Made by a program: the position numbers and the translations under genes. The notes beneath the pieces were generated by a model that saw only the letters and a list, made by a program, of their open reading frames with translations, did not search any database and was not told the origin of the DNA. This document shows, piece after piece, positions 1 through 37,959 of a DNA stretch of 37,959 nucleotides. The DNA lies in contig JAEEOM010000003.1 in the NCBI GenBank assembly GCA_016284265.1, forward strand, positions 1 through 37,959, given 5' to 3'. Every line of letters starts with the position of its first letter. Position 1 is the stretch's first letter. This DNA is from Bacteroidales bacterium (lineage in GTDB: Bacteria > Bacteroidota > Bacteroidia > Bacteroidales > UBA932).

Positions 1-1
1 G

Positions 2-52
2 TTCGGAACCAGCAGGGAATATGGGATGGCCATCCGTCCCGTGTCCGACTGA
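2..52 (+). CDS. C-terminal end of a truncated unidentified protein
   Basis: Reading from base 2, the frame gives a short tail, EYGMAIRPVSD, and then TGA at 50-52. An ending of the type YG-x-x-RPV is frequent at the C-termini of Bacteroidota surface proteins with FISUMP/DUF1566-like domains, so this is probably the end of such a gene whose body lies left of the window. The reading is supported only by this short tail and by its position directly before a promoter; the family assignment is a guess. Confidence 0.4.
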   Translation, partial: FGTSREYGMAIRPVSD

Positions 53-72
53 GAATAGCGGGATAATTTGCG

Positions 73-80
73 TATCTTTG
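73..80 (+). promoter_or_regulatory. Bacteroidota -7 box (TATCTTTG)
   Basis: An exact match to the TAnnTTTG consensus ends 5 nt before the ATG at 86. Transcription normally starts a few bases after this box, so the mRNA would be leaderless or nearly so. No clear -33 TTTG partner was recognised. Confidence 0.6.
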
Positions 81-85
81 CAAGG

Positions 86-1759
86 ATGAGATACGTCCGG
101 TTCATAGCGGCTGCTTTGCTGGCGGCGGCGCTTGTATGTGTACAATGCGCAGCGGCTGATGACAGCGTCGTCTTCCGACCGATGCGGGTCGAACGGCTGC
201 CGGACTTGAATATACCGCGAAACGGACACTTCCTGGCCTATGTCGGCGGGGAACTGACTGTGATCGGCGGACACACGACGGGCTTTATCCCCACAGCCAC
301 GGCCGAGTATTTTCGCGACGGGAGCTGGCACCTGATGGAGATGTATTTCCCGCACGATTGGGGTTTCGGTGTCATTCTCCCTTCGGAACAGGTGCTGGTG
401 GGAGGCGGTTGCGCAGAGCCTTTCGGTATCGGACAGACTTGGGCCGTGGAGTTGTACGATCCCGCCACACACAGTTTTTCTCCGCTCCCTGTCCTGGATA
501 TGAAACGGGGGGCCAACACAAGTGCTGTGCGTCTCTCGGACGGCAGTATCATTGTGGCCGGCAACTGGTATGCGGAAGATATGATTTCAACATATTCCCC
601 TGAGTCCGGAGGTGAATCTCTGCGTGTGCCGGTACTTGGACGCTCTTTACCGCTAATCCTTCAGACTGCCCCGGACAATGCCTTGATACTGAGCTCATCC
701 GGTTCTCGGGGTGAGAATCTTGACCCTGTGGCGGACCGTTTGAAAGGAGATTCAATCGAAGTGCCGCTGCTGCAGGAATGGGAATCGTGGATACGCCCCG
801 ACGTCTGTCAGATTAGCAACTATTTCATCGGTGACGAAACCGTGGGTGGCTATGCATGGATCTTCCCGGCCATCAGGAAGGCAGACGGGCAATTAGGGTT
901 GATCAAGGTGGTTGGCGAGGAGTTCTCCGTATTGGAAACCGATCGGCCCTTGCCTATGACAAGTCCGGAAGGTGAGGCTCTGACTCCCGGCGCCACCCTG
1001 CTTGCCGATAGGGCAAATAAATGTGTCTGGATAATCCGGGCTGTCAAGGGAACGGGACAGATTGTTTTGGCCAGGGTAGATTACGGCGAAGCCCTGCACG
1101 GTGGAAAAGCGCCTGTAAGCCTCTATAGGGCTGAATCGCCTGACAGCCGTCCTGTCCATTCGATAGGGGCGGTTCTGATACCAGGAGGTGATATTGCGTT
1201 CGTCGGCGGTCTGGCAGACGCCGACAATTATCACCCTGACGGCATCGCATTCATTATTCATACAGCGCCTGTCGAGAAGGCTGCCCTGCCGTGGTTGTGG
1301 ATCATTGTGGCGGTTGCCTTGCTCGCCGCCACCATCCTGTTCCTGCTATATCGAAAGAGAAAGACTCCTGTAGATGCACCACTGACAGAAGCGACTGAAG
1401 ATTCTTCTGCCGAGGATTCTTTTGTAGAACTGATGGACCGGATTACCAAGCAAATGGAGGATGGGCGCATGTTCTTGAAGAAAGGCCTGACGAAAGAAGA
1501 TTTGGCCCGGGCCGTCGGCTCGAACTCCCGCTATGTGTCCGACTGTATCAACCGCAAGGCGGGCTGCTCGTTCATTGACTATGTGAACGGCTACCGCATC
1601 CGTTACGCCCAGCATCTTCTCTATGAGAATCCCGACATGCGCCTGTCGGAAATCAGCGAAGAGTCCGGCTTCTCCAGCGAGGTCACTTTCTACCGCAACT
1701 TCAAGGCCCGTACCGGCCAAACTCCCGGCGAATGGCTCGCCAGCCAGTCCCGTCCGTGA
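86..1759 (+). CDS. Membrane-anchored AraC-family regulator with periplasmic kelch-like sensor
   Basis: A predicted one-component regulator of 557 aa. It starts with a signal peptide or N-terminal membrane segment (about residues 1-25), followed by a periplasmic region of about 375 residues rich in Gly-Gly and aromatic kelch-like blades (LTVIGGH, VLVGGGC, IAFVGGL). A transmembrane helix follows at about 403-424 (WLWIIVAVALLAATILFLLY) with a basic stop-transfer RKRK. The C-terminal 110 residues form an AraC HTH domain with the usual second-helix pattern (IRYAQHLL, LSEISEESGFSS, FYRNFKARTGQTP). No kinase or receiver domain is present, so signal would pass directly from propeller to DNA-binding domain across the inner membrane. 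I chose the ATG at 86 because an upstream TTG at 68 overlaps the promoter. The ligand and target genes are unknown; the neighbouring lipoprotein has its own promoter. Confidence 0.8.
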   Translation: MRYVRFIAAALLAAALVCVQCAAADDSVVFRPMRVERLPDLNIPRNGHFLAYVGGELTVIGGHTTGFIPTATAEYFRDGSWHLMEMYFPHDWGFGVILPSEQVLVGGGCAEPFGIGQTWAVELYDPATHSFSPLPVLDMKRGANTSAVRLSDGSIIVAGNWYAEDMISTYSPESGGESLRVPVLGRSLPLILQTAPDNALILSSSGSRGENLDPVADRLKGDSIEVPLLQEWESWIRPDVCQISNYFIGDETVGGYAWIFPAIRKADGQLGLIKVVGEEFSVLETDRPLPMTSPEGEALTPGATLLADRANKCVWIIRAVKGTGQIVLARVDYGEALHGGKAPVSLYRAESPDSRPVHSIGAVLIPGGDIAFVGGLADADNYHPDGIAFIIHTAPVEKAALPWLWIIVAVALLAATILFLLYRKRKTPVDAPLTEATEDSSAEDSFVELMDRITKQMEDGRMFLKKGLTKEDLARAVGSNSRYVSDCINRKAGCSFIDYVNGYRIRYAQHLLYENPDMRLSEISEESGFSSEVTFYRNFKARTGQTPGEWLASQSRP

Positions 1760-1785
1760 TGCCCGATCAAACCGGGCATGACGAT
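1757..1785 (+). repeat. Short hairpin repeat, copy 1 (GATGCCCG...CGGGCATGACGAT)
   Basis: An inverted repeat, ATGCCCG (1759-1765) and CGGGCAT (1773-1779), overlaps the stop codon of the AraC gene and is followed by GACGAT. A near-identical unit including the same GACGAT flank lies at 37161-37190, next to different genes. There is no T-tract here, so this copy is a weak terminator at best. Confidence 0.55.
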
Positions 1786-1792
1786 TATTTAC

Positions 1793-1800
1793 TATCTTTG
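1793..1800 (+). promoter_or_regulatory. -7 box (TATCTTTG) for the lipoprotein gene
   Basis: A consensus TAnnTTTG box lies 10 nt before the ATG at 1811. An upstream in-frame ATG at 1778 would place the promoter inside the coding sequence, so the downstream start is preferred. Confidence 0.6.
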
Positions 1801-1810
1801 TACGGTAACC

Positions 1811-2887
1811 ATGCCTTGGTTATTCGTTCCCGTGTTACGACTTGAGTTGATTATATGGACGCTGGTTATCCTGCTGCTGGCAGCAGGGTGTGGCACGACG
1901 CGGGCGTTTCTGGAGATGGTTGAGGACGGTTATGAATCGATGCCTTATCAGCAGGAGGGCCTGCTTCCGGTTGATCCGGAGGGTGATGCCCGGCTTATCC
2001 GGAATCTGGACCGGTTCCCCGGCAAACTGTACACCTATCTGTTTGAAACCCCTTTGCCGCAGACGGATTCGATCCGGGAACGGACGCGGGTGGACCGGGC
2101 GCGCGCAAAGGAGGCCGGGGAAGTACCTTTCCGGATCGGGAAAACGATGCCCATCGATATCGACCGTCTGTTGAACCGCTGTTGTGAGATCCTGCGACGG
2201 CATGACCCCGCCGTCGTACCGGTAGCGGGCGAAGAGCACGAGTGGTCGCCGGAGGCTAGGAAATACCTCCGGTATGGCTTCTGGCACAGGCTGCAGCGCC
2301 ACGCGGAATACAAGCAGCAGAACTTCCCGGTCCCGTTGTTCATGCGCAGCAAACTGCTACTCTGCCTTGCCTGCGGATGGACCTCCCAGTATTGCGTTAC
2401 AGGACAGGAGGCGGCCCTGGCTGAGCGCATCATGCGCTATCCTGACCGCAGCGTCCAGATCGATCAACTATTTGAAGAGAGTTACCTGCTGAATGGCGGC
2501 AATATCTACTTGACGCTGCTTACCTGCGAAAACGTCCTGGCCGGACAGCCCCACCGGCGGGAGCGGGAAGAAGATCCCCTGCAGAAGAAACTCGCTTACA
2601 TCCGGCACGATTCCAAAGAGATGGGCGACAACTACGGGGCCTGGTACCATTTCTTCGGAACGGCACTCTACGGCTTTCTCCGGCCGGAGTTCGTCAGCAC
2701 CTTCGTGGCCGATGTCGAATGCATCGGTTCTCTCTTCTACGAAGGGCCGGACCGGCAGGAGACCTTCATGAACCATTACGGCGCCCTTTTGGGCGACCTT
2801 CTCAAGAAGATGATCCGGAAAGGCAGCTGGCGGCTTCCGCCCGCCCCGGACGCACGGACCGACTATATGCTTCCATCCGGACTGTAA
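1811..2887 (+). CDS. Orphan lipoprotein of unknown function
   Basis: A 358-aa protein with a hydrophobic N-terminus ending in a lipobox, LLAAGC, with the lipidated Cys at about residue 27. It should therefore be a membrane-anchored lipoprotein. The mature part is hydrophilic, rich in Arg, Glu and Trp, and looks mainly helical; a notable stretch near the C-terminus is GDNYGAWYHFFGTALYGF. I do not recognise the family. It has its own promoter, and the next gene (bcp) has another, so it appears to be monocistronic. A function in envelope maintenance cannot be claimed from the sequence. Confidence 0.7.
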   Translation: MPWLFVPVLRLELIIWTLVILLLAAGCGTTRAFLEMVEDGYESMPYQQEGLLPVDPEGDARLIRNLDRFPGKLYTYLFETPLPQTDSIRERTRVDRARAKEAGEVPFRIGKTMPIDIDRLLNRCCEILRRHDPAVVPVAGEEHEWSPEARKYLRYGFWHRLQRHAEYKQQNFPVPLFMRSKLLLCLACGWTSQYCVTGQEAALAERIMRYPDRSVQIDQLFEESYLLNGGNIYLTLLTCENVLAGQPHRREREEDPLQKKLAYIRHDSKEMGDNYGAWYHFFGTALYGFLRPEFVSTFVADVECIGSLFYEGPDRQETFMNHYGALLGDLLKKMIRKGSWRLPPAPDARTDYMLPSGL

Positions 2888-2893
2888 TTTTAT

Positions 2894-2901
2894 TATCTTT
2901 G
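2894..2901 (+). promoter_or_regulatory. -7 box (TATCTTTG) for bcp
   Basis: A consensus box lies 25 nt before the bcp ATG, in the gap after the lipoprotein stop. It probably drives bcp and the ygiQ-like gene 2 nt behind it. Confidence 0.55.
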
Positions 2902-2926
2902 TACAATAACCATTGTATAACCTACC

Positions 2927-3382
2927 ATGCTCAAGATCGGCGACAAGATGCCTCCCTTCGAGGTGCTGGACCAGGACGGGAAAACCGTCCGGTCGGAAGA
3001 TTTCATCGGCAAAGGCCGCAAGACCATCGTCTATTTCTATCCGAAAGACAACACGTCGGGTTGTACCGCCGAGGCGTGCAGCCTGCGCGACAACTATGCG
3101 GCGTTGACGGCGGCTGGCTACAATGTGGTGGGCGTGAGCAAAGACAGCGTAAAGTCGCATGCCGGATTCCGGTCGAAGCATGATCTGCCGTTTACGCTGC
3201 TTGCGGATACGACCACACAGATGCTGCAGGACTTCGGCGCCTGGGGCGAGAAGAAGATGTACGGCAAGACCGTGCTGGGTACGATGCGCCGGACCTTCAT
3301 CTTCGATGAAAACGGCATCCTGGAGCGTATCATCGAGAAGGTCGATACGAAGAACGCTGCTGGCCAGATCCTGGAAGGATAA
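2927..3382 (+). CDS. bcp: Thioredoxin-dependent peroxiredoxin (Bcp/PrxQ type)
   Basis: A 151-aa cytoplasmic atypical 2-Cys peroxiredoxin, expected to reduce hydrogen peroxide and organic hydroperoxides with thioredoxin as electron donor. The active-site motif is YPKDNTSGCTAEACSLRD, giving the peroxidatic Cys at 46 and the resolving Cys at 51, five residues apart as in the PrxQ group. The Pro of the commoner TPGCT motif is Ser here. A downstream GTMRRTFIFD segment carries the conserved Arg region. The length is normal for the family. It is followed after 2 nt by the radical SAM gene, so the two are probably co-transcribed. Confidence 0.93.
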   Translation: MLKIGDKMPPFEVLDQDGKTVRSEDFIGKGRKTIVYFYPKDNTSGCTAEACSLRDNYAALTAAGYNVVGVSKDSVKSHAGFRSKHDLPFTLLADTTTQMLQDFGAWGEKKMYGKTVLGTMRRTFIFDENGILERIIEKVDTKNAAGQILEG

Positions 3383-3384
3383 CG

Positions 3385-4911
3385 ATGACCAGTCCGTTCC
3401 TGCCGACCTCGAAGAAGGAAGTAGAGGCGTTGGGCTGGGACCAGCTCGACGTGATTCTCTTCATGGGGGATGCCTACGTGGACCATCCCTCCTTCGGCGT
3501 GTCGGTCATTGCCCGGGTTCTGGAGGACGGCGGCTACAAGGTGGCCGTGGTGCCGCAGCCCAACTGGCGCGACGATTTGCGCGATTTCAAGAAGTTGGGT
3601 AGACCGCGCCTCTTCTTCGGCGTAGGTGCCGGAGCGATGGACTCGATGGTCAACCGATATACGGCGGCCAAGCGTCTCCGCAGCGATGACGCCTATACGC
3701 CGGAAGGCCGTCCCGATGCGCGTCCGGACCGGACGACCGTCGTCTATACAAAGATTCTCAAGCGACTCTGGCCCGACGTTCCCGTGGTGATCGGCGGGAT
3801 TGAAGCGTCGTTGCGGCGTGAACCCCATTACGATTATTGGGACGACTGCATGAAGCCTTCCATTCTGGAAGAGAGCGGCGCAGACATTCTGATCGCCGGA
3901 ATGGGGGAGAAGCCCATCCTGCAGGTCGCCGAAGCGTATGCAAACGGAACGGCGGAATCGCTGCCCCGTATCCTCATGGGGCCTCCGCTGACTACGGAAG
4001 AGATGGACTGGGTCTATGACCTGCCTTTCACCCGGCTGCCGCATCCCCGCTACAAGGGGAAGCGTATTCCGGCCTACGACATGATCAAGTTCTCAATCAC
4101 CACCCACCGCGGCTGCTTTGGCGGCTGCAACTTCTGCGCGATTACGGCCCATCAGGGCAAGGAGATCCAGTCGCGCAGCGAGGCGTCGATCCTGCGCGAG
4201 GTGGTGGCCCTGACGAAGCATCCGGAATTCAAGGGAACCATCACCGACCTGGGTGCGCCCAGCGCCAACATGTACCGGATGGGAGGGATTGACAAGTCGC
4301 TGTGTGCCAAGTGTAAGCGTCCGGCTTGCCTCTTCCCGAACCGGTGCCGGAACCTGAATCACGACCATACCCCGCTGCTTCAGCTGTATGAAAAGGTGCT
4401 CAAGGTGCCGGGCGTGAAGCACGTGTTCGTGAGCAGCGGCATCCGGTATGATCTGTTCCTCGACGAAAACGGATTCCTGTCGGAAGACGGGCGCCGGTAT
4501 TTTGAGCAGCTGGTGACACGGCATACCAGTGGTCGGCTGAAGGTGGCCCCGGAACACACGGAGGATGTCGTGCTGCAGGCCATGGGCAAGCCGAGTTTCA
4601 AACTCTTCGAACGGTTGGAGAAGGAGTTCTACTCGTTGGTCCGCAAACGGGGTCTCAAGTACGAGATCGTGCCCTATTTCATCTCGGCGCATCCGGGCTG
4701 TTCGATGAAGGAGATGGAGGCCCTGTCGAAACACCCGGCCCTGCGCGGCATCCGCACCGAGCAGGTGCAGGATTTTACGCCGACGCCGATGACCGTTTCG
4801 ACCGAAATGTTCCATACGGGGCGGGATCCCCGGACCGGGAAAAAGATCTTCGTGGAGCGGGATATCGCGAAAAAACAACGGCAGAAATCTTTTTTCTTCA
4901 AGAAACGTTGA
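3385..4911 (+). CDS. YgiQ-family radical SAM protein
   Basis: A 508-aa protein of the YgiQ/UPF0313 family. The radical SAM cluster motif is seen in HRGCFGGCNFCAI (Cys244, Cys248, Cys251), which binds a 4Fe-4S cluster and S-adenosylmethionine. The N-terminal part (RLFFGVGAGAMDSMVNRYT, VIGGIEASLRR) is typical of the family. A second Cys-rich stretch, CAKCKRPACLFPNRC, lies C-terminal to the core motif. The substrate is not established for the family. At 508 aa it is shorter than many homologues, which have a longer C-terminal extension; here the protein ends in a basic tail. It lies 2 nt after bcp. Confidence 0.88.
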   Translation: MTSPFLPTSKKEVEALGWDQLDVILFMGDAYVDHPSFGVSVIARVLEDGGYKVAVVPQPNWRDDLRDFKKLGRPRLFFGVGAGAMDSMVNRYTAAKRLRSDDAYTPEGRPDARPDRTTVVYTKILKRLWPDVPVVIGGIEASLRREPHYDYWDDCMKPSILEESGADILIAGMGEKPILQVAEAYANGTAESLPRILMGPPLTTEEMDWVYDLPFTRLPHPRYKGKRIPAYDMIKFSITTHRGCFGGCNFCAITAHQGKEIQSRSEASILREVVALTKHPEFKGTITDLGAPSANMYRMGGIDKSLCAKCKRPACLFPNRCRNLNHDHTPLLQLYEKVLKVPGVKHVFVSSGIRYDLFLDENGFLSEDGRRYFEQLVTRHTSGRLKVAPEHTEDVVLQAMGKPSFKLFERLEKEFYSLVRKRGLKYEIVPYFISAHPGCSMKEMEALSKHPALRGIRTEQVQDFTPTPMTVSTEMFHTGRDPRTGKKIFVERDIAKKQRQKSFFFKKR

Positions 4912-4940
4912 TTTATTTTGTCGGTACGGAAAAAATCTCC

Positions 4941-4948
4941 TATACTTG
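4941..4948 (+). promoter_or_regulatory. Probable -7 box (TATACTTG)
   Basis: A one-mismatch match to TAnnTTTG lies 22 nt before the ATG at 4971 and downstream of the ygiQ-like stop. It would open the transcription unit that continues through the ClC, tex and TonB-receptor genes. Confidence 0.45.
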
Positions 4949-4970
4949 CAGAACCAAATTTATACGGACT

Positions 4971-5324
4971 ATGGCAGGACAAAGTATCCCTAAAAAACGG
5001 GCTGTAATCAGCTATGAGAATATGTCGGAAACGTTGATGGACGCTTTTCGCGAGAAGTATCCGCATGGCTATGCCGACTATATGGGTGACATCTTCAAGG
5101 TGGACAAGCCGGACGGCACTTCGTTCTATGCCGTGACCCTGGAGATACCGGACGCCCTTTACCTGGTCAAGATCAAGGTGAAGGTGGATGACTATGAAGA
5201 TGCCGAAGAAGTCTTCAAGAATGATGAGGGAGATGATGGAGATGAAGGAGAAGGCGGAAGCTTCCCGGCGTCGGACGACGATATCGCCGCGGCCGAGGCT
5301 GCCCAGGAGGAAGGTGAAGACTGA
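4971..5324 (+). CDS. Small acidic conserved hypothetical protein
   Basis: A 117-aa cytoplasmic protein without signal peptide. The first 75 residues form a compact domain (SYENMSETLMDAFREKYPHG, KVDKPDGTSFYAVTLEIPD, YLVKIKVKV), and the last 35 are a low-complexity Asp/Glu/Gly tail. The N-terminal domain resembles a small conserved protein found across Bacteroidales whose function I do not know. Translation from the ATG at 4971 keeps the promoter outside the gene. Its last 11 bases overlap the start of the ClC gene, which suggests translational coupling. Confidence 0.75.
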   Translation: MAGQSIPKKRAVISYENMSETLMDAFREKYPHGYADYMGDIFKVDKPDGTSFYAVTLEIPDALYLVKIKVKVDDYEDAEEVFKNDEGDDGDEGEGGSFPASDDDIAAAEAAQEEGED

Positions 5325-7059
5325 TCACACCGGGATCCTGTCAGACAAAACCAAACTGCTGCTTCTTGCGGTGTTGGTCGGGTTGCTGTGCGGTTGCGCG
5401 GCAATTCTGCTCAAGACCCTGATCCACTGGATCCAGACCGGACTGACGTCCTGGTTCAGGACGCCGGCCGACGGGCTGTTGCTGTTGCTCTATCCGGGCA
5501 TCGGCATGCTGCTTTCCCTGCTTTTCGTGCGTCTGATCCTGAAGGATGACATCAGTCACGGCGTGACCAAAGTGCTGCAGGCAGTCTCGAAGCACGAATC
5601 GAACATCAAGGCGCACAATACCTGGTCGTCCATTGCCGCCAGCTCCGTGACCATCGGCTTTGGCGGCAGTGTCGGTGCGGAGGCTCCGATCGTTTATTCC
5701 GGCGCTGCCATCGGATCGACCGTAGCACGCTGGGCGGGCCTTTCCTACAAGGACATGACGATGCTGCTGGGCTGCGGCGCCGCTGCGGCTGTCGCCGGCA
5801 TCTTCAAGGCACCCCTGGCCGGTGTGCTTTTTACGCTGGAGATCCTGTTGTTCAACATGTCGATGAATGCAATCCTGCCGTTGCTGCTTTCATCGGTCAC
5901 GGCGACGGTGGTCACCTACGTCTTCATGGGGAATGACGTCCAGTTCGCCGGCTCGATCGAGGCGTTCAGGCTGGCCAACATTCCCTTCTATCTGATACTC
6001 GGTATTTTCTGCGGTTTCATGTCGCTGTATTTCATCCGGGTTACCCTGAAGGTGGAAGACCGGATGCGCCGGGTCCGCAGTCCGTACGTCCGCTGGATTG
6101 TCTGCGCCCTGCTGATGGGTGTGCTGATCTTCCTTTTCCCACCGCTCTATGGTGAAGGATATCAGTCTCTCTCGTTGATGCTCAACAACAACCCGGGTGA
6201 AGTAACCCGGACTATCTTTGGCGACCGGCTGCTCTCGAACCAGTGGCTGTTCCTGCTCTATTTTGCGGCAATCCTGCTCTTCAAGGTCTTTGCCACGGCC
6301 TTTACCAATGCCGGTGGCGGCGTAGGCGGGACGTTCGGACCGACGCTTGTGAGCGGCGGGCTGGCTGGTTTTGTCATCGCCCGCCTGATCAATTTGACGG
6401 GCCTTGCCATCGTCCCGGAAGCCAATTTCGTATTGGTGGGGATGGGTGGCCTGATGGCTGGCGTGATGCAGGCTCCGATGACGGCCATCTTCCTGATCGC
6501 CGAGATTACCGGCGGTTACGAGCTGCTGATACCGCTTATCGTGACGGCGGCGGTCAGCTATGGAACCATCCGCTTTTTTGAACGCTATTCCATTTATACC
6601 AAACGGATTGCGGCGCAGGGCGAGCTCCTGACCCACGACAACGACCAGGCGGTGCTGACGTTGCTCAAGACGGAAGACCTGGTGGAGGCCGACTTCACCC
6701 CGGTACAGATGAACGAGACGCTGGGCGACCTGGTCGAGGACATATCCAAGTCGCGGCGCAACCTGTTCCCGGTACTCGATGCGCAGGGCCGCTTCCAGGG
6801 TGTCGTTACCCTCGACGACGTGCGTGAAATCATGTTTGATAAGCGCCTTTATGGGGAGAAGATCTACACGCTGATGAAGAGCGCGCCCGCTTTCGTCTAT
6901 CTCGACGAGAAGATGGACAGCGTGATGAACAAATTCGAATCGACGCAAGCCTGGAACCTTCCGGTGCTTGACGATGAAAACAAGTATCTGGGTTTCGTGT
7001 CGAAGAGCAAGATTTTCTCTTCCTACCGGGACCAGCTCAAAGCCGTATCCAATGAATAA
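5314..7059 (+). CDS. ClC-family chloride channel/antiporter with CBS pair
   Basis: A 581-aa inner-membrane protein. A ClC core of many transmembrane helices carries the motifs GSVGAEAP (Glu123 at the gating-glutamate position of GxEGP) and GGTFGP. The cytoplasmic C-terminus has two CBS motifs (about residues 455-575; LFPVLDAQGRFQGVVTLDDV and NLPVLDDENKYLGFVSKSKI), which in this family can bind nucleotides and regulate transport. I place the start at GTG 5314: the sequence CAGGAGGAAG just before it is a good ribosome-binding site, and reading farther upstream gives a Met/Arg-rich extension that is only the shadow of the preceding acidic gene. The canonical GSGIP filter is not obvious, so channel versus exchanger is undecided. 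Confidence 0.87.
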   Translation: MKTDHTGILSDKTKLLLLAVLVGLLCGCAAILLKTLIHWIQTGLTSWFRTPADGLLLLLYPGIGMLLSLLFVRLILKDDISHGVTKVLQAVSKHESNIKAHNTWSSIAASSVTIGFGGSVGAEAPIVYSGAAIGSTVARWAGLSYKDMTMLLGCGAAAAVAGIFKAPLAGVLFTLEILLFNMSMNAILPLLLSSVTATVVTYVFMGNDVQFAGSIEAFRLANIPFYLILGIFCGFMSLYFIRVTLKVEDRMRRVRSPYVRWIVCALLMGVLIFLFPPLYGEGYQSLSLMLNNNPGEVTRTIFGDRLLSNQWLFLLYFAAILLFKVFATAFTNAGGGVGGTFGPTLVSGGLAGFVIARLINLTGLAIVPEANFVLVGMGGLMAGVMQAPMTAIFLIAEITGGYELLIPLIVTAAVSYGTIRFFERYSIYTKRIAAQGELLTHDNDQAVLTLLKTEDLVEADFTPVQMNETLGDLVEDISKSRRNLFPVLDAQGRFQGVVTLDDVREIMFDKRLYGEKIYTLMKSAPAFVYLDEKMDSVMNKFESTQAWNLPVLDDENKYLGFVSKSKIFSSYRDQLKAVSNE

Positions 7060-9169
7060 ACGTTATATCGACCATATCGCCGGTCAGCTCGGTGTGGCTG
7101 TCTGGCAGGTAGAGCATTGCATCGACCTTTTCGAAGAAGGGGCGACCGTTCCCTTCATCAGTCGCTACCGGAAGGAGCGCACTGGCGCGCTCGATGAGCT
7201 GCAGGTAGCGGCCGTCCGGCACTACTGGCTCCGCTTCAGCGATTTGGAAAAGCGCAAGGCTTCAATCCTCGCCAGTATCGAGGAGCAGGGCAAGCTGACG
7301 GACGAACTCCGTACGGCCATCGAGAACGAAGTGGATGCCCAAACCGTGGAAGATCTCTACCTGCCTTACCGGCCGAAGCGCCGGACGCGGGCCTCGATTG
7401 CCCGTGAGCAGGGCTATGAGCCGCTGGCGCTGAAACTGTGGGCCATGGAACTCGATCATCCCGAGCGGGAGAGCGAAGAAGCCTTGGCAGGCGCCCGCGA
7501 TATCGTCGTCGAGATGATCTCGGAGAGTCAACCGGTCCGTGCGCAGTTGCGCGACCTTTACCAGCGCTGGGGAACGGTCGCTTCGCACGTGTCCCGTGGC
7601 AAGGAAGACGATGCGGAAGCACAGAATTATCAGAATTACTTCGATTTCTCGCAGCGGCTCGACCGGGTACCTTCACACCGGCTGCTGGCGATGCTCCGCG
7701 CTCGGGCGCAGGGGTTCGTGAACGTGAAAGTGGAAGTCAATCCGGAGCATGCGATGGAACGGATTGCCCGCAAAGTCTATGCGGGCAAGCGCCGCCCGGT
7801 GCCGGCCTGCCGGCAGCAGGTGGAGACGGCCATGGAAGATGCCTACAAGCGTCTGCTGCATCCCTCCATTGAAAACGAAGTGCTTGCGCAGGCGAAGGAG
7901 AAGGCCGACATTGAGGCTATCCGCGTGTTCGGAGAGAATCTGCGCGAACTGTTGCTCGCACCGCCGGTCGGACAGAAACGGACCCTGGCCATCGATCCCG
8001 GATTCCGGACCGGCTGCAAGGTGGTCTGCCTCGACGCACAGGGCACGCTCCTCCACAACGATACCATCTATCCGCATCCGCCGGTGGGCGAGAAGATGGC
8101 AGCCATGCGCAAGATCTCGGCGATGGTCGAGGCCTACAAGATCGAGGTGATCGCCATCGGCAACGGCACGGCCGGCCGGGAAACGGAGGCGTTCATCCAG
8201 AAAATCGCCCTTCCCGAGGGCGTCCGGGTTTATTCTGTGAGCGAAGACGGGGCATCCGTCTATTCGGCTTCCGAAGTGGCCCGGGAGGAGTTCCCCGATT
8301 ATGACGTCACGGTGCGCGGGGCCGTGTCGATCGGCCGCCGCCTCATGGACCCGCTCGCCGAACTGGTGAAGATCGATCCCAAAAGCATCGGGGTGGGGCA
8401 GTATCAGCACGACGTGGACCAGACCCTCCTGAAAGAGCGCCTTGACGAAACGGTGGAAAGCTGTGTCAACAGTGTCGGTATCAACCTGAATACAGCCAGC
8501 AGCTGGCTGTTGCGCTATGTATCGGGCATCGGTCCGGTCCTGGCCCGCAATATCGTGGACTATCGCACGGAGCACGGTCCGTTCGCATCCCGCGACGACC
8601 TGCTGCAGGTCAAGCGGCTTGGTGCCAAGGTATTCGAGCAATGCGCGGGTTTCCTCCGCATCCCCGATGCGGTCAATCCGCTCGACAACACGGCCGTCCA
8701 CCCTGAACGCTATGACCTCGTGAAGCGGATGGCCGCAGATGCCGGGATCCCGGTCGGGACGTTCATTGCCGACGCTGCAATCCGCGGAAAGGTCGATCTC
8801 AAACGCTATGTGTCCGGGGATGTGGGCATGCCTACACTGACCGACATCATGGCGGAGCTGGCCAAACGGGGCCGGGATCCGCGCGGGTCGATCCACGTGT
8901 TCGAGTTCTCGCAGGAGATCCATTCGATCGAGGACGTGCAGGTCGGTATGATCCTGCCTTGCGTGGTGACCAACGTGACGGCGTTCGGCGCCTTCGTGGA
9001 TATCGGCATCCACGAGCATGGTCTCATCCATGTGTCCCAGATGGCCGACAAGTATGTGAACGATCCGTCCAAGGTACTGAAGGTTCACCAGCAACTGGAG
9101 GCCAAGGTCATCAGCGTAGATCTGGACCGGGGCCGGATCGGACTCTCATTGAAAGGAATGAAAAGATGA
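7052..9169 (+). CDS. tex: Tex-family RNA-binding transcription accessory protein
   Basis: A 705-aa cytoplasmic protein with the full Tex domain order. It has an N-terminal helical region, a YqgF/RNase H-like domain (TLAIDPGFRTGCK, Asp at about 315), helix-hairpin-helix motifs (VSGIGPVLARNIVDYR, FASRDDLLQVKRLGAKVFEQ), and a C-terminal S1 RNA-binding domain (VTNVTAFGAFVDIGIHEHGL, about residues 630-700). Tex is related to eukaryotic Spt6 and binds nucleic acid; its detailed role in Bacteroidota is not known. The ATG at 7052 overlaps the ClC stop by 8 nt, and the gene's stop overlaps the next start, so it sits inside a translationally coupled chain. Length is slightly under the usual 750-780 aa. 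Confidence 0.94.
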   Translation: MNKRYIDHIAGQLGVAVWQVEHCIDLFEEGATVPFISRYRKERTGALDELQVAAVRHYWLRFSDLEKRKASILASIEEQGKLTDELRTAIENEVDAQTVEDLYLPYRPKRRTRASIAREQGYEPLALKLWAMELDHPERESEEALAGARDIVVEMISESQPVRAQLRDLYQRWGTVASHVSRGKEDDAEAQNYQNYFDFSQRLDRVPSHRLLAMLRARAQGFVNVKVEVNPEHAMERIARKVYAGKRRPVPACRQQVETAMEDAYKRLLHPSIENEVLAQAKEKADIEAIRVFGENLRELLLAPPVGQKRTLAIDPGFRTGCKVVCLDAQGTLLHNDTIYPHPPVGEKMAAMRKISAMVEAYKIEVIAIGNGTAGRETEAFIQKIALPEGVRVYSVSEDGASVYSASEVAREEFPDYDVTVRGAVSIGRRLMDPLAELVKIDPKSIGVGQYQHDVDQTLLKERLDETVESCVNSVGINLNTASSWLLRYVSGIGPVLARNIVDYRTEHGPFASRDDLLQVKRLGAKVFEQCAGFLRIPDAVNPLDNTAVHPERYDLVKRMAADAGIPVGTFIADAAIRGKVDLKRYVSGDVGMPTLTDIMAELAKRGRDPRGSIHVFEFSQEIHSIEDVQVGMILPCVVTNVTAFGAFVDIGIHEHGLIHVSQMADKYVNDPSKVLKVHQQLEAKVISVDLDRGRIGLSLKGMKR

Positions 9170-11568
9170 AAGGTAGATTTTTATGGAAGGTCGCCGCGGG
9201 GATCGCGGCGATTCTTGTCGTGTCGGCGGTTGATGCCGCTGCACAGAAGTACACGGTCAGTGGTTATCTGACCGACGCTGCGTCGGGCGAATCGCTGATC
9301 AGTGCCGCTCTGGTGGACCGTACGTCCGGCCAGGGAACGGTGAGCAACAACTACGGTTACTATACGCTGACGCTCCCCGCCGGGGAACATTCATTCGAAT
9401 ACTCATACATGGGTTATGAGACAGTGACGATGTCTCTCCCTCTTACGCGTGATACGGTGATCCATGTGGCCCTCAAGCCATCGGCGGAGTTCCTGCAAGG
9501 CGCTTCCGTGACGGCCTCCCGTTCTGAGACCGGCGTTCGCGGTACCCAGATGAGTGCCATCGAGATACCGGTCCACCAGATCCAACGGGTCCCGGCTCTG
9601 GCCGGCGAGGTGGATGTCATCAAGGCCCTTCAGTTGCTGCCGGGCGTGCAGTCCGGAACCGAGGGCGCTGCCGGGATGTATGTCCGCGGCGGCGGTCCCG
9701 ATGAGAACCTGCTGCTGCTCGATGGTGTGCCGATCTATAATGTCAACCACATGATGGGCTTTTTCTCAGTGTTCAATGCCGACGCCATCAAGAACGTGAC
9801 GCTGTATAAGGGCAGTTTCCCGGCCCGTTTCGGCAGCCGGCTCTCCAGCGTCGTGGATATCCGCATGAAAGACGGGAACGACCAGGAATTCCATGGCAGC
9901 GCCTCGCTCGGCCTTTTGTCGGCCAAGGTCAACTTGGAAGGACCCATCATCAAGGGGAAGACCACGTTCAACCTGTCGGCGCGGCGAACCTACTACGATA
10001 TCCTCTCGCAACCGCTGATCGCGTATATCGTGGCACGCGAGGGCAATGACGGGGAAACGGGCACGGGCGGATATTATTTCTACGACGTGAATGCCAAGCT
10101 TACGCATACCTTCTCGAATCGCGACAAGCTCTACGTCAGCTATTATATGGGCGACGATGACGTGTATGCCCGGTACAGCAACCGGGACGAGGAGACGGAG
10201 GGCCGTTTCAAGATGGGTTGGCATTGGGGCAACATCGTGGGCTCGGTACGCTGGAACCATGTTTTCGGTCCCCGGCTGTTCGTCAATATAACCGTCAATT
10301 ATACGCAGTACAGGCATCGGCTGGACATCCGCGATACCGAGCGGTTGCGCAACACCCCGTCTGCGCCGGAGACGGAGATGTTCCTCGGCTACAACTCGCT
10401 GATCAACGACCTGTCGGCGGCGGCGGATTTTGAATTCCATCCGTCGCCTGTCCACGAGATCCGTTTCGGCGGCACCTATATCCGGCATGCATTCAAGCCT
10501 TCCGTCTCGACGATCCGCTACCGCGAAGGGACAGACCGGGACGCCGCCCTTGACACGACGTTCGGCGACCGGAATCTCTTTACGGGCGAAGCGGCCGCTT
10601 TTGTCGAAGACAACTGGTCGGTGACCCCCTGGCTGAAGTTGAACGCCGGTCTCCGGTATTCCCTTTACACGGCGGCGGGCTGCGCCTATCATGCGCTGGA
10701 GCCCCGCCTGAGCCTGCGGGCGCTGTTCACGGACGACTTTTCGTTCAAGGCCTCGTATTCCGAGATGAACCAGGCGGTCCATATGCTGAGCAACAGCGAC
10801 ATTTCCTTGCCGACCGATCTCTGGGTCCCCTCGACCGATCGGATTCCGCCGATGCGGTCCCGGCAGGCCGCAGCGGGGCTGTTCTACAGTCTCGGACAAG
10901 TGGACCTCTCGGTGGAGGGCTATTACAAGACGATGGACAACGTTCTGGAATACCGCGACGGCGCTTCGTTCTTCGGTTCTTCCACCGGCTGGGAAGAGAA
11001 AGTGGCCGTCGGTCGGGGTTGGGCGTACGGTGTGGAATTCCTGGCCCAGAAGAAGATCGGCAAGCTGAGCGGCTGGGTGGGATACACCTGGTCGAAAGCG
11101 ATGCGGAAGTTCGATCAGGAAGGGAATATCGTCAATTTCGGAGAGCCGTTCCCGGCCCGTTACGACCGCCGGCATGACCTGAGCGTCACAGCTTCTTACG
11201 CCTTCAGCAAACGCTTCGACTTGGCGGCGACCTTTGTGTATGGAACGGGCGTGTGCGGTTCGCTGGCGCTCCAGCGGGTTGCTGTCCCGTACTACAATGT
11301 CTTTCTGGACGGACGCTTCTCGGACCCGGTGCCGATGGATTACCTCGAAGGGCGGAACAACTACCGGCTGCCTTCCTACCAGCGGCTTGACCTGGGGGTG
11401 AACTTCCACCGCCAATGGCGCAACGGCAACCACCGGACCATCAGCGTAAGCGTCTACAATGCCTACAACCGGAAGAATCCCTTCATCGTGTATCGCAGCG
11501 GTTCGTCGCTCATGCAGCTGTCGATCTTCCCGGTCATGCCGTCGGTTTCGTATACGTTTTATTTTTAG
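9166..11568 (+). CDS. TonB-dependent outer-membrane receptor with CarboxypepD_reg-like domain
   Basis: An 800-aa outer-membrane protein. It has a signal peptide (residues 1-26, ending AAAQ), a carboxypeptidase-regulatory-like beta domain (about 27-105; GYLTDAASGESLISAALV), a plug domain (about 125-235; LPGVQSGTEGAAGMYVRGG, LLLLDGVPIYN), and a long beta-barrel ending in the aromatic SYTFYF. The plug/barrel type matches receptors paired with DUF4249 lipoproteins, and such a gene follows after 14 nt. The substrate is unknown; iron complexes or small organic ligands are possible and there is no SusD partner. Its ATG shares the ATGA of the tex stop. Confidence 0.92.
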   Translation: MKGRFLWKVAAGIAAILVVSAVDAAAQKYTVSGYLTDAASGESLISAALVDRTSGQGTVSNNYGYYTLTLPAGEHSFEYSYMGYETVTMSLPLTRDTVIHVALKPSAEFLQGASVTASRSETGVRGTQMSAIEIPVHQIQRVPALAGEVDVIKALQLLPGVQSGTEGAAGMYVRGGGPDENLLLLDGVPIYNVNHMMGFFSVFNADAIKNVTLYKGSFPARFGSRLSSVVDIRMKDGNDQEFHGSASLGLLSAKVNLEGPIIKGKTTFNLSARRTYYDILSQPLIAYIVAREGNDGETGTGGYYFYDVNAKLTHTFSNRDKLYVSYYMGDDDVYARYSNRDEETEGRFKMGWHWGNIVGSVRWNHVFGPRLFVNITVNYTQYRHRLDIRDTERLRNTPSAPETEMFLGYNSLINDLSAAADFEFHPSPVHEIRFGGTYIRHAFKPSVSTIRYREGTDRDAALDTTFGDRNLFTGEAAAFVEDNWSVTPWLKLNAGLRYSLYTAAGCAYHALEPRLSLRALFTDDFSFKASYSEMNQAVHMLSNSDISLPTDLWVPSTDRIPPMRSRQAAAGLFYSLGQVDLSVEGYYKTMDNVLEYRDGASFFGSSTGWEEKVAVGRGWAYGVEFLAQKKIGKLSGWVGYTWSKAMRKFDQEGNIVNFGEPFPARYDRRHDLSVTASYAFSKRFDLAATFVYGTGVCGSLALQRVAVPYYNVFLDGRFSDPVPMDYLEGRNNYRLPSYQRLDLGVNFHRQWRNGNHRTISVSVYNAYNRKNPFIVYRSGSSLMQLSIFPVMPSVSYTFYF

Positions 11569-11582
11569 TAGGAGGGCCTGTC

Positions 11583-12485
11583 ATGAAAAAGATTAACAAT
11601 CTGGTTTTTGGGGTCTGCTGGATGCTGCTCTCCGTGGTATCCGCCTGCGAGACGGAGATTGAATTCAACGGGGAAGAGCGTGTTCCGCGGCTGACGGTCT
11701 CGGTGGTCGCCGTCGCCGGCAGTCCGCTGACCGTTGACGTGTCCGCTTCGGTTTTCTTCCTGGACAGAGGCGACGAGGGATATACCGCGCCGCTCGATAC
11801 GGTGCAAGGCCGTGTACGGGTATTCGTGAACGGCAGCCAGACCGGTTTGGAAGCGGAGCGGTTGCCGGAAACGGGCCTTTTCGGCCTTCGCTATGGCTGT
11901 TCCTATAAGCCTGCGCCCGGCGACCGGATTCGCATCGAGGCTGCATTTCCCGGTCTGGACGCCGTCTCGGCCGAGACGCAGGTCCCGCTCATCCCCCGCT
12001 TCGAAGTGACTGCCGTGTCCCCGGACAACCACGAGCTGACCCTCCGCATCCAGGATGATGCCTCTTTCGAGAAATACTATTCCCTGCGGGTATTCAAAAC
12101 TTATGAAGATGAGAGTGGAGCCTATGACCTTCCGGTCATCTTTACCTCCAATGACGTGATCTTCCACAAGACATCGACGGGCTTGGCGGATCTGTTCGAC
12201 ATCGGTGGATCGGAGGACTGGCAGTCCGTGCAGTTGTTTTCCGACGCCCTGTTCAGGGGGAAGTCCTATACATTCAAAATCCGCGTACAGGACGATGAAC
12301 CCGTCTTCGTGGAGTTGGGAGCGGTTACCGACAGCTTCTACTGGTACGCGACATCGTTTGAAACATTGCGGGATCTGGGCGGTTTCACGCTGTTCGTCGA
12401 AGGGGTCCCGCTTTATTCCAATGTGTCGGGCGGTTATGGCGTCATCTGTGCTTCGGCTTACTCCTCCGTCAAGATAGAATGGTAA
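11583..12485 (+). CDS. DUF4249-type lipoprotein, receptor partner
   Basis: A 300-aa lipoprotein with the N-terminal hydrophobic segment MKKINNLVFGVCWMLLSVVS followed by a lipidation Cys at about 22. The mature domain is beta-rich (LTVSVVAVAGSPLTVDVSAS; YKPAPGDRIRIEA; VTAVSPDNHELTLRIQDD) and matches the general build of DUF4249 proteins, which regularly follow TonB-dependent receptors of this class in Bacteroidota. A cell-surface role in capturing or gating the receptor's substrate is inferred from this pairing. A good ribosome-binding site, TAGGAGGG, lies upstream. It closes the unit, since a fresh promoter follows. Confidence 0.82.
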   Translation: MKKINNLVFGVCWMLLSVVSACETEIEFNGEERVPRLTVSVVAVAGSPLTVDVSASVFFLDRGDEGYTAPLDTVQGRVRVFVNGSQTGLEAERLPETGLFGLRYGCSYKPAPGDRIRIEAAFPGLDAVSAETQVPLIPRFEVTAVSPDNHELTLRIQDDASFEKYYSLRVFKTYEDESGAYDLPVIFTSNDVIFHKTSTGLADLFDIGGSEDWQSVQLFSDALFRGKSYTFKIRVQDDEPVFVELGAVTDSFYWYATSFETLRDLGGFTLFVEGVPLYSNVSGGYGVICASAYSSVKIEW

Positions 12486-12496
12486 GAAAAAAATGC

Positions 12497-12504
12497 TATT
12501 TTTG
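12497..12504 (+). promoter_or_regulatory. -7 box (TATTTTTG) for the glycosyltransferase operon
   Basis: A match to TAnnTTTG lies 23 nt before the ATG at 12528 and 11 nt after the DUF4249 stop. It would drive the five-gene run through pheT. Confidence 0.55.
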
Positions 12505-12527
12505 TAGGTTACAATAAAACGGAACTT

Positions 12528-13253
12528 ATGGACCGGAAAGTCATCATCATCCCTACGTACAACGAGAAGGAGAACATCGAAAAGATGATCCGTACCCTGC
12601 GTACGCTCGACGGCGATTACCATATCCTGGTGATTGACGACGGATCGCCCGACGGAACGGCGTCGATCGTAAAGTCGCTCCAGGCGGAGTTTCCGCAGCA
12701 GTTGCATCTGATTGAACGGGCAGGGAAGCAGGGGTTGGGTACAGCCTACCTGACCGGCTTCCGCTGGGCGTTGGAACACGGCTATGATTACGTCTTCGAG
12801 ATGGATGCCGACTTTTCCCACAAACCTTCCGATGTGCCACGCCTGTATGCGGCCTGTGCGGAAGGTGGCGCCGACCTGTCCATCGGTTCACGCTATTGCA
12901 ACGGCATCAGCGTGATCAACTGGCCGATCGGACGTGTAATCATGTCCTACTATGCTTCGGCCTATGTGCGGACCGTCTTGCGGATGAAGGTGTACGATAC
13001 GACGGCCGGGTTTAAGTGCTATTCGCGAAAAGTGTTGGAAGCCATTGATTTCGACCGGATTCAGATGCATGGTTACGGCTTCCAGATTGAAATGAAATAC
13101 AACGCGTTCAAGCTCGGTTTCAAGATTGTCGAAGTGCCGATCATTTTCGAGGACCGGAAGGAAGGAACTTCCAAGATGAGTTCTGGTATCTTCGGCGAAG
13201 CCTTCTGGGGCGTGCTCCGCTTGCGTTTCCGTAAAATCCGTCCGCGCCGATGA
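12528..13253 (+). CDS. DPM1-like polyprenol-phosphate mannosyltransferase (GT2)
   Basis: A 241-aa GT-A fold glycosyltransferase without the C-terminal membrane helices seen in longer relatives. Visible motifs are IIIPTYNEKENIEKMI, VIDDGSPDGTA, the metal-binding FEMDADFSHKPSD, IGSRYCNG, and the family-typical GYGFQIEMKYNAFKLGFKI with VPIIFEDRKEGTSKM. It should transfer a hexose, probably mannose, from a nucleotide sugar to polyprenyl phosphate at the cytoplasmic face of the membrane; the sugar is not proven by the sequence. Its stop overlaps the next start in ATGA, indicating coupling. Confidence 0.9.
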   Translation: MDRKVIIIPTYNEKENIEKMIRTLRTLDGDYHILVIDDGSPDGTASIVKSLQAEFPQQLHLIERAGKQGLGTAYLTGFRWALEHGYDYVFEMDADFSHKPSDVPRLYAACAEGGADLSIGSRYCNGISVINWPIGRVIMSYYASAYVRTVLRMKVYDTTAGFKCYSRKVLEAIDFDRIQMHGYGFQIEMKYNAFKLGFKIVEVPIIFEDRKEGTSKMSSGIFGEAFWGVLRLRFRKIRPRR

Positions 13254-14167
13254 GTGAACAGGGAAAAGGACTGAGCCTGGTCTGGTACCTGGGAATTCTG
13301 GTTACCGTCTTTCTCTGGGGCATGTCGTTCCTCTGGAGCGACTCCGTGCTCGACCAGGGGACGCCCGTGTTCACTTTTATTTTCACCCGTATGATTATCG
13401 CCGCCACCGCACTGTTGCTGTTCAGCCTGCTTACGGGCAAGTTCCAGCGCATCCGGAAGGGCGACCTGAAGTGGTTCGCGGCCATGACGGCCTTCGAACC
13501 GTTCCTGTATTTCCTGGGCGAAACATTTGGCCTTAAGATTACCGGCTCGCCGACGCTCTGCTCGGTCATTATCGCCACGATTCCGGTGTTCAGCCTGATC
13601 GTGGGCTGGATTGTGTTCCGCGAGAAGCTCTCCACGCTCAACCGGGCTGGCATCTTCGTGGCCGTGGCAGGCGTGATCCTCTTCATCCTGATCGGCGGAA
13701 ACCTGCACACCGACTACCTGTACGGCATCCTGATCCTTTTTCTGGCCGTCATCGGATCGACCGGTTATACCGCCATCTGCAAAAAACTGGCTAACAAGGG
13801 CTACAATGCCTTCTCCATCGTCACTTGGCAGTTCATCCTGGCCATCGGCTATTTCCTGATCCCGTTCCTGATCTTCGACGCCGCGACCTGGACGCCTGCG
13901 TACCTGGCCTGGCCTGTGCTGGAGCCCATTATCATGCTGGCCGTACTCTGCTCGGGCGTAGCATTCGTCATCTACGCCGCTTGCGTCGACCGGATCGGCA
14001 TGACTCGAACTACGGTGTTCCTGCCGCTGGTGGCCATCGTTTCGGCCGTGGCCGCCCTGATTCTGGGGCAAGATAACCTGCATCCGCTGCAGATGGCCGG
14101 CATCCTGATTGCCATGGCCGGTGTGGTCATGGCACAATATACTTCGCAAAAACGTAAACAAGCATGA
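13250..14167 (+). CDS. EamA/DMT-family transporter
   Basis: A 305-aa inner-membrane protein with about ten hydrophobic segments arranged as two EamA repeats of five helices. Recognisable features are LGILVTVFLWGMSFLWSD at the N-terminus, ITGSPTLCSVIIATIPVFSL in repeat one, and GVAFVIYAACVDRIGMTRTT in repeat two. It belongs to the drug/metabolite transporter superfamily, and the substrate cannot be read from the sequence. It overlaps the genes on both sides by 4 nt, so it is translated from the glycosyltransferase operon. Confidence 0.88.
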   Translation: MSEQGKGLSLVWYLGILVTVFLWGMSFLWSDSVLDQGTPVFTFIFTRMIIAATALLLFSLLTGKFQRIRKGDLKWFAAMTAFEPFLYFLGETFGLKITGSPTLCSVIIATIPVFSLIVGWIVFREKLSTLNRAGIFVAVAGVILFILIGGNLHTDYLYGILILFLAVIGSTGYTAICKKLANKGYNAFSIVTWQFILAIGYFLIPFLIFDAATWTPAYLAWPVLEPIIMLAVLCSGVAFVIYAACVDRIGMTRTTVFLPLVAIVSAVAALILGQDNLHPLQMAGILIAMAGVVMAQYTSQKRKQA

Positions 14168-14871
14168 AACATAACGGACTGACATTGGGTGTACTCGGCG
14201 GCATGGGCCCGGCGGCGACGGCGGAATTCCAGCGGCTGCTGGCCGTCAAGGCACCGGCTACGTGCGACCAGGAGCATCCGCGAATGATCGTCTATTCGCA
14301 TACGGTCACACCCGACCGCACCACGTATTTGTTGGGCAAGGGCCCCGACCCCGAACCCTATCTGCTGGAAGGACTCCAGACCCTCATCGGCTGGGGCGCC
14401 GACCGGCTGGCGGTCACCTGCAACACGGCGCATCATTTCATCGATCGTTTCATCGAACAGGGACTGATTTCCGTTCCGGTGATCCATATCATCGAAGAGA
14501 CGGTCCGCACGTGCCGGGAACGCAGTCCGCAGGGCGCCTGGCTGACGGCGACCCTGGGAACGATGAAGACCGGGCTTTACCAGCGTCACGGCGCGGCGTC
14601 GGGCTATCGTTTACGGATTCCCGAGCCGGCCATGCAGGAGGAAATCCATGTCGTGACCGATTTGGTAAAAGGTGGCCAGCAGGAAGAGGCGGGTCGTCGC
14701 TATCACGATATCGTGGAGCGGCTCTGGCAGATTGAGCGGATTCCTGTCGTGCTGGCTTGTACCGAACTGCCCGTGGCTTACCAGCGCGCCGGACTTCCGC
14801 CGGAGATGGGTATCTCTTCGCTGGAGTCGCTGGCGGACGGTTGTATCAGAGAACTCTATAAACCTTTGTGA
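14164..14871 (+). CDS. Aspartate/glutamate racemase-family protein
   Basis: A 235-aa cytoplasmic protein of the Asp/Glu/hydantoin racemase superfamily. The N-terminal GVLGGMGPAAT motif and the two active-site cysteine regions, LAVTCNTAHHF and VLACTELPVAY, are present, as required for two-base racemisation. It most resembles the amino-acid racemase branch (aspartate racemase/YgeA-like) rather than MurI, but which amino acid it uses is not settled. It overlaps the EamA gene by 4 nt and lies 1 nt before ftsY. A link to D-amino acid supply for the envelope is possible and unproven. Confidence 0.85.
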   Translation: MKHNGLTLGVLGGMGPAATAEFQRLLAVKAPATCDQEHPRMIVYSHTVTPDRTTYLLGKGPDPEPYLLEGLQTLIGWGADRLAVTCNTAHHFIDRFIEQGLISVPVIHIIEETVRTCRERSPQGAWLTATLGTMKTGLYQRHGAASGYRLRIPEPAMQEEIHVVTDLVKGGQQEEAGRRYHDIVERLWQIERIPVVLACTELPVAYQRAGLPPEMGISSLESLADGCIRELYKPL

Positions 14872-14872
14872 T

Positions 14873-15826
14873 ATGGGACTTTTCAACTGGAAGAAAAAAG
14901 AGAAGAAGGAAGAAGGAGCGTTGGACAGCGGTCTCGAGAAGACGAAACGTTCGCTGTTCGAGAAAATCTCGTATGCCATAGCCGGCAAGAGCGTGGTGGA
15001 CGACGAGGTGCTCGATTCGCTCGAAGAGGTGCTGATCGCCTCTGATGTCGGCGTGGAGACTACCCAGAACATCATTGAGCGCCTGGAGGCGCGTGTGGCC
15101 CGCGACAAGTACTTGAATACGGACGAAGTGAACCGATATCTCTGCGAGGAGATCGAAGGTCTGCTGGACGCGGCTGCCGACGGCAAGAGCACCGCACCGT
15201 TTGATTTCTCGAAGAAGCCTTATGTCATGATGGTCGTAGGTGTCAATGGCGTCGGTAAGACGACGACCATCGGCAAACTGGCAGCTCAACTCAGGGCCCA
15301 GGGAAAGAAGGTGGTACTCGGTGCCGCCGATACGTTCCGCGCCGCGGCCGTGGACCAGCTGGTCATCTGGGCGGAACGCGCAGGCGTGGATATCGTGAAA
15401 CAGGAGATGGGTTCCGACCCTGCCTCGGTGGCGTATGACAGTGTCAAGAGCGCCGTGGCCAAAGGAGCCGACGTGGTGATTGTCGATACGGCGGGCCGGC
15501 TCCACAACAAGATCAACCTGATGAACGAGCTGACGAAGATCAAGAATGTGATGAAGAAGGTGGTCCCCGACGCGCCCCACGAAGTACTGTTGGTGATTGA
15601 CGGATCGACCGGCCAGAACGGCTTCCTGCAGGCAAAGGAGTTCACCCGGGCCACCGATGTGTCCGCGCTGGCGGTGACCAAACTCGACGGCACGGCGAAA
15701 GGCGGCGTGGTGATCGGCATCAGTGACCAGTTCAAGATCCCCATCAAGTTCATCGGCGTGGGCGAAAAGATCGACGACCTGAAACTTTTCGACAAGAAAG
15801 AATTCGTGGAATCATTGTTTGATTAA
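14873..15826 (+). CDS. ftsY: Signal recognition particle receptor FtsY
   Basis: A 317-aa SRP-receptor GTPase. It has a short Lys/Glu-rich N-terminus (FNWKKKEKKEE) instead of the long acidic domain of E. coli, a helical N domain, and the G domain with P-loop GVNGVGKTTT (123-132), DTFRAAAVDQL, DTAGRLHN and TKLDGTAKGG. It docks ribosome-SRP complexes at the inner membrane for co-translational insertion. The ATG at 14873 gives the usual length; frames farther upstream run inside the racemase gene. It is 11 nt before pheT. Confidence 0.97.
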   Translation: MGLFNWKKKEKKEEGALDSGLEKTKRSLFEKISYAIAGKSVVDDEVLDSLEEVLIASDVGVETTQNIIERLEARVARDKYLNTDEVNRYLCEEIEGLLDAAADGKSTAPFDFSKKPYVMMVVGVNGVGKTTTIGKLAAQLRAQGKKVVLGAADTFRAAAVDQLVIWAERAGVDIVKQEMGSDPASVAYDSVKSAVAKGADVVIVDTAGRLHNKINLMNELTKIKNVMKKVVPDAPHEVLLVIDGSTGQNGFLQAKEFTRATDVSALAVTKLDGTAKGGVVIGISDQFKIPIKFIGVGEKIDDLKLFDKKEFVESLFD

Positions 15827-15837
15827 TCATTGACATT

Positions 15838-18297
15838 ATGAATATCTCCTTCAATTGGCTTAAGGATTATTTGAAATTCGACCTGACGGCAGAGCAGGTC
15901 GCAGCCATCTTGACATCGACCGGACTGGAAGTAGAACACATGGAGACCGTGGAGCAGATACCTGGCGGTCTGGCCGGCGTAATCGTCGCCGAAGTCGTCG
16001 AATGCGTTCCGCATCCCGATTCCGACCATCTTCACATCACGAAACTCAACACCGGTGCGCCGGAACTCCTGCAAGTCGTTTGCGGTGCCCCCAACGTGGC
16101 GCAGGGACAGAAAGTGTTGCTGGCAACCGTCGGTACGGAACTTCCGACCGATGACGGTTCCAAATTCAAGATCAAGCGCTCGAAGATCCGCGGTGCGGAA
16201 AGCAACGGCATGATCTGCGCCGAAGACGAGCTCGGCATCGGCAACGACCACTCCGGCATCATGGTCCTCGATCCTTCGGCCGTGGTGGGCACACCTGCGA
16301 AAGAACAGCTCCATCTGAAGGAAGATACGCTTTTCGAGATCGGCCTGACTCCCAACCGCATCGACGGCGCCAGCCATATCGGCGTCGTGCGCGACCTGTA
16401 TGCCTACTGCGTGCAGCACGACATCCCGGTCGAATATACGCTTCCCGAGGTCAGTGCTTTCAAACCCGGCCCCGGCGTCCCGATTTCCATTTCGGTGGAA
16501 GCCCCGGACCTGGCTCCCCGCTACATCGGCATCACGATCAAAGACGTGAAGGTCGGCCCTTCGCCCGATTGGCTCAAGGAACGGCTCATGGCCATCGGCC
16601 AGCGCCCGATCAACAGCATCGTGGACATCACGAACTTTGTGCTCAACGAGATGGGCCATCCTTTGCACGCGTTCGATGCGGCGAAGATTCAGGGCCGGAA
16701 GGTCGTTGTGCGGCGCAGTACGCCTGACTGCAAGTTCACCACCCTGGACGGTGTGGAACGGACACTGTGCACCGATGACCTGGTGATCTGTGACACCGAG
16801 CGGCCGATGTGCATTGCCGGCGTGTTCGGCGGACTCGACTCCGGCGTGACCGAATCGACGACCGAAGTGTTCCTGGAGGCGGCTTATTTCAATCCGGTCT
16901 CCATCCGGAAGACTTCGAAGCGGCTCGGCCTGAAAACCGACGCTTCTTTCCGTTACGAAAGGGGCATCAATCCGCTTGCTACCCCGATCGCCGGAATGCG
17001 TGCGGCACTGCTCATACAGGAAATCGCCGGCGGCACGATTGTCGGGTCTCCCCAGGAGTTTTATCCCACGCCGTTCCAATGTGCCCGTGTGGCGCTCAGC
17101 TACGATCGGATGAACCGGCTGATCGGAAAAGAACTGGCCCCTGAAACCTATCTCTCCATTCTCAAGTCGCTCGATTTTACGATTGAATCGGCGCATACCG
17201 AAGGCTGCGCGGTCATCGTTCCGGCTTATCGTGTCGATGTGACCCGCGAATGCGACGTCGTCGAGGAAGTGCTGCGTATCTATGGCTACAACAACATCGA
17301 ATTGCCGGTGAGTATGAAGGCCTCGATCAACCCTTCGGTCCATCCCGACCCGGAACATGTCCGCAAGATCGTGTCTGACCTGCTCTCCGACCGCGGTTTC
17401 ATCGAGATCATGAACAACTCGCTGACGAAAGGGGAGTATTATGACAAACTCAAGACTTATCCCGCCGAGAATTTGGTTCCCATCGTCAATCCGCTCAGCA
17501 ACGACCTTAACGTGATGCGCCAGACGCTCATCTTCAATGCACTCGAGGTCGTGGCGCGGAACATCAATCACCAGAACAACAACTTGAAACTCTACGAAAT
17601 CGGCAACTGTTACAGCTACCAGCCCGTGGAGGGTGCAGAGAATCCGCGTGCCGAACTCAAGAGCTATCGCGAGGAACAGCGGCTCTGCCTGGTGGTGACG
17701 GGTCCCGGCCAGAAATCGTGGCGCAACGAAATCGGGGCCGGCAACTACTTTGCCATGAAAGGCTATTTGGAACTGCTGCTGCAGCGTTTCAAAGTCAGCA
17801 TATATGATCTGGAAACCGATGCGGCACCCTCTGATCTTTTTGCGGAAGGTCTTGTCTACAAGCTTGGCGGAAAAACCCTGGCCATGGCCGGCACAGTAGC
17901 CAAGTCACTGCTCAAACCCTTCGACATCAAGCAGCCGGTCTTCCTGGCCGAGATCCGCTGGCCCGTCTTCTTTGAACTGGTCAAGCGCGACAAGGTCAAG
18001 TACAAGGAGTTGCCGCGTTTCCCGGAAGTGCGGCGTGACCTGGCTCTGCTCGTTGATGAGTCGGTGTCGTTTGCGGACCTCCGCAAGGCTGCTTTCCAGA
18101 CGGCCCGGGGCATTCTCCGGCAAGTCAGTCTGTTCGATGTCTATCGGGGTCCGAAGATCCTTACCGACAAGAAGCAGTATGCCATCAGCTTCATCCTGCA
18201 GGACGAAGAGAAGACACTTACCGATGCTGCCGTCGAGGCGACGATGGCCAAATTGCTGAAGACTTTCGAGAACAAGTTCGGCGCTACGCTTCGATAA
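15838..18297 (+). CDS. pheT: Phenylalanine-tRNA ligase beta subunit
   Basis: An 819-aa beta chain of the (alpha-beta)2 phenylalanyl-tRNA synthetase. It opens with MNISFNWLKDYLKFDLTAEQ and has an N-terminal tRNA-binding OB fold (about residues 40-150; VVCGAPNVAQGQKV), B3/B4 editing domain (INSIVDITNFVLNEMGHPLH), B5 and catalytic-like core (DVTRECDVVEEVLRIYGYNN), and the C-terminal anticodon-binding FDX-ACB domain (RFPEVRRDLALLVDESVSF; FDVYRGPKI). Length is normal for Bacteroidota. pheS is not nearby. It ends the operon; the downstream gap holds a structured element that may act as a terminator. Confidence 0.97.
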   Translation: MNISFNWLKDYLKFDLTAEQVAAILTSTGLEVEHMETVEQIPGGLAGVIVAEVVECVPHPDSDHLHITKLNTGAPELLQVVCGAPNVAQGQKVLLATVGTELPTDDGSKFKIKRSKIRGAESNGMICAEDELGIGNDHSGIMVLDPSAVVGTPAKEQLHLKEDTLFEIGLTPNRIDGASHIGVVRDLYAYCVQHDIPVEYTLPEVSAFKPGPGVPISISVEAPDLAPRYIGITIKDVKVGPSPDWLKERLMAIGQRPINSIVDITNFVLNEMGHPLHAFDAAKIQGRKVVVRRSTPDCKFTTLDGVERTLCTDDLVICDTERPMCIAGVFGGLDSGVTESTTEVFLEAAYFNPVSIRKTSKRLGLKTDASFRYERGINPLATPIAGMRAALLIQEIAGGTIVGSPQEFYPTPFQCARVALSYDRMNRLIGKELAPETYLSILKSLDFTIESAHTEGCAVIVPAYRVDVTRECDVVEEVLRIYGYNNIELPVSMKASINPSVHPDPEHVRKIVSDLLSDRGFIEIMNNSLTKGEYYDKLKTYPAENLVPIVNPLSNDLNVMRQTLIFNALEVVARNINHQNNNLKLYEIGNCYSYQPVEGAENPRAELKSYREEQRLCLVVTGPGQKSWRNEIGAGNYFAMKGYLELLLQRFKVSIYDLETDAAPSDLFAEGLVYKLGGKTLAMAGTVAKSLLKPFDIKQPVFLAEIRWPVFFELVKRDKVKYKELPRFPEVRRDLALLVDESVSFADLRKAAFQTARGILRQVSLFDVYRGPKILTDKKQYAISFILQDEEKTLTDAAVEATMAKLLKTFENKFGATLR

Positions 18298-18324
18298 ACT
18301 ACGATGGCTAAGCGGAAGTGGAGT

Positions 18325-18435
18325 AGGCATATGCTTTGAAGACCTTAGCCACCCTCGGCTATTAGAGGGAGGGGCCCGCCGCCTTGGCGGTGGGAGGGGT
18401 CGCGCAAGGCGCGACGGTCTGAAAAGCATATGCCT
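18325..18435 (+). repeat. 111-bp palindromic element with three internal hairpins
   Basis: Outer arms of 20 nt (18325-18344, AGGCATATGCTTTGAAGACC; 18416-18435, GGTCTGAAAAGCATATGCCT) are complementary at 18 of 20 positions. Between them are successive hairpins: CCCTC/GAGGG (18352-18369), CCCGCCGCC/GGCGGTGGG (18375-18394) and GTCGCGC/GCGCGAC (18399-18415). The unit fills most of the pheT-ubiA gap. It has no coding potential of note. It may be a REP or MITE-like dispersed repeat or a structured RNA terminator; only one full copy is in the window. Confidence 0.7.
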
Positions 18436-18477
18436 TCGGAACTGGAGCACAGGCGTGTTATTATTATAGGCAGATTC

Positions 18478-19368
18478 ATGTCTTTTTTTCCGAAGGTAAA
18501 ACGATACGCGTCGCTGGTGAAGTTCGCGCATACGATCTTTGCCCTGCCCTTTGCGTTGGTTGCTTTTCTGCTGGCACTCAAGGAACCAGGCTCCCGTTTC
18601 ACGTGGATCCTGCTGCTGCAGTTGCTGGGCTGCATGGTGTTCGCCCGTAATGCCGCGATGGGCTTCAACCGATGGGCCGACCGCGAGATCGATGCGCGGA
18701 ATCCCCGTACAGCCGGCCGGGACGTACCGGCCGGGCGCATTTCACCCAAGCAGGCGCTGACCTTCACCCTGGTCAATGCCGCTCTGTTCGTGGCCGTAGC
18801 CTGGACGATCAATCCCCTTTGTGGCGGCCTGTCGTTCGTCGCGTTGGTTTTCCTGTTGGGTTATAGTTACCTGAAACGGTTTACCTGGCTCTGTCATTTC
18901 GGCGTGGGGGCAGCGCTTTCGATTGCCCCGGCAGGCGCTTTCATCGCCGTGACCGGCCGGCTGACCTGGCCGGTCGCACTGCTTTCACTGATGGTCTTCT
19001 TCTGGTCGAGCGGCTTCGATATCCTCTATTCGCTGGCCGACGAGGAGGTCGACCGGTCGCAGGGATTACACTCCATTCCGCAGCGCTTCGGACGGGTGGG
19101 GGCGATGCGCATTTCCTGGGCAGTCCATCTGCTGGAATTCGCGTTGGTCCCGCTGTTTCTGGTTTGGGCGGGCCGGACCAAGCCGGCGATCTGCCTTACC
19201 GACTTTTGGGGCATTGCCGCCGGTGTCTTTTTCCTGGCGATGCTCATCTATCAGCACGTCATCATTTCTCCGAAAGACCTGAGCCGGCTGAATGCTGCCT
19301 TCTTTACCGCCAACGGCATCGCTTCTTTGGTTTTCTGTGTACTGATCTATCTTTCGGTGCTGCTATAG
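18478..19368 (+). CDS. UbiA-family prenyltransferase (MqnP/UbiA-like)
   Basis: A 296-aa polytopic inner-membrane aromatic prenyltransferase. The first prenyl-diphosphate/Mg motif appears as NRWADREIDARNPRTAGRDV and the second as DEEVDRSQGLHSIPQRFG. The VKFAHTIFALPFAL start and GLHSIP signature fit the 'UbiA-like' group that includes MqnP of the futalosine menaquinone route. No other menaquinone genes lie nearby, so the pathway is inferred. I chose ATG 18478; an upstream in-frame ATG at 18430 lies inside the right arm of the palindrome and would add 16 atypical residues. Confidence 0.83.
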   Translation: MSFFPKVKRYASLVKFAHTIFALPFALVAFLLALKEPGSRFTWILLLQLLGCMVFARNAAMGFNRWADREIDARNPRTAGRDVPAGRISPKQALTFTLVNAALFVAVAWTINPLCGGLSFVALVFLLGYSYLKRFTWLCHFGVGAALSIAPAGAFIAVTGRLTWPVALLSLMVFFWSSGFDILYSLADEEVDRSQGLHSIPQRFGRVGAMRISWAVHLLEFALVPLFLVWAGRTKPAICLTDFWGIAAGVFFLAMLIYQHVIISPKDLSRLNAAFFTANGIASLVFCVLIYLSVLL

Positions 19369-19402
19369 CCTGAAAACCTATGCCAGGAATACGAAAAAAG
19401 AC

Positions 19403-19410
19403 TATCTTTG
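19403..19410 (+). promoter_or_regulatory. -7 box (TATCTTTG) for the surface lipoprotein
   Basis: An exact consensus box lies 23 nt before the ATG at 19434 and 8 nt before another in-frame ATG at 19419. It gives the lipoprotein its own transcription unit. Confidence 0.6.
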
Positions 19411-19433
19411 TAAGACCTATGATTTGTTTCAAA

Positions 19434-21554
19434 ATGAAAAGATTTTTTCCCACTTTGTTAATGTTGCTGTTCGTAGCCTCCTGCACGGCGGAGATCGACC
19501 AGCAGGTCAGTGATTCCCGGGCGAGTGTTCCGAGCGGTATAGCGGTATTCCAGGCTTCGGTAGAAGGCTGTACGACGCCGGATACGAAAGTATACGCAGA
19601 CGAGAACATGAAGGTTCTGTGGAATGCGGATGACCGGATTTCGATCTTCAACATGACGACGGGCAACGCGCAGTATGCGTTCACGGGCGAAGACGGAGAT
19701 ACGGCGGGTGGATTCGAGGAGGTGGGGGAGGCCGAGCCTGGTTCTGCCGTCGACTATGTGTACGCTGCCTATCCATACCAGACAGATGCGACGCTCGGCA
19801 CGGATGGAGTTTTGACGATGACATTCCCGTCCGTGCAGTACTACAAGGAGCACTCTTTCGGCATCGGCGCAAACACGATGGTGGCGGTGACGGACGGGAC
19901 GTTCCTGGCGTTCAAGAATGTCTGCGGATATCTGTCATTTCGTTTCTTTGGCGATAACGTATCTGTGAGCCGGATTACGATCCGCGGCAACAACGGTGAG
20001 AAGATTGCAGGGAGAGGGGCCGTCACCATGCCGTTTGGTGGAACGCCGACCGTGACAATGGGAGGCGTGTCGAGCAATGCGGTCTCGATTGTTTGTAATC
20101 CTGCTGTGAAGCTTGGTGCAGATGCCAAGCATTATACGGATTTTTGGTTTGTGATTCCGCCGGTGACTTTCGAACATGGTTTTACGATCACGGTTACCGA
20201 TGAAAGGGGCTATACCTTTACGCAATCGACGACGAAGAGTTTCACGGTGAGCCGCAATACGCTGGACTGGATGATGGCGTTGAAGGTGCAGCCAGCCTAT
20301 CCGGAATGGGGTATTCTCGGCGGGTTTAATGGCTGGGGTGCTGAAGACGAGTTGATGATGGAAATGACGTCTCCTCATGTCTGGGTCAGTCCAACCTTCA
20401 CGGTCCCTGTGAATACCTATGGCTTCAAGATCCGGAAAGACCATGATTGGGAAGTGAATTACGGAGGTGATTTCCAGGCGTTTGGAACTCCTTTTGACGC
20501 GGTGCTTAACGGCGCCAATTTGTTGCAGGATGCGACTGAAGACCAAACTGTCCGGGTAACACTCGACTTGACCGATGCCTCAGCTCCGATGATTACGATC
20601 AACGAGGCTTCCACCTGGTCGGTAGTCGGTGGTTTTAACGACTGGATGAACGATTTGGTTATGACAGAAACTTCGTTCGGAATCTGGGTCAGCCCCGAGT
20701 TTACCACGACGGACAGCAACGGGTTCAAACTCCGTTTCAACAAGGGCTGGGAAATGAATCTGGGTGGAGAGTTTACGGAGTTCGGCAGTGCGATAACCGG
20801 AGTTTTGGATGGTGCTAACTTGATGGATGGCATAGAGGCCGGAAAAACCGTGAGGGTTCAGTTGGACATTACCGATTCAGACAATCCGGTCATTACGATC
20901 AATGAGGTAATCCCTCCCACTTTCTGGTCGGTTAGCGGTGATTTCAATAACTGGAGCGACGATCTCGACATGACCGAGACGTCGCCCGGCATCTGGGAGA
21001 GTCCGGTTTTCTTGACACCCGGGGGAGGGTATGGCTTTAAGATCCGGAAGGACCACGGTTGGGACATGAGTTATGGCGGAACCTTCTCCGCGTTCGGGGT
21101 TCCTTTTGATGCCGTCGTCAATACGGATGATAATATCATTGTAGGTTCAGAAGGTTATGATTATCAGGTCGTTGTGAAACTTGACTTGACGGATCCCGAC
21201 AATCCCGCCATCACGGTTTTCGGAAGTCAGATAAAGCATGTATGGTGTCTTATCGGCTCTTTCAGCAACTGGAGCGATGATATCGAAATGGAAGAAACCG
21301 CGCCCGGGAAATGGCAGGGCACCCTGCCGGCCGTCGCGGCGGGAACTGAGTTCAAATTGCGCTGGGACCATGGTTGGGACGAGAATCTGGGCTATGCCTA
21401 CGACGATACGTATTCCATCACCTCAGGAGTATCCTTCCCTTTGGCCTCAGGGGGCTGGAACTTGAGAATCGTAGAATCCGGCACCTACGAAGTCCTTCTG
21501 GACATGACCGGTACGCAACCGGTCGCTACGGTTACGCGCCTGTCTTCGAATTAA
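19434..21554 (+). CDS. Surface lipoprotein: fimbrillin-like domain plus four SusE/F-like repeats
   Basis: A 706-aa lipoprotein (signal MKRFFPTLLMLLFVAS, lipidation Cys at about 17). Residues 20-290 resemble fimbrillin/Mfa-type domains (TKVYADENMKVLWNADDRIS; AAYPYQ; FKNVCGYLSFRF). Residues 292-705 are four repeats of about 100 aa, each opening W-x-x-x-G-x-F-x-x-W (starting at 292, 395, 498 and 604) and continuing G-F-K-[IL]-R-x-x-x-x-W and a TxNE/DLTD strand. These look like SusE/SusF starch-binding modules. No SusC/SusD pair or glycoside hydrolase is nearby. A surface glycan-binding or adhesin role is inferred. ATG 19419 is an alternative start but gives a poorer signal peptide. Confidence 0.78.
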   Translation: MKRFFPTLLMLLFVASCTAEIDQQVSDSRASVPSGIAVFQASVEGCTTPDTKVYADENMKVLWNADDRISIFNMTTGNAQYAFTGEDGDTAGGFEEVGEAEPGSAVDYVYAAYPYQTDATLGTDGVLTMTFPSVQYYKEHSFGIGANTMVAVTDGTFLAFKNVCGYLSFRFFGDNVSVSRITIRGNNGEKIAGRGAVTMPFGGTPTVTMGGVSSNAVSIVCNPAVKLGADAKHYTDFWFVIPPVTFEHGFTITVTDERGYTFTQSTTKSFTVSRNTLDWMMALKVQPAYPEWGILGGFNGWGAEDELMMEMTSPHVWVSPTFTVPVNTYGFKIRKDHDWEVNYGGDFQAFGTPFDAVLNGANLLQDATEDQTVRVTLDLTDASAPMITINEASTWSVVGGFNDWMNDLVMTETSFGIWVSPEFTTTDSNGFKLRFNKGWEMNLGGEFTEFGSAITGVLDGANLMDGIEAGKTVRVQLDITDSDNPVITINEVIPPTFWSVSGDFNNWSDDLDMTETSPGIWESPVFLTPGGGYGFKIRKDHGWDMSYGGTFSAFGVPFDAVVNTDDNIIVGSEGYDYQVVVKLDLTDPDNPAITVFGSQIKHVWCLIGSFSNWSDDIEMEETAPGKWQGTLPAVAAGTEFKLRWDHGWDENLGYAYDDTYSITSGVSFPLASGGWNLRIVESGTYEVLLDMTGTQPVATVTRLSSN
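20307..21548 (+). repeat. Four tandem ~310-bp coding repeats
   Basis: Units begin at 20307, 20616, 20925 and 21243. Units 1 and 3 are the most alike, sharing the protein string GFKIRKDH and nearly identical DNA around 20431 and 21044. Units 2 and 4 have diverged more. This suggests growth by internal duplication. Confidence 0.75.
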
Positions 21555-21565
21555 GACAATTTCGC

Positions 21566-22897
21566 TTAGTAGCCGTACCGCTTGCGGTAGATCAGGATCA
21601 GGGAGAGGGAAATCAGGAGACAGCAGACTTCGGCGGCGTCGACGGCGAACCAGATGCCGTCGGGCCCGAATAAGACAGGCAGCAGAAAAACGAATCCCAG
21701 TTCCAAGATCAGGTTGCGGACAAACGCGACAGCGGCTGACACCTTGCCGTTGCCCAGACCCGTGAACCAGGCCGAGGTGAACAGGTTGACGCCGACCAGG
21801 ACGAAGCTGGCCATCGAGATGCGGATGGCGCGCATCGTCAGGGCCGTCAGTTCCGGATCGTAGCCGACGAACAGCCGTGCCGCCGGACCGGCTGACAGTT
21901 CCGAGACCAGCGTAATCAGGCCGCCCAGTGTCAGCAGCAGAATCATCGAATGACGAAGCAGACTCTTGAGTTCCACTTTGTCATCCGCCCCGTAGTTGAA
22001 GCCGACCACCGGGGTGACTGTGATGTTGTAACCGAAGAAGATGGCGGCGAAGACATAGCTGTAGTAAAGCAGGACGGAGTAGGCGGCCACGCCGTTTTCC
22101 CCCATCATGCGCAGCAACTGCAGATTGTAACAGATGGCCAGGATGTTGAAAGAGATGTTCCCTACATATTCCGACAGGCCGTTGCTGCAGGCCTGCAGCA
22201 ACGGGTGGCGCTCGAATCTGGCATAGACCATCTTGAGCGAGCTCTGGTTCCTGCGGCTGGAGAAATACCAGAGCGGGTAGAATCCGCCGACACAGCAGGC
22301 CAGCATCGAAGCCGCGGCCGCGCCCGCCAGCCCCCATTTGAAGACAACGATGAACAGGGCGTCGAGCGACATGTTGGTCACAGCGCAGACAATCGACATG
22401 ATGGTGCCCAGCTGCGGCTTTTCGGCGGTCATGTAAAACGACTGGAAAGCCATCTGGAGCATGAATGCCGGCAACCCGAGGGTGCAGATGCGGCCGTAGA
22501 TGACGCACTGGTGCACCATTTCTCCTTCAGCGCCCAACAGCCGGGCGAGCGGCTCCATCAGCAGATAGAGCGGGACCATGAAAAGGGCGGCCAGCACGAA
22601 GGTGAACTGGACCAGCATGGTGAACATGCGGTGGGCACGGTCACGGTCGCCTTCGCCCATTGTCTTGGCCACGAGGGCTGAACCTCCCGTTCCGATCATC
22701 AGGCCGAGGGCGCCGATAAGCATGATGGCCGGCCAGATCACGTTGAGGGCCGCGAACGCCGTGGTGCCCACGAAATTCGACACGAACAGACCGTCCACGA
22801 CACTGTAGATGCTGCCGACCAGCATCATGGCAATGCCGGGTATCGACGACTGGATCAGCCGCCCGTAACCATAATGACCGTCGAGTGCGAATCGCAT
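21566..22897 (-). CDS. MATE-family multidrug/sodium exporter
   Basis: A 443-aa inner-membrane protein with about twelve transmembrane helices. MATE features include IPGIAMMLVGSIYSVVDGLFVS at the N-terminus, LMIGTGGSALVAKTMGEGDRDRAHRMF after helix two, and the repeat-two segment YNITVTPVVGFNYGADDK. The family exports cationic compounds in exchange for Na+ or H+; the substrate is unknown. It reads convergently to the surface lipoprotein, whose stop is only 11 nt away, so the two 3' ends have almost no intergenic space. Upstream is a palindrome that may insulate it from the minus-strand pair behind. Confidence 0.92.
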   Translation of the reverse strand: MRFALDGHYGYGRLIQSSIPGIAMMLVGSIYSVVDGLFVSNFVGTTAFAALNVIWPAIMLIGALGLMIGTGGSALVAKTMGEGDRDRAHRMFTMLVQFTFVLAALFMVPLYLLMEPLARLLGAEGEMVHQCVIYGRICTLGLPAFMLQMAFQSFYMTAEKPQLGTIMSIVCAVTNMSLDALFIVVFKWGLAGAAAASMLACCVGGFYPLWYFSSRRNQSSLKMVYARFERHPLLQACSNGLSEYVGNISFNILAICYNLQLLRMMGENGVAAYSVLLYYSYVFAAIFFGYNITVTPVVGFNYGADDKVELKSLLRHSMILLLTLGGLITLVSELSAGPAARLFVGYDPELTALTMRAIRISMASFVLVGVNLFTSAWFTGLGNGKVSAAVAFVRNLILELGFVFLLPVLFGPDGIWFAVDAAEVCCLLISLSLILIYRKRYGY

Positions 22898-22943
22898 GAT
22901 GATTTTCGCTGCAATGTGCGCATCAGAGAATCAGTCGATTATA

Positions 22944-22980
22944 CAAAGTGATCCCCCTCTCTGCGAGGGGGATGACTTTG
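22944..22980. terminator. 37-bp near-perfect palindrome, probable terminator
   Basis: CAAAGTGATCCCCCTC (22944-22959) and GAGGGGGATGACTTTG (22965-22980) are complementary with one mismatch around a 5-nt loop. It lies between the minus-strand gene ending at 23028 and the MATE start. On the minus strand it has no long T-run after the stem, so the terminator call is tentative. It could also be a REP-type unit. Confidence 0.5.
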
Positions 22981-23027
22981 CGGAAGTGGCTGATAGCCAG
23001 TTGCGTCCATTGCAGCGGGCAACAAGG

Positions 23028-23486
23028 CTAATAGAGTCCGGGGATTACCGTGCCGGCTCCTTCGGCGCCGGGGGCGATGGTGCTCAGAACCTCTTCGTTC
23101 TGGTTGTCGATGGTCGTGGTTTTCTCTTTGATGGAGAGGATGTCATCGACAATGTAGCGGGTGTGTCCGCGCCAGGGAAGACGGCCGAAGTACTCCTTGT
23201 AGTGGAGGTCCATCACCTTGCCGCTTTCAGTCATCAGCCGTTCGGCAATTTCCTTGTCGGCGATGGAGAAATCGAAGGTATTGGACTGGACGCCCGAAGT
23301 CTGGGCTTTGATTCCGGTCTGAATCAGTTTTCCTTCGTAGGTTTTCCAGATGACGCCTTTGTAAACGACATAGTTGAGTTCGCCGCTGCGGACACCTTCG
23401 CCGAAGACGAAGTAGAACCGGAAGTAGCAGAATACGGCCAATCCTACGATGAGGATGGCGATCAGGATACCGACAAACTTTTTCAT
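23028..23486 (-). CDS. Membrane-anchored conserved hypothetical protein
   Basis: A 152-aa protein with one N-terminal transmembrane segment (MKKFVGILIAILIVGLAVFC) and a soluble domain outside (RSGELNYVVYKGVIWKTYEG; FSIADKEIAERLM; YKEYFGRLPWRGHTRYIVDD). I recall close relatives across Bacteroidales that are often mislabelled as 6-phosphogluconate dehydrogenase; nothing here supports that enzyme, since there is no Rossmann motif and the protein is far too short. Its function is unknown. It lies 18 nt downstream of the polytopic membrane gene on the same strand and is probably co-transcribed with it. Confidence 0.8.
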   Translation of the reverse strand: MKKFVGILIAILIVGLAVFCYFRFYFVFGEGVRSGELNYVVYKGVIWKTYEGKLIQTGIKAQTSGVQSNTFDFSIADKEIAERLMTESGKVMDLHYKEYFGRLPWRGHTRYIVDDILSIKEKTTTIDNQNEEVLSTIAPGAEGAGTVIPGLY

Positions 23487-23504
23487 GATATGGATTTTTA
23501 CTGG

Positions 23505-24437
23505 TTAAACATAACAGGCAATGCGTTCCGCAACCAGGATCAGGACCAGGATGACCGCCAGCATGCGGCTGCCTTTCTTGCAGTCGGGAACGCCGAAATA
23601 TTCGTTGAGGAGCAGGGAGACGGGCAGGGCGGTAGCCAGTCCGGCAGGGTAACGGCTGTCCGGCAGGAAGATCAGCGTCAAAAGGCTGAGGGACAGCGTG
23701 AGGTAGATAATCCGCAGTACGGCGGCAGAGCGGGAGATCTTGTAGCGGTCAAGGCGTCCGATTGACCAGAGGAGGGCCAGCAGGGCAGCCAGTGCCGTGA
23801 GCAGGATCCGGCAGAGCGTGGCGGCCGAAAAATGGATGGGGCCATGAGAAACGTCGGTCATTCCACGCCAAAGGCCGGCGAAAAATGCGTCAGGTGCCAG
23901 GCTGTCGGGCCGCAGAGCCATGATTCCCAGATAGATTCCTATCGGCAGGCAGAGAGCGAGCACCGAGGCTACCCAGAATTTCAGTTTCTCTTCCGCCTTG
24001 CCGACGGCACTGACTGCGTAAATCGGGGCGAGCCAGAGAAAAGGTGGAAAGAGCAGGGCTGCGCCGCCCAGCGTTGCCCAGGCGCCGGCCAGATTTCCCA
24101 TGGAGGGCCGGTTGGCGCAAAAGGCGAGATAGAAAGCCATACTGAGGGCCAGCAGCAACGAAGCGCCATGGAACGGTGAGAACCAGAGGGCGGCGGGATT
24201 GGCGGAAGCCAGGACGATATAGGCGGCCGGGGTAAAGAGACCCAGTTGCGCCAGCACCCTGTCCTCGGTCAGTTGGAGAATCACGGCGTTGGCCAGTATG
24301 ATGGCGGCGGCAAGCAATCCGGAGAGGAATGTGTGTGGAAGCCCCGGAGTTGCAGCAGGATAGCCACTGGCATACCATGTGGCCAGCAACAGAAACACGC
24401 CCACCAGCACCATGAATTCTGAAATCGTCCGGTTCAT
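23505..24437 (-). CDS. Polytopic membrane protein of unknown function
   Basis: A 310-aa protein with about nine hydrophobic segments, rich in Ala and Leu, and short loops. It lacks a motif I can assign; the arrangement is reminiscent of the DUF6427-type membrane proteins of Bacteroidota, but that is a loose impression. A consensus -7 box on the minus strand ends 7 nt before its ATG, so its message should be almost leaderless. The next gene downstream on this strand encodes the small membrane-anchored protein, and the divergent gene is a DUF4296 lipoprotein. Confidence 0.68.
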   Translation of the reverse strand: MNRTISEFMVLVGVFLLLATWYASGYPAATPGLPHTFLSGLLAAAIILANAVILQLTEDRVLAQLGLFTPAAYIVLASANPAALWFSPFHGASLLLALSMAFYLAFCANRPSMGNLAGAWATLGGAALLFPPFLWLAPIYAVSAVGKAEEKLKFWVASVLALCLPIGIYLGIMALRPDSLAPDAFFAGLWRGMTDVSHGPIHFSAATLCRILLTALAALLALLWSIGRLDRYKISRSAAVLRIIYLTLSLSLLTLIFLPDSRYPAGLATALPVSLLLNEYFGVPDCKKGSRMLAVILVLILVAERIACYV

Positions 24438-24444
24438 TTCGCTG

Positions 24445-24480
24445 CAAAGTTAGATAAATACGCAAAAATTGCTAACTTTG
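24445..24480. promoter_or_regulatory. Divergent promoter pair with mirrored TAACTTTG boxes
   Basis: The minus-strand box (CAAAGTTA read on plus, 24445-24452) serves the membrane gene starting at 24437. The plus-strand box (TAACTTTG, 24473-24480) serves the lipoprotein gene starting at 24493. The two boxes are 20 nt apart and identical, so polymerase binding at one should exclude the other. Confidence 0.6.
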
Positions 24481-24492
24481 AAGCGAAGTAAA

Positions 24493-25089
24493 ATGATTCC
24501 CAAGGTGAAAAAATGGCTTTTTGCGGGCGTGCTCTGTCTGATGTTGCTCCCGGCCGGTTGCCGGCCTGAGGGCATCATCCCTCCCGCGGACATGGAGAAC
24601 CTTTTTGCCGAGTTCTATCTTGCCGACGCCTGCATTGAGACGATGAACAGTTCGGTCGGCAATGGACTCTTTTATCCGGATTCCGTGAGAGTCTATCAGC
24701 CGATCATCGAAAAGCAGGGATACTCGGAGGATGCGTTCCGCGAGTCGCTCGATTACTATCTCCACCGTCCTTCGGAAATGGTCAAGATTTTCAAGCATGT
24801 CCATGCCCGGCTGGAACTGGAGGCGGACCGTCCGGTAGAGAAACTCGATACGGAAGATGCAGAAGAAGAGGAAGCGCCGGACCAGGAAGAGGAAGAGACG
24901 GTGACGGAGAAAAAGCCTGTGAAAGAGGGGATTGAGCCGGAGATTGAGCGTGAGCCCGGCGACCTGCCGAAGGTGAAACCTGTACCGGAGCAGCTTCAAA
25001 AGGAAGAAAAGCCGGCCCCGAAACCGGCGAAAAAGCGGAAGCGAATGACCAAGTCGGATTTGAAACGGCTCGAGGAGGAGCTCAAATAG
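24493..25089 (+). CDS. DUF4296-type lipoprotein with charged C-terminal tail
   Basis: A 198-aa lipoprotein whose signal ends in LLPAGC (Cys at about 20). The domain that follows (PPADMENLFAEFYLADACIE; FYPDSVRVYQPIIEKQGYSE; LDYYLHRPSEMVKIF) matches DUF4296, a small helical family of Bacteroidota with no known role. The last 80 residues are a Glu/Lys/Pro-rich low-complexity tail that could span the periplasm or bind a partner. I chose ATG 24493 because the frame's earlier ATG at 24469 lies before the -7 box. It is the first gene of the long plus-strand run; dtd follows after 1 nt. Confidence 0.8.
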   Translation: MIPKVKKWLFAGVLCLMLLPAGCRPEGIIPPADMENLFAEFYLADACIETMNSSVGNGLFYPDSVRVYQPIIEKQGYSEDAFRESLDYYLHRPSEMVKIFKHVHARLELEADRPVEKLDTEDAEEEEAPDQEEEETVTEKKPVKEGIEPEIEREPGDLPKVKPVPEQLQKEEKPAPKPAKKRKRMTKSDLKRLEEELK

Positions 25090-25090
25090 C

Positions 25091-25543
25091 ATGCGTGTCG
25101 TCATCCAGCGGGTTTGTGAGGCTTCGGTCTCGATTGGCGGAAAATGCGTCTCTTCCATCGGGCGGGGGATGATGGTCCTCTGTGGATTCGAGGAAGCAGA
25201 CGGGGAGGAGGATCTGGACTGGACTGCCCGCAAGATTGCGGCCCTGCGCATCTTCGATGACGAAGCGGGCGTGATGAACCGCTCGGTCGTGGATGTGGGG
25301 CAGGAAATCCTGGTCGTGAGCCAGTTTACGCTGATGGCCTCCACCAAGAAGGGGAACCGTCCTTCGTACGTGAAAGCAGCCCGCCCCGAAACGGCCATCC
25401 CGCTTTATGAACGATTCAAAGACATGCTTGCCGGCCTGCTCGGCCGGCCGGTTCCCAGCGGCGTCTTCGGCGCCGAGATGCAGGTGGCGCTGGTCAACGA
25501 CGGTCCCGTCACGATCTGCATCGACAGCAAGAACAGAATATGA
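25091..25543 (+). CDS. dtd: D-aminoacyl-tRNA deacylase
   Basis: A 150-aa cytoplasmic DTD-type enzyme that hydrolyses D-aminoacyl-tRNA, such as D-Tyr-tRNA, and so protects translation from D-amino acids. The start MRVVIQRVCEASVSI and the two active-site motifs SQFTLMAST (about residues 77-85) and VNDGPVTI (near the C-terminus, corresponding to the NxGPVT motif with an extra Asp) are present. Length is normal. It overlaps the deoC start by 4 nt if the first ATG is used there. Confidence 0.95.
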   Translation: MRVVIQRVCEASVSIGGKCVSSIGRGMMVLCGFEEADGEEDLDWTARKIAALRIFDDEAGVMNRSVVDVGQEILVVSQFTLMASTKKGNRPSYVKAARPETAIPLYERFKDMLAGLLGRPVPSGVFGAEMQVALVNDGPVTICIDSKNRI

Positions 25544-26349
25544 TACATACTGATACGATGGAAAATAAGGAAATCTACAAGGCCGTCCTGGGGATGATCG
25601 ACCTGACCTCCCTCAATGGATCGGACACCTATTCCAAGATAGCGGCCATGACCGAAAAAGTCAACCGCTTCCACGATACGTTCCCGGACTATCCGCTGCC
25701 GGCTTCGATCTGCGTCTATCCCAACTTCGCAAAAACGGTGGCGCTTACGCGTGCTACAGACGAACTGCACGTGACGGTGGTCGGCGGCTGCTTCCCGGCA
25801 TCACAGAGTCCGTTGTCGGTGAAGGTGGCGGAATGCACGGCTGCTGTGGCCGACGGTGCCGATGAAGTGGACATTGTGCTGGCCCTCAATTCTTTCCTGG
25901 ACAACAACTATGAGGCGGCCCGGCAGGAGATCATCGAAATCGGTGCAGCCATCCGGGACATCCGCCCCGCTGTCCACCTGAAGGTGATTCTGGAGACCGG
26001 CGCTCTGCAGACGAAGAGTTTGATCGAAGATGCTTCGTTCCTGGCCATGGAAGCCGGAGCGGATTTTATCAAGACCTCTACCGGCAAGATGCAGCCGGCA
26101 GCCACGCCGGAGGCTGCGCAGATCATGTGCGAATGCATCCGGGAATACCACAACAGGACAGGCCGCATGGTGGGCTTCAAACCCGCGGGCGGCATTGCTA
26201 CACCCGAAGATGCCGTGACCTATTGGAACATCGTATCGGAAACACTGGGCGAAGCTTGGCTGGACAAGCGCTATTTCCGCTTTGGCGCCAGCCGCATGGC
26301 CAATAACCTGCTTTCAGCCCTGGAAGAACGGGAGATCAAGTATTACTAA
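25540..26349 (+). CDS. deoC: Deoxyribose-phosphate aldolase
   Basis: A class I aldolase of 269 aa (263 from the alternative ATG at 25558) that splits 2-deoxyribose 5-phosphate into glyceraldehyde 3-phosphate and acetaldehyde, the last step of deoxynucleoside breakdown. The Schiff-base lysine lies in DFIKTSTGKM and a second conserved lysine in VGFKPAGGI. ICVYPNFAKTVALT and VLETGALQTKSLI fit the DeoC barrel. The first ATG makes an ATGA overlap with dtd; neither candidate start has a strong ribosome-binding site. The amidohydrolase gene follows after 1 nt, giving a nucleoside-salvage pair. Confidence 0.94.
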   Translation: MIHTDTMENKEIYKAVLGMIDLTSLNGSDTYSKIAAMTEKVNRFHDTFPDYPLPASICVYPNFAKTVALTRATDELHVTVVGGCFPASQSPLSVKVAECTAAVADGADEVDIVLALNSFLDNNYEAARQEIIEIGAAIRDIRPAVHLKVILETGALQTKSLIEDASFLAMEAGADFIKTSTGKMQPAATPEAAQIMCECIREYHNRTGRMVGFKPAGGIATPEDAVTYWNIVSETLGEAWLDKRYFRFGASRMANNLLSALEEREIKYY

Positions 26350-26350
26350 G

Positions 26351-27547
26351 ATGGGAAGCCTGCTGATCAAGAACGTCCTGCTGGACGGGAAGAAGACCGA
26401 TATCCTGATTGAGGGGAACCGCTTCGGCTCCCTGGCTGCTCCGGCCGGAACGGTAGCGGATACGGTGCTTGAAGCGGAAGGGATGGCCATCCTTCCTCCG
26501 TTCTATAATACGCATACGCATGCCGCGATGAGCCTGCTCCGCGGTTATGCCGATGACATGCCGTTGCAGAAATGGCTGACAGATTACATCTGGCCCTTTG
26601 AAAACAAAATGACGCGGCAGGATATCCGCGAGGGGTCACGCCTGGCTGTCCGGGAGATGATCCGCACGGGCAGCGTCTTTTTCTCTGACATGTACTTCGA
26701 CATCGAAGAGACGATCGAAGTGGTGCAGGAATACGGAATGCGGGCTGCCATCGGTGTGACGTTCGTGGAGTCACACTCCAAGTCCCAGCAGTCTGAAAAA
26801 CTGGATATGCTCCGTCACTGGGTCGATCCGACCGGTGGTTTGATCAGCCTGACCGTCGCGCCGCACGCCATCTATACAGTGGGTCCCGACCTGCTGGTCA
26901 AGTGCGCCGAGACGGCGCGTACGCTCGGGATGAAGATTCACATACACATCTCCGAAACCCGGCATGAAGTGGACGATTGCGTGCGGGAGCATGGCACCAC
27001 GCCGGTCCGCTATCTGGACAGCCTGGGCTTTCTCGGCCCGGACGTCATTGCGGCGCACGTCGTCCATGTGGATGAGGAAGAGGCAGCCATTCTGGCCCGC
27101 CGCGGCGTGACGATTTCACACTGTCCCTGTTCGAACATGAAACTGGCTTCCGGCACTTTCCCTTATCAGATGCTCCGCGCAGCGGGCTGCCGGATCACGC
27201 TCGGGACGGACGGGGATTCCTCCAACAACAACCTCGACATGCGTGAGGAGATGAAATTCGCCGCGTTGCTCGCCAAGTCAACCAGCGGCAATCCCGAAAC
27301 GATGCCTGCCGGTGAAGCACTGGCGATGGCTACGCGCAACGGCGCCGAAGCTTTCGGCATTGATGCCGGCGAAATCCGGGAAGGGATGTTGGCCGACGCC
27401 TTGCTGATCCGGCTCGACGACGAACGGATGCAGCCCTGCCACAACCTGGTTTCCAACTGGGTCTATGCAGCTGGCAGCAGTTGTATAGACACGGTTCTCT
27501 GCAACGGCCGGATCCTGATGAAAGACCGCATCATCCTCTCTGAATAA
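26351..27547 (+). CDS. Amidohydrolase, SAH/MTA deaminase-like
   Basis: A 398-aa metal-dependent hydrolase of the MtaD/SsnA branch. Metal-binding motifs are NTHTHAAM (His55, His57), IHIHISE, AAHVVHVDEEE and LGTDGDSSNNNLDM. The family deaminates S-adenosylhomocysteine, 5'-methylthioadenosine or adenosine to the inosyl form, though related members act on other amines, so the substrate should be treated as probable only. It follows deoC by 1 nt and precedes the alarmone-synthetase-like gene by 11 nt. This places purine nucleoside turnover directly before a nucleotide-signalling block. Confidence 0.87.
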   Translation: MGSLLIKNVLLDGKKTDILIEGNRFGSLAAPAGTVADTVLEAEGMAILPPFYNTHTHAAMSLLRGYADDMPLQKWLTDYIWPFENKMTRQDIREGSRLAVREMIRTGSVFFSDMYFDIEETIEVVQEYGMRAAIGVTFVESHSKSQQSEKLDMLRHWVDPTGGLISLTVAPHAIYTVGPDLLVKCAETARTLGMKIHIHISETRHEVDDCVREHGTTPVRYLDSLGFLGPDVIAAHVVHVDEEEAAILARRGVTISHCPCSNMKLASGTFPYQMLRAAGCRITLGTDGDSSNNNLDMREEMKFAALLAKSTSGNPETMPAGEALAMATRNGAEAFGIDAGEIREGMLADALLIRLDDERMQPCHNLVSNWVYAAGSSCIDTVLCNGRILMKDRIILSE

Positions 27548-27558
27548 TTCAACCGGCC

Positions 27559-28656
27559 ATGGGCAAAAACTTACAAGAATACGGCCTGGACATGCACGGC
27601 ACGATGATCCTGGAAGAGTTTCGGGAGATGCTTCCTGTCTTTTCCCAGATGAAATCCATCGTGCTTGAGAAACTGGACGGTTGCCTGCAACGGGCGGGGC
27701 TGGTGGTTTCGGGTGTCGAGGCGCGGGTCAAAGATGAAGCCAGCCTGGCCGGAAAGCTGGAGCTCAAGGGACAGAAATACAAGACGCTCTCCGATATCAC
27801 CGACATCGTGGGTGCCCGCGTGATTACGTTCTACAGTGACGAAGTCGATAAAATCGCCGCTTTGGTGGACAATACCTTCGAGGTGGACTGGGAAAATTCG
27901 GTGGACAAGCGCAAACTGTTGGGCAATGATACTTTCGGCTATCTGTCGCTACACTATATCTGCCGGATTCCTGAGTCCCTGTACCACGATCCTGCTTGTC
28001 CCGAACTGAATCAGTACCGGTTCGAGATCCAGATGCGGACGGCCCTGCAGCATGTCTGGGCCAACATGAACCACGATACGGGATACAAGAGCGGTTTCGA
28101 GGTTCCGAAAGAATACATCCGGAGCCTGACCCGCCTGGCGGGCCTGCTGGAACTGGCGGACGACGAGTTCAGCCGCATCCGCAAGGACTTGACCGATTAC
28201 CGCCGCAAAATGGAGCAGCTGGTCAAGGACGGAAGCTTCGACGAGGTCTCCCTCAATGCCGATACGTTCCGCAGTTACCTGGCGCTCGACCCCTTCGCAT
28301 CGCTCAACGCGAAGATTGCGGCCATCAACCAGGCCGAGGTGCAGCAACTCAGCGGTATGCCTTACCTGGAACCGATGCGGCTCATAGGGCTCCAGACGCT
28401 GGGCGATGTGGAGCGGATGCGCAAATCCTGTTCGGAGAAAGCCTATCAGCTGGCTCTTCACCAGATCAGTGGAACCGACCTCGACATCATCGCTTCCACG
28501 CTCGGCCTGCAGAATGTCTGTCTGGCCTATGCGGGTGAAAAGGGCGGTGAAAAAGGCATTGAATTCTTTCTGAATTATCTGAACGGTCCTTCTCGTTATA
28601 ACGCCGCGACGGCCAGGAAACTCTATCAACAACTCTGCAAGATTCATGACATGTAA
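27559..28656 (+). CDS. RelA/SpoT synthetase-domain protein (alarmone synthetase-like)
   Basis: A 365-aa cytoplasmic protein. Its first 180 residues carry the RelA/SpoT nucleotidyl-pyrophosphokinase fold: ARVKDEASLAGKL (Arg56, Lys58), ITDIVGARVITFY, FGYLSLHYICR (127-135; Leu where many have Arg or Gln) and FEIQMRTALQHVWANMNHDT with the catalytic Glu at 156. The rest is a mostly helical domain of unknown role that lacks TGS or ACT features. The likely reaction is transfer of pyrophosphate from ATP to GDP/GTP or a related nucleotide; the acceptor cannot be predicted. It has no hydrolase domain, but an HD hydrolase is encoded 2 nt downstream. Confidence 0.85.
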   Translation: MGKNLQEYGLDMHGTMILEEFREMLPVFSQMKSIVLEKLDGCLQRAGLVVSGVEARVKDEASLAGKLELKGQKYKTLSDITDIVGARVITFYSDEVDKIAALVDNTFEVDWENSVDKRKLLGNDTFGYLSLHYICRIPESLYHDPACPELNQYRFEIQMRTALQHVWANMNHDTGYKSGFEVPKEYIRSLTRLAGLLELADDEFSRIRKDLTDYRRKMEQLVKDGSFDEVSLNADTFRSYLALDPFASLNAKIAAINQAEVQQLSGMPYLEPMRLIGLQTLGDVERMRKSCSEKAYQLALHQISGTDLDIIASTLGLQNVCLAYAGEKGGEKGIEFFLNYLNGPSRYNAATARKLYQQLCKIHDM

Positions 28657-28658
28657 CC

Positions 28659-30071
28659 ATGGCAAATTCTTTCATCGACAGTACTCTGCTTGACAAGGCC
28701 ATCGTCTTTGCCGTTCAGGCTCACCACAATACGGAGCGCCGTGGAAAAGGGTTCCCGTATATCGTCCATCCGCTGGAAGCGGTGGCTGTCGTGGCCACCC
28801 TCTCTTCCGACCAGGAACTGCTGGCGGCGGCTGCGCTCCACGATGTAGTCGAGGATACGTCGATCACACTGGATCAGCTGCGACGGGAATTCGGCGATAA
28901 GGTGGCGTTCCTGGTGGAACAGGAAAGCGACAAGTTTGTTCCGGAGCGCAGCGAGTCCGACAGTTGGCGCGACCGCAAACAGGGTGCCATTGACCGGCTG
29001 GCAGCTGCACCGTACGAAGCAAAGATCGTCGCGTTGGGCGACAAGCTCTCCAACATGCGCGCCATTGCCCGTGATTACGACGACATGGGCGACAAACTTT
29101 GGGAGCGTTTTCACGCACCCGGTGGCCGTGTGGATCATGAATGGCATTACCGGGGCCTGGCACAGTCGCTGAGTGATCTGGCCGGCACGCATGCTTATAC
29201 GGAATTTACTCAATTGATTGAACATGTCTTCGGCAAACCCCGGCCGGAGTTGATCGATCTGAATGACTATGAAGTGAGTGGTGATGGCTATACGGCGATC
29301 AGTTACAACCACAAGGACGGGAAACGGATGATGAAGCTCTATGCGGAGTATATGCCGGTTTCCGTGCCGGAGCAGGAACTGAAGATGTCCTGGTCCATCA
29401 TGGACCTCGGCTTGCACATCCCTCGGGCTTACCGGTTGGTGACAGACGGGAAACGGGTGGGGGTCGAATTCGAACGGATTACCCGCAAACGCTCTTTTGC
29501 CCGCGCCATCTCGCAGGAGCCGGAACGGCTGGATGAATATACGGCCGAGTTCGCCAGACAGTGCCTGAAACTCCATGCTACGCCGTGCAATTCGGAGGTG
29601 TTCCCTTCCGTCAAGGATCATTTCCACGGAGTCATCGAAGCTTCCCATGATTTCGACGATGCCCAGAAAGCCCGTTTGCAAGCCTTCGTGGACCAAGCCC
29701 CCGACGCCACAACCTGCCTGCACGGTGATATGCACATCGGCAATATCATTACCGACGGCAAGCAGACCTGGTGGATTGACCTGGCTGATTTCCGCTACGG
29801 ACATCCTTTCTTTGACCTGGGGATGCTCTATTTCGTGTGCATCTCCAATCCGAGCGATGCATTGGCGGACCAGCTTTTTCATGTAACGCATGCCCAGATG
29901 ATGCGGGTCTGGGAAGTGTTCGTACAAACATACTTCGGCCCGGAGGCTGACCTGCAGGAAATCAACCGGCAGATTCAGCCCTATGCTGCCTTGTACATGA
30001 TTCATTTTGCCAACCGGGAGTCGATGCTTCCGCATTGGCGTACCGATATTGAAAGAATGCTGCTCCGGTAA
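28659..30071 (+). CDS. Mesh1-like HD hydrolase fused to APH-type phosphotransferase
   Basis: A 470-aa two-domain protein. Residues 1-190 are a RelA/SpoT-type HD domain: AVQAHHNTERRGKGFPYIVH, the AALHDVVEDT motif (His61-Asp62, Glu65-Asp66) and ALGDKLSNMRAI, the pattern of small alarmone hydrolases. Residues about 205-470 have an aminoglycoside phosphotransferase/choline kinase fold: CLHGDMHIGNI (catalytic Asp at 357) and WWIDLADF (Asp374), close in style to the TIGR02172 phosphotransferases. So one protein may remove a 3'-pyrophosphate and phosphorylate an unknown substrate. The frame is continuous with no sign of a sequencing join. Confidence 0.82.
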   Translation: MANSFIDSTLLDKAIVFAVQAHHNTERRGKGFPYIVHPLEAVAVVATLSSDQELLAAAALHDVVEDTSITLDQLRREFGDKVAFLVEQESDKFVPERSESDSWRDRKQGAIDRLAAAPYEAKIVALGDKLSNMRAIARDYDDMGDKLWERFHAPGGRVDHEWHYRGLAQSLSDLAGTHAYTEFTQLIEHVFGKPRPELIDLNDYEVSGDGYTAISYNHKDGKRMMKLYAEYMPVSVPEQELKMSWSIMDLGLHIPRAYRLVTDGKRVGVEFERITRKRSFARAISQEPERLDEYTAEFARQCLKLHATPCNSEVFPSVKDHFHGVIEASHDFDDAQKARLQAFVDQAPDATTCLHGDMHIGNIITDGKQTWWIDLADFRYGHPFFDLGMLYFVCISNPSDALADQLFHVTHAQMMRVWEVFVQTYFGPEADLQEINRQIQPYAALYMIHFANRESMLPHWRTDIERMLLR

Positions 30072-30072
30072 G

Positions 30073-31377
30073 ATGCATTACATTTTTGTCATTAACGGAC
30101 GGGACGACAAGTCCTTCATCGCCCAAGACGTAGAGAGGCAGATCGCAGAAGCCGGTTCCAGGCTGGACTATGAGATTTACCGGACCACGGGGGTGGGGGA
30201 CGGAACGCGTTTCGTACGGATCTATTGTGACCTGCACCCCCGGATTGAATGCTGCTTCGTCGCTTGCGGCGGAAGCGGAACGTTCATTGAGGTCGCGTCC
30301 GGGTTGGTAGGCTTCTCCAAAAAGTACCTGAGCGTTCTTTCCTACGGGCTGACGAACGATTTCATCAAATGCTATCCGGACAGGGATTTTCATTCGCTTC
30401 CCAAGTTGCTGGCCGGTACCCCGCGGCCGGTGGACATCATGCGGGTCAATGACAACTATGCCATCAATGTCATCAACGTCGGGTTTGAGGCGGTAGTCGC
30501 TTCCCGGGTCTATGACCTGGAGGCTTCCGGCAAGACCAGACATGCGGTCACAAGAGGAATCGGGTATGCCCTCTTGTTCGGAAAACGCAACCGGATCCGG
30601 GTCATCGCCGACGGGGAACGCATGAACCGGCGCAATTTGTTTCTCTGCTCAATGTCGAACGGGCGCTGGGTGGCCGGGAAGTATTTGTGTGCACCGGATG
30701 CGGACCCGGAAGACGGCCTGATCGAGTTCAGCATCGTACGTCGGATGAGCCCGCTTACCTTGTTGCGCGTTCTGCCGCTTTACGAGCGGGGCGAGCAGTT
30801 TACGCGTAATCCGGGAAAACGGAAATTCATCCACCGGCGTGTGCGCAGCGTACAACTCCGCTCCCGGGACCTGATTGACATCTGTCTGGACGGGGAGATC
30901 CTCTCCGGCCATTCTTTCGACATCGAAATATTACACCATTCCATTCAATTGATCCTTCCATCCCTCGTATCCATGAAAAAAAGATTTGAACCCATCGTCG
31001 ACAAATGTGGCGAGATTGTCGATTATCTCATGTCCTCGCCTGATATTCCGCAGGATGAAGCCCTGCAGTTCAAGATCCGTCTCTCCATCGAGGAGGCAGT
31101 GGAGAATGTGGTCCGCTATGCCTATGACGGCGGTTTGGGATGGATCGAGGTCGGTACGGAACTCGATCCGGAAGGCGTCATGCTGACCATCCTGCTCAAG
31201 GATGCCGGAGTCCCTTTCAATCCGCTTGAAAAAGAAGATCCCGACATCACCCAGTCTGTGGAGGACCGGGAGATTGGTGGGCTGGGTATCTTCTTGTGCA
31301 AGAAACTGATGGACCGTATCGAATACAAGTACGAGGATGGGTGCAACATCCTCATCATGACCAAGCGAGTCGCCTGA
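30073..31377 (+). CDS. Diacylglycerol-kinase-like domain fused to RsbW-type anti-sigma ATPase
   Basis: A 434-aa fusion. Residues 1-295 align by eye with lipid kinases of the DgkB/YegS group: an N-terminal VINGRDD strand, GGSGTFIEVASGL (66-78), YGLTNDF, an INVGFEA strand, APDADPEDGLIEF and a C-terminal CLDGEIL. The normal GGDGT Asp is Ser68, so kinase activity is doubtful. Residues about 300-434 are a GHKL histidine-kinase-like ATPase as in RsbW/SpoIIAB: N-box EEAVENVVRYAY (Asn345), DAGVPF (Asp377) and GGLGIFL (402-408). An internal ATG at 30973 could give a free ATPase. It lies 1 nt after the HD-APH gene. Confidence 0.82.
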   Translation: MHYIFVINGRDDKSFIAQDVERQIAEAGSRLDYEIYRTTGVGDGTRFVRIYCDLHPRIECCFVACGGSGTFIEVASGLVGFSKKYLSVLSYGLTNDFIKCYPDRDFHSLPKLLAGTPRPVDIMRVNDNYAINVINVGFEAVVASRVYDLEASGKTRHAVTRGIGYALLFGKRNRIRVIADGERMNRRNLFLCSMSNGRWVAGKYLCAPDADPEDGLIEFSIVRRMSPLTLLRVLPLYERGEQFTRNPGKRKFIHRRVRSVQLRSRDLIDICLDGEILSGHSFDIEILHHSIQLILPSLVSMKKRFEPIVDKCGEIVDYLMSSPDIPQDEALQFKIRLSIEEAVENVVRYAYDGGLGWIEVGTELDPEGVMLTILLKDAGVPFNPLEKEDPDITQSVEDREIGGLGIFLCKKLMDRIEYKYEDGCNILIMTKRVA

Positions 31378-31384
31378 TCCCGCC

Positions 31385-33289
31385 ATGCCGCTTCACAGCC
31401 AATCAATAGCCCGACGGCTCAGCCGGTATGTCTTGTTGATCTCTGCCGGTATGCTGCTGTTCACCACCATTCTGATGGGCATCTTCGGCCGTCGTGCAAT
31501 CATCAGGATCACGACCGAAGTGGCCGAGAAGGAGGTCGATCTGGTCGCCGGGAACATCGACATGCTGATTTCCGAGGTAGAACTGGCCGTGGGCAATGTG
31601 GACTGGTTTGTCCAGCGGGGTGGCATGCGGGAGCAATTCATGTACGATGCGACGAGAGAACTGGTCATGTCCAACCCGAGTATCATTGGCAGTGCAGTCG
31701 CCTTCGAGCCCTATTATTTCCAGGGACGGCGTTGGTTTGCACCCTATTCCTACATCGAAAAACAGACCGGGGAGATGCATACGATCCAGATGGGTAACGC
31801 TGATTACGATTATCCGACGATGGACTGGTACCGGGTCCCCAAGTTGTTTGACCGGCCGGTGTGGAGTGAACCCTATTTCGACGAGGGCGGCGGTAGCCGG
31901 CGGATGGCGACTTATTCGTTGCCGCTCAAGGATACGACCGGTACTTTTTTCGGCATCCTTACATCGGATATTTCCTTGGAAGGTATGTCCAACCGGTTGA
32001 AGAGAATTACTCCCTATTGGGATTCATACGCAGTGCTTGTCAGTGCGAGGGGAACTTATATCGTTCATCCCGACAGTTCCATGGTCCTCAAACATTCCAT
32101 CTTCGACACCGTTTCGCAAATGAGCGACACCACGGCCCTGACCATCGCCCAGAACATGCTCAACAGCAAGAAAGGATCGGTCCGTTTCCACGGGAACAGG
32201 AATGAAGATTATTTCGGCGTGTACCGGCCGATCAGCAACGGATGGTCGATCCTGCTGGTCAATTCGTACGATTCGGTGTTCCATTATCTGTCTATCTTCA
32301 ACGTGATCATGGCGATCATGGCAATTCTCGGACTGATCGGGCTGTATGTCGGATGCCGTAACGTCATCCGGCGCCAGATGATGCCCATTGTGGAATTCAC
32401 CCAGGTGTCGATGACCATGGCCAAGGGCAATTTCAAGGCCCGTCTGCCCGAAGTGAAGCGGGGGGAAGAACTGCAGAAGTTGCGCGATTCGATGGCCTTC
32501 ATGCAACAGTCCATCCGCGAGTACATCGCCGAACTGAAGACCACGACGGCGTCCAACGAACGTTATGAGAGCGAATTGACCATTGCCCGGGACATCCAGA
32601 TGAGCATGTTGCCGCAGAACTTCCCGAATCATCCCGGCTGTGACCTCTACGCAATGGTGCAGCCGGCCAAGGAGGTGGGCGGCGACCTGTACGATTTCAT
32701 CGACGTGGGAGACCGGGTCTTCTTCCTGGTGGGCGACGTCTCCGGGAAAGGTGTCCCGGCCGCGTTATTCATGGCCATAACGCGGGCGGCCTTCCGTTTC
32801 ATCGGCGCTTTGGGCCTGCCGATCAACGAAGTGGTCCGCCGGGTGAACGACTGCCTCTGCGACGGAAACACGAATGAGATGTTCGTTACGCTCTTTGCCG
32901 GCTGCCTCAATACCTCCACCGGCGTCATGGAGTTCTGCAATGCGGGCCACAACCCTATCGTTATCGTCGCACCGGACGGTTCGGCATCGTTCTTGCGTGC
33001 GAAGCCCAACCTGGCGGCCGGCCTGTTTGAACGTTTTCCTTATGAAGCCGAGCAGATCCGACTGGAACACGGTTCTCGTCTGATCGTCTATACGGATGGC
33101 GTGACGGAGGCCGAACGTGCCGACAAGACGCAGTTCGGTGAACAGGCGTTGCTGGACTGGGCCAGGAAGATGAACCCTTCGGTCTCGGCCAAAGCCTCGA
33201 CCCTCGACCTGTATGCCCGGGTCCGTCACTTTACCGGCGATGCGGAGCAGAACGACGACATCACGATCATGTCAATCTTATTGAAATAA
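31385..33289 (+). CDS. Membrane sensor PP2C phosphatase (Cache-HAMP-SpoIIE/RsbU)
   Basis: A 634-aa inner-membrane protein. It has an N-terminal transmembrane helix (about 15-37), a periplasmic dCache-like sensor of about 260 residues (AFEPYYFQGRRWFAPYSY; YDYPTMDWYRVPKL; SYAVLVSARGTYIVHP), a second helix (about 305-325), a HAMP segment (PIVEFTQVSMTMAKGNFKAR) and a short coiled linker with ARDIQMSMLPQ. The PP2C domain follows, with KEVGGDLYDF (Asp434), LVGDVSGKGVPAALFM (Asp451), YTDGVTEAE and DDITIMSI. It should dephosphorylate the STAS protein encoded next. The sensed ligand is unknown; Cache domains often bind amino acids, organic acids or purines. Confidence 0.92.
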   Translation: MPLHSQSIARRLSRYVLLISAGMLLFTTILMGIFGRRAIIRITTEVAEKEVDLVAGNIDMLISEVELAVGNVDWFVQRGGMREQFMYDATRELVMSNPSIIGSAVAFEPYYFQGRRWFAPYSYIEKQTGEMHTIQMGNADYDYPTMDWYRVPKLFDRPVWSEPYFDEGGGSRRMATYSLPLKDTTGTFFGILTSDISLEGMSNRLKRITPYWDSYAVLVSARGTYIVHPDSSMVLKHSIFDTVSQMSDTTALTIAQNMLNSKKGSVRFHGNRNEDYFGVYRPISNGWSILLVNSYDSVFHYLSIFNVIMAIMAILGLIGLYVGCRNVIRRQMMPIVEFTQVSMTMAKGNFKARLPEVKRGEELQKLRDSMAFMQQSIREYIAELKTTTASNERYESELTIARDIQMSMLPQNFPNHPGCDLYAMVQPAKEVGGDLYDFIDVGDRVFFLVGDVSGKGVPAALFMAITRAAFRFIGALGLPINEVVRRVNDCLCDGNTNEMFVTLFAGCLNTSTGVMEFCNAGHNPIVIVAPDGSASFLRAKPNLAAGLFERFPYEAEQIRLEHGSRLIVYTDGVTEAERADKTQFGEQALLDWARKMNPSVSAKASTLDLYARVRHFTGDAEQNDDITIMSILLK

Positions 33290-33310
33290 TAATATAATGC
33301 AAGATAAAAA

Positions 33311-33613
33311 ATGAACGTAACAATCACAGAAGAAGGCGCAAAGGCGCTCGTCAAACTTGAAGGAAGGCTCGATACCACCAACGCCGACCAGTTCATGAAA
33401 GACATCACGCCGCTGATGAACGGAACGCACGAGGAGATCGACGTGGACTGCACGGACATGGAGTACACCAGCAGCCAGGGGCTCCGCATGTTCCTGATGC
33501 TGCAGAAGAACGTTTCGGCACGCAGGGCGAAGCTGGTGTTGCGGAACATGAAACCGCATGTGAAAGAAGTATTCGACATTACGGGTTTCTCGCACATTAT
33601 CAATATCGTATAG
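33311..33613 (+). CDS. STAS-domain anti-sigma factor antagonist
   Basis: A 100-aa single STAS domain of the RsbV/SpoIIAA type. EGRLDTTNADQFMKDI forms the first conserved part, and MEYTSSQGLRMFLMLQK holds the phosphorylatable serine position (Ser54 or Ser55). In partner switching the unphosphorylated form binds the anti-sigma ATPase; the kinase is expected to be the ATPase two genes upstream and the phosphatase the gene 21 nt before. No sigma factor gene is present in the window. A weak hairpin (AGCCC/GGGCT, 33616-33628) follows. Confidence 0.92.
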   Translation: MNVTITEEGAKALVKLEGRLDTTNADQFMKDITPLMNGTHEEIDVDCTDMEYTSSQGLRMFLMLQKNVSARRAKLVLRNMKPHVKEVFDITGFSHIINIV

Positions 33614-33688
33614 TGGAGCCCGGCGGGCTGTTGATAATTGGTTGAAAAAGTCTGACGGGACAGGGAGCGATTTTTTGCAGGGTTGATG

Positions 33689-33696
33689 TATCTTTG
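33689..33696 (+). promoter_or_regulatory. -7 box (TATCTTTG) for the nucleobase transport genes
   Basis: A consensus TAnnTTTG box ends 16 nt before the ATG at 33713, separating the transport genes from the signalling block. No convincing -33 element at normal spacing was found. Confidence 0.6.
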
Positions 33697-33712
33697 TAGA
33701 AAATCTCTTACT

Positions 33713-35071
33713 ATGTCCACGACAAACAATCAAGCTATCTACGACGCCCGGACGCTGGGAAAGCCCAAGATGGCGCTTCTCGGCTTGCAGCATCTGTTTG
33801 CCATGTTCGGCGCCACCGTCCTGGTGCCAGTAATTACAGGGTTGTCGGTCTCGGCGACCCTTCTTTTTGCCGGTCTGGGTACCCTGATCTTCCACATGCT
33901 GACCCGTTGGAAAGTACCTGCTTTCCTGGGATCCTCCTTTGCCTTCCTCGGCGGATACGCCGCCGTGACCCAGATGGGGGCTGAGCAGGGGCTTTCGCTG
34001 GCCCAGTCGCTGCCGTACGCCTGCATCGGCGTTGTCTGCGCCGGTCTGATGTATTTCATCCTGGCGGGGCTTTTCGCCGCCTTCGGACCCCAGAAAGTCA
34101 TGCGTTTCTTCCCGCCGGTGGTTACCGGACCGATCATTATCGCCATTGGTCTGACCCTCTCGGGTTCCGCCATTACCAATTGCAATACCAACTGGTGGAT
34201 CGCCCTGCTGGCCATCGCCATCATCATCGTGTGCAACATCTGGGGAAAGGGCATGATCAAGATCGTTCCGATCCTGCTCGGTGTGCTGGGTTCCTATATC
34301 GTGGCTGCCTGCTTTGGTCTGTGCGATTTCAGCGGCGTGAAGGACGCTGCCTGGCTTGGATTGCCGTTCAAGATGCAGAATACCGCTTTCGCCGTGTTCC
34401 AGTCACCGAACTGGGGCCTGATCGTGGCGGCCATCATCGCCATCCTGCCGATCTCGCTGGCTACGATGGTCGAGCATATCGGTGACATGTGCGCCATTTC
34501 TTCGACGACAGGTGAGAATTATCTGGCGCATCCGGGTCTGCACCGTACCCTCATGGGCGACGGTCTGGCTACCATTTTGGCGTCGCTTTTCGGTGCTCCG
34601 GCCAATACTACTTACGGTGAGAATACCGGCGTGCTCAACCTCACCCGCGTCTTTGACCCGCGCGTGATCCGTATTGCCGCTTGCTTCGCCATCCTCCTGA
34701 GCTTCTGCCCGAAGTTTGCCGCGTTGATCAGCGCGATGCCCGCTTCCACGATCGGCGGCGTCAGCCTCGTGCTCTACGGTATGATTTCCGCGGTCGGTGT
34801 CCGCAACCTGGTGGAGAACCGCGTGGACCTCACGGAATCGCGCAACGTCATTATCACGGCCTTGATCCTGGTGCTGGCCATCGGTATCAAGTATGGCGCG
34901 AACGACGCCATCTCCATCGGCTTCACTTCGCTCAGCGGCCTGGCCGTGGCCGCCCTTGTGGGCATCATCCTGAACGCTGTGCTTCCGGGCAACACCTATG
35001 AGTTCCCCAACGGAGAAGGCGACGTCTCCGTCAACTTCGGCGGTACGCACAAACCCAAGAGAAAAAACTAA
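33713..35071 (+). CDS. uraA: Uracil permease-type NCS2 transporter
   Basis: A 452-aa inner-membrane nucleobase:cation symporter of the NAT/NCS2 family. Features include LLGLQHLFAMFGATVLVPVI at the N-terminus, the SFAFLGGYAAV segment, MVEHIGDMCAISSTTG with the conserved substrate-site Glu region in the middle, and APANTTYGENTGVLNLTRVF, which matches the UraA/PyrP consensus including the QH-type first motif. It imports uracil with protons. ATG 33713 keeps the promoter outside the gene. The Tsx-like outer-membrane gene follows after 15 nt, pointing to a joint uptake route. Confidence 0.93.
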   Translation: MSTTNNQAIYDARTLGKPKMALLGLQHLFAMFGATVLVPVITGLSVSATLLFAGLGTLIFHMLTRWKVPAFLGSSFAFLGGYAAVTQMGAEQGLSLAQSLPYACIGVVCAGLMYFILAGLFAAFGPQKVMRFFPPVVTGPIIIAIGLTLSGSAITNCNTNWWIALLAIAIIIVCNIWGKGMIKIVPILLGVLGSYIVAACFGLCDFSGVKDAAWLGLPFKMQNTAFAVFQSPNWGLIVAAIIAILPISLATMVEHIGDMCAISSTTGENYLAHPGLHRTLMGDGLATILASLFGAPANTTYGENTGVLNLTRVFDPRVIRIAACFAILLSFCPKFAALISAMPASTIGGVSLVLYGMISAVGVRNLVENRVDLTESRNVIITALILVLAIGIKYGANDAISIGFTSLSGLAVAALVGIILNAVLPGNTYEFPNGEGDVSVNFGGTHKPKRKN

Positions 35072-35086
35072 AACCTTCATGAACAT

Positions 35087-35794
35087 ATGAAAAAACTGAT
35101 TCTTTCTGCAGCCGTGCTGCTCTGTGCTCTGACCGCTTTCGGCCAGACGAACTTCCAGACCTTCTATGATTTCGGTCGCAAGCATTTCACCACGACCCTC
35201 GAAGGTTTCCACACCGACAACTGGGGCAATACGTTCTTCTTCATCGATTACGATTACAACAATCGGGACGGGAATGCCATCATTTCTCCCAGCAACACGT
35301 ATTTTGAGATTGCACGTTGCTTCAATTTCTGGCAGAACAGCACGCTCGCTCCCCTGAGCCTCCAGGTGGAGTACAACGGCGGCTTCGGAATGGCATCCAA
35401 CACGCCCTCCTACGGGGCTGGCCTCGCATTCCCTGTCAACAGCGCTTTCCTTTTCGGCGTGGATTATTTCCTGCACAGCGGTGACTTCAAGAATACGCTC
35501 AACTTCAAGCTCCTGTACAAGCAGTTCATCCACCTCTACTCGCAGGTTCCGCTCCAGTTTACGACGGTTTGGGGTTGCCAGGATCTCTTTGGTGCGCCGG
35601 GCCTCCGGTTCTCGGGCTTCCTGGATGTCTGGTGCGAAGGCCGCAGCACGGTGGTGCTCTCCGAACCGCAGATCTGGTACAGTTTCGGCACCGAGCATTT
35701 CAATCTCGGCGGCGAGGTGGAACTCAGCTATAATTTCGCCGGCATGAGTGGTTTCCATATCCTGCCTTGTCTCGGTATGAAATGGGTCTTCTGA
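35087..35794 (+). CDS. DUF5020/Tsx-like outer-membrane protein
   Basis: A 235-aa outer-membrane barrel with signal peptide MKKLILSAAVLLCALTAFG and a mature start QTNFQTFYDFGRKHFTTTLE. Alternating beta strands rich in Phe, Tyr and Trp run to a C-terminal aromatic residue (LGMKWVF). The sequence resembles DUF5020 proteins, which are related to the nucleoside-specific channel Tsx. Its place between a uracil and a purine permease supports a role in letting nucleosides or nucleobases through the outer membrane; this is inference from family and context. Confidence 0.83.
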   Translation: MKKLILSAAVLLCALTAFGQTNFQTFYDFGRKHFTTTLEGFHTDNWGNTFFFIDYDYNNRDGNAIISPSNTYFEIARCFNFWQNSTLAPLSLQVEYNGGFGMASNTPSYGAGLAFPVNSAFLFGVDYFLHSGDFKNTLNFKLLYKQFIHLYSQVPLQFTTVWGCQDLFGAPGLRFSGFLDVWCEGRSTVVLSEPQIWYSFGTEHFNLGGEVELSYNFAGMSGFHILPCLGMKWVF

Positions 35795-35830
35795 TACCTG
35801 CCTGAACCATCATAAACTTTTCCATACACT

Positions 35831-37153
35831 ATGAGTAATTTCCTGACCAAAGCTTTTGGCTTCAACCCGGAAAAGCACACCGTCCGTACGGAGCTCGTGG
35901 CAGGTCTGACGACCTTCCTGACGATGGCCTATATTCTGGCCGTCAACCCGAATATCTTCAGTGCGCTGCCGGGTATGCCTGCGGGCAGTGTCTTTACCGC
36001 GACGGCCCTGGCCGCCATTATCGCCACACTGGTCATGGCCTTCTGGGCCAAGAAACCGTTTGCCCTGGCTCCGGGTATGGGCCTGAACGCCTTCTTCGTA
36101 TTCACGGTCTGCCTGACGATGGGTCACACTTGGCAGTTCGCCTTGACGGCGGTGCTGATTGAAGGCCTGATCTTCGTCGTCCTGACACTGACGAAAGTCC
36201 GTACCTGGATCCTGAATGCGATTCCACTCAGCCTGAAGCATGCCATCGGCGCCGGTATCGGCCTGTTCATCGCCTTCATCGGTCTGCAGAATGCCGGCCT
36301 GATCGTCAACAACGACGCCACGCTCGTGGCGCTCGGCGATGTGTGCCACGGCACCGGCCTGCTGGCCGTCATCGGTCTGATCATCTCCTGCACGCTGGTG
36401 ATGCTGCACGTTCGCGGCGGTATCCTGATCGGCATCCTCGTGACGGCCATCATCGGCCTGTTCATCAAGGATCCGGCCACGGGCGAGGCCATCACGCACT
36501 TCACGGGTGTCGTGTCGCTGCCCGACAGTGTCGCTCCGATCGCCTTCCAATTCCAGTGGGGTGAAATCTTTACCTGGGACATGCTGGCCGTCGTGTTCAC
36601 CTTCCTGTTCATCGATATGTTCGATACGATGGGTACGGTGATTGGCGTTTCGCAGAAGGCTGGTTTCGTCGATGAGAAAGGTAACATCCAGGATGCCGAG
36701 AAGGTGTTCCTGGCCGACTCCATCGGTACGATTGCCGGTGCCTGCCTGGGTACCTCCACCACAACGACGTATGTTGAGAGCTCCGCTGGTGTCGGTGCGG
36801 GCGGCCGCACGGGCCTGACGGCCTTCTCCGTGGCCGTGCTCTTCGCCGTCGCGCTCTTCTTCTCGCCGGTGTTCCTGGGTATCCCCGGTGCGGCCACCGC
36901 TCCGGCTCTGATCATCGTCGGTATGATGATGATGAACCCGGTCCGCGAAATCGACTGGTCCAACTATCGCGAAGCCATCCCCGCTTTCCTGACGCTGATC
37001 CTCATGCCGCTGGCCTACAGCATTTCCGACGGTATCCTCATCGGTGTGATCTCCTATGTAATCCTCTATGCCCTTACCGGCAAGGCCAAACAGATCACCC
37101 CTACGATGTGGGTCCTCGCCGTGCTCTTCATCCTCCGGTATATTTTCATCTAG
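35831..37153 (+). CDS. NCS2 purine permease (adenine/guanine/hypoxanthine)
   Basis: A 440-aa inner-membrane transporter of the AzgA/PbuG/GhxP branch. Diagnostic parts are FGFNPEKHTVRTELVAGLTT at the start, TMAYILAVNP, LAPGMGLNAFFVFTVC, FLFIDMFDTMGTVIGV and STTTTYVESSAGVGAGGRTG. It should import purine bases with protons; which base is preferred cannot be read from the sequence. It follows the Tsx-like gene by 36 nt and is terminated by the hairpin at 37202-37230. Together the three genes form a nucleobase uptake unit. Confidence 0.93.
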   Translation: MSNFLTKAFGFNPEKHTVRTELVAGLTTFLTMAYILAVNPNIFSALPGMPAGSVFTATALAAIIATLVMAFWAKKPFALAPGMGLNAFFVFTVCLTMGHTWQFALTAVLIEGLIFVVLTLTKVRTWILNAIPLSLKHAIGAGIGLFIAFIGLQNAGLIVNNDATLVALGDVCHGTGLLAVIGLIISCTLVMLHVRGGILIGILVTAIIGLFIKDPATGEAITHFTGVVSLPDSVAPIAFQFQWGEIFTWDMLAVVFTFLFIDMFDTMGTVIGVSQKAGFVDEKGNIQDAEKVFLADSIGTIAGACLGTSTTTTYVESSAGVGAGGRTGLTAFSVAVLFAVALFFSPVFLGIPGAATAPALIIVGMMMMNPVREIDWSNYREAIPAFLTLILMPLAYSISDGILIGVISYVILYALTGKAKQITPTMWVLAVLFILRYIFI

Positions 37154-37155
37154 CA

Positions 37156-37184
37156 AAAAAAGATGCCCGGTCGAGGCCGGGCAT
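37156..37184 (-). terminator. Terminator for pyrB; hairpin repeat copy 2
   Basis: ATGCCCGG (37163-37170) pairs with CCGGGCAT (37177-37184) around a 6-nt loop. On the minus strand the stem is followed by seven T (A-run at 37156-37162), a classical intrinsic terminator for the leftward pyrB gene. The core with its GACGAT flank repeats the unit at 1757-1785. Confidence 0.75.
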
Positions 37185-37201
37185 GACGATATTCCTAAGT
37201 C

Positions 37202-37230
37202 ACCCCCGGCTTTGACCGGGGGTCTTTTTT
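37202..37230 (+). terminator. Intrinsic terminator of the nucleobase transport genes
   Basis: ACCCCCGG (37202-37209) pairs with CCGGGGGT (37216-37223), followed by C and six T (37225-37230). It ends rightward transcription just 2 nt before the pyrB stop codon, forming a convergent pair with the leftward terminator beside it. Confidence 0.85.
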
Positions 37231-37231
37231 A

Positions 37232-37959
37232 TCAGATCTTCGACTCGCAGTAGGCGCAGCGGATGACGCCTTCTTCGGTGCGTTTGAAGTAGGGAGTGAC
37301 GTGTTCGTGGTTGCACATGCACTTGGGGTTGGTGCAGCGCAGGTTCGGGTCGGTGAAGATGTCCTTCTTCTCGGGCATCGGGTGCTTCGGGTCGTCTTTC
37401 CAGTCGATGAGCGACTTGATGAGGGCCATGCGGACGTATTTGCCGCAGGCGACCTGGCGGAAGTATGCGGCGCGCGGGTCGGCGTCGACTTCGGTGAGGA
37501 TCTCGTTGACGCGCGGCAGCGGGTGCAGGACGGCCATTTCCTTCTTGGCGAGTTTCATCTTCTCGGCGTTGAGGATGAAGTTGTCCTTGAGGCGGTCGAA
37601 CTCGTCCTGGTCGAGGAAGCGCTCTTTCTGGACACGGGTCATATAGAGGATGTCGAGGTTCGGCATGGCCTCTTCGATGGAATCGACTTCTTCGTACGGG
37701 ATGCCCTTGCGGTCGCACACGTCGTGGCGGATATACTCGGGAAGTTTGAGGGCGTCGGGGGCGATGAGGTACACCTTGATGCCTTCGTAGGCCGAGAGGG
37801 CCTTGATCAGCGAGTGGACGGTGCGGCCGAAACGGAGGTCGCCGCAGAAGCCGATGGTCAGGTTGTCGATGTGGCCGAGTTCGCGGTGGATGGTCAGCAG
37901 GTCGGTGAGGGTCTGCGTCGGGTGGCTGTGGCTGCCGTCGCCGGCGTTGATGATGGGCA
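37232..37959 (-). CDS. pyrB: Aspartate carbamoyltransferase fused to PyrI-like zinc ribbon (5' end off window)
   Basis: The C-terminal 241 residues of ATCase, which joins carbamoyl phosphate and aspartate in pyrimidine synthesis. The frame is open to the window edge, beginning [20 protein letters not shown] (carbamoyl-phosphate/aspartate site region), then [27 protein letters not shown] and [11 protein letters not shown], all typical of PyrB. After the usual PyrB end ([16 protein letters not shown]) comes an extension with CTNPKC and IRCAYC, a C-x4-C...C-x2-C zinc site like the C-terminal domain of the regulatory chain PyrI. The allosteric N-domain of PyrI is absent. A start inside the window would be artificial. 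Confidence 0.93.

Follow-up and report, generated by a model that had tools for sequence, protein, structure and literature searches.

Partner switches built from RsbW and RsbV classically act on sigma factors, and toxSAS–antitoxin pairs of the FaRel type have synthetase and hydrolase genes side by side. To our knowledge, control by a phospho-switch is described for diguanylate cyclases and for no alarmone synthetase, and no paper on phospho-switch control of alarmone synthetases was found in the literature searched here. In Pseudomonas aeruginosa, as set out in the available parts of the respective papers, the unphosphorylated small protein SiaC of the SiaABCD system binds and activates the diguanylate cyclase SiaD (PMC8457831), and HsbA, an anti-anti-sigma (STAS-type) protein, interacts with the diguanylate cyclase HsbD (PMC5085249). 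The Bacteroidia row of a 2011 survey, in the available part of that paper, has no small alarmone synthetase (SAS) (PMC3153485).

Here, we describe a Bacteroidales gene cluster that links a predicted alarmone synthetase and hydrolase to the genes of a partner switch. We give about even odds to the reading that the cluster works as a partner-switching pathway and that its dedicated, directly gated output is a small alarmone synthetase.

Layout and domains of the cluster

The five genes lie on the same strand between positions 27559 and 33613 of the window (the whole 37,959-nucleotide stretch that was analyzed), separated by gaps of 2, 1, 7, and 21 nt. Pfam searches found the domains named in the first-pass annotation, whose account of the layout holds:

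27559..28656, + strand: SYN, predicted small alarmone synthetase (Pfam RelA_SpoT, AlphaFold, Foldseek)
28659..30071, + strand: HD_4 (SpoT/Mesh1-type) hydrolase–APH kinase fusion (Pfam, TIGR02172)
30073..31377, + strand: DAGK/YegS-like domain–RsbW-type ATPase fusion (Pfam, AlphaFold, Foldseek)
31385..33289, + strand: Cache-HAMP-PP2C (RsbU-type) membrane phosphatase (Pfam)
33311..33613, + strand: STAS protein (RsbV-type) with an SSxGL serine (Pfam)

For the third gene, the first ATG (30073) was taken as the start; the mechanical TTG start is at 30007. The combination of domains, which had been put forward as undescribed, is real, recurs in relatives, and was not found in the literature searched, from which subscription papers were mostly out of reach. 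A scan for promoters and terminators gave counts close to shuffled expectation (8 versus a mean of 6.8; 15 versus a mean of 11.2).

SYN carries a stand-alone RelA_SpoT domain (residues 56–179, E = 8.4e-16, Pfam) with its catalytic residues, which are kept in 79–80 of the best 80 of 570 relatives, and without HD, TGS, or ACT domains in the same protein. Its AlphaFold model (pLDDT 86, pTM 0.58) matches Bacillus subtilis SAS1 (5dec_A) with a target TM of 0.85, and the closest solved folds among the 50 structures listed by Foldseek are the alarmone synthetases SAS1/SAS2, not CapRel. SYN is a predicted small alarmone synthetase, the product of which would be (p)ppGpp or a related nucleotide. The mostly helical C-terminal part of the model (about residues 184–363, ~180 residues) had no separate match among the 50 solved structures listed. 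No SYN–STAS fusion was present among the loci read; six SYN ORFs of more than 405 aa (L096, L101, L103, L106, L135, and L137), read as candidate fusions to STAS or RSBW, look like upstream frame extensions.

The second protein combines HD_4 (2.9e-19) and APH (4.5e-11) domains in Pfam, the APH part exceeding the NCBIfam TIGR02172 cut-off (243.7 versus 228.2 bits). Seven metal and catalytic positions of the HD domain are each conserved in 65/65 surveyed relatives, and the APH catalytic residues in 53/53.

Catalytic residues are almost invariant across the cluster, the exception being the DAGK domain of the third protein (DAGK_cat, 2.3e-8; YegS_C, 2e-12; HATPase_c_2, 5.7e-20; Pfam). The lipid-kinase-like domain of the first-pass annotation is indeed present and fused to RsbW, but the GGDGT motif reads GGSGT and lacks the Asp that characterizes DAGK/YegS lipid kinases; Ser or Thr takes its place in all 16 distinct DAGK–RsbW fusions. 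The DAGK fold is retained, and the AlphaFold model (pLDDT 87, pTM 0.76) resembles DgkB/YegS and SpoIIAB/RsbW structures (Foldseek). Key motif residues of the RsbW part (RSBW) are intact in 67/67 surveyed relatives. A gene for an NMT1/THI5-like periplasmic protein lies between ATPase and phosphatase in 10 of the 15 DAGK–RsbW loci, which include the window, itself among the five without this gene.

The fourth protein has a Cache-type region (MCP-like_PDC_1, 8.1e-27; dCache_1, 4e-13), a weak HAMP match below the cut-off (0.0021), and a PP2C domain (SpoIIE, 1.6e-47; all Pfam), with PP2C Asp residues present in 55/55 surveyed relatives. Its match to the SiaA model (2.1e-16) is far below the cut-off (59.6 versus 700 bits). 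The STAS domain of the fifth ORF (7.1e-16, Pfam) has the SSxGL serine, which is found in 68/68 surveyed relatives and also in a motif survey of 108 STAS matches. All three parts of an RsbUVW module (a phosphatase of the PP2C type, a kinase of the HATPase type, and STAS) are present in the cluster with intact motifs; the ATPase is predicted to phosphorylate STAS and the PP2C phosphatase to dephosphorylate it. As to the claim that the switch is complete, the RsbU, RsbV, and RsbW types are present, but no cognate SigB/F/G-type sigma factor was found over the TIGR02980 cut-off in 40 genomes of the genus, a cut-off that was passed in 1 of 14 genomes in the control.

Linkage and distribution in relatives

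Neighborhoods were surveyed around the best 80 of 570 SYN relatives, counting genes within 8 kb on the same strand. HD was found in 67 of these 80 loci, STAS in 66, RSBW in 64, PP2C in 53, APH in 43, and DAGK in only 11. Adjacency in relatives had been set beforehand as a refutation test of the first-pass annotation; the genes are commonly neighbors, the opposite of "rarely adjacent". Gene orders around SYN are many and shuffled between loci, and because linkage persists through them, a chance neighborhood was rejected. At loci with full flanks, all three switch genes accompany SYN in 30/43 and at least one does so in 38/43; SYN stands without a nearby switch in 4/43 (L087, L111, L123, and L126). 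In other families of the order, the switch is present at six of eight further SYN loci and absent from L161 and L162. Within the genus (n = 37), SYN and RSBW occur together in 29 cases, RSBW alone in 2, SYN alone in 0, and neither in 6 (Fisher p = 1.2e-5, kinship not corrected).

Among the same best 80 relatives, HD directly follows SYN in 56 loci, as a stand-alone gene in 35 and as the APH fusion in 21. The window has both an APH and a DAGK fusion, as first annotated, but these are details of particular lineages; a central role for DAGK or for the HD–APH fusion was rejected because both are lineage-limited.

In 33 of the best 80 loci, STAS is the gene directly preceding SYN. In two MAGs with a split cluster (G006 and G020; completeness 88% and 96%), STAS starts 1 nt after SYN and RSBW–NMT1–PP2C are on another contig; in each, the other STAS match falls within an ORF of 577 or 652 aa, and a single HATPase_c_2 match exceeds the cut-off. 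STAS is the gene most often left with SYN in reduced clusters, which suggests an arrow from switch to synthetase, opposite to that of the first-pass annotation. The latter had the alarmone level setting STAS phosphorylation, for which no sequence sign and no positive support were seen. Loci with the switch and without SYN also exist in the genus (L039, L040, L043, L045, and, with DAGK, L066), which indicates that the switch has other outputs too. Distance correlations, obtained without tree correction and with paralogues pooled, were 0.85–0.87 among switch parts, 0.52 for SYN–STAS, and 0.11–0.31 for HD or APH versus RSBW or STAS; they singled out no STAS–SYN pair.

Of 393 genomes sampled from the order, 9 carried the SYN family at E ≤ 1e-40; of 395 sampled from the phylum, 4 did so at E ≤ 1e-30. 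Both counts include the window's own genome, and the three remaining phylum matches were much weaker. The idea of a system common throughout Bacteroidota was rejected. The cluster is known from uncultured gut bacteria.

Proposed pathway and alternative readings

We read the working of the cluster as akin to the control of diguanylate cyclases in SiaC–SiaD and HsbA–HsbD. The RsbU-type phosphatase would respond to a periplasmic ligand through its Cache domain, an NMT1-like binding protein perhaps helping ligand sensing in many relatives. The phosphatase would dephosphorylate STAS, and the RsbW-type kinase would rephosphorylate it with ATP. Unphosphorylated STAS would bind SYN, possibly at the extra C-terminal part, and switch alarmone synthesis on (off being less likely), and the HD hydrolase would reset the alarmone level. 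The DAGK domain, its motif Asp lost, may be a regulatory part and the APH kinase an accessory. A little short of an even chance is given to direct STAS–SYN binding as the gate that would lead from an outside ligand to a (p)ppGpp-type alarmone, bypassing ribosome and transcription, and that would add alarmones to c-di-GMP as second messengers whose synthases are controlled by a phospho-protein. In that case, a membrane sensor would directly govern alarmone production through a phospho-switch, and an outside signal might start or stop it along a so far undescribed route. A task for partner switches in bacteria that lack SigB-type sigma factors would likewise be suggested.

The switch could instead act on transcription via an ECF or RpoD-type sigma factor, with the alarmone enzymes as stress genes that share its transcript and work alongside it. 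We regard this as unlikely. It agrees with the classical role of RsbW/RsbV sets and with the switch-only loci, and sigma matches below the cut-off occur in 39 of the 40 genus genomes, including a short one (G009:C55:3516-3803, 162-aa ORF) near a switch-only pair (G009:C55:1397-2066), with ECF and RpoD sigma factors as possible targets. However, SigB/F/G-type matches over the cut-off number 0/40, and co-transcription alone explains neither why STAS is the only switch gene left beside SYN in the two split genomes nor the linkage through many gene orders.

We see still less probability in the first-pass model, by which the alarmone level and a signal from the periplasm together determine how far STAS is phosphorylated, the output not being named; DAGK or the ATPase would here be the alarmone sensor. 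Loss of the GGDGT Asp from a retained fold in 16/16 fusions is what conversion to a nucleotide sensor might give, but DAGK cannot be the general link because it is near SYN in so few loci, and no alarmone site was seen on the switch proteins.

That SYN is a toxSAS-like toxin with the HD hydrolase as antitoxin, switch-controlled and serving growth arrest or phage defense, appears improbable. The frequent position of HD, alone or fused, directly downstream of SYN would fit, as would a partial PADLOC match of SYN to the candidate defense protein PDC-S33 (E = 1.6e-14, synthetase region only). Yet HD within 8 kb on the same strand is found at 35/43 full-flank loci and missing from 8/43, the locus sits in fixed surroundings in the genus, and the nearest folds listed are not of CapRel.

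Just as improbable is a role in nutrient uptake, in which transporters would be the main target of the switch and the alarmone enzymes would feed back on amino acid or purine uptake. An amino-acid-type ABC transporter adjoins three switch-only loci (L039, L040, and L066) and four SYN loci that lack the switch (L123, L126, L161, and L162), and it also occurs in L100 and L105; in the genus, the cluster is flanked by two NCS2 permeases. However, this ABC transporter was found at only 4 of the best 80 SYN loci, far below the switch genes, and NCS2 neighbors were seen only at loci of the window's genus type. An ABC ATPase extension considered as RsbW-like showed a weak likeness that Pfam did not confirm.

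Comparison with described systems

SYN shares the synthetase fold and residues of RelQ/RelP (SAS1/SAS2) and differs in its extra C-terminal ~180 residues. Adjacent synthetase and hydrolase genes recall toxSAS pairs of the FaRel type, from which the cluster is set apart by the attached partner switch and by the lack of HD near some synthetases. With RsbUVW and SpoIIAA-AB-E it has in common the PP2C phosphatase, the HATPase kinase, STAS, and conserved motifs, the RsbW part resembling SpoIIAB/RsbW structures, whereas the linked alarmone enzymes and the absence of SigB/F/G matches over the cut-off in the genus genomes are points of difference. Compared with HsbA–HsbD, both the messenger and the upstream pathway are others, and the corresponding interaction in this cluster is a predicted one. 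As in SiaABCD, in the available part of its description, phosphatase, kinase, and small phospho-protein come in one gene set (PMC8457831), and a similar binding of the synthase may occur here. The output in SiaABCD is a diguanylate cyclase, and a GGDEF domain had no Pfam match in the five proteins of the cluster; here, the output would be a RelA_SpoT synthetase, accompanied by a hydrolase and an APH kinase.

Architecture and models of the five-gene cluster

The first-pass annotation placed five genes at 27559–33613, with gaps of 2, 1, 7, and 21 nt; they were borne out as five forward-strand ORFs, together with their domain assignments, the HAMP match being weak.

Genes of the cluster, in order
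Gene 1, + strand: RelA_SpoT synthetase (SYN)
Gene 2, + strand: HD_4 hydrolase (HD) fused to an APH-type kinase (APH) that passes the TIGR02172 cut-off
Gene 3, + strand: DAGK/YegS-like domain (DAGK) fused to an RsbW-type ATPase (RSBW)
Gene 4, + strand: Cache-HAMP-PP2C phosphatase (PP2C), HAMP weakly matched
Gene 5, + strand: STAS protein (STAS)

The most probable start codon of the third gene is the ATG at 30073. The genome (2.4 Mb, 206 contigs, 88% complete) carries another RelA/SpoT-type ORF of the long type (672 aa) on a separate contig, so SYN is an additional enzyme; a further partial RelA/SpoT-type match lies at one contig end.

In the AlphaFold model of SYN (30-row alignment, pLDDT 86, pTM 0.58), the catalytic part folds like Bacillus subtilis SAS1/SAS2 and other synthetases of this kind (approximately 200 columns aligned, with target TM as high as 0.85). 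Residues 184–363 (approximate limits) are predominantly helical and had no separate structural match among the 50 structures listed. The alignment with CapRel spans the whole length, yet with an rmsd above 21 Å, and the placement of the two parts of SYN relative to each other is uncertain because of the modest pTM. The model of DAGK–RSBW (15-row alignment, pLDDT 87, pTM 0.76) matches DgkB/YegS and, further down the list, SpoIIAB/RsbW.

Conservation of the cluster in relatives

Scanning SYN alignment A1 against one genome per species gave at least 570 relatives, and the best 80 loci (L068–L147), being the best scoring, are biased toward close relatives. By title, these are Bacteroidota MAGs, many from ruminant or horse samples, except for two Akkermansia, one Lachnospiraceae, and one "bacterium P3." The same-strand genes at most 8 kb from SYN are, by number of these 80 loci, HD (67), STAS (66), RSBW (64), PP2C (53), APH (43), DAGK (11), and an NMT1/THI5-like gene (8). 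Many contigs are short; among the 43 loci with 8 kb on each side, 38 carry at least one of the switch genes (RSBW, PP2C, and STAS), 30 of them the full set, and five carry none on the same strand. In one of the five, L084, a switch is present on the strand opposite to SYN; the others (L087, L111, L123, and L126) have no nearby switch. The co-occurrence suggested by the first-pass annotation is thus conserved, and the cluster is real. Gene order is highly variable: next to the window's own order, we found SYN-HD-APH-PP2C-RSBW-STAS, PP2C-RSBW-STAS-SYN-HD, RSBW-PP2C-STAS-SYN-HD-APH, HD-APH-PP2C-RSBW-STAS-SYN, and SYN-HD-RSBW-STAS.

SYN was found in 30 of 40 genomes of the genus, in nine of 393 drawn evenly from the order, and in four of 395 drawn from the phylum (own genome included in both draws; the others from the phylum are weak matches). 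The switch adjoins SYN in six of the remaining eight order-level loci; L161 and L162, from one genus, have SYN–HD alone. In the 37 genus genomes also searched with the DAGK–RSBW protein (G429–G431 left out), 29 have both SYN and RSBW, two only RSBW (G025 and G035), none only SYN, and six neither (Fisher p = 1.2e-5, not corrected for kinship). A switch gene lies close to SYN in 27 of these 29; genome G009 has none near SYN, and in G015 the cluster genes are spread over two contigs, each ending inside the cluster. The complete DAGK–RSBW fusion occurs in 15 of the 37.

Active-site residues were scored in the best 80 of the at least 570 loci wherever the domain was long enough. Conservation was complete for seven HD residues (each 65/65), the APH catalytic residues (53/53; one additional motif position is split, His in 24 and Gln in 29), the RSBW motif (67/67), the PP2C Asp and Gly residues (55/55), and the STAS serine (68/68), while the SYN residues were kept in 80/80 except Arg160 and His172 (79/80 each). 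The Asp of the DAGK GGDGT motif is replaced by Ser or Thr in every fused copy (16/16 distinct, from 21 sequences plus L061 after removal of same-contig duplicate records). Of the free-standing DAGK copies examined, the Asp is kept in L044, L067, L097, L098, L099, and L105 and replaced by another residue in L062, L064, L066, L084, and L100.

Neighboring genes

In genus-type loci, the flanks are conserved, which hints at purine metabolism: upstream (window 24469–27547) lie DUF4296, dtd, deoC, and an mtaD-like amidohydrolase, and downstream (33683–37153) two NCS2 nucleobase permeases. A cytidylate-kinase-like gene (L134:11071–11715; PF13189, 1.3e-45) has SYN on one side and HD on the other. An NMT1/THI5-like periplasmic binding protein gene (L048:4811–5779; PF09084, 1.1e-29), absent from the window, sits between the ATPase (or DAGK) and Cache-PP2C genes in L048, L050, L051, L037, L038, and L066. 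A tyrosine-phosphatase-family gene recurs in or next to the cluster, called by Pfam in L118 (9197–9985; Y_phosphatase3, 7.2e-61) and by eye in L130, L034, L036, L078, L098, and L099.

Amino-acid-type ABC transporter ATPase genes beside switch genes or SYN
L066:7114–8220
L040:11822–12949
L039:5547–6674
L123:8898–9992
L126:8894–9979
L161:10344–11429

All six ATPases have a C-terminal extension of approximately 110 residues, which is weakly RsbW-like in one (L066, E 3e-5); Pfam left this likeness unconfirmed in the three scanned (L066, L123, and L040).

Outputs of the switch and the role of STAS

SigB/F/G, the usual partner-switch output, is missing above cut-off from all 40 genus genomes; weaker sigma matches occur in 39, the best (approximately 119 bits) probably being RpoD. 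Evidence against a single output comes from switch-only loci in the genus (L039, L040, L043, L045, and L066), three of which adjoin an amino-acid-type ABC transporter (L039, L040, and L066, the last with DAGK). Switch-only Cache-PP2C-RSBW genes at L043:6932–9025 and L045:9278–11374 directly adjoin giant ORFs that by eye resemble non-ribosomal peptide synthetases, possibly another output. G009 has a switch-only RSBW–STAS pair (C55:1397–2066) and, about 1.5 kb beyond it, a 162-aa ORF with a weak sigma-factor-like match (C55:3516–3803). Distance correlations (paralogues pooled, no tree correction) were 0.85 to 0.87 among switch parts; for SYN they were 0.75 with PP2C, 0.60 with RSBW, 0.52 with STAS, 0.51 with HD, and 0.48 with APH, and for HD or APH with RSBW or STAS 0.11 to 0.31. 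The switch therefore behaves as one evolutionary unit, to which SYN is more loosely tied.

The arrangement of STAS bears on whether SYN is one such output. STAS is directly upstream of SYN in 33 of the best 80 of at least 570 loci, and STAS–SYN occurs without RSBW or PP2C within the stretch read in L094 and L142. In G006 and G020 (MAGs, 88% and 96% complete) the cluster is split: STAS, starting 1 nt past the SYN stop codon, is the sole partner that SYN retains (L169 and L170), and RSBW, NMT1, and Cache-PP2C lie together on a different contig (L037 and L038). The sole other STAS match in each falls within an ORF of 577 or 652 aa that probably encodes a transporter; each genome has one HATPase_c_2 match above cut-off. 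Across 16 genome handles examined (including G009 and G825, which share identical coordinates and are probably one genome), STAS matched above cut-off in all and HATPase_c_2 in 15, the exception being G822, the genome of L142. No SYN–STAS fusion was seen among the loci read.

Our preferred reading of the cluster is a partner switch that has an alarmone synthetase among its outputs. We consider the chances about evenly balanced that the switch gates SYN directly, STAS binding SYN and thereby setting alarmone synthesis. The cluster is apparently undescribed: like the first-pass annotation, which knew of no such system, a literature search that covered few subscription papers (and, in part, PMC3153485, PMC7159879, and PMC9765508) found no account of a partner switch combined with alarmone enzymes, so novelty is provisional. 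For the STAS–SYN binding that we infer here, precedents exist in Pseudomonas aeruginosa: SiaC–SiaD (PMC8457831) and HsbA–HsbD (PMC5085249) each pair a second-messenger synthase with a small protein that binds it.
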